DNA of 64,000 nt from Hyunsoonleella ulvae (GTDB lineage Bacteria; Bacteroidota; Bacteroidia; Flavobacteriales; Flavobacteriaceae), in contig NZ_JAEPJQ010000003.1 of the NCBI RefSeq assembly GCF_016827605.1, positions 62,001 to 126,000 on the forward strand, given 5' to 3'. Below, piece by piece: positions 1 through 64,000 of the stretch (the first letter of the stretch is position 1; each line of letters begins with the position of its first letter). The notes below the pieces were generated by a model. The model saw only the letters and a list, made by a program, of their open reading frames with translations, did not search any database and was not told the DNA's origin. A program made the translations under genes and the position numbers.

Positions 1-121
1 CATTCCAATATTGTGTTAAAATTTGTTTTGCCTTATCATTTTTGGATAAATAAGTATTAACTATCCAATCAATTTTTTCAGATTTTGAGAGTTTAGAAAA
101 ACCAGAAATCGTTTTGCTCAT
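1..121 (-). CDS. Hydroxymethylglutaryl-CoA reductase, degradative type (N-terminal fragment)
   Basis: Only the first 40 codons lie in the window; the gene runs off the left edge. The visible start reads MSKTISGFSKLSKSEKIDW, which I recognise as the N-terminus of the HMG-CoA reductases found in Flavobacteriaceae, usually labelled degradative (class II). The catalytic parts are outside the window, so the call rests on this short stretch and on neighbourhood: this gene commonly sits beside an S9 peptidase in the family, as it does here. An in-frame ATG at 133 would add four residues (MRAT); I preferred the ATG at 121 because the homologous start is MxKTxSGFSKL. It is transcribed divergently from the peptidase gene. 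Confidence 0.72.
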   Translation of the reverse strand, partial: MSKTISGFSKLSKSEKIDWIVNTYLSKNDKAKQILTQYWN

Positions 122-358
122 AGTGGCACGCATTTAAAGTGCAAAGATACTACTCTTGATGCGAAAATTGAGCAAGTATACAAACAGCACGATTTACTGT
201 TAATAATTGTGGTTAATTACATAATTTTTAGTAAACTTGGTATCGCTTTATAAAATAGATGGTTTTTTAGACTAAATGTCTATAATTTGTAATTTTAATT
301 TGAATAAACAGATTGAAATGGAAGTTAAAGAACTGTCAAAAACGATAGCAAAATACGT

Positions 359-2590
359 ATGAAATATTTAAAATTCTCCTTTAGCATTTCTCTGTTTCTC
401 TCCCTTTCACTTTTAGCGCAAACCAAAGAAATTGTTTTAGAAGATATTTGGAGTGGTGGATTTAGAACGGAAAAGATAGATGTTTTACATTCTATGAAAA
501 ACGGACAGCAATATTCGGTTTTTAACTTCGATAGAGCTGCAAGAACCACTTCGGTTGATATTTATGACTATAAAACACTGAAGAAAGTACAAACTTTAGT
601 GTCTTCATCTGATATTCCAGAGCTTAATTATTTTACTGATTATACCTTCAGTGAAGACGAACAAAAAGTATTATTGGCAACAGATGAAGAATCTATTTAC
701 AGAAGGTCTTCGTTAGCTTACTATTATGTTTATGATGTGGAAACTAAAAGTGTTACTAAAGTATCAGATGAAAAAATACAAGAACCAACGTTTTCTCCCG
801 ATGGTACAAAACTAGCTTATGGGTTTAATAACAATCTGTATATTTTAGATTTAATCTCAGAAGAGACGAAACAAATTACTTTTGATGGAGAAAAAAATAA
901 AATTATCAATGGCATTGCCGATTGGGTTTACGAAGAGGAATTTTCAATAGTGCGTGCTTTTAGTTGGAATAAAAACAGCAGTAAAATTGCATTTATACGT
1001 TTTGATGAAACTGATGTACCTGAATTTTCTATGGATATTTATGGTACAGGCTTATACCAAACCCAACAGGTGTTTAAATATCCTAAAGCAGGAGAGAAAA
1101 ATTCTGAAGTCTCCCTTCATGTATATAATATTAACAATGAAGCGTTGACAGCTGTAAAAGTTGATAAAGCGTATACTGATTTTTACATTCCGAGAATTAA
1201 ATGGACAAACGAGACAAACATTTTAAGTGCTCAATTTATGAACCGTCAACAAAACATGTTGGACTTATGGTTTGTTGATACAGAAAAAAACACATCAAAA
1301 ATAGTACTTGATGAAAAGGATAGGGCTTACATAGATATTACCGATAACTTAACTTTTTTAAGCGACAATAGTTTTATTTGGACCAGTGAGAAAGATGGGT
1401 ACAACCATATTTACCATTATGATAAAGATGGAGCTTTAATTAATCAGGTAACCAAGGGTAATTGGGAGGTTACTAATTATTATGGTTATAACGAGAGCAG
1501 CAAAAGTATTTTTTATCAATCTACCGAAAACGGATCTATAAATAGAGATGTATATAGTATTAAATTAAACGGGCGTAATAAAAAACGATTAACGAAAACA
1601 AATGGGACAAATAGTGCTGCGTTTAGTGCAGATTTCTCATATTTTATAAATACATTTTCAAGTGCCACAACCCCACCAGAGTATACTTTAAATAGTGCTT
1701 CATCTGGTAATCTTATCAAGAGTATAAAAGACAATGATAAGCTAGTTCAAAAACTATCAGATTTTAAAACATCAAAAAAAGAATTTAGTACCATACAAGT
1801 AAACGGTAACGATTTAAACATGTGGATGCTTAAACCAGCAAATTTTGATGCTTCAAAAGCATATCCTCTTTTTATGACACAATATTCGGGTCCAGGTTCA
1901 CAGTCGGTTTCCAATAGTTGGAACAGTGCAAATGATTATTGGTTTCAAATGCTAGCACAACAAGGATACGTTGTAGTTTGTGTAGATGGGAGAGGTACTG
2001 GTTTTAAAGGCGCAGCTTTTAAAAAAGTAACGCAAAACGATTTGGGTAAGTATGAAGTTGAAGACCAAATTCAAACAGCAAAACAGTTGGGGGAATTGCC
2101 ATATATTGATGCATCCAGAATAGGTATTTGGGGATGGAGTTATGGTGGGTTTATGAGCAGTAATTGTTTGTTTAAGGGGAATGATGTATTTAAAATGGCT
2201 ATTGCAGTTGCACCAGTAACCAGTTGGCGTTTTTATGATACAATTTATACAGAACGGTATTTAGGGACTCCTCAAAATAACCCGAGTGGTTATGATGATA
2301 ATTCTCCAATTAATCATGTTACTAAACTTAAAGGCGATTTTTTATTGGTACATGGTACAGCAGATGATAATGTACATGCGCAAAACACAATGCGATTGGT
2401 AGAAGCTTTAATACAGGCAGATAAACAATTTGATTGGGCGATGTACCCAGATAAAAATCATGGTATTTACGGCGGAAATACACGATTGCATTTGTATAAA
2501 AAAATGACAAATTTTATCAATGAGACCCTTGGGGATAAAATTGAGAAGAAAAAGACAAAAGATAGGGTGGAATCAAAGATTAAGGGGTAG
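359..2590 (+). CDS. Dipeptidyl peptidase IV, S9 family serine peptidase
   Basis: Secreted or periplasmic serine exopeptidase that removes N-terminal dipeptides, typically X-Pro. A Sec signal peptide covers about residues 1-20 (cleavage after LLAQ). A beta-propeller (DPPIV N-terminal) domain spans roughly 40-480 and the alpha/beta hydrolase domain 500-725. The catalytic triad is visible: Ser594 in GWSYGG, Asp669 in HGTADDNVH and His701 in DKNHGIYGG. The acidic pair that holds the substrate N-terminus in this family is present at residues 192-194 (WVYEEEF). The 743 aa length is normal. The two peptide transporters directly downstream suggest the released dipeptides are imported; that functional link is inference. 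The very C-terminus is Lys-rich. Confidence 0.95.
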   Translation: MKYLKFSFSISLFLSLSLLAQTKEIVLEDIWSGGFRTEKIDVLHSMKNGQQYSVFNFDRAARTTSVDIYDYKTLKKVQTLVSSSDIPELNYFTDYTFSEDEQKVLLATDEESIYRRSSLAYYYVYDVETKSVTKVSDEKIQEPTFSPDGTKLAYGFNNNLYILDLISEETKQITFDGEKNKIINGIADWVYEEEFSIVRAFSWNKNSSKIAFIRFDETDVPEFSMDIYGTGLYQTQQVFKYPKAGEKNSEVSLHVYNINNEALTAVKVDKAYTDFYIPRIKWTNETNILSAQFMNRQQNMLDLWFVDTEKNTSKIVLDEKDRAYIDITDNLTFLSDNSFIWTSEKDGYNHIYHYDKDGALINQVTKGNWEVTNYYGYNESSKSIFYQSTENGSINRDVYSIKLNGRNKKRLTKTNGTNSAAFSADFSYFINTFSSATTPPEYTLNSASSGNLIKSIKDNDKLVQKLSDFKTSKKEFSTIQVNGNDLNMWMLKPANFDASKAYPLFMTQYSGPGSQSVSNSWNSANDYWFQMLAQQGYVVVCVDGRGTGFKGAAFKKVTQNDLGKYEVEDQIQTAKQLGELPYIDASRIGIWGWSYGGFMSSNCLFKGNDVFKMAIAVAPVTSWRFYDTIYTERYLGTPQNNPSGYDDNSPINHVTKLKGDFLLVHGTADDNVHAQNTMRLVEALIQADKQFDWAMYPDKNHGIYGGNTRLHLYKKMTNFINETLGDKIEKKKTKDRVESKIKG

Positions 2591-2631
2591 TTTCAAATTT
2601 TATTTTTCTTAAAACTCTAAAATAGATATTT

Positions 2632-4200
2632 ATGGATTTTGTATTAGGATTAATTATTGTAGGATGGCTTTTTTGTTTAATCTGGATACCTCTTGTAATT
2701 AAAGCAAATTGGAAAATTCATCCTAGGGCACTGTTCGTCTGTTTTTTTGCTGAAATGTGGGAGCGTTTTTCCTACTATGGCATGCGAGCATTGTTAACGC
2801 TTTATATGGTAAAGGTTGTATTTCAGCAAATTTCCAGTGGTGAGGCAGATGTAAAATCTCTGGCTATTTATGGATCATATACCGCATCAATATATCTTGG
2901 GCCTATAATTGGAGGAATAATGGCTGATAAGTATTTAGGGTTTAGAAAAGCTATTTTGCTTGGAGGTATTCTTATAAGTATTGGGCATATAGTATTAGCA
3001 GCTCAAGGGATCGTTGCAGAAACCAATGAATTGTTCTTTTTTGTCGCATTATCATTCATTGTAGTAGGTACTGGCTATTTTAAACCAAATATATCAAGTT
3101 TTTTAGGTAAATTCTATGACCAAGATGATTCTAGAAAAGATTCTGCATATAATATTTTTTATATGGGCATAAACGTAGGTGCTTTTCTTTCAGCATTAAC
3201 ATGTGGATATCTAGGAGAAGAGGTTGGTTGGCACTGGGGATTTGGATTAGCAGGAATAGGGATGCTATTAGGGTTATTTGTGTTTTGGAAGAATTTAAAG
3301 CATTTTGGAAATGAAGGGCTTGTTCCTCAAAAGAAATATGATAACGAAAGTATATTTGCAGGCTTTAGCTTAAATAAATTGATTATACTTTTAAGTTTTA
3401 TCGCAGTGCCATTGTGGGCTTTGCTGTTTAGCTATGATGCAGTTTTTAAATTTGGTTTAACAGGAATTACTATTGCGGTACTGGCTTATCTAATCTATTT
3501 GAGCACCAAATATGAAAATGGATCACGCTTATTAGTAGTTTTAGTACTCTTCTTATTTCATGCTATGTTTTGGGCTTTATTCGAACAAGCAGGAGGATCA
3601 CTTACTTTAATCACAGATAGGTTTGTTGATCGTTCTATTGGTAACTCTGAAATACCAGCTTCTCAATTCCAAGCACTCAATGCATTTTTTATCATTGTGT
3701 TTGCTCCAGTTTTTTCATGGTTATGGATGAAGTTAAATAAACTCAAAAAAGAACCTAGTACACCACTGAAATTTGTATACTCACTGGTCCTACTTGCTAT
3801 TGGATTTTTGGTAATTGTTATGGGTGCTACCTCTGCAATTGCCTCAGGTCAAAAAATTATAATTTGGGCTATTATTTTTATGTATTTGTTTCATACTCTA
3901 GGAGAGCTATGTTTGTCGCCCGTTGGTTTATCTATGATTACTAAACTTTCTCCAGCCGATATTGTGGGCTTTACTATGGGTGCTTGGTTCTTGTCTTATT
4001 CTGTAGGGAATAAAATGGCTACAGAAATTGGTAAACTCATTAGTATTGGCAATCTAGATGAAGGTTCTTCAATGGAGGCACAAATCCAACCTTATGTTGA
4101 TGTTTACCTAAATTGGGGTGTTTACGTAGTTTTAGGATGTGCACTTATTCTTCTTTGTCTTGTTCCTTTATTAAAGAAATTGATGAAGGGCATTAGATAG
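2632..4200 (+). CDS. Peptide MFS transporter (POT/PTR family), first copy
   Basis: Proton-coupled di/tripeptide importer of the inner membrane. The POT signature EMWERFSYYG is near residue 41-50 and a second family motif, FYMGINVGAF, lies around residues 170-180. The 522 aa protein has the many hydrophobic segments expected for a 12-14 helix transporter. The N-terminus has an extra hydrophobic helix ahead of the family signature. The gene starts 41 nt after the DPP-IV gene and ends 24 nt before a second POT gene, so the three look like one operon for hydrolysing oligopeptides and taking up the products. Substrate specificity cannot be read from the sequence. Confidence 0.9.
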   Translation: MDFVLGLIIVGWLFCLIWIPLVIKANWKIHPRALFVCFFAEMWERFSYYGMRALLTLYMVKVVFQQISSGEADVKSLAIYGSYTASIYLGPIIGGIMADKYLGFRKAILLGGILISIGHIVLAAQGIVAETNELFFFVALSFIVVGTGYFKPNISSFLGKFYDQDDSRKDSAYNIFYMGINVGAFLSALTCGYLGEEVGWHWGFGLAGIGMLLGLFVFWKNLKHFGNEGLVPQKKYDNESIFAGFSLNKLIILLSFIAVPLWALLFSYDAVFKFGLTGITIAVLAYLIYLSTKYENGSRLLVVLVLFLFHAMFWALFEQAGGSLTLITDRFVDRSIGNSEIPASQFQALNAFFIIVFAPVFSWLWMKLNKLKKEPSTPLKFVYSLVLLAIGFLVIVMGATSAIASGQKIIIWAIIFMYLFHTLGELCLSPVGLSMITKLSPADIVGFTMGAWFLSYSVGNKMATEIGKLISIGNLDEGSSMEAQIQPYVDVYLNWGVYVVLGCALILLCLVPLLKKLMKGIR

Positions 4201-4224
4201 TAATTATAACTTAATTCATTTATT

Positions 4225-5967
4225 ATGGGCAATAATTCAACAGATCAATTTTTTAAAAGTACAGTTTTAGGACATCCATCTGGATTATTTGTGTTGTTTT
4301 TTACCGAAATGTGGGAACGCTTCTCTTATTATGGAATGCGAGCTTTATTGGTACTGTTTTTAACAGCTTCATTGATGGAAGAAGGATGGGGTTGGCCTCG
4401 TGAACATGCTATGGCCTTGTTTGGCTCTTATGTGGGTTTAGTCTATTTGTCTACTATGATGGGAGGCTATTTTGCAGATAAAATCATAGGTTTTAGATTA
4501 GCTGTTGTTGTCGGTGCTTTACTTATGACTTTGGGACATGCATCTATGGCAATAGAAACCTCTTGGTCTATATATCTTGGTTTAGGTCTTTTAGTTATTG
4601 GAAATGGGTTTTTTAAACCTAATATGACTTCTATTATTTCTGAAATGTATAAAGACAGGCCTGAAAAAAAAGATGGTGCGTATACTATCTTCTATATGGG
4701 CGTTAATGCTGGAGCTTTTTTAGGAATTCTACTTTGTGGTTATTTAGGAGAGAAAGTTGGTTGGAGTTTAGGTTTTGGTTTGGCAGGTATTTTTATGCTC
4801 TTTGGTTTGATTCAATTTTGGCTTGCTCAAAATATTTTTGGTACTATAGGATTAAAACCTAAGAAGGATGACAAAAATTCTATTGAAGCCCTTGATAATG
4901 ACAAAAGGGTGCCGTTTACTTCTTGGCAATTAATTTTAATATTTTTAATGATAGCCCTCGGGTTATTATGGATTATTAATGCTCCAGTTGCAACGATAAC
5001 AGGTGGTAAGTTTGATATATTTAATTTTTTAGGTTCAAGTGGTAATAACATCGCAATATTAACAGCTCTGGGATTATTTCTTATATTATTGATTTATAGG
5101 TTTACCCAGTATTCCAATATAACAAGAGATAGGTTAATAGCTGTGTCTTTCTTTGCTTTATTATCAGTCTTTTTTTGGGCTATTTTTGAACAATCTCCAG
5201 GTACATTAACCATTTTTGCTAAAGACTATACAGATAGAACCTTGGATGGATCTTCTGCTACTATTTTTAGAATTGTGAATTCGTTAATGACTATTGTTCC
5301 ATTATCCATTATAACTTGGGTTTTGTATTTGCTGTTCAAGCAAACCTATGGGAAATATAGTTTGTCAAATATTGTTTTAAGTATAAGTTTCCTTATAGTT
5401 TGGATAATAGCAATATGGATGTTAGTTGATCAGTTTAATGATGACAATCTAGAGATACCAGCCTCATGGTTTAGCGTTTTAAATTCTCTATTTATTATCA
5501 CATTAGCACCATTATTTTCAAAATGGTGGGAAAGTAAATATAATCCATCCGCAAATGGGAAATATGGTATAGGGATGTTATTGTTAGGTTTAGGTATGGC
5601 GTGTGTAGCATTTGGAGCTATGGGTATAGAGCCTGGCGCTAAAACAGCATCAGTAAGCATGGTTTGGCTTGTTTTAGTTTATCTATTTCATACCATGGGT
5701 GAACTATGTATATCTCCAGTAGGTTTATCTTATGTAAGTAAATTAGTTCCAGCTAGAATGATAGCATTTATGTTTGGGGTTTGGTATTTAGCTATAGCTA
5801 TTGGTATGAAAGGTGCAGGGGTTTTTGGAGAAAACGTAGATAAGATAGCTGATGAGAATGGAATAAGCTATTTTTTCTGGATATTAACTATAATATCAAT
5901 CATCGCTGGAGTGATTTCTATTTTATTTCAACCTATCATAAAAAAACTAATGCACGGGGTACGTTAA
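4225..5967 (+). CDS. Peptide MFS transporter (POT/PTR family), second copy
   Basis: Second POT-family proton/peptide symporter, 580 aa. It carries the same EMWERFSYYG signature close to its N-terminus (about residues 29-38) and the FYMGVNAGAF motif further on. It is about 58 residues longer than its neighbour, mainly from a longer central region with an extra hydrophobic stretch. The two proteins are clearly related but far from identical, so this is an old duplication rather than a recent one. It is the last gene of the DPP-IV operon and is followed by a strong intrinsic terminator. Different substrate ranges for the two copies are plausible but not shown. Confidence 0.9.
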   Translation: MGNNSTDQFFKSTVLGHPSGLFVLFFTEMWERFSYYGMRALLVLFLTASLMEEGWGWPREHAMALFGSYVGLVYLSTMMGGYFADKIIGFRLAVVVGALLMTLGHASMAIETSWSIYLGLGLLVIGNGFFKPNMTSIISEMYKDRPEKKDGAYTIFYMGVNAGAFLGILLCGYLGEKVGWSLGFGLAGIFMLFGLIQFWLAQNIFGTIGLKPKKDDKNSIEALDNDKRVPFTSWQLILIFLMIALGLLWIINAPVATITGGKFDIFNFLGSSGNNIAILTALGLFLILLIYRFTQYSNITRDRLIAVSFFALLSVFFWAIFEQSPGTLTIFAKDYTDRTLDGSSATIFRIVNSLMTIVPLSIITWVLYLLFKQTYGKYSLSNIVLSISFLIVWIIAIWMLVDQFNDDNLEIPASWFSVLNSLFIITLAPLFSKWWESKYNPSANGKYGIGMLLLGLGMACVAFGAMGIEPGAKTASVSMVWLVLVYLFHTMGELCISPVGLSYVSKLVPARMIAFMFGVWYLAIAIGMKGAGVFGENVDKIADENGISYFFWILTIISIIAGVISILFQPIIKKLMHGVR

Positions 5968-5992
5968 TCGAAAAAAGCGTTAAAAAACAATC

Positions 5993-6020
5993 AAAAAACA
6001 CCTTTTTAGGTGCTTTTTTT
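5993..6020 (+). terminator. Intrinsic terminator of the peptidase/peptide-transporter operon
   Basis: A stem CACCT/AGGTG with a TTTT loop is preceded by six A and followed by C and seven T. It sits 25 nt after the stop of the second POT gene and is a textbook rho-independent terminator. Confidence 0.85.
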
Positions 6021-6054
6021 GTAAGTTCGGTATATCATTTGCAACAAATTGAGC

Positions 6055-6603
6055 ATGAGAAATTTAGTTTTAATAGTAGCAATTACGCTTTTAACCTCCG
6101 TTTCTGGAATAGCGCAAGAGATAAATTGGGTAACGCTAGAGGAAGCGATTGAGCTACAAAAGGAGACCCCAAAAAAAATTATGATGGACGTTTATACCGT
6201 TTGGTGTGGCCCATGTAAAATGTTGGATAAAAATACATTTCACAACGCTGATGTTGTAGCATATGTAAATAAGAATTATTATGCCGTTAAGTTTAATGGT
6301 GAGGGGAATGATGTGGTTAAGTACAAGGATAAATCGTTTGCTAACCCTAACTATAGTGAAGCAAGAGCAAAAACACGAAATAGTGCGCATGAACTAGCAA
6401 GATATTTACAGATAAGTGCTTATCCAACAATTGTGTTTTTTGATGAAAAAGCCGATGTAATAGCTCCAATACGAGGGTATCAGCAACCCAAACAATTAGA
6501 GTTGTACCTAAAGCTATTTAAAAATGATGATCATAAAGACATTAAAACTCAAGAAGATTTTAATGAGTATTACAAAGCTTTTAAAGCAGAATTTGAAGGC
6601 TAA
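6055..6603 (+). CDS. Periplasmic thioredoxin-family protein
   Basis: Thiol-disulfide oxidoreductase of the thioredoxin fold. The active site WCGPC is present with Cys51 and Cys54 (numbered from the ATG at 6055), and the cis-Pro is in SAYPTIVFF. A signal peptide covers about residues 1-20 (cleavage after GIA-Q), so it acts outside the cytoplasm. Between active site and cis-Pro there is an insertion of roughly 30 residues compared with a plain thioredoxin, as in the Bacteroidota periplasmic reductases. The ATG at 6055 is chosen over an in-frame TTG two codons upstream because it gives a clean signal peptide. The gene converges with comEC, with 3 nt between the stops. Partner proteins are unknown. 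Confidence 0.85.
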   Translation: MRNLVLIVAITLLTSVSGIAQEINWVTLEEAIELQKETPKKIMMDVYTVWCGPCKMLDKNTFHNADVVAYVNKNYYAVKFNGEGNDVVKYKDKSFANPNYSEARAKTRNSAHELARYLQISAYPTIVFFDEKADVIAPIRGYQQPKQLELYLKLFKNDDHKDIKTQEDFNEYYKAFKAEFEG

Positions 6604-6606
6604 GAA

Positions 6607-8646
6607 TTAATAACTAATAACATAGGCTCCCTTTTTACCAGTTTGATGAAAAGGGAGTTTTTTGTTTTTACAAATAGATTCCCAGCGTTCTAAGTAAGAT
6701 TTATAATTACTACCATCAGCAATAATCATTTTAGGTTTTAAGGTATTAATTAGCCGTTCTAAATTTAGTTTAGGAGATTGTCTCAAAAGCACATAATCAG
6801 GTTTTAGTGTTGTTACTTTATATACTGCAGTACTGTCAATAACCAAAACCTTTTTCGATCCTAAAACAAAAAAAGAAGGAATAGTGTCGTACACAGTATT
6901 TTTTATGTGCGTTTTAACCTTAAAATCCTCAATTATTTTGTGTGTAGGTAGTGCAATACCATCAATATCATGACTTACTTTAATCTGGTTATTAAAAACT
7001 TGCCCAATCACACTGTTTCTGCTTTTATGAAATACAATAAACTGTTTTTCCGGTTTAGTGTATTTGGTATAGATAAAAGCACTTTGTACTAAAATTATAG
7101 CTATTAAAGCATATTTTAAGTTTGAATGATTCTTCCTGAAAAACCATCTAAAACTTGTAATGATAAGTGCATAAAACACCAAAACATATAAGAAGCTAAA
7201 AGAGATATCTTTAACTAAAAACGATTCTTGGTGGGATACCCAACTTACAAAACGGTTCATTATGCTTATAATAGAACCAAAAATAGAAGCTAATACCTGG
7301 GGGAGTAGATTTAAAAGCGCAAGCAGGATAATTAAAAGTCCTAGCCCTAAAATTAGCCCTAAAAAAGGAATAATAACCAGGTTAGAAACAAAGAATAGTA
7401 AAGGAAACTGATGGAAATAGTATAAGCTTAGCGGTAAAATACCAAATTGTGCAGCAACCGTAACGGTAAGCGTATGCCAATATTTATCTAATAACCAGTT
7501 TTTGGGTTGCCAAAGTTTATATAGAACAGGATCTAAGCTAACAATTGCAAAAACAGCCATATAGCTCAATTGAAATCCTACATCAAACAGAAAAAGAGGT
7601 TTAAACAATAGAATGATAAGTATGGAGATGGTAAGGGTGTTGTAGATATTTGTTGGACGGTTTAAATTCATGCCAATAGCAACAATACTAAACATGGTAA
7701 CGGCTCTTGTAACAGAGGCAGATAACCCCGCGATAATAGCAAAACCCCAAAGTATTAAAACTAATAAAATGGTCTTAATTAATTTACCATGTTTTAGTTT
7801 TTCCAGAGGTTTCAACACAAAGCTCAGGATAAGCAGAATAATACCAACGTGCAAACCAGATACCGCTAAAATATGTATCGCACCAGCATTGGTGTAATTT
7901 GTATAAACTTCCTTACTAATATCTTGGCGCTGCCCAAGTAATAATGCATTAATTATAGCTAATTCATCAGGCTTAAAATTGAATGGTTTTAGCTTAGAAT
8001 TTACATGTGTTCTAAAGGTATTTGCTAATCCAAAAACTGTAGTTTTAACGTTTCCAAGCTTCAGTAGAGAAGAGGTGTCAATAAATAACTGATGAAAGAT
8101 GTATTTCTTTTTAAGGTAAGCTTTATAGTTAAACTGACCTGGATTTAAAGCTCCAGTAAGGTGTTTAAAGTTGGTTCTAACAAGGTAAGTCTCATCTACG
8201 TCCAATGGATGTATCGTACTATCTTTTTGAATATTTAAAAGTGTTTTTCCTGTGGCTTTATTGTCGTCAACTTTAAGGATGTCGATGATATATTTGTCAT
8301 GATAATTTCCTGATTTTAATACCTCTCTAACTTGAAAATATATGGTATTTGGAGTTACTGTATCTTCAGAAATATGATTTGAATAATGGTTTGAAAAATG
8401 TACTTCATTATGAAGATTTACACTAAGCACACCCGCATTGGTCATGCAAAAAAACGCAACCAGACCAAACCATAAATTTTTAGTAAATTGTTGTTTTTGA
8501 ATGATGTATAAAACAAATAAAACAGCAATAGAAAGTGCATTTAAAACTATTGAAGTATAAAGTCCAATTGAAAAATAGTACCCGAGTAAAATACCAAGTA
8601 CTAAAAAAAAAGTAAGTTTTATTATGGTAAAGTTGAGCAGTTTCAT
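6607..8646 (-). CDS. comEC: ComEC/Rec2-family DNA-uptake channel protein
   Basis: Inner-membrane protein of the ComEC family, which in competent bacteria carries single-stranded DNA into the cytoplasm. An N-terminal membrane pair and soluble domain (DUF4131 type, to about residue 200) precede the Competence domain, whose hallmark LAVSGLHVGII lies near residues 255-265, followed by many membrane helices to about residue 510. The last 140 residues occupy the place of the metallo-beta-lactamase domain, but no HxHxDH metal motif is visible, so that domain is shortened and probably without nuclease activity. It is the last gene of the surE-lpxB operon and lies 22 nt after the NlpC/P60 gene. Competence itself is not demonstrated here. 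Confidence 0.88.
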   Translation of the reverse strand: MKLLNFTIIKLTFFLVLGILLGYYFSIGLYTSIVLNALSIAVLFVLYIIQKQQFTKNLWFGLVAFFCMTNAGVLSVNLHNEVHFSNHYSNHISEDTVTPNTIYFQVREVLKSGNYHDKYIIDILKVDDNKATGKTLLNIQKDSTIHPLDVDETYLVRTNFKHLTGALNPGQFNYKAYLKKKYIFHQLFIDTSSLLKLGNVKTTVFGLANTFRTHVNSKLKPFNFKPDELAIINALLLGQRQDISKEVYTNYTNAGAIHILAVSGLHVGIILLILSFVLKPLEKLKHGKLIKTILLVLILWGFAIIAGLSASVTRAVTMFSIVAIGMNLNRPTNIYNTLTISILIILLFKPLFLFDVGFQLSYMAVFAIVSLDPVLYKLWQPKNWLLDKYWHTLTVTVAAQFGILPLSLYYFHQFPLLFFVSNLVIIPFLGLILGLGLLIILLALLNLLPQVLASIFGSIISIMNRFVSWVSHQESFLVKDISFSFLYVLVFYALIITSFRWFFRKNHSNLKYALIAIILVQSAFIYTKYTKPEKQFIVFHKSRNSVIGQVFNNQIKVSHDIDGIALPTHKIIEDFKVKTHIKNTVYDTIPSFFVLGSKKVLVIDSTAVYKVTTLKPDYVLLRQSPKLNLERLINTLKPKMIIADGSNYKSYLERWESICKNKKLPFHQTGKKGAYVISY

Positions 8647-8668
8647 CTGCTACAAGATAATAAAGAAC

Positions 8669-9208
8669 TTATAAAACACGTCTTACTTCAACAAAAGCCG
8701 ATTTCCAATAGTCATCATTAATAGAAGAAATTATAACACCTTTTGAAGTAGTGGCATGAATAAAGTAAATGTTATTATTTTTTATTTCAACCACTAAACC
8801 TACATGGTTAATGGAGCCTCTTCGGTTTTTACCTGTTTTAAAAAAGAGTAGATCTCCCTTTAAAGTTTCTTTAAGCTGAATTTTTTTGCCTTTTTTAGCC
8901 ATATCCCTAGAAATTCTTGGCAGGTATATATGATGGGCTTTAAAAGATTCGTAAACCAATCCAGAACAGTCCATACCTCTTTTTGTAGTGCCGCCCCATT
9001 TATAGCGCGTGCCTAAAAACTGCTTGGAATAATCTACAATTTTTGATGATGTAGATGTGTTTTCTTTAATGTTAGGATTTGTAGTAGTTGATGTAGCAGT
9101 GTTTCGTGCTTCAACCTTTGGTTTTTTAGTTACAACCTTTGGACGTTTTGATGATTTACAATTGCTCAATCCCAACAACAAGATAACTAACAACAGATAG
9201 TTTTTCAT
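8669..9208 (-). CDS. NlpC/P60 (C40) cell-wall peptidase lipoprotein
   Basis: Predicted gamma-D-glutamyl-diamino acid endopeptidase that cleaves peptidoglycan stem peptides. The lipobox LSNC makes Cys17 the lipidated residue. A Ser/Thr/Lys-rich linker follows to about residue 55, then the NlpC/P60 domain. The catalytic triad is visible as Cys81 in DCSGLVYESF, His135 in NHVGLV and His151 in FIHATT. The 179 aa length is typical for single-domain members. It sits 6 nt after the lpxB stop and is probably co-transcribed, matching a shared envelope-biogenesis theme. The exact bond cleaved is inferred from the family only. Confidence 0.9.
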   Translation of the reverse strand: MKNYLLLVILLLGLSNCKSSKRPKVVTKKPKVEARNTATSTTTNPNIKENTSTSSKIVDYSKQFLGTRYKWGGTTKRGMDCSGLVYESFKAHHIYLPRISRDMAKKGKKIQLKETLKGDLLFFKTGKNRRGSINHVGLVVEIKNNNIYFIHATTSKGVIISSINDDYWKSAFVEVRRVL

Positions 9209-9214
9209 AAAAGA

Positions 9215-10327
9215 TTAAGACATCAAATGGTTATAAATTAATCTTGCGGTTTTCTCACTAGCACCCTTACCACCTAATTTTTGTTCCAATTCATAATAAT
9301 TAAGATACATGTTGTGGCGTTCTTCAGTATCAAGAATTTTAGTTAATTCAGCTTTTAAGCGGGTTTTATTAAAATCGTTTTGAATTAATTCTGTAACCAC
9401 TTCTTTATCCATTACTAAATTCACTAAAGAAATAAATTTTAAAGTAATAATGCGTTTAGCAATGTGATATGAGATTGCACTTCCTTTATAACATACCACT
9501 TGAGGCACTTTAAATAGCGCCGTTTCTAAAGTAGCAGTACCAGAAGTTACTAAAGCAGCGTAAGACACGCTTAGCAAATCGTAGGTTTTATTTGGAATAA
9601 AATGAACGTTCTTATTGTTTATAAAGGTTTTGTAAAACTCAAAATCTTGACTTGGTGCACCTGCAACTACGAACTGATATTCGGAAAAATCATCAATTAA
9701 ACTAAGCATCACGGTAAGCATTTTCGTGATTTCTTGTTTTCTGCTTCCGGGCAGTAAAGCAATTATAGGTTTGTTTTCAAGGTTATGGGCTTTCCTGAAT
9801 TCTAATTCGTTAATTGGGGTTCTATTTGCTATAGCGTCAATAAGGGGATGTCCCACAAAATCAACATCATAATCATATTTTTTATAAAAGGATTTTACAA
9901 AAGGCAGAATAACAAACATCTTGTCAATATCACGCTTAATCGCCTTTACTCTACTTGCCCTAGATGCCCAAACCTGCGGGGAAATGTAATAATTGGTTCT
10001 GTAACCTTGCGCTTTGGCCCACTTTGCAATGCGTAAGTTAAATCCAGAATTGTCAATAAAAACAACAACATCAGGTTTAAAGCTATTAATATCACTTTTA
10101 CAGAACGATATAAGTTTAAAGATTTTACTCAGGTTCATGATAACCTCAGTAAACCCCATAAAAGCACGCTCTTTATAGTGCTTTACCAATGTACCACCAG
10201 CGTCTTGCATTAAATCGCCACCCCAACATCTAATATCAGCATCATTATCTACATTTAATAATGCTTTAATAAGGTTAGAACCGTGTAGATCTCCCGATGC
10301 CTCTCCTGCAAGAATGTAATATTTCAT
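9215..10327 (-). CDS. lpxB: Lipid-A-disaccharide synthase
   Basis: Glycosyltransferase (GT19) that joins UDP-2,3-diacylglucosamine and lipid X to form the tetraacyl disaccharide of lipid A at the inner face of the cytoplasmic membrane. The N-terminal family motif GEASGDLHGSNL (residues 8-19) is present, as are YISPQVWASR and LLPGSRKQEI in the middle, which fit LpxB closely. The length of 370 aa is normal. It follows a small membrane-protein gene by 11 nt in the surE operon. This confirms an LPS-bearing Gram-negative envelope. Confidence 0.95.
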   Translation of the reverse strand: MKYYILAGEASGDLHGSNLIKALLNVDNDADIRCWGGDLMQDAGGTLVKHYKERAFMGFTEVIMNLSKIFKLISFCKSDINSFKPDVVVFIDNSGFNLRIAKWAKAQGYRTNYYISPQVWASRASRVKAIKRDIDKMFVILPFVKSFYKKYDYDVDFVGHPLIDAIANRTPINELEFRKAHNLENKPIIALLPGSRKQEITKMLTVMLSLIDDFSEYQFVVAGAPSQDFEFYKTFINNKNVHFIPNKTYDLLSVSYAALVTSGTATLETALFKVPQVVCYKGSAISYHIAKRIITLKFISLVNLVMDKEVVTELIQNDFNKTRLKAELTKILDTEERHNMYLNYYELEQKLGGKGASEKTARLIYNHLMS

Positions 10328-10338
10328 CTAAAAAAGAA

Positions 10339-10626
10339 TCAAAACAGTTTAATTACAAAGGTAAATACAGCGATAAATACGGTAATAATTAAAACCCCTC
10401 TAGCGCGATAGTCTTGTCGTTTTTTTATAAAAATAAAAAAGGCAATTAAGTTTAAAATTGCACCGAGACTTATTATTTGCCCTACCGACCCTTCTGAAAA
10501 AGAAGTTTGGATGGCTGAAATTAGATCATACCCCTTAAGCTTGCCAATAATAAAGGATGCAATTATAAAACCTATTCCGTTACTTATAAAACCTATTAAT
10601 ATGCCTATGAAAATATCTTTCTTCAT
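10339..10626 (-). CDS. Small conserved membrane protein of unknown function
   Basis: 95 aa with three hydrophobic stretches (about residues 5-28, 48-68 and 75-94) separated by short polar loops, so probably a three-helix inner-membrane protein. The gene begins one base after the surE stop and ends 11 nt before the lpxB start, which makes translation coupling and a real gene very likely. I recall similar small proteins between surE and lpxB in other flavobacteria, but know no function. No catalytic or binding motif is visible. Confidence 0.75.
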   Translation of the reverse strand: MKKDIFIGILIGFISNGIGFIIASFIIGKLKGYDLISAIQTSFSEGSVGQIISLGAILNLIAFFIFIKKRQDYRARGVLIITVFIAVFTFVIKLF

Positions 10627-10627
10627 T

Positions 10628-11401
10628 TTATTTAAAATTCCAAGTGTCTAAATCTTTAATGAAATGGTGTGCGGTTAAATCAAACTGTACGGGTACGAGA
10701 GATACGTAATTGTGCTCCAGTGCCCATTCATCCGTGTCTATACCTCCATCTAAATTTACAAACTTACCGGTTAGCCAATAGTAATCTCTTCCTTGCGGGT
10801 TTTTACGTTTATCAAATTCCTCAACCCAATTAGCACGTGCTTGCCGGCATACTTTTATACCTTTTATGTCTGTTTCGGGAACATCGGGAATATTTACATT
10901 CAATACTACGCCGTCCTGTAAACCATGTTGCAATACATTTTCAGTAATTATTTTTACAAACGATTTACAAGCATTAAATTTAGCACTCCATTTATAGTTT
11001 AACAGCGAAAAACCAATAGCGGGGATACCCTCTATGCCGGCTTCTATAGCGGCACTCATGGTACCAGAATATATAACGTTAATCGAGGAATTAGAGCCGT
11101 GATTAATGCCAGAAACGCAAATATCAGGACGCCTATCTAAAATTTCTCTTACGGCTAATTTCACACAATCAGCTGGGGTGCCAGAACATGTGTATTCCAA
11201 ATGTGTGCCATCAGGCACTTCTATTTGTTCAACATACAAAGTAGAATCTACAGTAATGGCATGGCCTTTGGCACTTTGTGGACTGCCTGGTGCTACTACA
11301 ACTACATCGCCCAAAGTATTCATAACTTCAATCAATGTGCGTATACCAGGGGCGGTAATGCCATCATCATTAGTGACTAAGATCAAGGGTTTTTTTAACA
11401 T
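10628..11401 (-). CDS. surE: 5'/3'-nucleotidase SurE
   Basis: Metal-dependent phosphatase acting on nucleoside monophosphates, linked in other bacteria to survival in stationary phase. The N-terminal motif VTNDDGITAPGI holds the two metal-binding Asp residues (10 and 11), and SGINHGSNSS further on supplies the remaining conserved Asn/Ser ligands. The length of 257 aa is normal for the family. It is the first gene of a five-gene minus-strand operon. A possible -7 box (TATTTTAG on the minus strand, 11426-11433) lies 24 nt ahead of the start codon. Confidence 0.95.
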   Translation of the reverse strand: MLKKPLILVTNDDGITAPGIRTLIEVMNTLGDVVVVAPGSPQSAKGHAITVDSTLYVEQIEVPDGTHLEYTCSGTPADCVKLAVREILDRRPDICVSGINHGSNSSINVIYSGTMSAAIEAGIEGIPAIGFSLLNYKWSAKFNACKSFVKIITENVLQHGLQDGVVLNVNIPDVPETDIKGIKVCRQARANWVEEFDKRKNPQGRDYYWLTGKFVNLDGGIDTDEWALEHNYVSLVPVQFDLTAHHFIKDLDTWNFK

Positions 11402-11425
11402 AAATAGGCTCAGTGTTAAGCATTG

Positions 11426-11433
11426 CTAAAATA
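11426..11433 (-). promoter_or_regulatory. Possible -7 promoter box for the surE operon
   Basis: On the minus strand the octamer TATTTTAG resembles the Bacteroidota -7 consensus TAnnTTTG with one mismatch. The same octamer occurs in front of tadA and in front of the duplicated pbpC 5' end. No convincing -33 TTG was found at the expected distance. Confidence 0.35.
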
Positions 11434-11563
11434 CATAAATTCTTATGTAAACCCTTGTTTTGTTTGCTTTAACAAAAAATTAGTGACCCATCCGTTCAAT
11501 GGCACGGTTTTTTCAGTATTTTAGTAAATTGATAAATAAATTAAATAGCTTTTATCTAAGATT

Positions 11564-13711
11564 ATGAAGGATATGATGAAAAAGAATTATAAGGTATTGT
11601 TGTTAGTACTACTTTTGGCATTTGCCTCCTGTAGTTTTACTTCTAAGAAGTTTGATGATACCGACAAGGATAAATTATTACTGCAAGTTATTACTTATAT
11701 ACTGCAAAATGGGCATTTCGACCCTATTAAATTGAATGACAGTTTTTCAGAAGGATTGTTTAATGACTACATTGAACAAATGGATCCTGTTAAACGTTAC
11801 TTCTACGAATCGGATTATAAAGAATTTGAGAACTACAAAACGAATATAGATGATCAATTAAAAGCGTATGACATTACGTTTTTTAATGTGGTGTATAACC
11901 GTATGATGAAACGTATAGGTGAGGCAAAAACTATATACAAAGACGTTTTATCCCAACCGTTTGATTATACTATTGATGAGACGTTTGATACGGATTATGA
12001 TAAAATAGCTTTTGTGAATAATAAAAAAGAAATGAGAGAACGTTGGAGAAAGCAATTAAAGTTTTCAACGATTTCCAATTATGATGATATTTTGCAACAA
12101 GAGCAGCAAGCTAAAGAAAAAGATCCGTCTTACACTATGAAGACAGAGGCTGAAATTGAGAAAGAAGCAAGGGAGGCAACCTTAAAATCTTTGGATATTT
12201 ATTTTAATGATAATATTGATGACTTAACCCGCGAAGATTGGTTTTCAACCTATGTAAACGCCATTGTTGATGAGTTTGATCCGCACACCTACTATTTGGC
12301 ACCAAAAGGTAAAGAAGATTTTGATACCCAAATGTCTGGTAAATTAGAAGGTATTGGAGCACGCCTAACTAAACGTATGGACTATATAAAAATAGTAGAA
12401 TTGATTTCTGGAGGTCCAGCGTGGAGAAGTCAGCTGTTAGAAGTTGAAGATATCATATTAAAAGTAAAGCAAGAGGATGAAGAAGTGGGTATAGACATTG
12501 TTGGCATGCGTATTAGTGATGCCGTAAAATATATTAAAGGGCCTAAGGGAACTAAAGTAACTTTAACCATTAAGAAAGTAGATGGCACCATAAAAGATGT
12601 AACTATTGTACGAGATGTTGTGGAGTTGGGCGAAACTTACGCCAAAGCATCGGTGGTTAAAAAAGGAGACAAAAAGTTTGGGATTATTAATTTACCTAGA
12701 TTTTACGTAGATTTTCAAGATTATAAGAACTTAAATGCAGCTATAGATGTTCGCAAAGAGATAGAACGCTTAAAGGCTGAAGGTATGGAAGGATTGATCT
12801 TGGATTTAAGAAATAATGGTGGAGGATCCCTGCCAGCAGTTGTGGATATGGCTGGATTATTCATAAAAGAGGGGCCAGTAGTACAAGTGCGTTCTACTGG
12901 AGCACCAAAAGAAGTGCTTCGTGATAGGGATGAATCTATTGCTTGGGATGGACCATTGGTAATTTTAGTGAATGAATTGTCAGCATCAGCATCCGAAATT
13001 ATGGCTGCTGCCATGCAAGATTATAAACGTGCCATTGTTATTGGAAGTAAGCAAACCTATGGAAAAGGAACAGTGCAAAACGTGTATAACTTAAACAATG
13101 CGGTAAGAAATAATACCAGTGGCGATCTAGGAGCCTTAGCATTTACAACCCAGAAGTATTATAGAATTAATGGAGGTTCAGTACAGTTGGAAGGTGTGAA
13201 AAGCGATGTGCAAGTGCCTGGGCGTTTTAGTTTTATAGAAGTAGGGGAGAAAGAAAAAGATAACCCATTACCTTATGATGAAATAGACCCAGCGGATTAT
13301 AAAACTTGGGATAATTATTTTGATTATGATAAGGCCATAAGCAAAAGTAAAGAACGTATGAATAACAACGAGCAGTTAAAGCTTATAGAAGAAAATGCCA
13401 AATGGGTTAAAAATCAAATTGATGAAACCGAGTTTTCTCTAAACTATAAAACGTACAAGCAGCAAATTGAATTAAACGAAGAAGAAGCTAAACGTTTTGA
13501 TGCTATTTCAAAGTATAAAACTGATCTAGCCTTTTTACCGACAACTTTTGAAAAACAATTATTTGAAACCGATACTACAAGCTTAAAAGATAAAAGAGAA
13601 CGCTGGTATAAGAATTTAAGTCAAGACGTTTATGTGGAAGAGGCTGTGAATGTACTTGAAGATTTAAAACTGGCCTACAGCATTAAAAAAGTAGCTAAGG
13701 TAAAAGACTAA
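11564..13711 (+). CDS. C-terminal processing peptidase (S41A, Prc/Tsp type)
   Basis: Periplasm-facing serine protease that degrades or trims proteins from their C-termini. An N-terminal lipoprotein signal ends at the Cys in AFASC. A helical region precedes a PDZ domain (roughly 255-345), then the S41 core. The catalytic dyad is visible: Ser475 inside SASASEI and Lys501 in TYGKGTVQN. The C-terminal 180 residues match the Prc-specific extension (DUF3340 type), giving 715 aa, near the size of E. coli Prc. Starts at 11564, 11573 and 11576 are all in frame; the last gives the tidiest signal peptide. An ABC permease gene follows after 7 nt. Confidence 0.93.
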   Translation: MKDMMKKNYKVLLLVLLLAFASCSFTSKKFDDTDKDKLLLQVITYILQNGHFDPIKLNDSFSEGLFNDYIEQMDPVKRYFYESDYKEFENYKTNIDDQLKAYDITFFNVVYNRMMKRIGEAKTIYKDVLSQPFDYTIDETFDTDYDKIAFVNNKKEMRERWRKQLKFSTISNYDDILQQEQQAKEKDPSYTMKTEAEIEKEAREATLKSLDIYFNDNIDDLTREDWFSTYVNAIVDEFDPHTYYLAPKGKEDFDTQMSGKLEGIGARLTKRMDYIKIVELISGGPAWRSQLLEVEDIILKVKQEDEEVGIDIVGMRISDAVKYIKGPKGTKVTLTIKKVDGTIKDVTIVRDVVELGETYAKASVVKKGDKKFGIINLPRFYVDFQDYKNLNAAIDVRKEIERLKAEGMEGLILDLRNNGGGSLPAVVDMAGLFIKEGPVVQVRSTGAPKEVLRDRDESIAWDGPLVILVNELSASASEIMAAAMQDYKRAIVIGSKQTYGKGTVQNVYNLNNAVRNNTSGDLGALAFTTQKYYRINGGSVQLEGVKSDVQVPGRFSFIEVGEKEKDNPLPYDEIDPADYKTWDNYFDYDKAISKSKERMNNNEQLKLIEENAKWVKNQIDETEFSLNYKTYKQQIELNEEEAKRFDAISKYKTDLAFLPTTFEKQLFETDTTSLKDKRERWYKNLSQDVYVEEAVNVLEDLKLAYSIKKVAKVKD

Positions 13712-13718
13712 ACCTTAA

Positions 13719-14813
13719 ATGGGTAACACATCAAATTCACTGAGACATTTAGCGCTCCAAAAGTTTAAAAAGAACTTCTGGGGCGTTTTTAGTTTCTATT
13801 TTATTGTATTTGTAGGGTTGATTTCCATTTTTGCCTATCTAGTGGCACCTGATAATTCACAGCATGCCAACCAAATGCATTTGTCCATACATTCAAAACC
13901 TCCAGGGTTTAAGGTGTCTATGCTTACAATACCATCTCAGGTAAAAAATGAGCAAAATGTATTAAGTAAACTATTCTTTGGTGTTAAAAATACAGATACC
14001 GAAGTACCAATATCAGAGTACTCTATAGCAGATCGTAACCTAGCATATACAGAATATGCGTCAGATGGTTTAAAAGGCGTTGAAAAAGTAATATCCCTAT
14101 CAAATTTCCCCAATTCAGAAATTGATGCTTTTATCAAAGAAAAAACATTCTTTTTTGGTACCGATAAATATGGTCGCGATTTATTAAGTAGGATTTTGGT
14201 AGGTGCCAGAATCTCTTTTTTTATAGGTTTTGTAGCAGTGTTTATTTCACTAATCATAGGTGTTTTAATGGGTAGTTTAGCTGGTTATTTCGGTGGCAAG
14301 GTAGATGCCGTAGTTATGTGGATAATTAACGTAACATGGTCTATTCCAACCTTATTATTGGTTATTGCAATAACCCTAGCTTTAGGAAAAGGTTTTTGGC
14401 AAGTTTTTATCGCAGTAGGGCTAACGATGTGGGTTGAGGTTGCCAGAGTAGTTAGAGGACAAATAATTAGCACCAAAGAAATGCAATATGTTACTGCCGC
14501 AAAGGCCTTAGGGTATAACGATTATAGAATTATTACTAAACATATTTTACCTAATATAATGGCGCCAATTATTGTAATTTCTGCAGCAAATTTTGCGGCA
14601 GCCATTTTAATTGAAAGCGGATTGAGCTTTTTAGGCATAGGAGCACAACCACCTATGGCAAGCTGGGGCGCTATGATAAAAGATCATTACAACTATATTA
14701 TTTTAGGAAAACCTTATTTAGCAATGATACCCGGACTCTGTATTATGGGGTTGGTTATGGCGTTTATGCTTATAGGAAATGCGTTGAGGGATGCCTTAGA
14801 TGTAAAAGCATAA
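13719..14813 (+). CDS. ABC transporter permease (DppC/OppC type)
   Basis: Inner-membrane permease subunit of an oligopeptide-class ABC importer. There is one N-terminal helix (about 18-42), a periplasmic stretch of about 100 residues, then a five-helix permease core. The EAA loop that contacts the ATPase is seen as TAAKALGYNDYRIITKHIL. The GTDKYGRDLLSR motif ahead of the core is typical for DppC/OppC. No partner permease, binding protein or ATPase lies nearby, which is common for this gene in Bacteroidota, so the complex must be completed from elsewhere. The 7-nt gap from the protease gene suggests co-transcription. The transported substrate is unknown. Confidence 0.88.
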   Translation: MGNTSNSLRHLALQKFKKNFWGVFSFYFIVFVGLISIFAYLVAPDNSQHANQMHLSIHSKPPGFKVSMLTIPSQVKNEQNVLSKLFFGVKNTDTEVPISEYSIADRNLAYTEYASDGLKGVEKVISLSNFPNSEIDAFIKEKTFFFGTDKYGRDLLSRILVGARISFFIGFVAVFISLIIGVLMGSLAGYFGGKVDAVVMWIINVTWSIPTLLLVIAITLALGKGFWQVFIAVGLTMWVEVARVVRGQIISTKEMQYVTAAKALGYNDYRIITKHILPNIMAPIIVISAANFAAAILIESGLSFLGIGAQPPMASWGAMIKDHYNYIILGKPYLAMIPGLCIMGLVMAFMLIGNALRDALDVKA

Positions 14814-14922
14814 GTACTAAAAACATAGGCTTGTTTCAGGAACAGTTCTTTTTTCTTGTAACTTCAAATTTCAAAAATCAATACTTTAGTAGTACATTTA
14901 CATTTCCTATAAATTTCAAAAA

Positions 14923-16896
14923 TTGATAGCAGCACATTCCATAGATCAAGTATTTGAAACCGCTCGTGTTGAAGAGGTTATAGGGGATTTTGTGCAGCTG
15001 AAAAAAGCTGGAAGTAACTATAAAGGTTTAAGTCCGTTTAGCGATGAACGCACCCCGAGTTTTATGGTGTCTCCAGTAAAACAAATATGGAAAGACTTTA
15101 GTACAGGAAAAGGGGGTAATGTTGTTGCTTTTTTAATGGAGCACGAACACTTTACCTACCCAGAAGCTATAAAATATCTCGCCAAAAAGTACAATATTGA
15201 TATAGAGGAAACCGAACAGAGTAATGAGCAAAAAGAAGCAGCCAATGAACGGGAAAGTTTGTACTTGGTTAATGAATTTGCAAACAGTTATTTTAAAAAC
15301 ATATTGCATAAAACCGATCAAGGAAAATCTATAGGATTAAGCTATTTTAAAGAGCGAGGGTTTACTGAGGAGACTATAAAGAAATTTGATTTAGGTTATT
15401 CGCTTGATGAATGGCAAGCCTTTACAGACGAAGCTTTAAAGAAAGGCTACCAATTAGAGTTTTTGGAAAAAACAGGGCTTACTATTGTAAAAGGGGAAAA
15501 ACAATTTGATCGTTTTAAAGGGCGTGTTATGTTTCCCATAAAAAGTATGAGCGGTCGTGTGCTAGGTTTTGGTGGGCGTATTTTAGTAAATGATAAAAAA
15601 GCTGCAAAATATTTAAACTCTCCAGAAAGCCTTATCTATTACAAAAGCAAAGTACTTTACGGTATTTATGATGCCAAACAAAGTATAGCGAAAGAGGATA
15701 ACTGTTATTTAGTTGAGGGATATACCGATGTTATTCAATTCCATCAAACAGGAATTAAAAATGTAGTGTCTTCTTCTGGGACAGCATTAACATCGGAGCA
15801 AATACGTTTAATAAACCGCTTAACCAATAATATCACGGTACTTTTTGATGGAGATGCAGCAGGGATGCGTGCATCGCTTCGGGGTATTGATTTAATTTTG
15901 GAGCAGGGCATGAACGTAAAGGTATGTACGTTTCCCGAAGGAGAAGATCCAGATAGCTTCGCAAAGCAGAATACACTTGAGGAATTAACGGTATATCTTG
16001 AAGAGAAAGCTAAAGACTTTATTCAATTTAAGGCTTCGATTTTGTATGAAGAAGCCAAAACAGACCCCATAAAAAAGGCAGAAACTATAAGGGATATTGT
16101 AAATAGTATATCTAAAATCCCCGATACCATAAAAAAGGAGGTTTACATACAAGAGTGTGCTCGTATTATGGATATTAGCGAGGAAGTACTCTTTACAACC
16201 TTAGCACAAATCAATCAAAAGGGACTAAGAGAAGAAAATAGAAAATATAAGCAAGAAAAAAACAACCTAGAGCTGATCAAGAATGATCAATCTATAAAAA
16301 AAGTAGATGTCCAATATAGTTTAGAACGTGACATAATTGAAATTCTTTTGCTATATGGGAATGAGATAGAAGATTTTGAAGATTTAGTACTGAAAGAAAA
16401 TGATGAAGGAGATTTAATAATGGAACCTGTAATTCAACAAGCAAAGGTTTTTGAAAAAATTTATCTAGATTTACAAGAGGATGAAATGGAATTTGCAAAC
16501 AATACTTTCAAAAATATTTATTACACTGTCATTGATAAAATGAACTTAAATTCTGATCTAAAACCTCAAAGTCTTTTTAATAGTCTAGATTCTCAATCTT
16601 CAACAGAAATCAGTTCAATGCTTATGATTGATGAGAAATATTGGCTAAGTGATTGGCATCGTAAAAATATTTTTCCAAAATTAAAACAAAACTCTATCGA
16701 ACAATTGGTTCGTGAGACCATACTTAGCCTTAGGTGTTATTTGGTATACAAGAAAGTGGATGAACTAATGCAAAAGACTAAGAATGATATTTCTAATACC
16801 CATAAAGAAATATTGAATGAAATAAATGATTACAACGAATTAGAAAAACTCTTGACAAGAAAATTAAACAGATTAAGGCTTGCTGATTTAAATTAA
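14923..16896 (+). CDS. dnaG: DNA primase
   Basis: Makes RNA primers for replication and binds the replicative helicase through its C-terminus. The TOPRIM core is clear: LVEGYTDVI with the catalytic Glu and LFDGDAAGMRAS with the DxD. The N-terminal domain aligns with the CHC2 zinc finger, but all four zinc ligands are replaced (Ser37, Ser40, Asp58, Thr61 where E. coli has Cys, His, Cys, Cys). The start is TTG: an in-frame stop lies 33 nt upstream with no ATG between, and the protein beginning at the TTG matches the flavobacterial DnaG N-terminus. The length of 657 aa is normal. Directly downstream lies a 42-codon remnant resembling a second DnaG tail. Confidence 0.94.
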   Translation: MIAAHSIDQVFETARVEEVIGDFVQLKKAGSNYKGLSPFSDERTPSFMVSPVKQIWKDFSTGKGGNVVAFLMEHEHFTYPEAIKYLAKKYNIDIEETEQSNEQKEAANERESLYLVNEFANSYFKNILHKTDQGKSIGLSYFKERGFTEETIKKFDLGYSLDEWQAFTDEALKKGYQLEFLEKTGLTIVKGEKQFDRFKGRVMFPIKSMSGRVLGFGGRILVNDKKAAKYLNSPESLIYYKSKVLYGIYDAKQSIAKEDNCYLVEGYTDVIQFHQTGIKNVVSSSGTALTSEQIRLINRLTNNITVLFDGDAAGMRASLRGIDLILEQGMNVKVCTFPEGEDPDSFAKQNTLEELTVYLEEKAKDFIQFKASILYEEAKTDPIKKAETIRDIVNSISKIPDTIKKEVYIQECARIMDISEEVLFTTLAQINQKGLREENRKYKQEKNNLELIKNDQSIKKVDVQYSLERDIIEILLLYGNEIEDFEDLVLKENDEGDLIMEPVIQQAKVFEKIYLDLQEDEMEFANNTFKNIYYTVIDKMNLNSDLKPQSLFNSLDSQSSTEISSMLMIDEKYWLSDWHRKNIFPKLKQNSIEQLVRETILSLRCYLVYKKVDELMQKTKNDISNTHKEILNEINDYNELEKLLTRKLNRLRLADLN

Positions 16897-16904
16897 CAAA
16901 CCTT

Positions 16905-17033
16905 ATGAAGAAAATTGTTTTGGAACAAACAATCGAGCACAAATCTGAAATAAACAAATCTGTGCTCGAAGAAGTTAAAGAGTATTCTAGTTTAAAAATG
17001 TTATTATCTAGAAAACTTAATCGTGTACTATAA
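16905..17033 (+). pseudogene. Remnant of a DnaG C-terminal tail
   Basis: A 42-codon frame from ATG to TAA begins 8 nt after the dnaG stop. Its end, LEEVKEYSSLKMLLSRKLNRV, lines up with the end of the intact primase (LNEINDYNELEKLLTRKLNRL). In my recollection it is closer to the usual flavobacterial DnaG terminus than the tail now carried by dnaG. It lacks everything upstream of the last helices, so it cannot be a primase. I read it as the displaced original 3' end of dnaG or as a tail duplication. It overlaps the convergent response regulator stop by 6 nt. Expression as a small peptide cannot be excluded. Confidence 0.6.
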
Positions 17034-17654
17034 GTCTAAGAACTTAGCTTGGTTTACTAAATCAACTAAATTATCAACTTTTAGTTTTTTCATTAAACGC
17101 GCTTTATAAGTACTTACAGTTTTTTCGTTAATGTTGAGTTCTTTAGAAACCTCTTTGTTTTTCTTTCCTATAGCCAAAAGTTTTAAAACTTCTGTTTCTC
17201 TAGTGGATAGTTTTTTAAAGAACCTACCGTTTTTGTTGGTTCTAGTACCAAACGCTAGTTCTTGCGTAAGTTCATTGCTTAAATGAATGCCTCCATTGTA
17301 AACTTTTGTTACAGCTTCGTTAATGGTAATTACATTTTCGTTTTTAGAAATGTAACCAGCTGCACCTGCTTTAATGGAGTTAAAACCATAAACATTTTCT
17401 GGTTGCGCACTTAACATTAATGCTTTAATATCAGGAAAGTCTGATTTTAAATGCCTTAAAACTGTTAATCCATTAAGTTTTGGTAAATCAATTTCGGAGA
17501 GAAGTACATCAACCGGTTCCTTTTTCAGAAATTCCAATACGGCTTCGCCGTTGTCAACACTTCCAACAATTTCAACGTCAGAAGAAGCGGAAAATAAATG
17601 CTCAAGTCCTTTTCTGATAATAGGATGAGGGTCCGCTATCAATAATTTAATCAT
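17028..17654 (-). CDS. NarL/LuxR-type response regulator with atypical receiver
   Basis: 208 aa with a receiver domain (about 1-120) and a C-terminal LuxR-type helix-turn-helix (about 145-205; LSTRETEVLKLLAIGKKNKEV). It would bind DNA as a dimer and regulate transcription. The receiver is unusual: where family members carry the phosphorylated Asp there is Glu54 (LLSEIDLP), and the acidic pocket has only one Asp (Asp8, followed by Pro). Glu at this position can mimic the phosphorylated state, so the protein may work without a kinase. The switch Ser and Lys (MLSAQ, YISK) are kept. No histidine kinase gene is near. Targets are unknown. Confidence 0.88.
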   Translation of the reverse strand: MIKLLIADPHPIIRKGLEHLFSASSDVEIVGSVDNGEAVLEFLKKEPVDVLLSEIDLPKLNGLTVLRHLKSDFPDIKALMLSAQPENVYGFNSIKAGAAGYISKNENVITINEAVTKVYNGGIHLSNELTQELAFGTRTNKNGRFFKKLSTRETEVLKLLAIGKKNKEVSKELNINEKTVSTYKARLMKKLKVDNLVDLVNQAKFLDL

Positions 17655-17767
17655 ATCTTAGGGTTTTATTAGCTATGACGATTAATTTTTTTGAGAGAAT
17701 CATAGCATAGGTTAGGGAATATACCCAATGGTCAAAAATACTAAAAAAATTATAGATATTACAACAC

Positions 17768-18556
17768 TTACATTAAATCACTCGGGATTTCGCAAATTGG
17801 AATAGGAATCATCTTATGTTTGTTATTGATATTATAACGTTTGTATATTTTAAAAACTTCCTTTTCACGCCCAGAAAAATCGTTCTCTGTTTTTCCTTGA
17901 TCCTCCATTTTCATGGCCCATTCCAGTTCAGGATAAGAAGCCCCAATTTGGTCTTCATCACTTCTGGCATCTCCAAACAAACCATCGCTAGGAGCAGCAT
18001 TCATAATAGATTCGGGTACTTTTAAAAATTCGCCAAGTTGGTAAACTTCAGATTTTAGCAAATCTGCAATAGGGCTTAAATCTACACCACCGTCGCCATA
18101 TTTTGTATAGAAGCCAACACCAAAATCCTCAACCTTGTTGCCAGTGCCAGCAACCAACAAACCATACAAACCTGCATAGTAATAAAGTGTTGTCATTCGT
18201 AAACGAGCTCTTGTATTGGCTAAGGCCATATCAACAGTTGTTTGCTTACCATCTAAATGCACTTCAGTTTTAAATTCTTCAAAAACAGGAGTTAAATCTA
18301 CACGAGTATCATTAACGTTATCAAAACGTGTTTTAAGTTGCGCTATATGTTCATGTGCTCTTGAAACGTGGCTTTTAGCTTGATGGATGGGCATTTCAAT
18401 ACACAAAACCTTTAAACCGGTTTTAGCAACAAGGGTAGATGTTACTGCAGAGTCAATACCTCCAGAAATACCTACCACAAAACCATTTACTCCAGCGTTT
18501 ATAGCGTATTCTTTTAACCAGTTTACAATATGATTTACAACTTTTTCTGTCTGCAT
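17768..18556 (-). CDS. nadE: NAD(+) synthase, ammonia type
   Basis: Last step of NAD synthesis: amidation of nicotinic acid adenine dinucleotide using ATP and ammonia. The PP-loop SGGIDS at residues 31-36 is present. There is no glutaminase domain, so free ammonia is the likely nitrogen source. From the ATG at 18556 the protein is 262 aa, matching the short NadE class. A frame open up to 18598 would add 14 hydrophobic residues, but these overlap the promoter region of gldB and are not conserved in the family as I know it. The gene is divergent from gldB; nadE next to gldB is a familiar arrangement in flavobacteria. Confidence 0.93.
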   Translation of the reverse strand: MQTEKVVNHIVNWLKEYAINAGVNGFVVGISGGIDSAVTSTLVAKTGLKVLCIEMPIHQAKSHVSRAHEHIAQLKTRFDNVNDTRVDLTPVFEEFKTEVHLDGKQTTVDMALANTRARLRMTTLYYYAGLYGLLVAGTGNKVEDFGVGFYTKYGDGGVDLSPIADLLKSEVYQLGEFLKVPESIMNAAPSDGLFGDARSDEDQIGASYPELEWAMKMEDQGKTENDFSGREKEVFKIYKRYNINNKHKMIPIPICEIPSDLM

Positions 18557-18583
18557 AGCAAGGAAAATTAAATATGATAATAC

Positions 18584-18591
18584 TACCTTTG
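18584..18591 (+). promoter_or_regulatory. -7 promoter box for gldB-gldC
   Basis: TACCTTTG fits the Bacteroidota -7 consensus TAnnTTTG exactly and lies 56 nt ahead of the gldB start, in the divergent nadE/gldB spacer. A matching -33 TTG is not obvious. Confidence 0.45.
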
Positions 18592-18647
18592 CAAACAAAA
18601 ATAACTTATACGCTCAATTTATAAAAATTTAGAGCGTTTAGATTTTT

Positions 18648-19610
18648 ATGAAACATATATTATTTGCTGTTTTTGGGGCTATTCTTATCCTATCATGTAA
18701 GGATGAAAACAAACTTGAAAAAGCTATTGCGAATATAAATATTGATATTGCTGTTGAGCGTTTCGATCAATTTTTTGGACATGCAGAGGCGCATGATTTA
18801 CCTAAGATAAAGCAGGCTTATCCATTTATGTTTTCGGAGAAGTACGACGATGCGTTTTGGATGGCCAAAATAAAAGATACCCTACAGCAAGAATTGACTG
18901 ATGAAGTAGGGAAAAAATTTCAAAAGTTCAATACTATTGAGATTGAGATAGAAACTTTATTTAATCATTTAAAATATTATTTTCCAGAGTTTAAGCCACC
19001 TCGTGTAATTACAACAACTTCTAATGTAGATTACAGAAATAAAGTGATAGTTACTGATACTATCGCATTAATAGCTTTAGATACTTATTTAGGTAAAGAT
19101 CATTATTTCTATGACGGTATTCAAAATTTTATAAAGAGTGGTTTTGAGAGTGATCAGATTGTGGTAGATGTTACCAAGGAATATGCAAAAAAGTATATTT
19201 ATCAACCTCAAAGAAAAACCCTGCTAGATGAAATGATTTATTTTGGCAAACAGCTTTACTTTAAGGATGTGATGTTGCCTAATAAAACAGAAGCACAGGG
19301 TATAGGATATACTACTGAGCAACTAAATTGGGCACGTACAAACGAGCACTACATATGGCGCTATTTTGTGGAGCGAGAGTTACTTTACAGTAATGATGCC
19401 AAACTCCCAAATAGATTTATAAACCCTGCCCCTTTTAGTAAATTTTTTTTGGAAGAGATAGATACCAATTCGCCTGGACGTATTGGCATATATATAGGTT
19501 GGCAGATAGTAAGGGCTTATATGAATAATAATGATGTTTCTTTAAAGGAAATGCTACAAACCCAACCACAAGATATTTTTAATAATTCTAAGTTTAAACC
19601 ACGCAAATAA
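18648..19610 (+). CDS. gldB: Gliding motility lipoprotein GldB
   Basis: Lipoprotein needed for gliding in Flavobacterium johnsoniae; its molecular role is unresolved. The signal ends with the lipobox LILSC (Cys17). The start of the mature protein, with IDIAVERFDQFFG and the following FMFSEKYDDAFW, is characteristic of GldB. The length of 320 aa is normal. Its stop overlaps the gldC start by one base (TAATG), so the two are translationally coupled. Presence of gldB and gldC suggests, but does not prove, that the cell glides; the remaining gld and spr genes are not in this window. Confidence 0.93.
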   Translation: MKHILFAVFGAILILSCKDENKLEKAIANINIDIAVERFDQFFGHAEAHDLPKIKQAYPFMFSEKYDDAFWMAKIKDTLQQELTDEVGKKFQKFNTIEIEIETLFNHLKYYFPEFKPPRVITTTSNVDYRNKVIVTDTIALIALDTYLGKDHYFYDGIQNFIKSGFESDQIVVDVTKEYAKKYIYQPQRKTLLDEMIYFGKQLYFKDVMLPNKTEAQGIGYTTEQLNWARTNEHYIWRYFVERELLYSNDAKLPNRFINPAPFSKFFLEEIDTNSPGRIGIYIGWQIVRAYMNNNDVSLKEMLQTQPQDIFNNSKFKPRK

Positions 19611-19942
19611 TGGCAAAAACAATACAGTCTAAAATAGAGTTGAATGTTGAACTGGACGAAAACCGCGTACCTGAAAAATTATTTTGGACAGCGCAAGATG
19701 GAGGTATAACCAATGCAGAGGCTAAAGCTATGATGTTATCCGTTTGGGACGATAAGGCCAAAGAAATGTTACGTATAGACTTATGGACCAAAGATATGCC
19801 AGTTGATGATATGAAGATATTTTTTCATCAAACACTAGTAGCTATGGCTAATACATTTAACCGTGCAACACAAGATGAAAAAATGACAGCTACCATGAAA
19901 GATTTTTGCGATTATTTTGCTGAAAAATTAGAGCTGAAGTAA
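19610..19942 (+). CDS. gldC: Gliding motility protein GldC
   Basis: 110 aa soluble protein without a signal peptide, matching GldC through segments such as WTAQDGGI and MAKTIQSKIELNV. In F. johnsoniae gldC mutants glide less but still move, so it is an accessory factor. It is coupled to gldB by a one-base overlap. It has no recognisable catalytic motif. Confidence 0.93.
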   Translation: MAKTIQSKIELNVELDENRVPEKLFWTAQDGGITNAEAKAMMLSVWDDKAKEMLRIDLWTKDMPVDDMKIFFHQTLVAMANTFNRATQDEKMTATMKDFCDYFAEKLELK

Positions 19943-20242
19943 TATCTGGGCACTTCTATTAAACCCAGGCTCTCTCAGGTTGTTGTTTTTTTAAACTTAC
20001 CATTAACTAAGTTTTTATCTAGTTGCTTTCTCTTTTAAGTAGTTTGTTGTATTGTACTATGCATCATTTAGGTTGTCTTAAAGTAGCTTAAGAAAGGTTA
20101 AGACATAAAAAAACCTTGACACTCTGTTTTCGATTTGGAGCACAAGGTTTGATTAAATGATTAATAGCAGTGCAAATGTACTACTTTTTTAATCTTACCA
20201 AACTGTTTTGTGTTAAGTTAAGGTTAAATTTATTAACATATG
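19943..20242. other. Intergenic region between gldC and the AlbA_2 gene
   Basis: About 300 nt between convergent genes with no credible reading frame. It holds one good hairpin, the minus-strand terminator at 20107-20150, and a weak inverted repeat CTGGG/CCCAG at about 19948-19970 without a T-run directly behind it. Nothing else is recognisable. Confidence 0.6.
20107..20150 (-). terminator. Likely terminator of the AlbA_2 / HD / SDR gene group
   Basis: On the minus strand an 8-bp stem (AAACCTTG paired with CAAGGTTT) encloses a 24-nt loop and is followed by a run of T. It lies 93 nt beyond the stop of the last minus-strand gene. The loop is longer than usual, which lowers confidence. Confidence 0.5.
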
Positions 20243-21376
20243 TTAATTGTATTTCACTTTTCTTAAAATTCGTATCGCTTCTTTATATAGTAAATAAGTG
20301 TCTTTGTTTTGTGTTTTTAAATACGGTTTTACTTCTTGTAGCCTGTCTATAGCATCATCAAAATCATTTAGATAACATATTAAATATGTAGAAGGAAGGT
20401 TGTTTAAATCTATGGTTTCGGTTTCAGTTAAACGTAGTCCCTTTTTCAATTTTTCTAAAAGTGCATTGTTGGTATTGTAAATGTGGTACAATGTTTTTTT
20501 GTTAAATTGGGGTGGCTCAAAGAGCAATTTGGTTTCAATATTGTAACTGGCATTCTCCTGAAAATTAATAACAGTTTCTTCTAAAGGATAATATTTATAG
20601 CTTTTCTGGAACCCTAAATTCACGTACTCTATAATCTCAAATGTATTTTCGGTTATTTTTATAGAAACTTCGTCTAGTGTAGAAAAAAACAAACGTACTT
20701 GTTCGTTTATCAATTCTATATCCACTCGCGAGTAAAAGGTTTCTTTTTTCACGGTTTTCTTTTGCCCTGCCCAACACACTACAAAATACTCTTTAAACAC
20801 TTTGTATTGGGCATTAAAGTCTTTACGGGTATTCATAAAATCCATAACACCATCTAAAGTGTGTTTTATATTGTTTTGCGCATTCATTTCAATGGCTTCC
20901 ACAATTTTAGAATTCACATCCATGATATCACTTTTAAATACTTTAGGCATACTCATACTACCATCCCTAAAAAACACGGCGCCACCATAATATTTCCAAA
21001 TATTTTTTCGCAAAGAGGTAAGGATACCTGTGGGTCTTATAGTTACTAAGCCTATTACTTTGTCATCTGGTAAGTGCGGAAACGGAATATTCTCATATTG
21101 TACAATAGGGGGATGGGTTAAGTAAGCATTTATAAGGTTTTGAATTTTACTATCATCAAAAAAATCAACACCAATTATTTTGTTGTCCTCATCCTCAACA
21201 CCAATAACTATGTATGAATTGTTTTTTGGGTTACTGTTGGATAACGCACAAATATGTTTTAAAAACTTAGCCTTACCTTCTTTATGGCTGATGTCTATTT
21301 TTCGTTTTTTATCATAAAAACTATTTTCGTCATTATGCGCTAGAAGATGTTTTATCAGAAGACGTTTGTTAATCAT
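20243..21376 (-). CDS. AlbA_2 (Schlafen-type) domain protein, putative nucleic-acid binding
   Basis: About 377 aa. The first 120 residues match the AlbA_2 / divergent AAA-like fold shared with Schlafen proteins: FLKHICALSNS, then YIVIGVEDEDNKIIGVD. The remaining 250 residues have no motif I recognise and probably form a family-specific domain. Such proteins are variously labelled ATP-binding or RNA-binding; the real activity is not known. I chose the ATG at 21376; an in-frame ATG at 21385 would read out of a palindromic repeat. The last of three minus-strand genes, it is probably transcribed with the HD and SDR genes, though the hairpin at 21384-21403 lies between. Confidence 0.7.
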   Translation of the reverse strand: MINKRLLIKHLLAHNDENSFYDKKRKIDISHKEGKAKFLKHICALSNSNPKNNSYIVIGVEDEDNKIIGVDFFDDSKIQNLINAYLTHPPIVQYENIPFPHLPDDKVIGLVTIRPTGILTSLRKNIWKYYGGAVFFRDGSMSMPKVFKSDIMDVNSKIVEAIEMNAQNNIKHTLDGVMDFMNTRKDFNAQYKVFKEYFVVCWAGQKKTVKKETFYSRVDIELINEQVRLFFSTLDEVSIKITENTFEIIEYVNLGFQKSYKYYPLEETVINFQENASYNIETKLLFEPPQFNKKTLYHIYNTNNALLEKLKKGLRLTETETIDLNNLPSTYLICYLNDFDDAIDRLQEVKPYLKTQNKDTYLLYKEAIRILRKVKYN

Positions 21377-21383
21377 AGCAGTC

Positions 21384-21403
21384 ATTCCTGCGAAAGCAGG
21401 AAT
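21384..21403. repeat. REP-like hairpin with GAAA tetraloop
   Basis: ATTCCTGC-GAAA-GCAGGAAT is a perfect 8-bp stem with a GNRA tetraloop. Very similar hairpins, preceded by GTC, occur as dispersed intergenic repeats in many bacterial genomes. Here it fills the short gap between two minus-strand genes, touching the AlbA_2 start. It could be a mobile palindromic unit or an RNA-processing or stability element of the polycistronic message. Confidence 0.7.
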
Positions 21404-21407
21404 CTAT

Positions 21408-22037
21408 TTAAAGCAATTCAATTTCTTTTTTTAAGTTTCTTTTTGCCAATTTTTCATATTTAAGTTGAAATACTTTTGTAAAATACAATGTTTCTCGTTC
21501 ACTAAAATGTTGTAAAACTTTTTTCCTGCCTTTTTTGTATATGAAATTCGGATAAATAGCATATTCTTTTCTAATGTTTTGGATATAAACCTGATAGTTT
21601 TCCCATGAACTGCCCAAAATTGAAAGGTCTATATCTAAAAGATAGGCATTGTCATTAGTCTCCTTAAGAATGATTTGATGTTTTTTTGTTGAAATTATTA
21701 GGTTGTTAACCATTTTTAGATCCTTTTCGTCTAAATCAAGCTGTCTAAGTCTGTTGTCAGCCAAGAGCGCGCTTTTTTCTTCATTATCGTTTCGGCCAGG
21801 TTTATAAATAATATCATGGTACCAAATAGAAAATAAAAAATTGTGCCAATTTATAATTTCACTTTTTACATATTTGGCATGTGTAAACATGTTATGCAAA
21901 TGGGAAAGATTGTGATAATGGCGGACACTCGATGTGTATTGTATCTCAATTTCTTTCCAAAGCTCTTCAATTAGACTCAAATCTTCTGAAAAAGAACTTG
22001 TTAAACTAAACCATTCTTTTTTTAGTATTTCAATCAT
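21408..22037 (-). CDS. HD-superfamily metal-dependent phosphohydrolase
   Basis: 209 aa from the ATG at 22037. Motifs fit the COG4339-type HD proteins: RHYHNLSHL (metal-ligand His), WYHDIIYKPG (the HD pair) and NEEKSA, with a later DIDLSILG supplying another conserved Asp. These proteins are predicted to hydrolyse phosphate esters, possibly nucleotides, with two bound metals; the substrate is unknown. A longer frame from 22058 would extend further into the SDR gene. With the chosen start the overlap with the SDR stop is 8 nt (ATGATTGA), a typical sign of translational coupling. Confidence 0.8.
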   Translation of the reverse strand: MIEILKKEWFSLTSSFSEDLSLIEELWKEIEIQYTSSVRHYHNLSHLHNMFTHAKYVKSEIINWHNFLFSIWYHDIIYKPGRNDNEEKSALLADNRLRQLDLDEKDLKMVNNLIISTKKHQIILKETNDNAYLLDIDLSILGSSWENYQVYIQNIRKEYAIYPNFIYKKGRKKVLQHFSERETLYFTKVFQLKYEKLAKRNLKKEIELL

Positions 22038-22785
22038 AAACTTTTTTAACGGTAACACTATTTGCCTGCGCTGTACAAAACATCAAGACATCAGCTATAT
22101 TAACATGGGCGGGTCTGGATACCGCGAAATAAATAACTTCAGCTACATCTTTTGCTTGCAAAGCTTTAAAACCAGTGTATACATTATCGGCTTGTTTTCC
22201 GCCTTTAAATCGTACTTGGGAAAATTCAGTTTCAACCAATCCTGGATTTATAGCTCCTACTTTAATTCCAAAAGGGTTTAAATCCACACGCATGCCCTCA
22301 GTAATGGCCAAGACAGCATGTTTACTGCCACAATACACATTGCCTTTTGGGTATACCTCTTTACCTGCGGAAGAGCCAATGTTGATGATGTGTCCAGATT
22401 TTCTAGCTGTCATTTGTGGGATTATCGCCTTGCTCACATACAAAAGGCCTTTTACGTTAATATCCATCATGGCATCCCAATCATCTAAGTTGCCTTCTTG
22501 AATTGGGTCTAACCCATGGGCGTTTCCAGCATTATTTATTAGGATATCAATCTGTTTAAAATCTTCAGGGAGTGTACTTATGGCATTTAAAGTTTCAGCT
22601 CTATCCCGTACATCAAAATTTAAAATATGCACATCGGTTAATCGTTCTAAGGCTTCTTTTATGGTGTTTAGCCTGTTTAATCGCCTACCACAAAGTACTA
22701 ATCTGATACCGTGTTTTGCAAATTCGTAAGCTGTGGCTTCCCCAATACCGCTAGTAGCACCAGTTATAAAAGCTGTTTTCTTCAT
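22030..22785 (-). CDS. Short-chain dehydrogenase/reductase (YdfG-like)
   Basis: Cytoplasmic NAD(P)-dependent oxidoreductase with a Rossmann fold. Visible motifs are TGATSGIG (residues 9-16) for the dinucleotide, NNAG (84-87), the catalytic Ser in NIGSS (about 138) and YCGSK (Tyr151, Lys155). The arginines after the second strand (CGRRLNRL) favour NADP(H). The overall sequence resembles the 3-hydroxy acid / serine dehydrogenases of the YdfG group, but the substrate cannot be fixed. It is the first gene of a three-gene minus-strand group. Confidence 0.9.
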   Translation of the reverse strand: MKKTAFITGATSGIGEATAYEFAKHGIRLVLCGRRLNRLNTIKEALERLTDVHILNFDVRDRAETLNAISTLPEDFKQIDILINNAGNAHGLDPIQEGNLDDWDAMMDINVKGLLYVSKAIIPQMTARKSGHIINIGSSAGKEVYPKGNVYCGSKHAVLAITEGMRVDLNPFGIKVGAINPGLVETEFSQVRFKGGKQADNVYTGFKALQAKDVAEVIYFAVSRPAHVNIADVLMFCTAQANSVTVKKVYD

Positions 22786-23023
22786 TTTAGTAGTTTAATG
22801 TCTCTAAAATACAAGTAAAATAAATCCAAGCAGAAAGAATTAATTAATAGTTATTCACGATACAATTTTATTTAAGATAATCTTATCATAATAATTGGTT
22901 AAAGTCAGGATTCATCTTATTTCGCCATTTTTTTTAACCTATTTTTAACAGAATTAAAATAAAAATTTTAACAATTTGCATTCCGCTAAAAAATAGCATA
23001 GAAGTAGAGTTTAAAACTTAAAA

Positions 23024-24028
23024 ATGATGGAAGAAACGAGTACAATTGATATTAAGTCTATTAACGAGAAGATAGAAAAGGAAAGTGCATTTGTTGACTT
23101 GCTGACTTTAGAAATGAATAAAGTTATCGTTGGGCAAAAGCACATGGTAGAACGTTTGCTTATAGGGCTTTTAGGTCGCGGTCATATTTTATTAGAAGGT
23201 GTGCCAGGATTGGCAAAGACTTTGGCTATTAATACCCTTTCTCAAGCTGTGGATGGTAGTTTTAGTAGAATACAGTTCACACCAGATTTATTACCGGCTG
23301 ATGTTACAGGTACTCTAATTTATAATATGAAGGAGAACGATTTCTCCATTAAAAAGGGACCTATTTTTGCCAATTTTGTACTAGCTGATGAGATAAACCG
23401 TGCGCCAGCGAAAGTACAATCAGCCTTGCTAGAAGCCATGCAGGAAAAGCAAGTTACTATTGGGGATGAAACTTTTGCATTAGATAAACCGTTTTTGGTA
23501 ATGGCAACACAAAATCCAGTAGAGCAAGAAGGAACTTATCCACTACCGGAAGCACAAGTTGACCGTTTTATGCTGAAAACTGTGATTGATTATCCTAAAT
23601 TGGACGAAGAGCAAATGATTATTCGTGCCAATTTAAAGGGTGCTTTCGAAAAGGTAAATCCTGTAGTGTCCTTAAAGCAAATTTTAACGGCTCAAGATGT
23701 TGTAAGAGAGGTGTATATGGATGAGAAAATTGAGAAATACATTTTAGATATCATATTCGCCACCCGTTATCCTGAAAAATATAGACTTACCGATTTAAAA
23801 CCATTAATATCTTTCGGAGCTTCTCCTCGTGGAAGTATCAATTTAGCAACTGCGGCAAAATGTTATGCCTTTATCAAGCGCAGAGGTTATGTAATTCCTG
23901 AGGATGTTCGTGCTGTAGTGCATGATGTTTTACGTCATAGAATAGGAATTACCTATGAAGCTGAAGCTGAAAATATTACCTCAGAGGATATCATCAACAA
24001 AATTGTAAACGAGATAGAAGTACCATAA
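23024..24028 (+). CDS. MoxR-family AAA+ ATPase
   Basis: Chaperone-like ATPase that in this gene setting is thought to act on von Willebrand factor A (VWA) proteins. Walker A GVPGLAKT (residues 59-66) and Walker B VLADEINRA (Asp122, Glu123) are intact, and sensor-1 is in MATQNPVEQEG. The length of 334 aa is normal. It opens the bat operon, with the DUF58 and BatA-E genes following on the same strand. The start ATG-ATG leaves one codon of ambiguity. A 110-nt repeat-rich spacer separates it from the DUF58 gene. Confidence 0.94.
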   Translation: MMEETSTIDIKSINEKIEKESAFVDLLTLEMNKVIVGQKHMVERLLIGLLGRGHILLEGVPGLAKTLAINTLSQAVDGSFSRIQFTPDLLPADVTGTLIYNMKENDFSIKKGPIFANFVLADEINRAPAKVQSALLEAMQEKQVTIGDETFALDKPFLVMATQNPVEQEGTYPLPEAQVDRFMLKTVIDYPKLDEEQMIIRANLKGAFEKVNPVVSLKQILTAQDVVREVYMDEKIEKYILDIIFATRYPEKYRLTDLKPLISFGASPRGSINLATAAKCYAFIKRRGYVIPEDVRAVVHDVLRHRIGITYEAEAENITSEDIINKIVNEIEVP

Positions 24029-24137
24029 ATAGTCGGCAGTATTCAGTCTCAGTCTTCAGTACTCAATCCACTGAAAACTTATACTGAATGCTAATTTAGG
24101 ACAGCTAACTGCATACTGAACACTGCATACTGAAAAG
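24029..24137. repeat. Short-repeat-rich spacer between moxR and the DUF58 gene
   Basis: The spacer is built from variants of ACTGCATACTGAA and CAGTATTCAGT in both orientations. Two adjacent 14-nt copies at 24108-24121 and 24122-24135 differ only at the last base. No reading frame or terminator is present. Similar CAGTCTTCAGT-type low-complexity spacers are, as I recall, common in flavobacterial genomes. Confidence 0.65.
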
Positions 24138-25004
24138 ATGGATACTAAAGAATTACTAAAAAAAGTACGTAAAATAGAGATCAAGACACGGCGTTTGTCT
24201 GATCATATTTTTGGAGGAGAATACCATTCTACCTTCAAAGGACGTGGTATGACGTTTAGTGAAGTTCGTCAGTATCAATTTGGAGATGATGTAAGGAGCA
24301 TAGACTGGAATGTTACAGCGCGTTACAATGAGCCATTTGTAAAAGTGTTTGAAGAAGAACGCGAGCTTACCATGATGCTGATGGTAGATATTTCGGGCTC
24401 TGAATTATTTGGTACAGCGCAACAATTTAAAAATGAAATAGTTACTGAAATTGCAGCAACACTAGCTTTTTCAGCTACGCAGAATAACGATAAAATAGGT
24501 TTGATTTTATTTTCAGACCAAATAGAGTTGTTTATCCCACCAAAAAAGGGGCGTTCACATGTACTCCGTATCATAAGAGAATTGATAGAATTTGAGCCTG
24601 AAAGTAAACAGACAAATATCTCTGAAGCATTAAAGTTCTTAACCAACGTAATGAAGAAAAAAGCCATTGTGTTTGTGCTTTCAGATTTTATTGCAGATGA
24701 TTACGAACGTACTATGAAAATAGTATCAGGTAAGCATGATGTAACAGGTATCCGTATTTATGATAAACATGAAGAAGAGATTCCAAACCTGGGAGTCGTA
24801 CAAATGCAAGATGAGGAAACAGGCGAGTTAATGTTGGTAAATACAACATCTAAAAAAGTGCGACAAAATTATGCTAGGTTTTATAGAGATAAAGTGAACT
24901 ATTATAAAGAAACTTTTTCACGATCTGGAGCGGGAACTATAGATTGTCGTGTGGATGAAAGCTATGTAAAAAAACTATTAGGCTATTTTAAACGAAGAGG
25001 GTAA
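24138..25004 (+). CDS. DUF58 domain protein of the bat operon
   Basis: 288 aa cytosolic protein with the DUF58 signature (FGDDVRSIDWNVTARYNEPFV, about residues 48-68 at most 20 quoted elsewhere) followed by a VWA-like fold whose metal site reads MVDISGS. DUF58 proteins almost always sit next to a MoxR ATPase and are taken to be its partner or substrate. No signal peptide or membrane segment is visible. The next gene starts 14 nt after the stop. Its biochemical role is unknown; the operon as a whole was named for aerotolerance in Bacteroides. Confidence 0.9.
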   Translation: MDTKELLKKVRKIEIKTRRLSDHIFGGEYHSTFKGRGMTFSEVRQYQFGDDVRSIDWNVTARYNEPFVKVFEEERELTMMLMVDISGSELFGTAQQFKNEIVTEIAATLAFSATQNNDKIGLILFSDQIELFIPPKKGRSHVLRIIRELIEFEPESKQTNISEALKFLTNVMKKKAIVFVLSDFIADDYERTMKIVSGKHDVTGIRIYDKHEEEIPNLGVVQMQDEETGELMLVNTTSKKVRQNYARFYRDKVNYYKETFSRSGAGTIDCRVDESYVKKLLGYFKRRG

Positions 25005-25018
25005 AGGACTAACGATTT

Positions 25019-26680
25019 ATGATTAACAAATTACAATTTAAACAAGCAAAACACACTGTCTTCGGTCTTCCGTTTTCGGTCGTCTTTTCTTTGGTTTTCT
25101 GTTTTCTGTCTTTTTCCAGTTTCTCACAAGTGTCATCTTCAATCGATTCTACTGCCATAAAAATAGGATCCCAAGCAACCTATAAGATTCAAGTTGAAAC
25201 CGATACCACCAATCTTGTTGTATTCCCAGAGGGACAGACGTTTGCGCCACTTGAAATGATAGAATCGTATCCCATAGATACTATTAAGAATGCTGATAAG
25301 TTTAACCTGATAAAAAAATATGGTTTAACACAATTTGATTCTGGGGCTTACACGATACCACGTCAAAAAATAATCATAGGTCAAAAAATAGTTTTTACAG
25401 ATTCGCTTAAAGTTGAGGTAAATAATATTGTTGTAGATACCACAAAACAAGGCTTATATGGTATAAAACCTATCATTGAAGTAAAGAAAAAAGGAGGCAA
25501 TTGGTGGAAATATCTCTTAGTTACACTTTTAATAATAGGTCTGGTAGCAACAGTACTTTGGTGGTTTATTTGGAGGCAAAAGCCTTTAACAGAAGAAGAA
25601 AAGATTGCCTTGCTCCCACCATATGATCGTGCTAAATTGGCATTACAAAAGTTAGATGAAAGCCATTATTTAGAACATCAAGAAATAAAAGAATACTATT
25701 CTGAATTAACATTAATCATCAGAAAGTATTTAGATGAAAAGGTATACGATCATGCTCTGGAAAGTACAACAGATGAATTGATTTATAGATTACGACTGTT
25801 AAAAGATGGTAATCAAATAGATTTAAGTCCAGAAACCATAAAGAATCTGGAAAGTATTTTAAGGCGAGCAGATTTAGTAAAGTTTGCTAAATCTGCACCA
25901 GATGTGGCATTAGCAGAATTAGATAGAAATACGATTGATGCTGAAATAGATCATGTAAAAGAAGTATTGCCTGAACCTACTGAAGAAGAAAAGCTTTTGG
26001 ACGAAAAGTATAGAGAAGAACAAGAGCGCAAAAAGAAGCGTAAAAAAGTTTGGATAACAGTTGGTATTAGTGTGTTTTTATTATTGGCCACATTCACAGG
26101 TTTTTCTCTAAAGTATGGGTTTGACTATGTAAAGGATACCATTATAGGTCATGAAAGTAAAGAATTATTGGAAGGCGAATGGGTAACAAGTCAATATGGT
26201 GTACCTCCAGTAACCATTTCTACACCAAAAGTATTAAAACGAATGCCTGCGCCAGTTCCTGAAGAAGCCAAGCAACAGGTAGACATGACAATGTTTGGTT
26301 ATGGTAGTATTCTAGAAGGATTTCATGTTTATGTTATCACAACCAAGATTAAAAATTTGGGTAAGAATAAAATTGAACTAGAGCAAATTGCTGAGCAGAG
26401 TATAAAAATGATAGAACAGCAAGGTATAGAAAACATGCTAGTTAAAAAGGATAAATTTAGTACTCCAAATGGAGCTGAAGGCTTAAAAATTCATGGTACA
26501 GGAGATTTTCCAACTTTAGTCGAAGGGAAGAAGCAAAAAGGAGAGTATACTATTTTGTTATTTAATGCCGATAACGTTTTTCAACAAATCGTTATTACCA
26601 CAGAAGAAACAGATGCCTATGCTGACAAGATTGAAGAACGTATTTTAAATTCTGTAGAACTTAAACCAGAGGAAGAATAA
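25019..26680 (+). CDS. Two-anchor membrane protein of the bat operon, unknown function
   Basis: 553 aa. Signal peptide to about residue 37; an outer domain of about 120 residues resembling the N-terminal region of BatD-type proteins; membrane helix 164-185; a cytoplasmic helical segment (about 190-342, with a TEEEK...PPYDRAKLAL start as in DUF4381-like regions); a second helix 344-364; and a C-terminal outer domain of about 190 residues. I recognise it only as a regular member of flavobacterial bat operons between DUF58 and batA, with no known activity. Its stop overlaps the batA start by one base, so the two are coupled. The N-terminal 20 residues are unusually long before the hydrophobic core, so a later start is possible. 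Confidence 0.75.
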   Translation: MINKLQFKQAKHTVFGLPFSVVFSLVFCFLSFSSFSQVSSSIDSTAIKIGSQATYKIQVETDTTNLVVFPEGQTFAPLEMIESYPIDTIKNADKFNLIKKYGLTQFDSGAYTIPRQKIIIGQKIVFTDSLKVEVNNIVVDTTKQGLYGIKPIIEVKKKGGNWWKYLLVTLLIIGLVATVLWWFIWRQKPLTEEEKIALLPPYDRAKLALQKLDESHYLEHQEIKEYYSELTLIIRKYLDEKVYDHALESTTDELIYRLRLLKDGNQIDLSPETIKNLESILRRADLVKFAKSAPDVALAELDRNTIDAEIDHVKEVLPEPTEEEKLLDEKYREEQERKKKRKKVWITVGISVFLLLATFTGFSLKYGFDYVKDTIIGHESKELLEGEWVTSQYGVPPVTISTPKVLKRMPAPVPEEAKQQVDMTMFGYGSILEGFHVYVITTKIKNLGKNKIELEQIAEQSIKMIEQQGIENMLVKKDKFSTPNGAEGLKIHGTGDFPTLVEGKKQKGEYTILLFNADNVFQQIVITTEETDAYADKIEERILNSVELKPEEE

Positions 26681-27687
26681 TGCTAGAAGGGATACAGTTT
26701 TTAAATAAAGAATTGTTTTGGTTGTTGTTGCTAATACCAGTAGCCATTGTCTGGTATATTTTTAAAAATAAAAAGCAAACTGCAGAATTAAAAATATCAA
26801 GTTTAAAAGGATTTAAAATCACTAATTCTTGGTTGCCAAAGTTAAGGCACATTCTTTTTGTATTACGTTTAATAGCATTAGCATTGTTAATTATAGCATT
26901 GGCACGACCCCAAACTGTTGATGTATCCAGTAAAACCAAAACCACACAAGGTATAGATATTGTTATGGCCATAGATGTCTCTGCCAGTATGTTAGCAAAA
27001 GATTTAAAGCCAAATAGACTAGAGGCTTTAAAGGAAGTAGCCTCAGAGTTTATTAAAGGACGTCCCAATGATCGTATAGGATTGGTAGAATATGCAGGGG
27101 AGAGCTATACAAAAACACCAATTACAAGTGATAAGGCCATTGTGTTACGTTCATTAAAAAGTATCAAATACAATACCATTATAGAAGGAGGTACTGCCAT
27201 AGGTATGGGTTTAGCAACTTCAGTTAATCGATTAAAGGATAGTAAGGCGCAAAGTAAAGTTATTATTTTACTGACCGATGGTGTAAACAATACAGGGTTT
27301 ATCGATCCTCGAACAGCAAGTGAGCTAGCAGTAGAGTATGGCATTAAAACGTATACGATTGGTTTAGGAACAAATGGTATGGCATTATCGCCAGTAGCAA
27401 TCGATTCCAGAACAGGGCGTTTTCAGTATGGCAGAATTCAAGTTGAAATAGATGAAGCATTATTAGAAGAAATTGCAGAAGCCACAGGAGGTAAGTACTT
27501 TAGAGCTACGAACAATAAGAAGTTAGAAGAAATATATAAGGAGATAAACAAACTAGAGAAAACAGAAATTGAAGAGTTTAAGTTTTATAATTACGAAGAA
27601 AAATACCGTCCGCTAGTATTATTAGCTGGATTGCTTTTGCTCTTAGAATTGCTTCTAAGATTTACTGTTTTTAGAAGTTTTATTTAA
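26680..27687 (+). CDS. batA: BatA, VWA-domain membrane protein
   Basis: Inner-membrane protein with two N-terminal helices (about 10-27 and 57-76), a VWA domain and a C-terminal helix (about 307-330). The metal-ion-dependent adhesion site is intact: Asp99, Ser101 and Ser103 in AIDVSAS. The VWA domain is expected on one face of the membrane to bind partner proteins. The length of 335 aa is typical for BatA. It is coupled by TAATG to the gene before it and followed by batB after 59 nt. Confidence 0.92.
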   Translation: MLEGIQFLNKELFWLLLLIPVAIVWYIFKNKKQTAELKISSLKGFKITNSWLPKLRHILFVLRLIALALLIIALARPQTVDVSSKTKTTQGIDIVMAIDVSASMLAKDLKPNRLEALKEVASEFIKGRPNDRIGLVEYAGESYTKTPITSDKAIVLRSLKSIKYNTIIEGGTAIGMGLATSVNRLKDSKAQSKVIILLTDGVNNTGFIDPRTASELAVEYGIKTYTIGLGTNGMALSPVAIDSRTGRFQYGRIQVEIDEALLEEIAEATGGKYFRATNNKKLEEIYKEINKLEKTEIEEFKFYNYEEKYRPLVLLAGLLLLLELLLRFTVFRSFI

Positions 27688-27746
27688 TACTGTTTTGATG
27701 ATTTGTAGTAGACTGTTTGCTACTACTGTAAACCGAATACTTAGAG

Positions 27747-28784
27747 ATGTATCAATTAGATGAAAAAATATGGTTTTGGGCGTTAGGGATAATTCCAGTA
27801 GTTGTCCTGCTCTTTTTGGTGCTTCAATTCTGGAAACATAGAACACAAAAGCAATTTGCAGATAAAGATCTATTAAAAAGGTTAAGTCCAGATACATCTG
27901 TTTTTAAGTCAGTATTAAAAATTATTTTTTTATGTCTAGCGTTTTTGTGTTTAACCATAGCCATGGTAAATCCTAAAATTGGTACAAAGTTAGAAACCGT
28001 AAAGCGCGAAGGGGTAGATATAGTATTTGCTGTTGACGTCTCTAAAAGTATGTTAGCCGAGGATATTGCACCTAACCGATTAGAAAAGGCAAAACAATTG
28101 GTAACGCAAATCATTAATAATTTAGCTAGCGACCGTGTTGGTATTATTGCCTACGCAGGAAAAGCATTTCCACAATTACCTATTACTACAGATTATGCCT
28201 CGGCAAAAATGTTTCTAAACAACATGAATACAGATATGCTGTCGTCTCAAGGTACAGCAATAAACGAGGCTATAAAATTAGCTACTACCTATTTTGATGA
28301 TGAAGAGCAAACAAATAGAGTGTTGATTATTATCTCAGATGGAGAAGATCATAGTGAAGCAGCAGTTGATATAGCGGAGGAAGCCAATGAAGAAGGTATT
28401 CGCATTTTCACTATCGGGGTTGGCGATGTAAAAGGAGGACCAATACCGTTAAAAAGAAATGGTGTTGTAGTAAGTTATAAAAAAGATAGTCAAGGAGAGA
28501 CGGTTATTACAAAGTTAAATGAAGACACATTAAAAGGTATAGCCTCAGAAGCAGATGGGGCGTATATTAATGGAAAAATCACAAACGATGTAGTAGAAAG
28601 TATAAGGGAAATTTTAAATAAAATGGATAAAACCGAATTTGAGGCCAAACAGTTTGCGGATTTTAAAGATCAATTTCAATGGTTTTTAGGTTTCGGTATA
28701 TTCTTTTTATTACTGGATATATTTTTGTTGGAACGAAAAACAGCATGGTTGAAAAAACTAAATCTGTTCAATGAGAATTTATAA
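27747..28784 (+). CDS. batB: BatB, VWA-domain membrane protein
   Basis: Paralogue of BatA, 345 aa, with the same layout: N-terminal helices (about 8-28 and 54-74), a VWA domain with Asp97, Ser99 and Ser101 in AVDVSKS, and a C-terminal helix near residue 315-335. Its VWA loop SDGEDHSEA differs from BatA (TDGVNNTGF), so the two probably bind different partners. The assignment as BatB rests on order and on likeness to this pair in Bacteroidota. Confidence 0.92.
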   Translation: MYQLDEKIWFWALGIIPVVVLLFLVLQFWKHRTQKQFADKDLLKRLSPDTSVFKSVLKIIFLCLAFLCLTIAMVNPKIGTKLETVKREGVDIVFAVDVSKSMLAEDIAPNRLEKAKQLVTQIINNLASDRVGIIAYAGKAFPQLPITTDYASAKMFLNNMNTDMLSSQGTAINEAIKLATTYFDDEEQTNRVLIIISDGEDHSEAAVDIAEEANEEGIRIFTIGVGDVKGGPIPLKRNGVVVSYKKDSQGETVITKLNEDTLKGIASEADGAYINGKITNDVVESIREILNKMDKTEFEAKQFADFKDQFQWFLGFGIFFLLLDIFLLERKTAWLKKLNLFNENL

Positions 28785-28846
28785 TTTTTTTAACGCCATA
28801 AAAAACAGGGTTTTATAATTTAGAAAGAGCAAGTAAAATAGTAATT

Positions 28847-29686
28847 ATGAAAAAGCTAATCCTATTTATCGTAATATGCATTTCCTTTGTTGGATTTTCG
28901 CAAGAAGATAAAGCACGCCTATTGGCAGAGAAAACAGCTAATAATTATGTTTATGAAGCTAATGAATTAGTAAGTGAAGATTTTATTGCCGCTGAGATGG
29001 CCTATAGAAAAGCATTATCTAAACAATCAGATAATATAGCAGGTTTGTATAATTTAGGGAATTCCTATTATGAAAAAGGCAACTTTGAAGAAGCCTTATA
29101 CCGTCATCAACAAACAGCTAAGCTAGCCACTTCAAAAGAAGCAAAACATAAGGCATTTCACAATATGGGTAATGTACTTATGCAAAATAAAAAGTGTAAA
29201 GAAGCTGTTGAAGCATACAAAGATGCGTTGAGAAATAATCCTCTAGACGATGAAACACGCTATAATTTAGCTTTGGCCAAAGAATGTGCAAAGCAACAAG
29301 AAGAAGAAAATAAAGACGACGAAAATAAAGAGGATAAAGATAATAGCGAGGATAAAAAGGACGAGGAAAAAGAAAACAAAGACGATAAGAACCAAGAAGA
29401 TCAGGAAGATAAAGAGGGAGACGAAAAAGAAGATAAAAAAGAAGAAGGAAAAGACGAAGAAGATAAGAAAGACGATAAAAAACCTGAGGATAAAAAAGAT
29501 GAAAATAAAAAGGGAGATAAAGAAAAAGAAGATAAGCAAAAACCCCAGCCTAAGCCAGGACAACTATCTCCACAACAAATTAAAAGTTTGCTAGAGGCTA
29601 TGAACAACCAAGAACAAAAAGTTCAGGAAAAAATGAATGCCGAAAAGCAAAAAGGAATCAAAATCAAGACAGAAAAAGATTGGTAA
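28847..29686 (+). CDS. batC: BatC, tetratricopeptide protein with charged low-complexity tail
   Basis: 279 aa. Signal peptide to about residue 19 (VGFSQ), then three or so tetratricopeptide repeats (about 25-145; YNLGNSYYEKGNFEEAL and HNMGNVLMQNKKCKEAV). Residues about 147-235 are almost only Lys, Glu and Asp, and the rest is a short conserved tail (LSPQQIKSLLEAMNNQE). TPR domains bind other proteins, here presumably BatA and BatB in the periplasm. The charged segment is typical for BatC and its length varies among strains; at DNA level it is a slippage-prone run of GAAGATAAA-like units. Confidence 0.9.
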   Translation: MKKLILFIVICISFVGFSQEDKARLLAEKTANNYVYEANELVSEDFIAAEMAYRKALSKQSDNIAGLYNLGNSYYEKGNFEEALYRHQQTAKLATSKEAKHKAFHNMGNVLMQNKKCKEAVEAYKDALRNNPLDDETRYNLALAKECAKQQEEENKDDENKEDKDNSEDKKDEEKENKDDKNQEDQEDKEGDEKEDKKEEGKDEEDKKDDKKPEDKKDENKKGDKEKEDKQKPQPKPGQLSPQQIKSLLEAMNNQEQKVQEKMNAEKQKGIKIKTEKDW

Positions 29687-29758
29687 AAGAATTACGAATC
29701 ATGAATTACGATTGTAGATTTAAGTAAGCCTGTAAATCGTAAATCTGAAAACGTAATT
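29687..29758. repeat. Short inverted and direct repeats before batD
   Basis: The gap holds GAATTACG twice in direct orientation and complementary pairs TTACGATT/AATCGTAA and AGATTTA/TAAATCT that could form alternative hairpins. No coding potential. It may be a simple low-complexity repeat of the same kind as the one after moxR. Confidence 0.45.
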
Positions 29759-31537
29759 ATGATTATGAAGTATAAAAAACACATATCATTAGTTTTATTA
29801 CTGCTAGTTTCAAGTTTTATAGTAGCTCAAGTTAAATTTGAAGCTAAGGTTAGTAAAAAGAAACTTGGTATCAATGAGCGCTTACGGGTAGATTTTCAAA
29901 TGAATAAAGACGGGGATAATTTTAACCCGCCTAGTTTTAATGGATTTACGGTTATTGGAGGACCAAATCAATCGGTAAGCAATTCATGGATAAATGGTGT
30001 TCGTACTTATAAAAAAACATACAGTTATTTTTTAGCGCCCAAACAACGAGGTACATTTAATATAGGTCAGGCCACAATAGAGATTGAGGGGGAAATCTAC
30101 AAAACAACACCTATTAAAGTAGAAATTACTGCAGCGATTGATAAACCAAAAAACCCTAACGACCCCAGCTATATCGCCTCAAACAATATCCATTTAGTTG
30201 CTGAGGTTTCTAACTCTAATCCATATTTAAACGAGGCTATAACCGTAGTATACAAATTATATGTAGCACCTACTACGGGTGTAGACAATTGGAAAGAGAT
30301 AGATATTCCCAGATACGATGATTTTTGGAGCCAGAACATAGATACACAAGGGCAACGCGTACAAAATGGCACGTATAAAGGCGAAGATTACCGTTATTTA
30401 ATCTTACGAAAAACAGTACTGTATCCCCAACGTACAGGGAAGCTTAATATAGAACCGTTAACGTTAAATGTCGCTGTACAAGTACCAACAAATAGACGTG
30501 ATATTTTTGGGAGTCGTTTAATGAGCAGGGTAAATAGAACAGTTTCAGCTGGTAATAGAACTATTAACGTAAAACCATTACCACAACAAGGTAAGCCTGC
30601 AGATTTTACTGGAGCAGTAGGGGATTTTAGTTTCAAAGTAACCACATCGAAAACAGAATTGGATGCTACCGAATCATTACAAGCCAAGGTTGAAGTAAGA
30701 GGAAAAGGTAATTTAAAGCTATTTAAATTACCTAAAATGAATTTGCCAAGCTCTTTAGAAGTTTACGAGCCAGAACATGAAGAGAACGTGAGTACAACAT
30801 CTCGTGGTATGCAAGGAAGTATTTCAGATACTTACACTGTAGTACCTCAGTACAAAGGAAAATATCCAATTCCTAGCATTTCATTTTCATATTTTGATTT
30901 AAAAACCGAAAGCTACAAGCGTCTATCTTCAGATGAAATTGTAATAAATGTACTGGATGGCCCAGTGAGCAATGCATCTAAAGCATCAAACAACACGAAC
31001 AATGTAGTTAAACAACAAATACAAACAGCCAGTAATCAATTTGCTTTTATAAAAACTAAAACAGATTTAATACCTAAACAAAAAGACTATTTTTTCAAGA
31101 CCAATTTGTTTTGGAGTCTATTGCTAGGCCCTTTTTTAGCTATTCCACTTGCTATCATAATTAGAAGAAAGAAAGCTACTCGTGATGCAGATATTGAAGG
31201 AAATAAAATTAGACGTGCAGATAAATTAGCTAGAAAATACTTAAAAGGAGCGAAAAAGGAATTAGGTAAAAAAGAAGCATTTTATGAAGCGTTAGAAAAA
31301 GCATTACACAATTATCTTAAGGCAAAACTACATATAGAGACTAGTGAATTAAGCAAGGATAGGATACAAAGTTTACTTGTAGAACGAGGCGTTACAACAG
31401 ATGTTATGAACGATTTTATTGCCATTTTTGAAAACTGCGAATTAGCACGTTACACGCCAATAGCAAACGTTACAATGCATGATGATTATCAAAAGGCAGC
31501 AACAACTATTTCTTTAATTGATAAACAAGCAAGTTAA
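29759..31537 (+). CDS. batD: BatD-family protein
   Basis: 592 aa. Signal peptide to about residue 23 (SFIVAQ), a large outer region of immunoglobulin-like beta domains (about 25-420), one membrane helix at about 450-470, and a cytoplasmic helical tail. Motifs such as KKKLGINERLRVDF and the GRGNLKLF-type stretch (RGKGNLKLFKLP) fit BatD. It likely presents a periplasmic beta-rich arm to the BatA/BatB VWA domains. Two in-frame starts, 29759 and 29765, differ by two residues. The stop is immediately followed by batE. Confidence 0.9.
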   Translation: MIMKYKKHISLVLLLLVSSFIVAQVKFEAKVSKKKLGINERLRVDFQMNKDGDNFNPPSFNGFTVIGGPNQSVSNSWINGVRTYKKTYSYFLAPKQRGTFNIGQATIEIEGEIYKTTPIKVEITAAIDKPKNPNDPSYIASNNIHLVAEVSNSNPYLNEAITVVYKLYVAPTTGVDNWKEIDIPRYDDFWSQNIDTQGQRVQNGTYKGEDYRYLILRKTVLYPQRTGKLNIEPLTLNVAVQVPTNRRDIFGSRLMSRVNRTVSAGNRTINVKPLPQQGKPADFTGAVGDFSFKVTTSKTELDATESLQAKVEVRGKGNLKLFKLPKMNLPSSLEVYEPEHEENVSTTSRGMQGSISDTYTVVPQYKGKYPIPSISFSYFDLKTESYKRLSSDEIVINVLDGPVSNASKASNNTNNVVKQQIQTASNQFAFIKTKTDLIPKQKDYFFKTNLFWSLLLGPFLAIPLAIIIRRKKATRDADIEGNKIRRADKLARKYLKGAKKELGKKEAFYEALEKALHNYLKAKLHIETSELSKDRIQSLLVERGVTTDVMNDFIAIFENCELARYTPIANVTMHDDYQKAATTISLIDKQAS

Positions 31538-31538
31538 A

Positions 31539-32300
31539 ATGAAAGGTCTGGTATACATGTTAATCGTTTTGCTATGTTTTTCTAAACTTGAAGCACAAAA
31601 CAACACGCTTTTTCAGGAGGGTAACACATTGTATAACGAAGGTAAATATGCAGAGGCCATAGATAAGTATATGGCTGTTTTAGAGACAGGGAGACATTCT
31701 TCAGAATTGTATTATAATCTAGGGAATGCCCACTATAAGCTAAATAATGTAGCACCTAGTATTTACTATTTTGAAAAAGCATTACTGTTAAAACCTGAGG
31801 ATGACGACATAGAGAACAATTTGTCTTACGCTAATAATATGACTATTGATGCAATAGACTACGTTCCAGAAGTAGGATTTTCAAGGCTAATAAAAAATGT
31901 AACAAACACGTTTAGTTTTGATAATTGGGCTAAAATGACGGTGGTTTTAGCCTTTGCATATGTTATTTTGGTACTGCTTTATTATTTTTCGTATGCATCA
32001 GCTAAAAAGCGTATTGCATTTATTTCTAGTATTGTATGTTTGGTGTCGTTATGTATAGCATTGGCATTGGCTTTTAATAAGTACGAAATAGATAAAAAAG
32101 ACAATCCAGCTATCGTGTTTGCCCAAGAGTCCCAGGTAAAAGCAGAGCCAAATTTAAGAAGTGAAGAATCTTTTAGGCTCCACGAGGGTACTAAAGTACA
32201 AGTGCTAGATACCGTAAAAAATTGGAAAAAAATAAGACTACTTGATGGTAAAACAGGATGGATTTCTTCCGAGGATATAAAAATATTGAAAGAGTTTTAA
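31539..32300 (+). CDS. batE: BatE, tetratricopeptide and SH3-domain membrane protein
   Basis: 253 aa from the ATG at 31539. Signal peptide to about residue 19, tetratricopeptide repeats (about 22-95; FQEGNTLYNEGKYAEAIDKY), two membrane helices (about 128-148 and 155-173) and a C-terminal bacterial SH3 domain (about 190-250, ending with GKTGWISSEDI). SH3 domains of this kind often bind cell-wall peptides. A reading frame open from a TTG at 31518 overlaps batD and is not needed. The gene starts two bases after the batD stop and closes the operon. Confidence 0.9.
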   Translation: MKGLVYMLIVLLCFSKLEAQNNTLFQEGNTLYNEGKYAEAIDKYMAVLETGRHSSELYYNLGNAHYKLNNVAPSIYYFEKALLLKPEDDDIENNLSYANNMTIDAIDYVPEVGFSRLIKNVTNTFSFDNWAKMTVVLAFAYVILVLLYYFSYASAKKRIAFISSIVCLVSLCIALALAFNKYEIDKKDNPAIVFAQESQVKAEPNLRSEESFRLHEGTKVQVLDTVKNWKKIRLLDGKTGWISSEDIKILKEF

Positions 32301-32349
32301 AAGCTTAAGAAAATATGTTTATATTTAATTCTGATTAATACAGAAAGAA

Positions 32350-32667
32350 ATGCTTAAAAACGGGTTAGTTATAATTTTATCATCAATATTTTTATTGATT
32401 ATAGCGATGCCTAGCATTATCAGCGTTTTAGATGATTCAGCAGATATATCCATATTTTACAATACATCCGAAGAAGAGAAGGATAAAAGTCAAGAGAAAA
32501 ATGTAGATAAGGAATTTGTTGCCTTTCAAATAAAATCCGCTTTAAAAACTAAAGTTAAAAACGTTAAAGCGTTTAGTTTGTATTACTACCTAAAGTCCTA
32601 TAAAAAACCTCATATAGAACTTTTTTTTCCACCTCCAAAGTTAGTTACAGTATTCTATAACATCTAA
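32350..32667 (+). CDS. Small secreted or membrane protein of unknown function
   Basis: 105 aa with an N-terminal hydrophobic helix (about 5-26), a charged middle (EEEKDKSQEKNVDKE) and a basic, aromatic C-terminus ending in HIELFFPPPKL. It may be a signal-anchored periplasmic protein. I recall similar small proteins with a xxDDSxDxSxFYxxxEEE pattern in flavobacteria near transport genes, but no function is known. It lies 59 nt before the SulP gene and 50 nt after batE, so it could belong to either unit. Confidence 0.65.
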   Translation: MLKNGLVIILSSIFLLIIAMPSIISVLDDSADISIFYNTSEEEKDKSQEKNVDKEFVAFQIKSALKTKVKNVKAFSLYYYLKSYKKPHIELFFPPPKLVTVFYNI

Positions 32668-32725
32668 TTAATTTTTATTCTAACAAACAAAATCTATGCC
32701 TTTAAGGCTATGGTTTTAAACTTTT

Positions 32726-34321
32726 ATGTATATGTTCAAATATTTAAAAAATGATATACCTGCCAGTATAGTAGTGTTTTTTGTTGCGCTACCATTGTGT
32801 TTGGGAATAGCCTTAGCCAGTGGAGCCCCACTATTTTCGGGTTTAATTGCAGGTATTGTTGGTGGTATTGTTGTAGGAGCCATAAGTGGTTCTAATATAG
32901 GTGTAAGTGGACCTGCGGCAGGTTTAGCGGCCATAGTTTTAGCAGCAATAACGTCTTTAGGCTATGAAAACTTTTTAGTAGCTGTAGTTATTGGTGGAGT
33001 TATTCAGCTTTTGTTTGGTGCTTTAAGATTAGGTATTATTGGATACTTCTTCCCTTCTTCTGTAATAAAAGGGATGTTAACAGGTATTGGTATTATAATT
33101 ATTTTAAAAGAAATACCTTATTTCTTTGGAATGGATAAAAACCCACAAGGGGATTTTGCATTTCTTCAAGTAGATGGTAAAAATACTTTAACAGAATTGT
33201 TAAATGCTATTAACGCCTTAATAAGTGGTAACTTTAGTGTTGGAGCTACGGTAATTGCTTTAATCGCAATGGGAATCTTGATCTTGTGGTCTAATGTGCT
33301 TTCTAAAAAAGGCAGGCTATTTCAATTAATACAAGGCCCTTTAGTAGCAGTTGTAATTGGTATTGTTTATTATATTTTAACCAAAGACAGTTCTTTAAAT
33401 TTGGAGGAAAATCATCTTGTAAAAGTACCTGTTCCTGATAGTTTTGATAGTTTTAAAAGTCAGTTCAACTTCCCAAATTTTTCGATTATTACGAAACCAG
33501 AAATTTGGTTAACGGGCTTTACAATCGCTCTAGTAGCTTCATTAGAGACTTTACTTTGTGTTGAGGCTACAGATAAATTAGATCCTCATAAAAACGTAAC
33601 CCCAACCAATAGAGAGTTGTTTGCGCAAGGTACAGGGAATATTGTTTCAGGTATGATTGGCGGTTTACCTATAACTCAGGTAATTGTAAGGAGTTCAGCT
33701 AACATTCAATCGGGAGGTCGATCTAAAATGTCTGCTATTATTCATGGGTTCTTTTTATTGATATCTGTAATAGCTATCCCAACATTATTAAACATGATTC
33801 CGTTATCTGTTTTGGCAGCGGTATTATTTATAGTAGGGTTTAAATTGGCAAAACCATCTACATTTAAGACTATGTTTAGCCTTGGTTGGAAACAATGGGT
33901 GCCATTTATAGTAACAGTATTAGGTATTATTTTTATTGATTTACTTTGGGGTATCTTTCTAGGTCTAGTAGTTGGAATCCTAATCATTATGGTAAAAAGC
34001 TATCAAAATTCACACTTTTTGCATAAAGAAGGCGAGGATGTTGACGACGGTAAAATAAAGATGACCCTTGCAGAAGAAGTAACGTTTTTCAACAAAGGAG
34101 CTATATTGAAGGAATTGGATAATATACCTCCAAATTCGTTTTTAGAACTGGATGTTAGCAAAACAAGATATTTAGATAACGATATTATTGAAATTCTTGA
34201 AGATTTTGCTCTTAAAGCTAAAGAACGAAATATAGATATAAAGTTAGTATCAGAGCGGGGTATTGTAGAAAACCCTGAAAGTTATATAGATTTCTTTAAA
34301 CTGGATAAGCTAAGGCGGTAA
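32726..34321 (+). CDS. SulP-family inorganic anion transporter
   Basis: 531 aa inner-membrane transporter with about 12 hydrophobic segments to residue 430 and a short C-terminal STAS-like domain (LELDVSKTRYLDNDIIEIL). The opening (DIPASIVVFFVALPLCLGIALASG) is typical of the bacterial SulP branch that includes bicarbonate and sulfate carriers. No sulfur-assimilation genes are near; the facing gene is an SbtA-like bicarbonate permease, so bicarbonate is the favoured but unproven substrate. ATG codons at 32726 and 32732 are both possible starts. A strong terminator follows. Confidence 0.88.
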   Translation: MYMFKYLKNDIPASIVVFFVALPLCLGIALASGAPLFSGLIAGIVGGIVVGAISGSNIGVSGPAAGLAAIVLAAITSLGYENFLVAVVIGGVIQLLFGALRLGIIGYFFPSSVIKGMLTGIGIIIILKEIPYFFGMDKNPQGDFAFLQVDGKNTLTELLNAINALISGNFSVGATVIALIAMGILILWSNVLSKKGRLFQLIQGPLVAVVIGIVYYILTKDSSLNLEENHLVKVPVPDSFDSFKSQFNFPNFSIITKPEIWLTGFTIALVASLETLLCVEATDKLDPHKNVTPTNRELFAQGTGNIVSGMIGGLPITQVIVRSSANIQSGGRSKMSAIIHGFFLLISVIAIPTLLNMIPLSVLAAVLFIVGFKLAKPSTFKTMFSLGWKQWVPFIVTVLGIIFIDLLWGIFLGLVVGILIIMVKSYQNSHFLHKEGEDVDDGKIKMTLAEEVTFFNKGAILKELDNIPPNSFLELDVSKTRYLDNDIIEILEDFALKAKERNIDIKLVSERGIVENPESYIDFFKLDKLRR

Positions 34322-34364
34322 CTTTGCCGAGATTTAGTATAAAACGAAAACTATTACAAAGTAG

Positions 34365-34390
34365 AAAGCCACCGATAGGTGGCTTTTTTT
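34365..34390. terminator. Bidirectional terminator between SulP and SbtA-like genes
   Basis: AAAGCCACC-GATA-GGTGGCTTT forms a 9-bp stem followed by T on the plus strand and preceded by A, so it can serve both convergent genes. Confidence 0.85.
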
Positions 34391-34423
34391 AATATAATTT
34401 TTCATTTTCATAATTTATAGCAA

Positions 34424-35386
34424 CTATACCATTTGGATAAAAGCATAGTAAATAGGCATACCTAAAGTAATATTGAAGGGAAATGTTATACCTAAGGCCA
34501 TAGGAATATAAATACCTGCATCGGCTCTGGGTTCTGCTAGTTTCATCGTCGCAGGCACCGCAATGTAAGATGCGCCTGCCCCTAGAATGGCGAACAATAA
34601 TCTGTTGCCAGAACTTTCAGTGATAAAGCCACTTAAATATGCAACAATAAGGCCATTAATAAGTGGTATTATAATACCAAAAGCAAATAAAAAGAGTCCG
34701 TATTTTTTAAACCCTTTAATTCGTTTCGCAGTTACCATTCCCATTTCTAAAAGGAATAATGATAGAAAGCCTTTAAAAATATCTGTAGTAAACGGTTCTA
34801 TACCTCTTGCTTGGTTTGCATCAGCTATAAGCCCTATTGCCAAACTTCCTACTAGCATTAAAACGCTGCCACCAGTTAAGGAATGCTTTACTAACGATCC
34901 AATAGATTTATCCGTTTGCTTTTTGGCGTCATAAAGCATAATTAAAATTACGCCAACTATAATTGCAGGCGATTCCATAATCGCCATAATGGCTACCATA
35001 TGACCTCCAAAAGAAACACCTTGATTTTCTAAAAAAGAAACTGCGGTAACAAAAGTAACAGCACTTACAGATCCGTAAGCTGCAGCAATAGCACCAGCAT
35101 TAGGGACACCTACTTTTTTCTTCAGGGCGAAAAACGTATAGATAGGTACAATGCTGGACAGCAATATGGCAAAAATTATGGAATACAGAATTTCGGAATT
35201 GAATTCGCTATGCGACAATTCTTGTCCTCCTTTAAACCCAATAGCAAAAAGTAGATATAGAGAAATAAATTTTGATGAGTTCTCTGGGATTTTTAAGTCA
35301 CTCTTTAGGCAAGTGGCGAGTATTCCCAGAATAAAAAAAAGTAATACTGGATTAGTTAAATTGCTAATTAGTACATCAATGTTCAT
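34424..35386 (-). CDS. SbtA-like sodium-dependent bicarbonate permease
   Basis: 320 aa inner-membrane protein with about ten hydrophobic segments. It matches the SbtA/DUF897 family: NPVLLFFILGILA at the start, AAAYGSVSAVTFVTA in the middle and a second half repeating the fold (GAGASYIAVPATMKLAEPRADAG). In cyanobacteria SbtA takes up bicarbonate with sodium. The start at 35386 (MNIDVLISNL) is preferred over one 27 nt upstream that adds polar residues before the first helix. It converges on the SulP gene. No SbtB-type PII regulator gene is visible next to it. Confidence 0.85.
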   Translation of the reverse strand: MNIDVLISNLTNPVLLFFILGILATCLKSDLKIPENSSKFISLYLLFAIGFKGGQELSHSEFNSEILYSIIFAILLSSIVPIYTFFALKKKVGVPNAGAIAAAYGSVSAVTFVTAVSFLENQGVSFGGHMVAIMAIMESPAIIVGVILIMLYDAKKQTDKSIGSLVKHSLTGGSVLMLVGSLAIGLIADANQARGIEPFTTDIFKGFLSLFLLEMGMVTAKRIKGFKKYGLFLFAFGIIIPLINGLIVAYLSGFITESSGNRLLFAILGAGASYIAVPATMKLAEPRADAGIYIPMALGITFPFNITLGMPIYYAFIQMV

Positions 35387-35631
35387 ACGGTTAGTTATTT
35401 TAATTTGAGGCAAAAGTATTTTAACTAATCCATATATTTTTATTTAAACTTTTTATCAGAAACATAAATTTTTTTTATACATATAATATTAAAATACCTC
35501 AAATATTTAATGGGTTTCTAAGGATACAGGCGGTAATTTAGTTGTTTAAGTATTGAAAATGAATTAACTAGGGTAGTTATTCAAACCGAATTTTTGTAGT
35601 AGTAAAAAACTGTTGAATAACGTAAATGGTG

Positions 35632-36153
35632 TTAAACAGATGTATTTATACCATCATTGCTGGTATCATCTTCCTTATTTAGGATATTGGGAAAAATTGT
35701 TGGTGCCAAAGATTTTACTGGATTGTATAAAATGGAATTCTCTAAATCTTCACTACTCGCAAAAGGAATAGTTTTGTTTAGGCCATCAAAAACAATAAGT
35801 ACAACGCTTAATATTAGTCCTATTTTTAATCCTCCAAACACAGCACCTAATACTTTGTTTATAATACCCAAAGCAGCAAAATTTGCCAACTTGGTTAGTG
35901 CTTTCCCAGCGAGAGCTATGGCTAATACTATAATAACGAAGGTAATGGCAAAGGCAACAATATTAATGTATTTCTCATCCCATGAGACTTTTTCTATTAA
36001 AAAGTCTGCAGCAAAATTGCTAAAATGAATAGCCCCATAAACACCCAAAACTAATGCAGCAAGAGATGCTACTTCAACAAAAAGCCCTTTCATTAAACCA
36101 CGAATAATACCAAATAAAAGAAGAGCTCCAAGAATGATATCTATAATTGCCAT
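35632..36153 (-). CDS. CvpA-family membrane protein
   Basis: 173 aa with four hydrophobic helices in the first 125 residues (IIDIILGALLLFGIIRGLMKG is the typical CvpA opening) and a polar tail. CvpA was named for colicin V production in E. coli, but its general role in the inner membrane is unresolved. Nearby genes (an unknown soluble protein and dxs) do not clarify it. The 218-nt region upstream of the SbtA-like gene and downstream of this stop (35414-35631) holds nothing recognisable. Confidence 0.85.
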   Translation of the reverse strand: MAIIDIILGALLLFGIIRGLMKGLFVEVASLAALVLGVYGAIHFSNFAADFLIEKVSWDEKYINIVAFAITFVIIVLAIALAGKALTKLANFAALGIINKVLGAVFGGLKIGLILSVVLIVFDGLNKTIPFASSEDLENSILYNPVKSLAPTIFPNILNKEDDTSNDGINTSV

Positions 36154-36201
36154 AGGCTAAATTTAAACAAAAATTAGAATACTACTAATATTTAGGTTTA
36201 C

Positions 36202-36209
36202 TAACTTTG
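36202..36209 (+). promoter_or_regulatory. -7 promoter box for the 36226 gene
   Basis: TAACTTTG fits TAnnTTTG exactly and ends 16 nt before the start codon, which implies a leader of only about 10 nt. A -33 TTG is not clear. Confidence 0.45.
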
Positions 36210-36225
36210 TAACCTAATTAAAATT

Positions 36226-36582
36226 ATGTCTAGAGACGAGAAATTAAAAGAGCGCTGGGAGGTAGTGGTTAAAAAGTTATCCACTCAATTTGCCGATGGA
36301 GACACTCTAGATTTGGATGCTATTATTTATCTTATAGGTGTACAGGAACTTGGACAGTTAAATCGTAGTTTTAAAAAGGATCAAAAGCTAGATTTAATGC
36401 ATATTGCTATTTGTAAGCTTTTAGCACCTTATGGTTACTACGAACTTGATTTTGTTGATGATGATGGTTGGCCACATTATAAAGCCCTTGAAGCACTTCC
36501 TTTTTTAAAAGCAGGCGAACAATCTGTTTTAATGAAAGAAGCTATTGTAAACTACTTTTTAGAAACTGAGTACATAGATTAA
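36226..36582 (+). CDS. Conserved soluble protein of unknown function
   Basis: 118 aa, acidic, no signal peptide or membrane segment, apparently all-helical. Distinct stretches are ALEALPFLKAGEQ and YYELDFVDDDGWPHY. I recall it as an unannotated protein kept next to dxs in flavobacteria, with no known fold or activity. It is flanked by the divergent cvpA and the convergent dxs, so it is a single-gene unit with its own promoter box. Confidence 0.75.
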   Translation: MSRDEKLKERWEVVVKKLSTQFADGDTLDLDAIIYLIGVQELGQLNRSFKKDQKLDLMHIAICKLLAPYGYYELDFVDDDGWPHYKALEALPFLKAGEQSVLMKEAIVNYFLETEYID

Positions 36583-36616
36583 AATGTTACGATTTATTTA
36601 AAATCTAAAAACAGGT

Positions 36617-38377
36617 TTATTGCTCCAGAAGATTGCTAAAGGTATTTTTAAGTGTATCAATATCTAAACCAACTATAGCTTTTAATTGTTCAATACTACC
36701 ATGTTCTATAAATGTATCAGGAATACCTAAGACTTTAATGGTGTTTTTATAGTTGTGTTCGGTAGCAAATTCTAAAATAGTAGAGCCAAAACCTCCTTTA
36801 ATAGTATTGTTTTCAACAGTAACTATTGTATTGTATTTTTTAAAAATGGTATGCAATACATTTTCGTCTAGAGGTTTTACAAAGCGCATGTCATAATGAG
36901 AAACGTCTAAATCTATTATAGCTTTGGTTACGTTTTTAGCAATAGCCCCAATACTTAAAATAGCAAGGTGTTTGCCTTGTTTTAATTGCTCTCCTTTACC
37001 AATTTCTAGTTTTCTAAAAGGCTGTTTCCAATCTAAAGTTACTCCACGTCCACGAGGATAGCGAATGGCTATTGGTTGTTCTAGACCTAATTGTGCAGTA
37101 TACATAATGTTTCGTAGTTCTACTTCGTCACGGGGAGCAAAAATAATTAGGTTAGGGATGCATCTTAAATAACTTAAATCAAATACACCATGATGCGTAG
37201 CCCCATCTTGCCCTACCAAACCGGCACGATCTAAACAAAAAATAACGGGTAGTTTTTGTAATGCCACATCATGAATAATCTGATCATAGCCTCGCTGTAA
37301 AAAGGTGGAATATATATTGCAAAAAGGGACTAATCCTTGTGTTGCCATACCGGCAGCTAATGTGACAGCATGTTGTTCCGCTATGCCAACATCAAATGCT
37401 CTTTCAGGAATTTTATCCATCATATATTTTAGAGAACTTCCCGTTGGCATTGCAGGGGTTATCCCTATAATTTTTTTATTTTGTTCGGCAAGTTCAACAA
37501 TGGTATGTCCAAAAACATCTTGATATTTAGGAGGCTGTTTTTTGTTAGGCTGGATTTCTAAATTACCAGTTTTAGCATCAAACTTACCAGGAGCGTGGTA
37601 TTTTACTTGATCTGCTTCCGCTTGTTTTAAGCCTTTACCTTTGGTAGTGATAATGTGTAATAACTTAGGACCTTTAACGGTTTTTAAACGTTTTAGTTCA
37701 GAGATGATTTTATCTAAATCATGGCCGTCAATTGGTCCTGAATAATCAAAATTTAAGGCTTCAATAATATTATTTCTTTTTTGCGTGCCTTTTTTTACGT
37801 TGGTTAAATATTCCTTTAAAGCACCCACACTTGGGTCTATTCCAATAGCATTGTCATTTAAAATAACTAATAAATTGGCATCAGTAACTCCAGCATGATT
37901 TAAGCCTTCAAATGCCATGCCGCTGGCAATAGAAGCGTCTCCTATTACAGCGATATGATGTTTGTCTTCTCCTTTTAATTTTGAGGCAATTGCCATTCCC
38001 AAAGCTGCTGAAATAGAAGTGGAGGAATGTCCAACTCCAAAAGTGTCATATTTGCTTTCACTTCGTTTTGGGAAACCACTAATGCCTCCTAATTGTCTGT
38101 TGGTATGAAATTTTTTTTTTCTACCAGTTAAGATTTTATGTCCATAGGCTTGATGCCCTACATCCCATAACAATACATCTTTTGGAGTGTTAAAAACATA
38201 GTGTAATGCAATGGTAAGCTCTACAACACCTAAACTTGCTCCTAAATGCCCCTCTTTTGTAGCGACGATATTGATGATAAACTCACGTAGTTCTTGGGCA
38301 AGTACTGGTAAGTCTTTTTGGTGTAAAAGGCGTAGCTCTTTTGGAGAATTTATGTTATTTAAAACAGAATTTTGCAC
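36617..38377 (-). CDS. dxs: 1-deoxy-D-xylulose-5-phosphate synthase
   Basis: Thiamine-diphosphate enzyme that condenses pyruvate and glyceraldehyde 3-phosphate, the entry step of the non-mevalonate isoprenoid pathway. Family motifs: KEGHLGASLG near the N-terminus, VIGDASIASGMAFE for the cofactor site (GDA where many have GDG), LDRAGLVGQDGATHHG and IRYPRG. From the GTG at 38377 it is 586 aa, close to the flavobacterial norm. A TTG further up (38392) would overlap the -7 promoter box at 38382-38389, so the GTG is preferred and the message is likely leaderless. It is divergent from tadA with a 39-nt gap. Confidence 0.95.
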   Translation of the reverse strand: MQNSVLNNINSPKELRLLHQKDLPVLAQELREFIINIVATKEGHLGASLGVVELTIALHYVFNTPKDVLLWDVGHQAYGHKILTGRKKKFHTNRQLGGISGFPKRSESKYDTFGVGHSSTSISAALGMAIASKLKGEDKHHIAVIGDASIASGMAFEGLNHAGVTDANLLVILNDNAIGIDPSVGALKEYLTNVKKGTQKRNNIIEALNFDYSGPIDGHDLDKIISELKRLKTVKGPKLLHIITTKGKGLKQAEADQVKYHAPGKFDAKTGNLEIQPNKKQPPKYQDVFGHTIVELAEQNKKIIGITPAMPTGSSLKYMMDKIPERAFDVGIAEQHAVTLAAGMATQGLVPFCNIYSTFLQRGYDQIIHDVALQKLPVIFCLDRAGLVGQDGATHHGVFDLSYLRCIPNLIIFAPRDEVELRNIMYTAQLGLEQPIAIRYPRGRGVTLDWKQPFRKLEIGKGEQLKQGKHLAILSIGAIAKNVTKAIIDLDVSHYDMRFVKPLDENVLHTIFKKYNTIVTVENNTIKGGFGSTILEFATEHNYKNTIKVLGIPDTFIEHGSIEQLKAIVGLDIDTLKNTFSNLLEQ

Positions 38378-38381
38378 ATGG

Positions 38382-38389
38382 CAAAAGTA
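38382..38389 (-). promoter_or_regulatory. -7 promoter box for dxs
   Basis: On the minus strand TACTTTTG fits TAnnTTTG exactly and ends 4 nt before the GTG start. A TTG lies 22 nt upstream of the box as a possible -33 element. Transcription would begin at or next to the start codon. Confidence 0.55.
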
Positions 38390-38403
38390 CAAGAATGAAT
38401 TTG

Positions 38404-38411
38404 TATTTTAG
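38404..38411 (+). promoter_or_regulatory. Possible -7 promoter box for tadA
   Basis: TATTTTAG has one mismatch to TAnnTTTG and ends 5 nt before the tadA ATG, again implying a leaderless or nearly leaderless transcript. Confidence 0.35.
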
Positions 38412-38416
38412 CAATT

Positions 38417-38866
38417 ATGATAGAACCTTTTGATGATACTTACTTTATGAGGAAAGCCTTAAATGAGGCTGAAATAGCTTTTGAAAAGGGAGAGGTTCCT
38501 GTAGGTGCTGTTATTGTTATTGATAATAAGGTTATAGCAAGAGGACATAATTTAACTGAACAATTAAATGATGTAACAGCTCATGCTGAAATGCAAGCCA
38601 TTACCGCTGCTGCTAACTTTTTAGGAGGTAAGTATTTAAAAGGGTGTACGCTTTATGTTACGCTGGAACCTTGCCAAATGTGTGCTGGTGCTTTGTATTG
38701 GAGTCAGATTTCTAAGGTTGTTTATGGAGCCAGAGATTTGGAGCGTGGTTGTATTAATTTAAAAACCAAATTGCACCCTAAAACAACCATGCAAGGTGGA
38801 GTTTTAGAAGAAGAAGCAAGTAGTTTATTAAAACGCTTTTTTGTAATGAAACGTAATTTAAATTAA
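38417..38866 (+). CDS. tadA: tRNA-specific adenosine deaminase (TadA-like nucleoside deaminase)
   Basis: Zinc enzyme of the cytidine-deaminase fold; TadA converts the wobble adenosine of tRNA-Arg to inosine. The zinc and catalytic residues are visible: His56 and Glu58 in AHAEMQA, and Cys86 and Cys89 in EPCQMCAGAL. The length of 149 aa and the sequence around GAVIV and ARGHN fit TadA; a guanine deaminase is the main alternative and is less likely. The divergent gene is dxs. Confidence 0.88.
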   Translation: MIEPFDDTYFMRKALNEAEIAFEKGEVPVGAVIVIDNKVIARGHNLTEQLNDVTAHAEMQAITAAANFLGGKYLKGCTLYVTLEPCQMCAGALYWSQISKVVYGARDLERGCINLKTKLHPKTTMQGGVLEEEASSLLKRFFVMKRNLN

Positions 38867-38938
38867 CTTTTAAGTACAACAATTAGTTTTTTATCAGGTT
38901 TTTAAAGATGGATGAGTAAAACGCCAGCAACAGCTATA

Positions 38939-40129
38939 TTAAATAAAGTGTAATTGCTTAAACGATTTGTTTAGTACTTTTTTATCATCAACCTCAAGCC
39001 ATTTATCTAAAACGGTGGCGTAAATTGTTCTAAAATCTATTTCGAATTTTAAATCGCCATTTTCATCCAAATCATCTAGGTTAGCCATATTATTGTAAAG
39101 TCCTTGTTTTTTTAGGTTTTCCCCAATAATAAAAACGTTGTTAGCTGTACCGTGGTCTGTACCAATACTAGCATTCTGTTTCACGCGACGCCCAAACTCT
39201 GAAAATGTTAATATTAAAGTGTCTTTAAAGGTGTTATTCGCTTTTAAATCTTCCACGAACGCCTCTACACTTTGCGCATACATATTTAGTAAGCGTTTTT
39301 GAGTAGCTTTTTGGTTTACATGCGTATCAAAACCACCCAAAGAAGTATAATATACTTTAGTAGACAAATGTGAGTTAATAAATTGTGCTGTGGTTTTCAT
39401 TTGTTTACCAAACTTATTCTTTGGATATTCCTTTTTGCTTGTAACCGTTTTTGAAGTTTCGTAAATGTATTTTGCTGAAGACTCGGCTGCAATCATAGAT
39501 TTATATAGATATCCCAAATTATGCTCACTTAAATGCTTATCTACTAGATGTCTGTTAATATTTTTGAGGTAAGGCCCTTTAGATAGGTTATACATGATTT
39601 TAGGGTCTTTTGTGGCTATAGCGTTTATGCTTTCGCCTTTCATAGCAAGAGATAGGCTGTCGTCTATCTCTATAGCACTATGCGAGTTTTTACCGTAAGC
39701 ATCTAAATATCGGCCTATCCATCCGCTTTGGGAATAATGATTGGAGTCTGAGGCGGTTTGCCAAATATCCATAGACCTGAAATGCGATCGGATTGGGTTA
39801 GGGTAGCCTACATTATTTATAATGGAAACATAGCCTTTATCATAAAGCCGTTTTAAAGGAGCTAAGCTGGTATTTAAACCAACTTCGTCATTGAGTTTTA
39901 TAATATCGTTTTGCCCTAGTCCTAGAGTTGGACGCTCTTTGTAGTAGGAATCGTTTCTAAAAGGAACTACGGTGTTTAAACCGTCATTTCCGCCAGATAA
40001 TTGTATAATTACTAAACGCTTATAGCCTAATTTACTACTGGCTACCTCTTCAAAAGCCTTAACAAAACTAGGCACAAAAAACAAGCTGCTTGCTAATGAT
40101 GATTGTTTTAAAAATTTTCTTCTATCCAT
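38939..40129 (-). CDS. DUF1501 protein (exported, sulfatase-like fold)
   Basis: 396 aa. The N-terminus MDRRKFLKQSSLASSLFF looks like a twin-arginine export signal, so the folded protein would cross the inner membrane by Tat. The DUF1501 family resembles the alkaline-phosphatase/sulfatase superfamily: IIQLSGGNDGLNTVVPF near the start and FSEFGRRVKQNASIGTDHG near the end. The substrate is unknown. The ATG at 40129 lies 2 nt after the DUF1800 stop; a GTG at 40138 is possible but adds nothing conserved. DUF1501 and DUF1800 genes are paired in many bacteria. Confidence 0.87.
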   Translation of the reverse strand: MDRRKFLKQSSLASSLFFVPSFVKAFEEVASSKLGYKRLVIIQLSGGNDGLNTVVPFRNDSYYKERPTLGLGQNDIIKLNDEVGLNTSLAPLKRLYDKGYVSIINNVGYPNPIRSHFRSMDIWQTASDSNHYSQSGWIGRYLDAYGKNSHSAIEIDDSLSLAMKGESINAIATKDPKIMYNLSKGPYLKNINRHLVDKHLSEHNLGYLYKSMIAAESSAKYIYETSKTVTSKKEYPKNKFGKQMKTTAQFINSHLSTKVYYTSLGGFDTHVNQKATQKRLLNMYAQSVEAFVEDLKANNTFKDTLILTFSEFGRRVKQNASIGTDHGTANNVFIIGENLKKQGLYNNMANLDDLDENGDLKFEIDFRTIYATVLDKWLEVDDKKVLNKSFKQLHFI

Positions 40130-40131
40130 AA

Positions 40132-41520
40132 CTAACACATTTGATATTCTGGTAAAGACATAAGCTGTATACAGTATTCTTGTTTTGAAACTTTTTGTAA
40201 AGACTGTAAATATATTTTTGCATCTTTATGTAATGGGCAAGCCAAAATGTAGGGTTCTATGTCTTGTAAGGCTACTTTTTTAAAATGCTTTTCAAAATAA
40301 TCCCAATTGGTTTCTGTATTAAAACGTTTACCATATCTTTTCTTGAAGTGTTGTTTTTTGGCATCTATCATCACATCTTCAGTACCATTTTTAACATTTG
40401 AAATGTATGCGTTATTCAGCAACAACGATGGTAATTTTAAACGTAGCATAATAGTATTGCTGTCTATCCAGTTTCGGCCACCTTTCCAACCTGCAACATT
40501 GGGGGGATCTAATAGGGTTTGACCCAATAGCCGTTGAATTTGTAATAGTTGTTTGGGGTTTTTAAATACTACAGGAACTGTATATTTTAGTCCAACTAAA
40601 AACTCTATGGGTGATTTGATTTTTGAACCTATGTTTTTTTCGTCATAAAACCAGTTAGACATTAAAACAAACTGCATTAGATGCTCTATGTTGTAGTCTT
40701 TATAGAACACATCTGTCATAGCATTTACATGTCTCTCATCTACTAGATCGTTTACGAAATAGCGGTACACTTTGGTGCAAATGTATTTGGCGCACTGGCG
40801 CTCTTCTAAAATGATATCGATGATATCTTCTCCATTAAAATTTCCTGTTTTTCCAAAGAATGTTTTGTCTGTGTAGTCGTGTTGCCGTTTTCTAAACAAA
40901 AACTCTCCACGTAGATTGTGGCTATAACCTGTAAATGCTCTAGCACTTTCCTTAATGTCCTGTTCGGTATAATGACCTTCTCCTAGAGTAAATAACTCCA
41001 TCAATTCTCTAGCAAAATTTTCATTAGGTTTTTGCTTTTTATTCTGCTTAGTGTTTAAGTATTTTGTCATAGCTGCTTCTTTTGAAACGGCTTTAACAAA
41101 ATCACCAAAATTACCTAAAGCATGTTGTCTTAAAGTATTATTGAATTGTTGAATGTAAACGATATTATTGTCTTCACATACAAAGTGATTGGCCCAGAAT
41201 AGTGTCATTTTTTCGCGAAGTAATTCTGATGAATTTGCTAAACGATTTATCCAGGATATATTAAGTTCTACTTGTTTCTTTCTACTTATTTTTTGAATTT
41301 TTCGTCGCGTATCTGCATCTAATCTTGAGCCACTCATCATACCTCCAAAAATATCTTTGATTTCAGAGATATCAACTTCCAATTTAGTAGTGTTTTTAGA
41401 AGCTTTAATGAGATCGTCTACTATTTGCGCCTTACTTTTTGGAGATATAGTTTGTAGTGTTGAAGGTAGTATTCCAAAACCAATACGCCTGTATAAATGC
41501 TGTATGTGTTTAGGCTTCAT
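40132..41520 (-). CDS. DUF1800 protein
   Basis: 462 aa helical protein of the DUF1800 family. Typical segments are LYRRIGFG at the start, WANHFVCED and NFARELMELFTLGEGHYTE. Its function is unknown; it is almost always followed by a DUF1501 protein, as here with 2 nt between stop and start. No classical signal peptide is visible, so its location is uncertain; it might be carried with its Tat-exported partner. The 177-nt gap to the aldehyde dehydrogenase gene has no notable feature. Confidence 0.87.
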   Translation of the reverse strand: MKPKHIQHLYRRIGFGILPSTLQTISPKSKAQIVDDLIKASKNTTKLEVDISEIKDIFGGMMSGSRLDADTRRKIQKISRKKQVELNISWINRLANSSELLREKMTLFWANHFVCEDNNIVYIQQFNNTLRQHALGNFGDFVKAVSKEAAMTKYLNTKQNKKQKPNENFARELMELFTLGEGHYTEQDIKESARAFTGYSHNLRGEFLFRKRQHDYTDKTFFGKTGNFNGEDIIDIILEERQCAKYICTKVYRYFVNDLVDERHVNAMTDVFYKDYNIEHLMQFVLMSNWFYDEKNIGSKIKSPIEFLVGLKYTVPVVFKNPKQLLQIQRLLGQTLLDPPNVAGWKGGRNWIDSNTIMLRLKLPSLLLNNAYISNVKNGTEDVMIDAKKQHFKKRYGKRFNTETNWDYFEKHFKKVALQDIEPYILACPLHKDAKIYLQSLQKVSKQEYCIQLMSLPEYQMC

Positions 41521-41697
41521 ATTTGTATGATTTAAAGTAATGCCAATATTACTTTTAGACTGAAGTTTTGGATAAAGGTTTAATAAGCTTTAAGCTATCA
41601 ATATTTTAATGTTAACCCTTCACTTTATTTAAGACACTTGTTTGCATACCACATATTGCAGTTTCAGTGTATCTTAATTCTATCAAACGTGACGTTT

Positions 41698-43251
41698 TTA
41701 CAAATCAAACTTTATCCCTTGAGCTAAAGGCAATTCCGTAGTGTAATTAATAGTATTGGTTTGGCGACGCATATAAATTTTCCAAGCATCAGAACCAGAT
41801 TCACGTCCGCCACCAGTTTCTTTTTCACCGCCAAAAGCACCCCCAATTTCAGCACCAGATGTCCCTATATTTACATTGGCAATACCGCAATCAGAGCCTT
41901 CTTGTGATAGAAATTGTTCAGCCTCGCGTAAATTATTGGTCATAATCGCTGATGATAACCCTTGCGCTACATTATTCTGAATATCAATAGCATTTTCTAT
42001 GCTTTCAGAGTATTTCAATAAATATAAAACAGGTGCAAAAGTTTCATGTTGCACAATTTCATATTCTGATTTTGCCTCTGCAATAGCAGGTTTTACGTAG
42101 CAGCCGCTTTCATAACCTTTTCCTGAAAACACACCACCTTCAACCAAAATAGTACCACCTTCTTCAACCACCTTGTCTAAGGCTTCTTTATACATCTTAA
42201 CAGCATGAGTATCAATTAAAGGCCCAACGTGATTATTTTCATCTAATGGATTACCTATTCGTAATTGTTTGTAGGCATCAACAATAGCATGTTTAACTTT
42301 ATCGTAAATAGTTTCATGAATAATTAAACGACGGGTTGATGTACAGCGCTGTCCTGCAGTACCAACAGCTCCAAAAACAGCGCCAATTACCGTCATTTTT
42401 ATATCGGCATCTGGTGTTACGATAATGGCATTATTACCACCTAATTCTAAAAGCGATTTACCTAAACGTCCTGCAACTTCCTTAGCTACTATTTTTCCCA
42501 TTCTGGTAGATCCAGTTGCAGATATTAAAGGGATGCGAGAATCCTTTGTCATAAACTCACCCACTATGTAATTACCATTTATTAAACAGGAAATACCTTC
42601 TGGTAAATTATTGGTTTTTAAAACTTCAGCAATGATATTTTGACAAGCAATACCGCAAAGGGGTGTTTTTTCGGAAGGTTTCCAAACACAAACATCACCG
42701 CAAATCCAAGCCAAAGCCGTGTTCCAGGACCAAACAGCAACAGGGAAATTAAAGGCAGAAATAATACCTACTACGCCAAGTGGATGATACTGCTCGTACA
42801 TACGATGCCCAGGGCGTTCGGAATGCATGGTTAAGCCGTGTAGTTGTCTTGATAATCCAACAGCAAAATCGCATATATCAATCATTTCTTGAACTTCTCC
42901 CAAGCCTTCCTGATAACTTTTTCCCATTTCATAGGAAACCAATTTTCCCAAAGCTTCTTTTTTCTCACGTAATTTATCCCCAAACTGTCGCACAATTTCT
43001 CCACGTTGAGGTGCTGGCACCATACGCCATGCCTTAAAAGCAGAAGTAGCTACCTTCATCACGGTTTCATAATCTTCTTTTGTAGTTGCTTTTACCGATC
43101 CTATTAGTTGACCATCAACGGGAGAATAACTTTCGATTATTTCTCCATTTGAAAAATGAAATGACCCTGTGGATGTACCCTCATTTACAGTCTGTACTCC
43201 TAATATTTTTAATGCATTTTGAATGCCAAATTTGGTAGCTATTGATTCCAT
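41698..43251 (-). CDS. amaB: Aldehyde dehydrogenase, ALDH7 / piperideine-6-carboxylate type
   Basis: NAD-dependent aldehyde dehydrogenase of the ALDH7 group, which oxidises alpha-aminoadipic semialdehyde (piperideine-6-carboxylate) to aminoadipate in lysine breakdown. Catalytic Cys303 lies in GTAGQRCTSTRRL and Glu269 in LELGGNN; the Rossmann segment ISAFNFPVAVWSWN is typical of ALDH7. The 517 aa length is normal. The group call is good; the exact substrate is by homology, since no other lysine-degradation gene is in the window. It is divergent from the isoaspartyl peptidase gene. Confidence 0.88.
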   Translation of the reverse strand: MESIATKFGIQNALKILGVQTVNEGTSTGSFHFSNGEIIESYSPVDGQLIGSVKATTKEDYETVMKVATSAFKAWRMVPAPQRGEIVRQFGDKLREKKEALGKLVSYEMGKSYQEGLGEVQEMIDICDFAVGLSRQLHGLTMHSERPGHRMYEQYHPLGVVGIISAFNFPVAVWSWNTALAWICGDVCVWKPSEKTPLCGIACQNIIAEVLKTNNLPEGISCLINGNYIVGEFMTKDSRIPLISATGSTRMGKIVAKEVAGRLGKSLLELGGNNAIIVTPDADIKMTVIGAVFGAVGTAGQRCTSTRRLIIHETIYDKVKHAIVDAYKQLRIGNPLDENNHVGPLIDTHAVKMYKEALDKVVEEGGTILVEGGVFSGKGYESGCYVKPAIAEAKSEYEIVQHETFAPVLYLLKYSESIENAIDIQNNVAQGLSSAIMTNNLREAEQFLSQEGSDCGIANVNIGTSGAEIGGAFGGEKETGGGRESGSDAWKIYMRRQTNTINYTTELPLAQGIKFDL

Positions 43252-43372
43252 GTTTTATTGATTATTCAGTTATTCAAATAATTTTTACGAATATAGTAAG
43301 TAAATATGATTTTTGTTAAAATTTAGCAATATTGAAATTTGTACTTTTACATCTTATAAATTTATTGGATAC

Positions 43373-44422
43373 ATGAAAAAAGCACTTTCCGTTTTATGCA
43401 TCACTCTACTGATAATCTCTTGTAAGAATGATATAAAACCAGAAATTAAAAAGGATTTGGATCAAACAGAAAAAGTAGAATTTGCTATTGTAATACATGG
43501 TGGTGCTGGTTATATGAGAAAAGATAATATCTCTAAGGAAAAAGAAGCAGAGTATCGCCAAAAACTAGAAGAAGCTATTCGTGTAGGCTATACCATTTTG
43601 AAAGATGGTGGGTCCAGTTTAGACGCTGTTCAAAAAACTATTAATATTCTAGAAGATTCTCCACTTTTTAATGCTGGCAAAGGAGGTGTTTTTACTAATG
43701 AGGGTACTTGCGAACACGATGCTTCTATTATGGATGGTAAAACTTTAAATGCAGGAGCTTCGGCAGGTACTAAAATGGTTAAAAATCCTATAGATTTGGC
43801 AAGAGCTATTATGGAAGATTCGCCTCATGTAATGCTTGCAAGAGAAGGTGCTGAAACCTTTGCCAAAGAACAGGGTTTGGATATCGTAGATCCAGAGTAC
43901 TTCTATACAGAAAAGAGCATGAAGTCTTTAGAGCGTGTGAAAGCCTCAGAACAAAAAAAGGTCGCCTCGTTTTACGATGCAGATATTCAAAACTCAAAAT
44001 TTGGAACTGTAGGTTGTGCGGCTTTAGACAAACACGGAAATTTAGCAGCAGGCACCTCAACAGGCGGTATGACGAATAAACGTTGGGGGCGTATTGGAGA
44101 TTCCCCAATTATTGGTGCTGGAACTTATGCTAATAACGCTACTTGTGCTGTGTCTAGTACTGGCTGGGGCGAATATTTTATTCGTGGCACGGTAGCTTAC
44201 GATATCTCTGCACTTATGGAGTATAAAGCGCTTAGTTTAGAGGATGCAGCAAAGGAAGTTATTCAGAATAAATTACCAAACGTAGGCGACGGCAAAGGTA
44301 ATGGTGGTATTATAGCTATTGATCATAATGGCAATATGGTTATGGAGTTTAACACCCCCGGTATGTTTCGCGCTACAATGAATAATAAAGGCGAATTGTA
44401 TGTTGAGATGTTTGCAAACTAA
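43373..44422 (+). CDS. Isoaspartyl peptidase / L-asparaginase lipoprotein
   Basis: Ntn hydrolase (plant-type asparaginase) that removes N-terminal iso-Asp residues and may hydrolyse asparagine. It is made as a precursor that cleaves itself ahead of the nucleophile Thr212 (in SKFGTVGCAA). The substrate loop is GTSTGGMTNKRWGRIGD. The ATG at 43373 gives a lipoprotein signal ending at Cys17 (LIISC); the frame open from 43313 lacks support. The length is then 349 aa. A lipid anchor suggests that it acts at the periplasmic face or on the cell surface, as in other Bacteroidota. Confidence 0.92.
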   Translation: MKKALSVLCITLLIISCKNDIKPEIKKDLDQTEKVEFAIVIHGGAGYMRKDNISKEKEAEYRQKLEEAIRVGYTILKDGGSSLDAVQKTINILEDSPLFNAGKGGVFTNEGTCEHDASIMDGKTLNAGASAGTKMVKNPIDLARAIMEDSPHVMLAREGAETFAKEQGLDIVDPEYFYTEKSMKSLERVKASEQKKVASFYDADIQNSKFGTVGCAALDKHGNLAAGTSTGGMTNKRWGRIGDSPIIGAGTYANNATCAVSSTGWGEYFIRGTVAYDISALMEYKALSLEDAAKEVIQNKLPNVGDGKGNGGIIAIDHNGNMVMEFNTPGMFRATMNNKGELYVEMFAN

Positions 44423-44466
44423 ATAACTTTTTTAGCAGTATCCTTATTTTCTTAAAATACTTAATG

Positions 44467-44976
44467 CTAAGTATTAATATTGCGCTTCTTTAAAAATATC
44501 TGAGTAAAATAATACACACCAGCGTCGTTTTTGATAACGCCAATACCAATGTGCGTAAAGTCGCCTTCAATATTTTTTCTATGTCCAGAACTATTTAACC
44601 AAGCGGTCATTACTTGTTGGGCAGAGCGTTGACCATAAGCTACATTTTCGCCTGTTCGTGACGCATTTTCTTCAGCAATTAAACGATCAGAACGTTGGTC
44701 GAAATCATCATGACTAATATCGTTCTGGGCAATCATATAATTAGTATGCTCGATTGCTAAATTAGTTGCTAAATCATTTACTTGTAATGGGTTTTCGCCA
44801 ATACTTAATCTATGTTCATTAACTAATTGTAATATTTCGTCTGCAACAGAAAGGACTTCTGCCATTTCAACAGCTTCCTCTTCAGTTAGTTCTTCTTCTT
44901 TTGAACATGAAACAGAAATCATTAAAAATGAAATGCAAACAAGTAAAATGTAGGTTTTAGAAAAAAAGACTTTCAT
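44467..44976 (-). CDS. CAP-domain (SCP/PR1-like) lipoprotein
   Basis: 169 aa. Lipobox ISVSC sets the lipidated Cys at about residue 24, followed by an acidic linker and a CAP domain: LVNEHRLSIGENPL, HDDFDQRSDRL, GENVAYG and WLNSSGHRKNI are the usual motifs. Bacterial CAP proteins are envelope-associated with no settled activity. It is convergent with the asparaginase gene and divergent from the alpha-2-macroglobulin gene. The 280-nt spacer between it and the latter has no reading frame and should contain both promoters, though no exact TAnnTTTG box was found. Confidence 0.9.
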   Translation of the reverse strand: MKVFFSKTYILLVCISFLMISVSCSKEEELTEEEAVEMAEVLSVADEILQLVNEHRLSIGENPLQVNDLATNLAIEHTNYMIAQNDISHDDFDQRSDRLIAEENASRTGENVAYGQRSAQQVMTAWLNSSGHRKNIEGDFTHIGIGVIKNDAGVYYFTQIFLKKRNINT

Positions 44977-45256
44977 AATAATAGGTAAATTTGGGTATGT
45001 GGAATATACGCTGATAGACTATTCTCAGACTTGAAAAGATTAAAAATTCGATGAAAATGCATTTAAAATGTCCGTTTATCGATGATTCTTAATTGAGAAA
45101 GCTACTATACGTTAATTTTTAACACCTAAAACCTTAAGAGTTATTTAACATTTCTCACAAGGCTAAACCTTAAAACTTCAACGTAATTAAATTAACGAGA
45201 TTCTACCTACGCTTTCGTTTTTTCAGTAATTTGTTCATTCTAAATCTTCAAACTTT

Positions 45257-48200
45257 ATGTCATTAAAAAAGCTCTTTGCTGTCGTAATGGTAATTGCGTT
45301 AGCTATATCCTGTAAAAAGAAAGCAGTAGAAACAGATAATATCTTTAAATTCCGAGATTACGTCAGCTATACCACTTCTGGAATGACATCGGTAGCAAAT
45401 CCTATTCAAATTAATTTAGCGAATGATGTAGAAGGTTGGGAAATGGGACAGGAAATAACCGATAACATTGTTTCCATCACACCACATGTGGAAGGTAAAT
45501 TAACCGTTACCAACAAACATACTTTAGCATTTACACCAGATGAGCATTTAGAGCCTGATACCGAATATACCGTTACTGTTAAACTGAAAGATATCTACAA
45601 AAACATGCCTGATGGTTTTGAAAACTACACCTTTCAGTTTAAAACCATAACCCCTAGTTTTAATCTGGTTACCAATAGTTTACAATCCTACAGTAAGGAA
45701 TGGCAATATTTGGAAGGTGTTATAAAATCTGCTGATATTATTTCTATTAAGGATGCAAAGCGGTTGGTGGAAGCGTCGCAAAATGGTAAAAAACTAAATA
45801 TTGTTTTTAATGAATTGAATGCCAGTTCTAAACATTTTGAATTTAAAATTGATAGTATTAATCGTTTAGTTGAAGACAGTAAAATTTTGGTAAAATGGAA
45901 TGGAAGCCCTATTAAAGCAGTTAATAAGGGCGAAAACACAGTATTAATTCCAGGTAAAAATAACTTTACCATCGTTGATGTCGAAGTAACACAGTCGCCC
46001 GAGCAATTTTTATCCATTAACTTTTCTGACCCTCTTAAAAAACAGCAAAATTTTGATGGCTTAGTATCCATTCAAAAAGTAAAAAACCCAAGGTTTATAG
46101 TCGAAGGAAACCTACTTAAAGTGTATCCAGATAGTAAACTAGTGGGCAATATTCAAGTGGATGTATTTCAAGGTATCAAAAATGAAGAAGGTTATAAATT
46201 GAAAACTCCTTTTTCTGAAACGATTGCTTTTGAAGATTTAAAACCACAGGTAAGATTGATTAGCAACGGTACAATTTTACCTAATTCGCAAGAATTGAAA
46301 TTCAATTTTGAAGCGGTAAATTTAAGTGCGGTGGATGTGAGAGTGATTAAGATTTTTGAAGACAATATATTACAATTTTTACAGGACAATAACCTAAACA
46401 GCAATAACCGATACGATATTAAAAAAGTAGGAAGACGTATTGCAAAACAAACTATTCAGTTGCAAACCTCGGCTGAAAACACAGGGAAATGGAAAGCTTA
46501 CAGCATCGATTTGTCCAAATTTTTTAAAGCAGATGCAGGCGCTATTTATCGTGTGGAATTAAGTTTTGATAGACGATATTCACTATATGATTGTGAAGCT
46601 AACAATCCGAGTACTACAAATGATGAAGACGATTATTATGACGACTATTACGAGGAAGATTACTATGAAGAAAATGATGATGATTTAGCCTCAGGAGATG
46701 AAGAGCTCCGAGAGGAAATGTATTGGGACAATTTGTTATATCGCTATAAAAATTACAGCTATAACTGGCGAGAAGAACAAAACCCTTGTCATGATGCATA
46801 TTACAATGAGCGTAAAATCGTTTCTCAAAACTTATTGGCATCCAATTTGGGTGTTATTGCAAAACGAGGTGGTAATAATTCGTATTATTTCGCAGTAACA
46901 GATATTTTAAGCATTTCCCCTGTGGGTAACGCAAAAGTATCATTATATAACTTTCAACAGCAAGAAATAGCAAGTCGCACAACTGATGAGGAGGGCTTAA
47001 CAATCATTGATGCAGACCACCACGCTAATTTCGCCATTGTTTCAAAAGGAAATAACACCACCTATGTAAAGCTGCACGATGGTAACTCTTTATCCTTAAG
47101 TAAGTTTGATGTCTCTGGTCATCGTTTACAACGTGGATTGAAAGGCTATTTGTATGGCGAACGAGGTGTATGGCGCCCAGGAGACACCTTACATTTAACC
47201 TTTATGTTGAATGATAATGCTAATCCGCTACCAAAACAACATCCTGTAAAATTAGAAATTACCGACCCTAATGGAAAACTTGTGCACAAACATGTAACTA
47301 CAGACAATCTCAATAATTTTTACAAGTTTACGGTGCCTACATCTACAGAGGATAAAACTGGAAATTATAATGCTAAAATTTCCATTGGTGGGGCAACTTT
47401 TAACAAAGGTTTAAAAATTGAAACCGTAAAACCTAATCGGCTTAAATTAAAAGTCGATTTTGAAGATGAAATTTTAACAAATAACACACCGCTAAAGGGT
47501 ACCTTGGATGTAAAATGGTTACACGGCGCACCTGGGAAAAACCTGAGAGCAGAAGTAAAAGCAAAATTTAGTACGGCTTACACCGCTTTTAAAAATTATA
47601 AGGATTATACCTTTAATGATCCTACACGTAAATTTCAGATGGAAGACATTAATGTATTTGAGGGGAAAGTGAATGAAGAAGGATTAGCCTCAATTAATAA
47701 AAAACTTAATGTAGGCAAAAATGCTCCGGGGATGTTAAATGTGCAATTTTTGGTTCGTGCTTTTGAAAACGGTGGCGATTTTTCCCTAGATGCCTTTACT
47801 AAAACATATGCGCCATACAATGCCTTTGTTGGCTTGCGTTTGCCAAAAGGGAACGCTTATGGTTCGTTTTTTACAGATGAAAATCAAACCTTTGATGTAG
47901 TTACCGTAGATACAAATGGGAAACCCATACAACGCAACAATCTTGAAGTTAAAATTTATAAAGTAGAGTGGCGTTGGTGGTGGAATTCTTCTTACGATGA
48001 TTTAGCAAGCTATGTGTCAAGCAGATATCATAGGCCTTTTAAATCCATAAAAGTGAATACAGATGTCAATGGTAAAGCTAACTTCAACATAAATATTCCA
48101 GATACTAAACGTGGACGCTATTTAGTAAGGGTGGTTGATCCTAAAAGCGGTCATGCCACAGGACGTACCGCATATTTCTATAAAAACTGGTGGCAAAAAG

Positions 48201-50833
48201 CACCATCTAGCGATAAAGAAGCGGCTAAAATGTTAGTGTTTTCCTCTGATAAAGAAAAGTATAATGTTGGCGAAAACGCCAAAGTTACATTTGCCTCAGG
48301 AAGCGAAGGTCGCGCTTTGGTAAGCATTGAAAATGGTACTGAAGTTTTAGACTATAAATGGGTAAAAACAGTAAAAGGCGAAACCACGGTAGATATTCCT
48401 GTAACCAAGGAAATGGCACCCAATGTATTTGTTAATATTTCTCTATTACAACCGCATGCCATAACCGCTAATGATTTACCTATTAGACTATATGGTGTAA
48501 TTCCCATGATGGTTGAAAATCCCGATACTAAATTGTACCCAGAAATACAGATGCCAGAGCAGTTAAGACCTGAGCAAACCTTTAAAGTGAAAATCTCTGA
48601 AAAAGATAATAAACCCATGACCTACACCATTGCTATGGTTGAAGAAGGCTTGTTGGATTTAACCCGATTTAAAACACCAAATGCGTGGAACGAGTTTTAC
48701 AAACGTGAAGCCTTGGGGGTAAAAACTTGGGATGTATTTGATGATGTAATTGGTGCGTATTCCGGAAGTATAGACCAAGTATTTGCTATTGGTGGAGATG
48801 GCAGTGCAGCAGGCGGTAAAAACAAAAAAGCCAACCGGTTTAAACCCGTAGTAACCTATTTAGGACCTTTTAAACTGGATGCTGGAAAAACCAAAACCCA
48901 CCAAATAAAACTGCCTAATTATATTGGTTCTGTACGTACTATGGTGGTTGCAGGGAATAACAGCAATGAAGCTTATGGAAGTGTAGACAAAACCGTTCCT
49001 GTAAAAAAACCTTTGATGGTTTTAGCTACGCTTCCTCGAAAATTGAGCCCTGGCGAAAAAGTAACCTTACCTGTTACGGTTTTTGCGATGGAACCTAAAG
49101 TGAAAAATGTCAATATTAGTTTAAAATTGAGTGATGGCATTTCGGTTGTTGGCAATGCTAAAAAGACTTTGAGCTTTGCTAAACCCGATGAGCAAATGGC
49201 ATATTTTAAACTAGATGTAAGTAAAGCCAAAGGTATTAATACGGTTGAAGTAATCGCTACAGGAAATGGAGAAACGTCAAAATATAAAGTAGAGCTGGAT
49301 GTGGAGAATACAAATCCTGTAACGTCAAAATCTATTGATAAAACGGTAGTTGCCAACGCTTCTGAAACTATAGGGTTTTCAACCTTTGGTGTAGCGGGTA
49401 CAAATACTGCAACTGTGGAGTTTTCAACATTACCAGCTATGGATTTTACAAGGCGTTTGCAATATTTAATTCGCTATCCTCATGGTTGTGTAGAGCAAAC
49501 CACATCTAGCGTATTTCCGCAATTATTTTTAGAAGATATTTTTGATCTCACTTTTGAAAAGAAACAACAAATTAGAGATAATGTTGAAAAAGGTATTCAA
49601 CGATTAGGACGCTTTCAAAGACCAAATGGCGGATTAAGTTATTGGATGGGAGAAAATAGCGCTAACGATTGGGGAACGAGTTATGCAGGGCATTTTATGA
49701 TTGAGGCCGAGAAAAAAGGCTATGTGTTACCGCTTACCTTTAAAAGTAGTTGGTTGAAATACCAAAAACAAACCGCTAGAAATTGGCGTCCAAGCTACAG
49801 ACGTTATAATTCTGATTTGGCCCAAGCATATCGTTTATACACTCTTGCTTTGGCTGGAAGCCCAGATTTAGCCAGTATGAATCGCTTGCGGGAATTCAGT
49901 GAAATTTCAAATGAAGCCAAATGGCGATTGGCAGCGGCTTATGCCTTGGCTGGACAGAAAGAAGCCAGTGATAAACTTTCGGAAATGGCTAATATTGAAT
50001 TTAAATCGCTTCGCTATAATTCTTATACGTATGGCTCTGTGGATAGAAATCGTGCCATGGCTCTGGAGACTATGGTGTTAACTAAAAACCCAAAAACTCG
50101 TGATTTGGCTGAAACCATTGCCAAAAGCCTCTCTAGTGATAAGTGGATGAGCACACAAACCACAGCATATAGTTTATTGGCAATGGCAAAAATGGTAGGC
50201 GCAAATGGAGGGAAAGCCCTACATGTAAGCTATAACATTAACGGTTCTTCTGAAACCATACAAACTAAAAACGCCGTTGCCCAAAGACAGCTAAAAATTG
50301 TTGATGGAAGCAACGCAATAGCCATAAATAACAAAGAAAATAATGTAGTATACGTTCGTGTATTGAATTCTGGAAAGCTACCTCTTGGGCAGGAGTTGGT
50401 GGAAAAAAGAGGTTTAAGCGTTTCAGTACAATACAAAGATTTACAAGGCAGTACAATTGATATTACTAAACTAATGCAAGGTCAGGATTTTGTGGCTACC
50501 GTTAGTGTAAGTAATCTAAAAAACTACAATATTAATGATGTGGCCCTAACGCAAATTTTCCCTTCGGGATGGGAAATTGTAAATACCCGGTTTACAGCGT
50601 TTGGAGACACAACCTCTAATAAAGCGCGCCATATAGATATTAGAGACGACCGCGTGAATTTCTATTTTGACTTAAGCAAAAGCGGAAATTCCAATAGCTC
50701 CAAAACATTCTCGGTAATGCTAAATGCTAGTTATTTAGGCTCTTATTACTTGCCTGGAATTCAAGCGGAAGCAATGTATGATAACGACTTTTTAGTACGA
50801 ACTAAAGGGAAGTGGATAACAATTATTAAATAA
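45257..50833 (+). CDS. Bacterial alpha-2-macroglobulin lipoprotein
   Basis: 1858 aa, one of the largest proteins expected outside T9SS adhesins. The lipobox AISC (Cys19) anchors it, presumably in the periplasm. MG-type beta domains run through most of the chain; the MG2 region begins near residue 630 with GYLYGERGVWRPGDTLHL. The reactive thioester motif is intact, with Cys1411 and Gln1414 in HGCVEQTTSS, so it can bind attacking proteases covalently as E. coli YfhM-type proteins are thought to do. Residues about 455-480 form an Asp/Glu/Tyr-rich patch. PBP1C, its usual genomic partner, is 4.3 kb downstream. Bait-region cleavage sites cannot be predicted. Confidence 0.93.
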   Translation: MSLKKLFAVVMVIALAISCKKKAVETDNIFKFRDYVSYTTSGMTSVANPIQINLANDVEGWEMGQEITDNIVSITPHVEGKLTVTNKHTLAFTPDEHLEPDTEYTVTVKLKDIYKNMPDGFENYTFQFKTITPSFNLVTNSLQSYSKEWQYLEGVIKSADIISIKDAKRLVEASQNGKKLNIVFNELNASSKHFEFKIDSINRLVEDSKILVKWNGSPIKAVNKGENTVLIPGKNNFTIVDVEVTQSPEQFLSINFSDPLKKQQNFDGLVSIQKVKNPRFIVEGNLLKVYPDSKLVGNIQVDVFQGIKNEEGYKLKTPFSETIAFEDLKPQVRLISNGTILPNSQELKFNFEAVNLSAVDVRVIKIFEDNILQFLQDNNLNSNNRYDIKKVGRRIAKQTIQLQTSAENTGKWKAYSIDLSKFFKADAGAIYRVELSFDRRYSLYDCEANNPSTTNDEDDYYDDYYEEDYYEENDDDLASGDEELREEMYWDNLLYRYKNYSYNWREEQNPCHDAYYNERKIVSQNLLASNLGVIAKRGGNNSYYFAVTDILSISPVGNAKVSLYNFQQQEIASRTTDEEGLTIIDADHHANFAIVSKGNNTTYVKLHDGNSLSLSKFDVSGHRLQRGLKGYLYGERGVWRPGDTLHLTFMLNDNANPLPKQHPVKLEITDPNGKLVHKHVTTDNLNNFYKFTVPTSTEDKTGNYNAKISIGGATFNKGLKIETVKPNRLKLKVDFEDEILTNNTPLKGTLDVKWLHGAPGKNLRAEVKAKFSTAYTAFKNYKDYTFNDPTRKFQMEDINVFEGKVNEEGLASINKKLNVGKNAPGMLNVQFLVRAFENGGDFSLDAFTKTYAPYNAFVGLRLPKGNAYGSFFTDENQTFDVVTVDTNGKPIQRNNLEVKIYKVEWRWWWNSSYDDLASYVSSRYHRPFKSIKVNTDVNGKANFNINIPDTKRGRYLVRVVDPKSGHATGRTAYFYKNWWQKAPSSDKEAAKMLVFSSDKEKYNVGENAKVTFASGSEGRALVSIENGTEVLDYKWVKTVKGETTVDIPVTKEMAPNVFVNISLLQPHAITANDLPIRLYGVIPMMVENPDTKLYPEIQMPEQLRPEQTFKVKISEKDNKPMTYTIAMVEEGLLDLTRFKTPNAWNEFYKREALGVKTWDVFDDVIGAYSGSIDQVFAIGGDGSAAGGKNKKANRFKPVVTYLGPFKLDAGKTKTHQIKLPNYIGSVRTMVVAGNNSNEAYGSVDKTVPVKKPLMVLATLPRKLSPGEKVTLPVTVFAMEPKVKNVNISLKLSDGISVVGNAKKTLSFAKPDEQMAYFKLDVSKAKGINTVEVIATGNGETSKYKVELDVENTNPVTSKSIDKTVVANASETIGFSTFGVAGTNTATVEFSTLPAMDFTRRLQYLIRYPHGCVEQTTSSVFPQLFLEDIFDLTFEKKQQIRDNVEKGIQRLGRFQRPNGGLSYWMGENSANDWGTSYAGHFMIEAEKKGYVLPLTFKSSWLKYQKQTARNWRPSYRRYNSDLAQAYRLYTLALAGSPDLASMNRLREFSEISNEAKWRLAAAYALAGQKEASDKLSEMANIEFKSLRYNSYTYGSVDRNRAMALETMVLTKNPKTRDLAETIAKSLSSDKWMSTQTTAYSLLAMAKMVGANGGKALHVSYNINGSSETIQTKNAVAQRQLKIVDGSNAIAINNKENNVVYVRVLNSGKLPLGQELVEKRGLSVSVQYKDLQGSTIDITKLMQGQDFVATVSVSNLKNYNINDVALTQIFPSGWEIVNTRFTAFGDTTSNKARHIDIRDDRVNFYFDLSKSGNSNSSKTFSVMLNASYLGSYYLPGIQAEAMYDNDFLVRTKGKWITIIK

Positions 50834-50834
50834 C

Positions 50835-50951
50835 GTTACTAAGGCGTGTGTATTTCGTGGCTCTGAATACGATTGAGCAGTGAAAGCCTACTTGCCGGTA
50901 GGCAGACCTGACCCTTGTGGTAACGCTCAAAATACATACGCAACAGGTAAC
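50835..50951. repeat. 117-bp palindromic repeat element
   Basis: Nested inverted repeats begin 2 nt after the alpha-2-macroglobulin stop: GTTAC/GTAAC at the ends, GCGTGTGTATTT with AAATACATACGC (one G-T wobble), TTGAGC/GCTCAA, and a central GCCTAC/GTAGGC hairpin at about 50893-50910. The core GACCCTTGTGGTAACGCTCAAA resembles a stretch at 63518-63536. No reading frame. This looks like a mobile, MITE-like intergenic element or a structured 3' RNA end. Confidence 0.65.
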
Positions 50952-50967
50952 ATAAAACAAAAAAACA

Positions 50968-51831
50968 ATGAAAACATATATTTATATAATAGCTGTATTA
51001 ATAGGGTTTAATGCAGTTAACGCACAAGAGATTAGATACGTAAACGCTGATAATGGCCTATTTTTAAGGGAAACACCTAATCAAGGATCAAAGCGTGTGG
51101 ATAAATTAGTTTACGGTACCGCTCTGGAAGTTACTGAACGCACCAATTTAAAGCTTGATGTTAAAGACGATAATACTGTTATTTCAGGGGAATGGGTAAA
51201 GGTTACCTGTACGGATGATTTATATAATAACAGAACAGGCTATGTGTTTAATGGGTTTTTAACAGATAGAAAACTTGAAAAACGTTTTAGTATAGATTTT
51301 GAGGATTTTAAAATAGAGTTTAACAATTTGAGGGCGGAAATTATTGGAGACCCACAAGTTGCCGTACACGATGCAAGTACTGTTGATGCGTTTATAGATT
51401 TTGGAGAGACCTTAAAAAATAAAACCATTAGAATACGACACCATTCCAAGTACAAGGATGTAAAAGTGTTTCAAAAGTATGAAAGTAGTATTGCTATACA
51501 TGGCGATGCGTCGTACTGTCATTTAGAAGATTGGAAACATTTTTATTCCGCTTGGGAGCCCTTAAAAACTAAGCATAAAAATAGTGTGTTTAAAACCGTT
51601 TCATACGATAATAAATCGGTAAATCAATTTGTTGAGGTAGATATCAACGCCTTTAAAGACAAGGTAAAAGGACATTGTGGCGAAGATTGGGTTTCTCATA
51701 TAAAGGATAACAATACTATTAATGAAGGTGCAGCTAAAATCGTGATGAGTAAAATGTATTTTAAAGTGATTTTTACCACGCTTGAGAATAAAAAAGTTGA
51801 GAAAATTATAGCTTTTGATATGCCAATTTAA
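50968..51831 (+). CDS. Secreted SH3-domain protein of unknown function
   Basis: 287 aa. A signal peptide (cleavage near VNAQ, residue 19) precedes a bacterial SH3 domain at about 22-98 (NGLFLRETPN, GEWVKV, GYVFNGFL). The remaining 190 residues show no motif I know. SH3 domains of this kind may bind cell-wall peptides, which fits the position between the alpha-2-macroglobulin and PBP1C genes. It may be transcribed with the former, although the 117-bp repeat lies between. Function is unknown. Confidence 0.78.
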   Translation: MKTYIYIIAVLIGFNAVNAQEIRYVNADNGLFLRETPNQGSKRVDKLVYGTALEVTERTNLKLDVKDDNTVISGEWVKVTCTDDLYNNRTGYVFNGFLTDRKLEKRFSIDFEDFKIEFNNLRAEIIGDPQVAVHDASTVDAFIDFGETLKNKTIRIRHHSKYKDVKVFQKYESSIAIHGDASYCHLEDWKHFYSAWEPLKTKHKNSVFKTVSYDNKSVNQFVEVDINAFKDKVKGHCGEDWVSHIKDNNTINEGAAKIVMSKMYFKVIFTTLENKKVEKIIAFDMPI

Positions 51832-51877
51832 AGCCAGGATAATGAGGTAGATGAACAAAGTAATAGGTTTTAGCGCA

Positions 51878-51960
51878 ATGAAAAGGTTAGATGTGTAGGT
51901 CTAGCTATTATGGGTGTGACCTATTACTTTTGTTTGCCCAAACAGGTATTGCAGAGTTAA
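51878..51960 (+). pseudogene. Strongly decayed fragment of a pbpC 5' end
   Basis: In one frame this stretch encodes YYFCLPKQVLQS and a stop. The PBP1C of this window has YYLCLPKQLFKD at its N-terminal membrane anchor. The upstream ATG (MKRL) is out of frame with it, so at least one frameshift has occurred. DNA similarity to the intact gene is about 24 of 35 over the best part. Its position left of the first jellyroll gene mirrors the clearer fragment left of the second one. Short length keeps confidence moderate. Confidence 0.45.
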
Positions 51961-52041
51961 CAACAATGGTTTGTAGAGGTAATAAATTTATAACAAATGC
52001 AACCAGAGCTTTGAAGGAAAAGATCGCACAAATGTTATAAC

Positions 52042-53370
52042 CTATTTCGTTGTATATTGTCTTGTTACAGAGTTATAACCATATTTAGATTTGTAATAAA
52101 TTGTTTCTATTATCACAACATAGCCTTTAGGATGCCCTTTTTTTATAATTTTTTCGTTGGTTTGAACGTATTTACCAATTACACCATCAATCCAAACTTT
52201 ATCAAGACAAACTTTAGTACCCTGCTTTACAATAATAACACGTTTATATGTTTTGGCTAGTTTTTTTCTATCAATAAATAGAGGAACTGTATTTATTTTT
52301 GGAGTTTCTATAGATAAACTCAGGCCATTCAATCCCTTTTTTTCTAAACTGTTTATTTTTCTAGCAGTTGGTCTTCTTATTGTAATGGGTTTTTCTTTTG
52401 AAATGCCTATCTCATAAATATCTGAATACGAATAGCACAAACTATTATCTAAATTTTGTGGATTCTCGGCAACTTTTGCTCTGTAAAAGATTTTAGAATT
52501 TGTAGGGGCTATTTTATAAGTGTCTTTTTTTGCTTTAGGAATGTCATCCCAGTTTATACCATCTTTACTCTTTTGCCATTGGTAGAAGTGATTAGAAAAA
52601 ACGCTATAGTCTGGCTTTAACTTTAAAGTTGTTGAAAATGGTAAATACCCTTTGTTAACAGAAACCCTTTTTTTATTATTTTTATCCAGAACAACTACGT
52701 TATCGCCGCAAGGCTTAAAAGCTATATCATCTAAGGCTAAATCGTTACCACAACCACCTTTTCCGTTATTTCTAATTTTTAAAATAACCGATGTTTCATT
52801 TGGTCTGGTTTGAAATACTAGTGCGAATTGCCTCCATGTTGGTTTAGAGCCTCCGTATATTGAACCCGTGCTACCACTAGCGAGCAGTGTTTTGTTTGAT
52901 TTATTCCATATTTCAAAAGTTACATCAATTGGAATACCTCTACCACATGCTTTTGTATATTCTTGCGTTAAATTGACCATCCATGATGAAAATTCATAAG
53001 ATGTATTTTCACAAAGCCCAGAAACTGGTACTCTAAAAAACTCACCAGGTTCAAAACCAGCATTTATAATAAGCATTCTTCCATTATTATCTCCGGGAGT
53101 ATGATCATTAAGCTTATACCAATTAAAGTGTTTGTGCGTGTTTGAAACCACATAACACCCATCTTTAGGTCTATTCTTTGTGAACTTATATGTGGTTGTT
53201 CCAAAAGGCAGTTTCACGTTACCAATACCGCTACCAAAATCTTCTGTAAAAATAGGATTGCCTGTATTTCCATTACAAAAGCCCAATTGTGCTTCTGCAT
53301 TAAAAAGACCTAAAAAGAATAGTAAAACCGTTGTTGTTTTTTTTATAGTTTTTAATAAAACTAATGGCAT
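52042..53370 (-). CDS. Secreted jellyroll/Ig-like protein, paralogue 1
   Basis: 442 aa. Signal peptide to about residue 27 (NAEAQ), then LGFCNGNTGNPIFTEDFG and a beta-sandwich domain ending in GCGNDLALDDIAF with CGD, as in adhesion modules of large Bacteroidota surface proteins. An Ig-like segment follows (about 250-325; HFYQWQKSKDGINWDDI), and a basic C-terminal domain of about 80 residues (KVWIDGVIGKYVQ, KYGYNSVTRQYT) shared only with its paralogue. No T9SS sorting domain is seen, so it may stay in the periplasm. Roughly half of the residues match paralogue 2. Function is unknown; the location suggests an envelope role with PBP1C or the macroglobulin. Confidence 0.8.
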   Translation of the reverse strand: MPLVLLKTIKKTTTVLLFFLGLFNAEAQLGFCNGNTGNPIFTEDFGSGIGNVKLPFGTTTYKFTKNRPKDGCYVVSNTHKHFNWYKLNDHTPGDNNGRMLIINAGFEPGEFFRVPVSGLCENTSYEFSSWMVNLTQEYTKACGRGIPIDVTFEIWNKSNKTLLASGSTGSIYGGSKPTWRQFALVFQTRPNETSVILKIRNNGKGGCGNDLALDDIAFKPCGDNVVVLDKNNKKRVSVNKGYLPFSTTLKLKPDYSVFSNHFYQWQKSKDGINWDDIPKAKKDTYKIAPTNSKIFYRAKVAENPQNLDNSLCYSYSDIYEIGISKEKPITIRRPTARKINSLEKKGLNGLSLSIETPKINTVPLFIDRKKLAKTYKRVIIVKQGTKVCLDKVWIDGVIGKYVQTNEKIIKKGHPKGYVVIIETIYYKSKYGYNSVTRQYTTK

Positions 53371-53492
53371 AATTTTCTATTGATTGATGAAAGTTTATTT
53401 GTAAGTAGATTGTAGTAATATATTGTTACACGTAATAATAGGTTAATTTTGAAAAAGCGTCTTAAACTTATCTTAAAATACATCCAAACACC

Positions 53493-53500
53493 TATTTTAG
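53493..53500 (+). promoter_or_regulatory. -7-like box in front of the duplicated pbpC 5' end
   Basis: TATTTTAG lies 18 nt ahead of the truncated pbpC copy. The corresponding place ahead of intact pbpC has TACTTTAG (55167-55174). The upstream stretch AAACTTATCTTAAA is also shared, so the promoter was duplicated with the coding fragment. Confidence 0.35.
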
Positions 53501-53518
53501 ACAGTACTTACTATATAA

Positions 53519-53668
53519 ATGAAACACATAATAAGCTACATAAAAAAAAGAAGACTTAAATTCTTAATCTTTACCTTCCTTTCATTAGCTTATTATTTAT
53601 GCTTGCCTAAAAAATTATTTAAAGATCCAACTGCTACAGTAATTACAAGTGTAATCATATGTGGTTAG
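53519..53668 (+). pseudogene. Truncated duplicate of the pbpC 5' end
   Basis: A 49-codon frame reproduces the first 44 residues of PBP1C (cytoplasmic tail, membrane anchor YYLCLPK, then FKDPTATVITS) and then ends in VIICG and a stop. Positions 53535-53654 match 55207-55326 at 117 of 120 bases. The rest of the gene is absent. The promoter region is also partly copied. If translated, it would be a small single-helix membrane peptide. It separates the two jellyroll paralogues and marks a duplication or recombination junction. Confidence 0.85.
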
Positions 53669-53714
53669 ATAAATAAGTATAATGTTTATATGATCAAAAA
53701 ATACTATGAGCTAA

Positions 53715-55064
53715 TTATTTAGATTTAACTTTTATTGTATACGTTCTTTTCTTAGAGTTATAACCATAAGCAGATTTGTAATAAACAGTTTCGTCTATTA
53801 TGATATCTCCTTTATCATCTCCTTTTCTTATGATTTTTTCACTGGCTTGAACATAAAAACCTACAGCTCCATCTATCCAAACTTTATCTGTAATAATATT
53901 TAAACCGTCTTTTACTATAATAACTTCTTTATAGGTTTTAGGAAGTTTACTTGTAACTGTAAGCTTTGTTTTAGATGATTTTTTTTTAACAGTAAGACTA
54001 TCTTTTAACTCTTCAATTGCTTTTTCATTTTCTTTAATATTGACTGATAGTTTAGACTTGGTCTTCCTTTTTAGTTTTATGTCCGGCTCAATTATGTTAA
54101 TTTTAAAATAATCTGAAATTAACTGACATGAAGTATTTAAAAGGTTACTGGCATCTTCGGCAACCAAGACCCTATAGTAAGATGTTTTTCTCAAGTTTTT
54201 TATAGAAAAATTATTTTTGGTAGCCCCTTCTATATTTTCCCAATTAGTATCATCTATACTTTTTTGCCATTGGTAAAAATGTGATGTAAATACTGCAAAA
54301 TCTGGAATTGCGGTAAGCTGTGTTGTATAAGGAAAATTAGTTTGTGAAATATTAATGCTGTTTTTGTTTTTTGACGCATCTTCTATTATAACGGTATCGC
54401 CACAGGTTCTAAACATGATATCGTCAATGGCTAAATCATTACCACAACCACTAGATCCGTTGTTACGCATTTTTAGAATTACCGATGTTTGTTTTGGAGC
54501 AGTTTTAAAAACCAAACCATATTGTTGCCAATTTGGAGAATTTGAGCCATATATATCTCCTGTGTTTCCTTGTTTAATGATAAAACTATTGGTACTATCC
54601 CAAATCTCGAAAGTAACATTTATTGGGTTTGCAACTTGATTGCCGCTATAGCCACATACCTTATGATAATAAGGAAACAAATTGATTAACCACGAAGTAA
54701 ACTCATAGGTTGTGTTTTCACATAGACCAGAAACGGGTATTGTAAAAAACTCTTCTGGAAGGTTATTGGCATTTACAATTAAACACCTACCATCCTTATC
54801 ATTTGGAGTATGGTCTTTAGTGATAAACCACCCATAATAATTTGTGTTACTAGACACTTTATAAAAACCGTCTCTTGGAGACCCTTGCGTAAAACTGTAG
54901 GTTGTACGCCCTGGGTTTAATTCACTATCAATTCTTCCTGTTCCAAAAGTTTCAATAAAAATGGGGTCGCCAGAGTTACCTCCACAAAACCCTAGTTGTG
55001 CTTGTAGATGAGAAATAAATGCAAAGCATAAAAGAAAGTAACTGCAACAAATTAATTTTAACAT
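53715..55064 (-). CDS. Secreted jellyroll/Ig-like protein, paralogue 2
   Basis: 449 aa with the same plan as its neighbour: signal peptide to about residue 22 (HLQAQ), LGFCGGNSGDPIFIETFG, a beta-sandwich closing with GCGNDLAIDDIMF and CGD, an Ig-like segment (HFYQWQKSIDDTNWENI), a Lys-rich linker of about 50 residues that is longer than in paralogue 1, and the conserved basic C-terminus (KVWIDGAVGFYVQ, AYGYNSKKRTYT). It is divergent from the intact pbpC, 126 nt away, and the shared spacer should hold both promoters. Function unknown. The divergence between paralogues contrasts with the near-identity of the pbpC fragments next to them. Confidence 0.8.
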   Translation of the reverse strand: MLKLICCSYFLLCFAFISHLQAQLGFCGGNSGDPIFIETFGTGRIDSELNPGRTTYSFTQGSPRDGFYKVSSNTNYYGWFITKDHTPNDKDGRCLIVNANNLPEEFFTIPVSGLCENTTYEFTSWLINLFPYYHKVCGYSGNQVANPINVTFEIWDSTNSFIIKQGNTGDIYGSNSPNWQQYGLVFKTAPKQTSVILKMRNNGSSGCGNDLAIDDIMFRTCGDTVIIEDASKNKNSINISQTNFPYTTQLTAIPDFAVFTSHFYQWQKSIDDTNWENIEGATKNNFSIKNLRKTSYYRVLVAEDASNLLNTSCQLISDYFKINIIEPDIKLKRKTKSKLSVNIKENEKAIEELKDSLTVKKKSSKTKLTVTSKLPKTYKEVIIVKDGLNIITDKVWIDGAVGFYVQASEKIIRKGDDKGDIIIDETVYYKSAYGYNSKKRTYTIKVKSK

Positions 55065-55190
55065 ATTGATTTTAAGATGATTGATGGTAAATTCGAAAGT
55101 ACAATAATCTTTTTAGTCTCTTTTGACAAAATATCATAAACTTATCTTAAACTACATCTAAATACTTACTTTAGTAAGTAGATATCTTAT

Positions 55191-57542
55191 ATGAACACTA
55201 TAGTAGGCTACATAAAAAAAAGAAGACTTAAATTCTTAATCTTTACCTTCCTTTCATTAGCTTACTATTTATGCTTGCCTAAACAATTATTTAAAGATCC
55301 AACTGCTACAGTAATTACAAGTATAAACAATGAATTATTGGGTGCTAAAATTGCTAAAGATGGGCAATGGCGATTTCCACATAATGATAGTGTGCCAGAG
55401 CAGTTTAAAACCTGTATTGTTCAATTTGAAGACGAGTACTTTTATAAACATCCTGGATTTAATCCTGTATCTATTTGTAAAGCGCTTCGTGATAATTTAA
55501 AGTCGGGTACCGTTAAACGTGGTGGTAGTACCTTAACGCAACAAGTAATCCGGTTATCTAGAAAAGGACAGAAGCGTACGTATTTCGAAAAATTAAAGGA
55601 ACTTATATTGGCAACACGTTTGGAACTTAGAGCCTCTAAAGAGGAAATTTTAGCGTACTACTCTAGTAATGCACCTTTTGGTGGGAATGTTGTGGGACTA
55701 GATGCTGCTTCTTGGCGCTATTTTAATAGAAGCCCGCACGATTTATCTTGGGCAGAAAGTGCCACTTTAGCAGTCTTGCCCAATGCGCCTAGTTTAATTT
55801 ATCCTGGAAAGCGACAAAATCACTTACTGGAAAAGCGAAACAGATTATTAAAAAAGTTATTGAAAAATAGTATTATCGACTCCTTAACTTTCGAGCTTTC
55901 AATAGCCGAGACTTTACCACAAAAGCCATATCCTTTGCCGCAAATAGCACCACACTTACTACAAAATATAGCGAAAACACACAAAGGAGAGTTTGTAAAA
56001 ACAACTATAGATAAAGCGTTTCAAATACAGGTAAATCAGATTGTGAAAACCCATTATGATCAGCTAAGTCAGAATGAAATTTATAATGCAGCGGTGTTGG
56101 TTTTAGATGTTAATACTAGAAAAGTTATGGCTTATGTAGGTAATACACCAACAGATAAATTCCACCAAAACAAAGTGGATATTATCGATAAACCACGAAG
56201 TACAGGTAGTATTTTAAAGCCATTTTTATACGCTGCCATGTTAGATAGTGGCGATTTACTTCCCAATACCTTGGTTGCAGATGTACCTACACAGTTTGGG
56301 AATTACAATCCTGAAAACTATAACAAAACGTATCAGGGTGCAGTACCTGCAAGTAGGGCTTTAGCTAAATCTCTAAATATTCCTGCAGTTAGGATGTTGC
56401 AAGATTTTGGATTGGATAGGTTTCATCATTATTTAGAACAATTGCAATTGAGGGATTTAAAATATACTGCAAATCATTACGGTTTGTCACTTGCCCTTGG
56501 AGGCGCAGAAAGTAACCTCTGGGATTTATGTAAAAGTTATGCAGCCCTATCGTCTACTTTAAACCATTTTACTGAAACCTCCAGTGAATATTTTGAAAAT
56601 GAATTTTGTGAGCCTACTTTTTTGGCTTCTGAAACTATTGATTTTGATAACAGAACAACAAGTAAGATACTTTTTGATGCTGCCTCAATTTATTTAACGT
56701 ATGAAAGTTTAAAGGAAGTGAACCGTCCAGAAAGTGATGAGAGTTGGGAGTTTTTTGATGGCTCTAAGCAAATTGCCTGGAAAACTGGAACAAGCTTTGG
56801 TTTTCGAGATGCTTGGGCTATCGGTACTACTAAAGATTATGTAGTAGGCGTGTGGGTAGGGAATGCCGATGGTGAAGGACGACCAGGATTAGTAGGTGTA
56901 CAAGCTGCAGCACCCATACTTTTTGATGTATTTGATGTTTTGCCAAATAGTGAATGGTTTGCAAAACCTTATGATGAAATGCAGGAAGTTTCCATTTGTA
57001 AACTGAGTGGTTATCGTGCTTCGCCAGATTGTGATGACATCAAAGTTACATATATTCAACAAAGTGGATTAAAAACTAAACCTTGCCCGTACCATAAATT
57101 AGTACATCTTAACCAAGAAGAAACATATCAAGTGAATACCTCTTGTGAAGATTTATCTGCCATTACACATAAATCTTGGTTTGTGTTGCCACCTTTAATG
57201 GCATATTATTACAAAACAAAAAACCCGTTTTATAAAACCTTACCCAAATTTCGAGAAGATTGTTTGGGCGGTAATTCTATTTCAATTGAATTTATATACC
57301 CAAAAGCCAATAACACTATTTTTTTACCTAAGGATTTTGATGGAGAAACAAATGATTTAATTTTAAAAATTGCACATTCCAAACCAGAAAGTACGGTGTT
57401 TTGGTATTTGAATGATGTATTTATTGGCGTAACCAAAGATATTCATGAATTAGCAATACAGCCTAAAACAGGAAAACACATGATAACAGTAGTTGATGAG
57501 TTTGGAAGTGAGGCGAAACGTAGTTTAGAAATATCAAGATAG
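55191..57542 (+). CDS. pbpC: Penicillin-binding protein 1C
   Basis: 783 aa bifunctional peptidoglycan synthase of the PBP1C class. Membrane anchor at about 13-29; transglycosylase domain with Glu80 in FEDEYFYKHPG and GGSTLTQQV; transpeptidase domain with Ser340-x-x-Lys343 in GSILKP, Ser394-Leu-Asn396 and Lys531-Thr-Gly in KTGTS; and a C-terminal BiPBP_C beta domain. All expected active-site motifs are intact. PBP1C genes travel with alpha-2-macroglobulin genes in many bacteria, and a role in wall repair after attack has been proposed. Two broken copies of its 5' end lie upstream. A possible -7 box (TACTTTAG) is 16 nt before the start. Confidence 0.95.
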   Translation: MNTIVGYIKKRRLKFLIFTFLSLAYYLCLPKQLFKDPTATVITSINNELLGAKIAKDGQWRFPHNDSVPEQFKTCIVQFEDEYFYKHPGFNPVSICKALRDNLKSGTVKRGGSTLTQQVIRLSRKGQKRTYFEKLKELILATRLELRASKEEILAYYSSNAPFGGNVVGLDAASWRYFNRSPHDLSWAESATLAVLPNAPSLIYPGKRQNHLLEKRNRLLKKLLKNSIIDSLTFELSIAETLPQKPYPLPQIAPHLLQNIAKTHKGEFVKTTIDKAFQIQVNQIVKTHYDQLSQNEIYNAAVLVLDVNTRKVMAYVGNTPTDKFHQNKVDIIDKPRSTGSILKPFLYAAMLDSGDLLPNTLVADVPTQFGNYNPENYNKTYQGAVPASRALAKSLNIPAVRMLQDFGLDRFHHYLEQLQLRDLKYTANHYGLSLALGGAESNLWDLCKSYAALSSTLNHFTETSSEYFENEFCEPTFLASETIDFDNRTTSKILFDAASIYLTYESLKEVNRPESDESWEFFDGSKQIAWKTGTSFGFRDAWAIGTTKDYVVGVWVGNADGEGRPGLVGVQAAAPILFDVFDVLPNSEWFAKPYDEMQEVSICKLSGYRASPDCDDIKVTYIQQSGLKTKPCPYHKLVHLNQEETYQVNTSCEDLSAITHKSWFVLPPLMAYYYKTKNPFYKTLPKFREDCLGGNSISIEFIYPKANNTIFLPKDFDGETNDLILKIAHSKPESTVFWYLNDVFIGVTKDIHELAIQPKTGKHMITVVDEFGSEAKRSLEISR

Positions 57543-57545
57543 TAA

Positions 57546-58421
57546 TTATCTTTCAATATACGTTTTTATCATATTATGATCAGATTTAAAGGTGTGGATT
57601 TTTTTATATTGCTTAACATTCAAATCTTTAGATACCCAAATATAGTCTAATGATAATATAGGTAAGTTAAACGCCCAAGTCTCTCTAAATCCGTTACCTT
57701 TTTCAGAAAAGGCATGATTAAAATCTGCCTTAATATTTGAAAAAAGTTTGGAATCGTAAGGCAAATTAAAATCTCCTAAAATTACCGTATTTTGTTTGTG
57801 TACAATTTTAGAATCGATGTACTCCAAACCCCATGCTTTTGGTACATCTAAACTTGCTACGGCATCAATAGCATAAAAATTAAGACCTGCTGTTTTAAAG
57901 TATGTTACCGCTGTGCTGAATTTAGAGAAGAATTCACTAACATTGGTTATTGGCGTTTTAGAAAATATACTGATACCACGGTTTGACTTATGAAAATAGT
58001 AACTAGAGTATTTTGATTGTACTGTTTCTAAATCATAAGATCCATGTTCGGTTAGCACAAAAATATCAGGTATACTCTCGTTTTCTTGAAACCCATCTTC
58101 AACATTTAAATAGTGAGATCCGTTCCAAAAAACAATTTCTAGGTCGTTTTCGTTTAAATCATCAGGAATATGAATCCTAAAACTTCTATATAACCAAATA
58201 ACAAGCAGCACTAATACGATGTATAAATTATACTTCCTAAAGCTTTTACTTGCAAATATGGATAGCAGTAAAATGATAATAATAACAACTGGTAGGGGAA
58301 ATGAATAATAGAACAGGGAAGATTGGAAAGATTCTTCTTTTATTGCAAAATGAATGATTAATAAAGCTAATACTATTACGATATTAATAGTAGGATAAAG
58401 AGTTCTTAAAAACTTTTTCAT
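57546..58421 (-). CDS. Membrane-anchored endonuclease/exonuclease/phosphatase-fold protein
   Basis: 291 aa from the ATG at 58421. Two to three N-terminal helices (about 8-27, 37-58 and 63-81) precede an EEP-fold domain. Family motifs visible: WNGSHY near the start of the domain, LTEHG where the catalytic Glu lies, ILGDFNLP and the final SDHNMI with the catalytic His. Substrates of this fold range from nucleic acids to phospholipids and inositol phosphates, so the activity is open. The ATG overlaps the stop of the YCII gene by one base (TAATG), which makes co-translation likely. It converges with pbpC, 3 nt apart. Confidence 0.82.
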   Translation of the reverse strand: MKKFLRTLYPTINIVIVLALLIIHFAIKEESFQSSLFYYSFPLPVVIIIILLLSIFASKSFRKYNLYIVLVLLVIWLYRSFRIHIPDDLNENDLEIVFWNGSHYLNVEDGFQENESIPDIFVLTEHGSYDLETVQSKYSSYYFHKSNRGISIFSKTPITNVSEFFSKFSTAVTYFKTAGLNFYAIDAVASLDVPKAWGLEYIDSKIVHKQNTVILGDFNLPYDSKLFSNIKADFNHAFSEKGNGFRETWAFNLPILSLDYIWVSKDLNVKQYKKIHTFKSDHNMIKTYIER

Positions 58422-58984
58422 TAACGCAATAGAAATCCTTTTGCAGCCCACCAAGGATGGATTTCAATTTCCAATCGTCCAGCTTTTACCATAGGATCAG
58501 AATTTGCCAAACTATCAGCCATGTTTAGAGTTGGTACATTGTAAATAGTTATACCACGAATATCTCCATCATCTCCAAACGGTCCAGAAATATCTGCATA
58601 ACCAAGTTCATACATTTTGGTTAAATGTGCCAAGTGTTCTTTTTGTAAAGCTGCGGCTTCCTCTTCATTTTGCCCCCTTATAGGCCCCTTTTTAAGAAAA
58701 GCTAAATAATATTGTTGCATTAAAAAGGTGTCTTTTTTTACAGGGTCTATATCATAAAAAATCTTGTAACCTTTGGCTGTAAGCTCTTCTTTTATTTGTT
58801 TTGCCGTTTTCTTTGGGGCCTCAATAACTTTGGTGATTTCTGTTTCTGCTTCAGTTATTGTTTCAATAGTTGCATCGCCTTTGTTGGATGCATTATTTGT
58901 TTCAGACGTAGATGTGCTTGTTGCGTCTTTACAACCTAAAATTACTAGAAATGGGATAACGTAAATGATTTTTGTTTTTTTCAT
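58421..58984 (-). CDS. YCII-domain lipoprotein
   Basis: 187 aa from the ATG at 58984. The signal ends at the lipobox VILGC (Cys18), followed by a Ser/Thr/Glu-rich linker to about residue 55 and a C-terminal YCII-like domain (QQYYLAFLKKGP, HLAHLTKMYELG, GPFGDDGDIRGI). YCII domains form dimeric alpha-beta barrels with a conserved His and Asp pair and have few known functions. An exported YCII protein is less usual than the cytosolic form. The start overlaps the CYTH stop (ATGA) and the stop overlaps the EEP start (TAATG), so the three genes form a tightly coupled set. Confidence 0.82.
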   Translation of the reverse strand: MKKTKIIYVIPFLVILGCKDATSTSTSETNNASNKGDATIETITEAETEITKVIEAPKKTAKQIKEELTAKGYKIFYDIDPVKKDTFLMQQYYLAFLKKGPIRGQNEEEAAALQKEHLAHLTKMYELGYADISGPFGDDGDIRGITIYNVPTLNMADSLANSDPMVKAGRLEIEIHPWWAAKGFLLR

Positions 58985-59454
58985 GATGACCAAGTTTTAT
59001 AGGGTTGTTTGCTTAATTGCGAATTGTAATATTTTATTTGTCCGGTAACTTCTTTTCCTAACCAATCTGGTTTTGTTATCGTTTCATTTTCGGTTGTTAA
59101 TTCTACTTCTGCAATAACTAAACCTTCATTCTCGCCAAAAAATTCATCTACTTCAAAAACATGTGCGTCAATGTGTATTTCATAACGTATTTTATCAATA
59201 ATTGTGGGTTCACATAGTTTCAACAGGGCTTCGGCCTCTGTTTTAGAGATTTCTTTTTCCCATTCAAACCTAGACAATCCATCTTTCGAGGCTTTCCCTT
59301 TTACTGTTAAAAATCCGTTTTCTCCTTTTAATCTTACACGAACAGTTCTTTGCTTATCGGTATTTAAAAACCCTTGAACTATTCTTGTCTTGGTTTTTGC
59401 TTCATTTTTAAAAGCATTTGAATTTACTAAGAATTTCCGTTCTATTTCTATCAT
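58981..59454 (-). CDS. CYTH-domain protein (triphosphate tunnel metalloenzyme)
   Basis: 157 aa from the ATG at 59454. The hallmark ExExK reads EIERK at residues 3-7 (MIEIERKFL), and further paired charged strands fit the tunnel fold: TVRVRLKG, FLTVKGK, FEWEKEI, FEVDEFFGENEGLVIAEVE. The family includes adenylate cyclase class IV, thiamine triphosphatase and inorganic triphosphatase; short single-domain bacterial forms are mostly triphosphatases. The substrate cannot be told from sequence. An upstream in-frame start at 59472 is not supported. First gene of the CYTH-YCII-EEP group. Confidence 0.88.
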   Translation of the reverse strand: MIEIERKFLVNSNAFKNEAKTKTRIVQGFLNTDKQRTVRVRLKGENGFLTVKGKASKDGLSRFEWEKEISKTEAEALLKLCEPTIIDKIRYEIHIDAHVFEVDEFFGENEGLVIAEVELTTENETITKPDWLGKEVTGQIKYYNSQLSKQPYKTWSS

Positions 59455-59536
59455 AATTCTAAAAAATTCCAAAATTCAATCACTAAATCCCAAAAACAGT
59501 ATTTTTTCTTTGCCTTTGGATTTTGGGCTTTGTAGT

Positions 59537-59564
59537 TTGGTTTCTCAAAATTAGCATAATTTTG
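59537..59564 (+). promoter_or_regulatory. Promoter of dinB (-33 TTG and -7 TAATTTTG)
   Basis: TTG at 59537-59539, a 17-nt spacer and TAATTTTG at 59557-59564 fit the Bacteroidota promoter TTG-N17-23-TAnnTTTG. The -7 box ends 4 nt before the dinB ATG, so the transcript is probably leaderless. Confidence 0.6.
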
Positions 59565-59568
59565 TTGT

Positions 59569-60669
59569 ATGTCTGCCGATTTACCAATTCGAAAAATAAT
59601 TCATGTAGATATGGATGCATTTTATGCCTCTGTAGAACAAATGGATAATCCAGAACTAAAAGGTAAAGCTATTGTTGTTGGGGGAGGTGGAAAGCGTGGT
59701 GTTGTGAGTGCTGCAAGTTATGAGGCCAGAAGATATGGAGTTAAAAGTGCTATGGCAGGTACTTTAGCCGCTAAGTTATGTCCCGATTTAATTTTTGTAA
59801 GACCTCGTTTTGAGCGATATTCTGAAATTTCAAAACGAATTAGAACTATTTTTTATGAATATACTGATTTGGTGGAACCGTTATCTTTAGATGAAGCCTA
59901 CTTGGATGTGACGCAAAATAAGAAGGGCAATCCTAGTGCGTCTCTAATAGCCCGAGACATTAGGGAACGTATTTTTAATGAAATAGGCTTAACAGCTTCA
60001 GCAGGAATTTCCATCAATAAGTTTATAGCAAAAGTAGCGAGCGATTATAATAAGCCTAACGGACAAAAAACGGTAAATCCAGAGGAAGTTTTGGAGTTTT
60101 TAGAGCAGCTGGACATCAGGAAATTTTATGGTGTTGGAAAAGTTACTGCAGAAAAGATGTATCAAAAAGGGATTTTTACAGGGCTAGATTTAAAACAAAA
60201 ATCTTTAGAATACCTTGAAAATAACTTTGGCAAATCTGGAGCATACTACTATTATATTGTTCGAGGGATACATACTAGTAAAGTAAAACCGCACCGCACG
60301 CGAAAAAGCCTGGCTGCTGAACGTACCTTTAGTGAAAATTTGTCTTCTGAAGTTTTTATGCTAGAAAAACTGGAACATATAGCCGAGGAGGTAACACGAA
60401 GATTATCCAAAAGTAAAGTAGCGGGTAAAACAGTAACGTTAAAAATAAAGTATAGTGATTTTACGTTGCAAACAAGAAGCAAAACCCTGCCTTATTTTAT
60501 TAGTGATAAGAGTATTATTATGGAAACTGCTAAAGATTTGCTCTATCAAGAAGCACTTAAAAATTCTGTTAGGTTATTAGGAATTTCATTGTCTAATTTA
60601 AATACTGAAAAAAAAGAAAAACCAAAAGCTAAGAAAAGTGTAAGTGTGCAGTTGAAGTTTGAATTTTAG
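59569..60669 (+). CDS. dinB: DNA polymerase IV (Y family)
   Basis: Error-prone translesion polymerase, 366 aa. Catalytic motifs are intact: HVDMDAFYASVEQ with the first Asp residues and LSLDEAYLDVT with the Asp-Glu pair. The steric-gate Phe/Tyr is in AFYASVE. The little-finger domain spans about 245-345 (RTRKSLAAERTFSEN). The protein ends with VQLKFEF, a plausible sliding-clamp binding motif. The start ATG at 59569 lies just behind a good promoter. No LexA-type operator was recognised. Confidence 0.95.
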   Translation: MSADLPIRKIIHVDMDAFYASVEQMDNPELKGKAIVVGGGGKRGVVSAASYEARRYGVKSAMAGTLAAKLCPDLIFVRPRFERYSEISKRIRTIFYEYTDLVEPLSLDEAYLDVTQNKKGNPSASLIARDIRERIFNEIGLTASAGISINKFIAKVASDYNKPNGQKTVNPEEVLEFLEQLDIRKFYGVGKVTAEKMYQKGIFTGLDLKQKSLEYLENNFGKSGAYYYYIVRGIHTSKVKPHRTRKSLAAERTFSENLSSEVFMLEKLEHIAEEVTRRLSKSKVAGKTVTLKIKYSDFTLQTRSKTLPYFISDKSIIMETAKDLLYQEALKNSVRLLGISLSNLNTEKKEKPKAKKSVSVQLKFEF

Positions 60670-60727
60670 AGACTGATTATTTTTAGTATTTTTTTAACCA
60701 GAATATCGTTTATGTTCTAGTTACATA

Positions 60728-60753
60728 CAAAAACCTCCATTTGGAGGCTTTTG
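60728..60753. terminator. Bidirectional terminator between dinB and the outer-membrane protein gene
   Basis: CAAAAA, then CCTCC-ATTT-GGAGG, then CTTTTG. The 5-bp GC stem with flanking A and T runs can stop transcription from both convergent genes. Confidence 0.8.
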
Positions 60754-60773
60754 TAGACTAACTCAAAGAACAC

Positions 60774-61856
60774 TTAATCCATATCAAAACGAACACCAAG
60801 GGATATGTTGTTTTGATCTACTATTTGGTCTTTAAAAATGGGAGATAAGTCGTATTTAAGGTACAGTGCGGTGTCTCCAAAAGCCACATAGGTGCTAAGC
60901 CCATAAACTAGGTCGGTTGTATTTAAACCGCGTTTTTGCTTGTCTTTTATACGTTCTCCATCTAAATCGTATTTTAGTTTTTGACGCGTACCTATGTTAA
61001 ACCCAGCATAGCCACCTAAGCCTATTTTAAACTTTCTTTTAGTTGAGTATCTAAAATAGGTTTCCTTTTCTATTTTTTTGGATGGACCAAATTCAAAATG
61101 CATGGGAAAAACTAAGTTGGTTATTGTTAATTTAGATTTTCTTAAGCTTTCAGGAAATTCCTCTAGCATGGTTTGATTATCGTTTTTTACAAAATACTGA
61201 TTGTCATTAGGTTTTAAACCGTTAATATGTAAGGATACACCATATTTAAAACGCACAAAATTTGAGTTTTTAAATAAGCGATACTTCCATGCCCAACCCA
61301 TTTCAAAAAAACGGGAGCCTCCAATTTTGTAGGGCGTGTCGTCTAAACTCTGTCCGCTTATAATCGCATTGTTTAAGCCAAATGCTAGGACAAAATCACT
61401 TTTGGTACGTCTGTCGTATTTTCTATGTTTTGGCTTGTCATCTTTTTGTTTGCCAAAAAAGACAAAACTTGCATCTCCATCTTCACTTCCTCCTATCCTA
61501 AATACAATTTCATCCTCCTCTGTACCATATCCTTTTTCGTTACGCTCTAATAAAGCAATTTTATTAGTTAAAATAGCAGTACGGTTTTCAATATTTAAAG
61601 CTCGTTTTTTTGCCATTTCCATTTTAAGATTTTGAGCTTCTTCTTGAGTAATTTCTCCGTTTTTTAATCGTGCATCAATAGCTTCTACTTCAGATTTTAG
61701 AAGTGCTTTTTCTTCGGCTTCAACCTTTTTTATAGATGCTTTTAGCTTTTGTATTTCGGCTTTATTTACTGTTTTTGGAATGCTATCTTGTGCAGTGATG
61801 AGTTGCACACTTAAGCTTAAAATAATTAGTATAAAATACTTTGTAATTGTTTGCAT
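60774..61856 (-). CDS. Outer-membrane beta-barrel protein with N-terminal coiled coil
   Basis: 360 aa. A signal peptide (to about LITAQ, residue 23) is followed by a charged helical segment (about 30-110, KVEAEEKALLKSEVEAID) likely to be a coiled coil. The remaining 220 residues alternate in the pattern of a beta-barrel (FVLAFGLNNAI, FFEMGWAWKYRLF, FRYSTKRKFKIGLGGYAGFN) and end in a beta-strand (ISLGVRFDMD). No porin or receptor family is recognised. It is the third gene of the sigma factor operon, 78 nt after the anti-sigma-like gene, so it may be a target or sensor of that system. Confidence 0.75.
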   Translation of the reverse strand: MQTITKYFILIILSLSVQLITAQDSIPKTVNKAEIQKLKASIKKVEAEEKALLKSEVEAIDARLKNGEITQEEAQNLKMEMAKKRALNIENRTAILTNKIALLERNEKGYGTEEDEIVFRIGGSEDGDASFVFFGKQKDDKPKHRKYDRRTKSDFVLAFGLNNAIISGQSLDDTPYKIGGSRFFEMGWAWKYRLFKNSNFVRFKYGVSLHINGLKPNDNQYFVKNDNQTMLEEFPESLRKSKLTITNLVFPMHFEFGPSKKIEKETYFRYSTKRKFKIGLGGYAGFNIGTRQKLKYDLDGERIKDKQKRGLNTTDLVYGLSTYVAFGDTALYLKYDLSPIFKDQIVDQNNISLGVRFDMD

Positions 61857-61934
61857 AACTGTTCGTTTTTTGATGCTAATCCCAAAGTTTTGGGATAATG
61901 CGTGTTGATGATTTATGTACTATGATTGATGATA

Positions 61935-62684
61935 TTAATCGTTACGTTGCGCAATGGCTGTTTTTATAGAACCATAGCTACTTTTAAAGGCTTTAAATAC
62001 TTTTTCCCTGAAAGATTCATCCAGCTCAAATTCTACTTCTTGGAGTAATAATGCTGCATCAATAGTAATTTGATCTTCGTTTTTCATCCTACTTAAAAGA
62101 ATATCACGTTGCGCTGCTTTTAAAAGCGAATCAATAGAAGCATCGGAAATACCAGAGTCTTTTTCGCTTAATGAGAAAATAGCATCAGCAACTTCTTGCG
62201 CTTTTTTAGTTTCAAATGAGACTGCTTCAATACTTTTGTGTTTTTCTATATCTCTTTCCTTATTTATAGTCTGAGTTGTTTGTTCTTGGGCTATATGGGT
62301 TGAAGGTGCTTCTTGGTAATTTTCAGTTTTATTTAGAATTGGATTATTGTCTTCTTTAGTACTGTTTTCCTTATCAGGGTTTTCTATTGCTATTTCTGTA
62401 TTATTTTCAGTATTTATAGTTTTTTCTGGATGTGCTACTGTTTCTTCAGTATTAACTACTTCAGGTGTATTTACCGCTACATCATTACTAAAAAAATGTG
62501 TTGCTATAAACAAAATCCCAACTATGCTTGCAGCAATTCCTATCCACCAAAATTTCTTATTGTTAGCTGTTTTTTCTTCTGTATCTAAACGTTCTGCTAA
62601 CCTGTTCCATGCGTCTTTAGATGGTGCTATAGTACGCTTGTCTAGCTTTTCTTTAAAGTCGTTTTCAAAATTAGTTGGAGCCAT
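61935..62684 (-). CDS. Putative anti-sigma factor (single-pass membrane protein)
   Basis: 249 aa. About 45 cytoplasmic residues (FKEKLDKRTIAPSKDAWNRL) precede one membrane helix (about 45-66), and a long Glu/Asn/Thr-rich periplasmic linker leads to a helical C-terminal part (about 165-249) with SIDSLLKAAQRDIL and LLQEVEFELDESF. No ZAS or FecR motif is visible, so the anti-sigma role is inferred from layout and from the gene overlapping the preceding sigma gene by 14 nt. This trio is, as I recall, a repeated arrangement in Flavobacteriaceae. Confidence 0.65.
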   Translation of the reverse strand: MAPTNFENDFKEKLDKRTIAPSKDAWNRLAERLDTEEKTANNKKFWWIGIAASIVGILFIATHFFSNDVAVNTPEVVNTEETVAHPEKTINTENNTEIAIENPDKENSTKEDNNPILNKTENYQEAPSTHIAQEQTTQTINKERDIEKHKSIEAVSFETKKAQEVADAIFSLSEKDSGISDASIDSLLKAAQRDILLSRMKNEDQITIDAALLLQEVEFELDESFREKVFKAFKSSYGSIKTAIAQRND

Positions 62685-63246
62685 AGCTTGTTTTATTTAA
62701 TGTCTTTATTTGTTCTTGAAGCATCTTTCGTGCTTTAAATAATTGTGATTTTGATGTGCCTTCGCTGATGTTTAAAAGTTCAGCTATCTCTTGATGTTTG
62801 TACCCTTCAATAGCATACATTACAAATACCATTCGGTATCCTTTGGGTAATTTATCTATCAATTTTTGAATATCGTTAACTTCTAAATCAGTTTGAATAT
62901 TGTTACTGTAATCATTAGTACTTACATCTTCATCTGAAACAAATTCAAGTCTTTTTTTTTGTCTTAAATATGAAATGGACTCTCGTATCATGATACGTCG
63001 TATCCATCCTTCAAAAGCCCCTTCGCTTTTATAGGTTTTTAAATTTTTAAATACTTTAAAAAAACCATTAAGCATTGCTTCTTCAGCTTGTTGAATATCT
63101 TTAATATAGTATCTACAAATGCTTAACATTTTTGGAGCATGCATGTTAAATAGTATATGCTGTGCTTCACGATGATGCTTTATCGCTTTTTTGATTAAAG
63201 CGCCTTCATTTTTATGCAGTTGTATTACTTTCAAAAAAGATTTCAT
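62671..63246 (-). CDS. ECF-type sigma-70 factor
   Basis: 191 aa with sigma-70 region 2 (about 25-95; AEEAMLNGFFKVFKNL, FEGWIRRIMIRESISYLRQK) and region 4 (about 130-180; LPKGYRMVFVMYAIEGYKHQEIAELL). There is no region 1 or 3, as expected for group 4 (ECF) sigma factors, which answer envelope signals once released by a membrane anti-sigma factor. The membrane protein gene that overlaps its 3' end is the probable partner. The 300-nt upstream region contains palindromic repeats but no box that I can call with confidence. Confidence 0.92.
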   Translation of the reverse strand: MKSFLKVIQLHKNEGALIKKAIKHHREAQHILFNMHAPKMLSICRYYIKDIQQAEEAMLNGFFKVFKNLKTYKSEGAFEGWIRRIMIRESISYLRQKKRLEFVSDEDVSTNDYSNNIQTDLEVNDIQKLIDKLPKGYRMVFVMYAIEGYKHQEIAELLNISEGTSKSQLFKARKMLQEQIKTLNKTSYGSN

Positions 63247-63453
63247 TTGACTTTCTGTTTATAAAGACGCATGTGGTTTAAAAATGGTTGCCTGAGGTTT
63301 AAACTTTTTTAAAAAATACTCAAATTCAAATCAAAATTTAGAACAAAACCATAAAATCTTAGGTTTACTTTAAAGATTTAGTAGGCAAATACACAAAAAG
63401 AAAAGGGGTAACTAAAAGTTGGCAGATAGTGCGTTAGCGATTGTAACGGCATC

Positions 63454-63500
63454 CTTTTATACACCAAATGCTGCTTAAAGCAGCATTTGGTGTATAAAAG
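63454..63500. repeat. Perfect 47-nt palindrome
   Basis: Two perfect 23-nt arms, beginning CTTTTATACACC and meeting at AAGCAGC, surround a single central A at 63477. No T-run follows on either strand, so it is not a standard terminator, although it lies about 50 nt beyond the pyruvate kinase stop. It could be a mobile palindromic unit, a protein-binding site, or an RNA end-protection hairpin. Confidence 0.85.
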
Positions 63501-63504
63501 ATAT

Positions 63505-63536
63505 AGTGGAAAGCGCGACCCGCAGGGTAACGCCCA
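63505..63536. repeat. GACCC repeat segment, shared core with the element at 50835
   Basis: GTGGAAAGCGCGACCCGCAGGGTAACGCCCAAA contains the hairpin GACCC-GCA-GGGT and shares the order AAAGC, GACCC, GGTAACGC and CAAA with the 117-bp element at 50835-50951. It directly follows the 47-nt palindrome and may be part of the same repeat unit. Confidence 0.5.
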
Positions 63537-63548
63537 AATAATTAGTTT

Positions 63549-64000
63549 TTAAAAGCTACATGTTTCAATTTCAGTAACTCTTAATGTGTTTACCATTCCT
63601 TTTTCCTGTATTGGCATTGCGGCTAAACTAATAAGCATGTCGCCAACATCTAAATAGCCCATTTTACAGGCGATGGCATTTACATCTTCAATAGTTTCAT
63701 CGGTGCTTACAAATCTGTCGTAATAGAATGCACGTACACCCCATAAGAGACTTAAACGTGTTAAAATACGTTTATTTGATGTGAATACTAAAATATGACA
63801 GGATGGTCGCCAAGCTGAAATTTGAAATGCCGTATAACCACTATTGGTTAATGTGGAAATGGCTTTTGCATCAATTTCGTTGGCCATAGTTGCAGCATGA
63901 TAACAAATAGATTTTGTAATGTAACGATTGGTACGAATGTGTGGGGGCATTTCTGGTACTTTAATTAAAGGAGAACCCTCTACACTTTTTAGAATGTCAC
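63549..64000 (-). CDS. pyk: Pyruvate kinase (C-terminal part)
   Basis: The reading frame stays open to the right edge, so only the last 150 codons are in the window. The sequence is the regulatory C-terminal domain: TKSICYHAATMAN, DAKAISTLTNSGYTAFQISAWRPS and the Flavobacteriaceae-type continuation. The gene makes pyruvate and ATP from phosphoenolpyruvate in glycolysis. The active site lies outside the window; the call rests on the C-terminal domain, which is distinctive. Its stop at 63549 is followed by the palindromic repeats. Confidence 0.88.
   Translation of the reverse strand, partial: DILKSVEGSPLIKVPEMPPHIRTNRYITKSICYHAATMANEIDAKAISTLTNSGYTAFQISAWRPSCHILVFTSNKRILTRLSLLWGVRAFYYDRFVSTDETIEDVNAIACKMGYLDVGDMLISLAAMPIQEKGMVNTLRVTEIETCSF

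What the first reader, a model, noticed from the sequence alone, without database searches (positions are those of the whole stretch)
51878..55326. Broken pbpC 5' ends interleaved with two jellyroll genes
Reading left to right the order is decayed pbpC fragment, jellyroll gene 1, near-identical pbpC fragment, jellyroll gene 2, intact pbpC. Each jellyroll gene is flanked by a pbpC start in the same orientation. This is what repeated duplication of a jellyroll plus pbpC-start unit, or repeated recombination using the pbpC start as homology, would leave. It suggests that the locus gains and loses jellyroll genes.
Basis: seen in the sequence. Interest (0 to 1): 0.7.

Follow-up and report, generated by a model that had tools for sequence, protein, structure and literature searches.

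The report
Jellyroll genes swapped at pbpC's start
Beside a cell-wall enzyme gene (pbpC), marine flavobacteria appear to gain, lose and exchange genes for jellyroll proteins by recombination in the first codons of pbpC, and broken pbpC beginnings left in this genome record two such events.

Summary
Three pbpC beginnings alternate with two jellyroll (J) genes: an old remnant (51847-51950), J1, a nearly intact start (53519-53668), J2, live pbpC. All 12 same-genus and all 7 Seonamhaeicola-genus genomes searched hold pbpC. Their J content there is none, J1, J2, J1+J2, long J, or long J+J2. Displaced pbpC starts recur in four other species, always at the tail of a short J gene: 6 of 9 short J, 0 of 53 long J tested. 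In 397 family genomes, 200 have a pbpC-start match and 2 have more than one. Simple tandem duplication fits poorly: J1 and J2 are 49% identical, and J1 is closer to another genus than to a congener although its flanks are not. In S. aphaedonensis a J2 tract shared with a relative begins inside a pbpC fragment and ends just before live pbpC. Family-wide, when near relatives differ by a J gene beside pbpC, PbpC codons 1-24 differ too and similarity returns at codon 25. So J plus pbpC start behaves as a recombination cassette. DNA entry and function are not shown.

The parts
45257..50833 (+). bacterial alpha-2-macroglobulin (A2M) gene, left border of the variable interval
   Evidence: Pfam A2M_BRD, bMG domains
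50968..51831 (+). SH3-domain gene, native left neighbour of pbpC in J-free relatives (L086, L164, L165, L166)
   Evidence: Pfam SH3_3; layouts
51847..51950 (+). remnant 1: decayed native pbpC start after the SH3 stop
   Evidence: 0 of 1000 shuffles reach the alignment score to L086; HMM E 0.0009; same spacing from the SH3 stop as L086
52042..53370 (-). J1, short jellyroll gene, 442 aa
   Evidence: congener with J1 directly beside pbpC: L087
53371..53518 (.). J1-type divergent upstream region of displaced start 2
   Evidence: the stretch 53379-53654 matches the J1-pbpC region of L087 at 76% over 289 columns
53519..53668 (+). displaced pbpC start 2: open ORF of 49 codons, PbpC-like for its first 44
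   Evidence: 2 of 114 nt differ from live pbpC in codons 7-44
53715..55064 (-). J2, short jellyroll gene, 449 aa
   Evidence: relatives with pbpC fragments in L039, L089, L167
55065..55190 (.). J2-type divergent upstream region of live pbpC
   Evidence: alignment with the J1-type region
55191..57542 (+). intact pbpC; codons 7-44 (55209-55322) repeat 53537-53650
   Evidence: TIGR02073 above cut-off; repeat

Best explanation
The unit 'J gene + divergent promoter + first codons of pbpC' moves as one recombination cassette, with its joint in the conserved pbpC segment around codons 25-45 (YYFCLPKQLFKDPTATVITS and its neighbours). Each exchange swaps the J gene and rebuilds the 5' end of pbpC, so pbpC stays whole. 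In the short-J lineages the left join often fell inside the resident pbpC start, which leaves a displaced pbpC beginning at the tail of the new J gene. In the window this most likely happened twice: J1 + start went into the native SH3-pbpC junction (remnant 1), then J2 + start went into J1-pbpC (start 2). A J gene between two pbpC starts is flanked by direct repeats that allow further exchange or clean loss. Shown by sequence: order, recurrence, tract boundaries in one pair, discordant histories. Inferred: homologous recombination with DNA from relatives. Predicted only: recombination between 53537-53650 and 55209-55322 deletes J2 and leaves pbpC in frame. The route of DNA entry is unknown.
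For: Displaced pbpC starts at 6 of 9 short-J tails and 0 of 53 long-J tails; more than one pbpC start in 2 of 200 family genomes with a match. J2 occurs in three left contexts: after J1 (window, L039), after a long J (L089), after SH3 (L167). L039 and L167 share the fragment-J2 junction and are 96.8% identical over 1600 nt from inside the fragment through J2, then 79.5% in the next 190 nt; pbpC 86.1%, A2M 86.9%. J1 of the window is 83% identical to L039's (other genus) and 78% to L087's (same genus), while A2M is 77% and 88% and pbpC 77% and 84%. Sister pairs with one J beside pbpC lose 0.51 identity in codons 1-24 against 0.10 for pairs without J, p 6e-5, and recover at codon 25. Winogradskyella L081/L082: 95.7% identical to the SH3 stop, J present in L082 only, similarity resumes about 50 nt into pbpC.
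Against: One genome per species was seen, so no exchange within a species is shown. Three of nine short J genes (L039 J1, L162 J1, L087 J1) have no clear pbpC fragment at the tail, and no long J has. Pairs without J but with different upstream genes also lose identity in codons 1-24 (0.25 in 8 pairs), so anchor replacement is not peculiar to J. The first codons evolve fast even without J (codons 17-24: 0.79 in no-J pairs). WIN-L089 J2 similarity (88%) is what vertical descent within the genus predicts. The AU test against window + L087 J1 is weak (p 0.037, group named after the tree was seen). The right end of the L039/L167 tract lies about 70 nt before pbpC, not inside codons 25-45. The window J2 tail and the L089 J2 tail share no clear junction.
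Confidence: 0.72

Rival explanations
1. One ancient in-place tandem duplication of J + pbpC start made J1 and J2, and species with one J later lost the other. No transfer is needed; the near-identity of start 2 and live pbpC comes from later gene conversion.
For: J1 and J2 are sister clades among J proteins; window and L039 share the order J1-fragment-J2-pbpC; within Seonamhaeicola and within the window's genus J2 follows genus lines.
Against: J2 in L167 sits after a fragment of the native SH3-pbpC junction, not of a J1-pbpC start, and in L089 after a long J. J1 and J2 differ strongly in divergence for the same species pair (83% and 62%). The L039/L167 tract is more alike than its flanks. Remnant 1 needs a separate event.
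Confidence: 0.15
2. The displaced starts are kept for a function, for example a short membrane peptide or a promoter element; recombination only made them once.
For: Start 2 of the window and the fragments of L089 and L167 keep an open start with the PbpC anchor; fragment pN/pS against relatives is 0.16-0.45, in the range of live genes.
Against: Remnant 1 and the L039 fragment are broken by stops; low pN/pS is also expected if the fragments were cut recently; most relatives lack any fragment.
Confidence: 0.08
3. A site-specific recombinase or transposon moves J into pbpC's start.
For: Four of the fragments end near codons 42-46 by alignment (window both, L039, L167).
Against: The window interval holds only SH3, J1 and J2 as substantial genes; no tRNA in 10 loci scanned; L089's fragment ends near codon 60; tract ends differ between cases.
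Confidence: 0.05

Closest known systems
Rhs main/orphan module arrays (PMC3967940; passages read)
   Same: Displaced fragments of a gene lie beside the full gene and share near-identical DNA that can recombine (there 95% over 522 bp).
   Different: There 3' toxin ends are displaced; here it is the 5' end of a cell-wall gene, and the cargo is a separate, divergent gene.
Homology-facilitated illegitimate recombination (PMC3240628; abstract and outline seen)
   Same: One homologous and one non-homologous end would leave a pbpC fragment, J, and a rebuilt pbpC.
   Different: It is a laboratory-described process; here only its possible traces are seen, and the L039/L167 tract has homology at both ends.
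Elements that insert in a gene's 5' end and supply a new start, such as SXT-type elements in prfC (recalled, not from a call)
   Same: The target gene receives a new 5' end.
   Different: No integrase gene in the interval, and the unit is essentially one gene.
A2M-PBP1C gene pair of E. coli (PMC4498604; passages read)
   Same: A2M and pbpC lie together.
   Different: There no J gene is described in the passages read; here J genes split the pair.

Membership tests
PbpC (penicillin-binding protein 1C) | TIGR02073 match above its cut-off; Transgly, Transpeptidase and BiPBP_C domains | tested here: met
   690 bits against cut-off 494; Pfam domains
Bacterial A2M | A2M bait-region and MG domains | tested here: met
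T9SS type B secreted protein | C-terminal sorting domain (TIGR04131 / CHU_C) | tested here: not met
   no match in window J1 and J2; the two long J scanned match, and 16 of 24 aligned J proteins match CHU_C (which does not name them; 16 of the 24 are long J)
J family (jellyroll + Ig, this study) | similarity to the jellyroll/Ig part of long J proteins | tested here: met
Integrase-borne or transposon element | recombinase gene in the unit | tested here: not met
   ORFs between A2M and pbpC are SH3, J1 and J2 besides short overlapping ORFs
Displaced-module arrays kept by homologous recombination (Rhs-like) | displaced fragment of the main gene with near-identical shared DNA | tested here: met
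   2 of 114 nt differ
Displaced-module arrays kept by homologous recombination (Rhs-like) | observed switching between arrangements within a strain or species | not testable with these tools
   one genome per species held

The most novel reading that the evidence does not exclude
A conserved stretch of about 60 nt in a housekeeping gene (pbpC codons 25-45) serves as a family-wide recombination joint. The A2M-pbpC locus is an exchange site for jellyroll proteins in which each exchange also replaces the PbpC membrane anchor, and J genes flanked by pbpC starts can be gained and cleanly lost without an integrase.
Probability: 0.45. Interest if true: 0.7.

Novelty: new variant of a known kind. Interest (0 to 1): 0.5.

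Why it matters
Intermediates still readable in the DNA show how a variable gene for an exported protein can be swapped beside an enzyme gene by using that gene's own first codons as the splice point. The N-terminal anchor of PbpC in these bacteria then does not share the history of the rest of the protein, which matters for trees and annotation. It gives a direct test: precise loss of J2 leaving an intact pbpC.

Tried and rejected
Simple tandem duplication as the full account: see the first rival. tRNA-based integration: ARAGORN found no tRNA in the 10 loci scanned. A general rule that any J insertion displaces the start of its head-side gene: over 53 long-J tails (4 of 57 at a contig edge left out) the best score was 31 against pbpC starts and 31 against the head-side gene's start; the cut of 45 was set after shuffles of the short-J tails reached at most 44. 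Competence genes as support: ComEC-like and DprA-like genes are present, but both searches also hit E. coli, so they say little. pN/pS of fragments: not decisive (its two rows for window start 2 are void, my start was one base off; one search corrects the start for the identity count only). First HMM scans for displaced starts of neighbour genes gave no comparable fragments for DUF2071, SH3 and monooxygenase genes; for the monooxygenase gene two hits in L077 look like one broken gene, and the A2M rows were gene starts that my ORF calls had trimmed.

Literature (open-licence PMC only): pbpC + alpha-2-macroglobulin + Bacteroidetes, 0 papers; penicillin-binding protein 1C + alpha-2-macroglobulin, 1 paper (passages); penicillin-binding protein 1C + Bacteroidetes, 2 papers, listing only; Hyunsoonleella + Seonamhaeicola + horizontal gene transfer, 0; T9SS/cassette terms, 5 papers, listing only; Rhs orphan terms, 2 papers; homology-facilitated illegitimate recombination, 44 papers, 20 listed.

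Hand decisions: L005 and L071 were set to 'J' and L077 to 'none' by hand, and L045 was left out (104 of 105 loci). In one search L005 was set to 'J'. The automatic label of L089 was overwritten. Nine loci that repeat same-genus genomes were left out of the scans; some other genomes are still in twice (for example L096 and L167, L041 and L163).
Full report
WHAT IS THERE. The window carries A2M (45257-50833), an SH3-domain gene (50968-51831), remnant 1 of a pbpC start (51847-51950), J1 on the minus strand (52042-53370), displaced pbpC start 2 (ORF 53519-53668), J2 on the minus strand (53715-55064) and intact pbpC (55191-57542). pbpC passes the TIGR02073 cut-off. Start 2 and the live start are a 142-nt direct repeat at 92%. 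Codons 7-44 differ at 2 of 114 nt, while codons 2-6 hold 6 differences and the upstream part is much less alike. Remnant 1 is decayed. It matches the SH3-pbpC junction of a congener without a J gene there (L086; 0 of 1000 shuffles), with nearly the same spacing from the SH3 stop, and is not specially like its own live gene. DNA searches of the own genome found start 2 only at itself and at live pbpC, and remnant 1 only at itself.

WHAT J IS. J1 and J2 are 49% identical. The model of J2 (mean pLDDT 65, pTM 0.59, C-terminal third mostly under 50) resembles MAM-Ig and CBM4-type jellyroll structures with low overall TM-scores. J1 and J2 have no Pfam or NCBIfam match at the cut-offs used. Of 24 aligned J proteins 16 match the T9SS sorting domain CHU_C; the alignment holds 16 long and 8 short J, and the two long J scanned singly carry the type B sorting domain while J1 and J2 do not. 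The short J genes (438-491 aa) form one group (SH-aLRT 98) with a J1 clade (100) and a J2 clade (97) in a quick tree of 97 rows. In 397 genomes of the family, 76 have a J relative at E <= 1e-40.

THE LOCUS VARIES. pbpC was found in 12 of 12 same-genus genomes and 7 of 7 genomes of G383's genus, which contains Seonamhaeicola aphaedonensis (L039) by its coordinates. In the window's genus the A2M-pbpC side holds J1+J2 (window), J1 (L087), a long J plus a frameshifted J2 (L089), a long J (L090, L091, L092), a 1529-aa sorting-domain relative (L085), or no J found (L086, L088, L093, L094, L095; in L093-L095 no A2M was seen in the fetched stretch). In the Seonamhaeicola genus it holds J1+J2 (L039), J2 (L167), J1 (L162), J1 next to another J-like gene (L041, L163), or no J before pbpC (L164, L165, L166; L166 has a long J after pbpC). 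On a pbpC-body tree J presence needs at least 29 changes over 104 loci; shuffled labels need 34.5 on average, and 15 of 500 shuffles need 29 or fewer. Turnover is high, with some inheritance left.

EXTRA pbpC STARTS ARE SPECIFIC. An HMM of the PbpC N-terminus was run over six frames of the fetched loci (six more loci; 149 sequences and 2.8 Mb in all, some overlapping). Outside live pbpC genes it hits the window (two), L039, L089 and L096/L167 (one genome, fetched twice), and one weak place inside an unrelated ORF (L112, E 0.047). Reversed sequences give none under 0.05. By alignment score (cut 45), 6 of 9 short J genes beside pbpC have a pbpC start at the tail (window J1 and J2, L039 J2, L089 J2, L167 J2, L041 J1) and 3 do not (L039 J1, L162 J1, L087 J1; L087 scores 35, reached by 1 of 200 shuffles), against 0 of 53 long J genes (the short-J panel had one more target). 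In 397 family genomes searched with a 70-position profile, 200 have a match and two have more than one: the window's genome (3) and G383 (2) (the tool scored at most 15 candidates per genome, so weak remnants could be missed). The fragments are rare and tied to short J genes. The J2 cases of L039 and L167 share a junction, so independent events are fewer than six.

WHY EXCHANGE AND NOT JUST DUPLICATION. First, J2 sits in three left contexts: J1 (window, L039), a long J (L089, whose fragment and upstream part are 80% identical over 298 nt to the pbpC start of Jejuia pallidilutea), and SH3 (L167). Second, L039 and L167 share one fragment-J2 junction and are 96.8% identical over 1600 nt from inside the fragment through J2; identity is 79.5% in the next 190 nt, 86.1% in pbpC and 86.9% in A2M (I set the tract limits from the profile). 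The left end lies in a pbpC start, the right end about 70 nt before the other. Third, J1 of the window is closer to L039's (83%) than to its congener's in L087 (78%), while A2M (77%, 88%) and pbpC (77%, 84%) say the reverse (AU p 0.037 against window + L087, group named after seeing the tree). Fourth, for the pair window-L039, J1 is 83% and J2 62% identical. J2 of window and L089 (88%), by contrast, fits descent within the genus.

A FAMILY-WIDE JOINT. Winogradskyella L081 and L082 are 95.7% identical over 6.4 kb up to the SH3 stop; then L082 has a J gene, and similarity resumes about 50 nt into pbpC at 87%. Among 26 mutual-nearest pairs, PbpC codons 1-24 are 0.10 less identical than the body when neither has J beside pbpC (15 pairs), 0.51 when one has (5 pairs; Mann-Whitney p 6e-5) and 0.39 when both have (6 pairs). 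In one-J pairs identity rises from 0.42 (codons 17-24) to 0.90 (codons 25-32); in no-J pairs from 0.79 to 0.97. A stricter control, pairs without J but with different upstream genes, gives 0.25 (8 pairs), against 0.48 for one-J pairs (17 pairs), p 2e-4, and 0.11 for no-J pairs with the same upstream gene (16 pairs); species recur between these sets. So exchange upstream of pbpC in general tends to take the anchor codons along, and J exchange most.

HOW IT PROBABLY WORKS. Shown: recurrence, one well-bounded tract, discordant histories. Inferred: homologous recombination in or near the conserved stretch around codons 25-45, with incoming DNA from relatives. A single crossover with a circular donor, or one homologous and one non-homologous end, would each leave a J gene between two pbpC starts. 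The near-identity of codons 7-44 then reflects a recent crossover or gene conversion. Predicted, not shown: recombination between the two repeats deletes J2 and leaves pbpC in frame.

COMPARISON. It works like displaced-module arrays such as Rhs orphans (PMC3967940, passages), but the displaced part is the 5' end of a cell-wall gene and the cargo is a separate gene. It is not an integrase element by what lies in the interval. In E. coli A2M and PBP1C genes are often in one operon (PMC4498604, passages). My paper searches, listed in Tried and rejected, showed no account of this locus.

Noticed in passing
L038 6805-8998; L023 8314-8943; L024 5419-6760: DUF559 (PF04480) genes in the same A2M-pbpC interval are flanked by direct repeats (248 nt at 97% in L038, 88 nt at 99% in L023), and L024 has a tandem array of a unit of about 565 nt (Pfam run on the L038 gene). 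This looks like a second kind of repeat-flanked insert.
   Followed up: partly
L019 899-2776; L118 8083-9972; L010 4624-6888; L021 11340-13610; L030 11349-13670; L102 13511-15781; L127 11045-13048; L166 about 15724-16716: Long J genes also sit head to head with A2M (L019, L118) or directly after pbpC (the others), so J moves around the whole A2M-pbpC neighbourhood.
   Followed up: no
L097 8995-10404: A short J2-like gene in an Algibacter-group genome (G028) with no pbpC in the fetched stretch and no pbpC start at its tail.
   Followed up: partly
alignment A2, C-terminal part: The J profile matches the C-terminal 377 residues of grappling hook protein A of Aureispira (9flp, E 2e-51) through profile positions 304-620, a part that the long J proteins carry.
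   Followed up: no
window about 7141-7944: ComEC-like competence-family gene on the minus strand (placed; coordinates converted from the contig).
   Followed up: no
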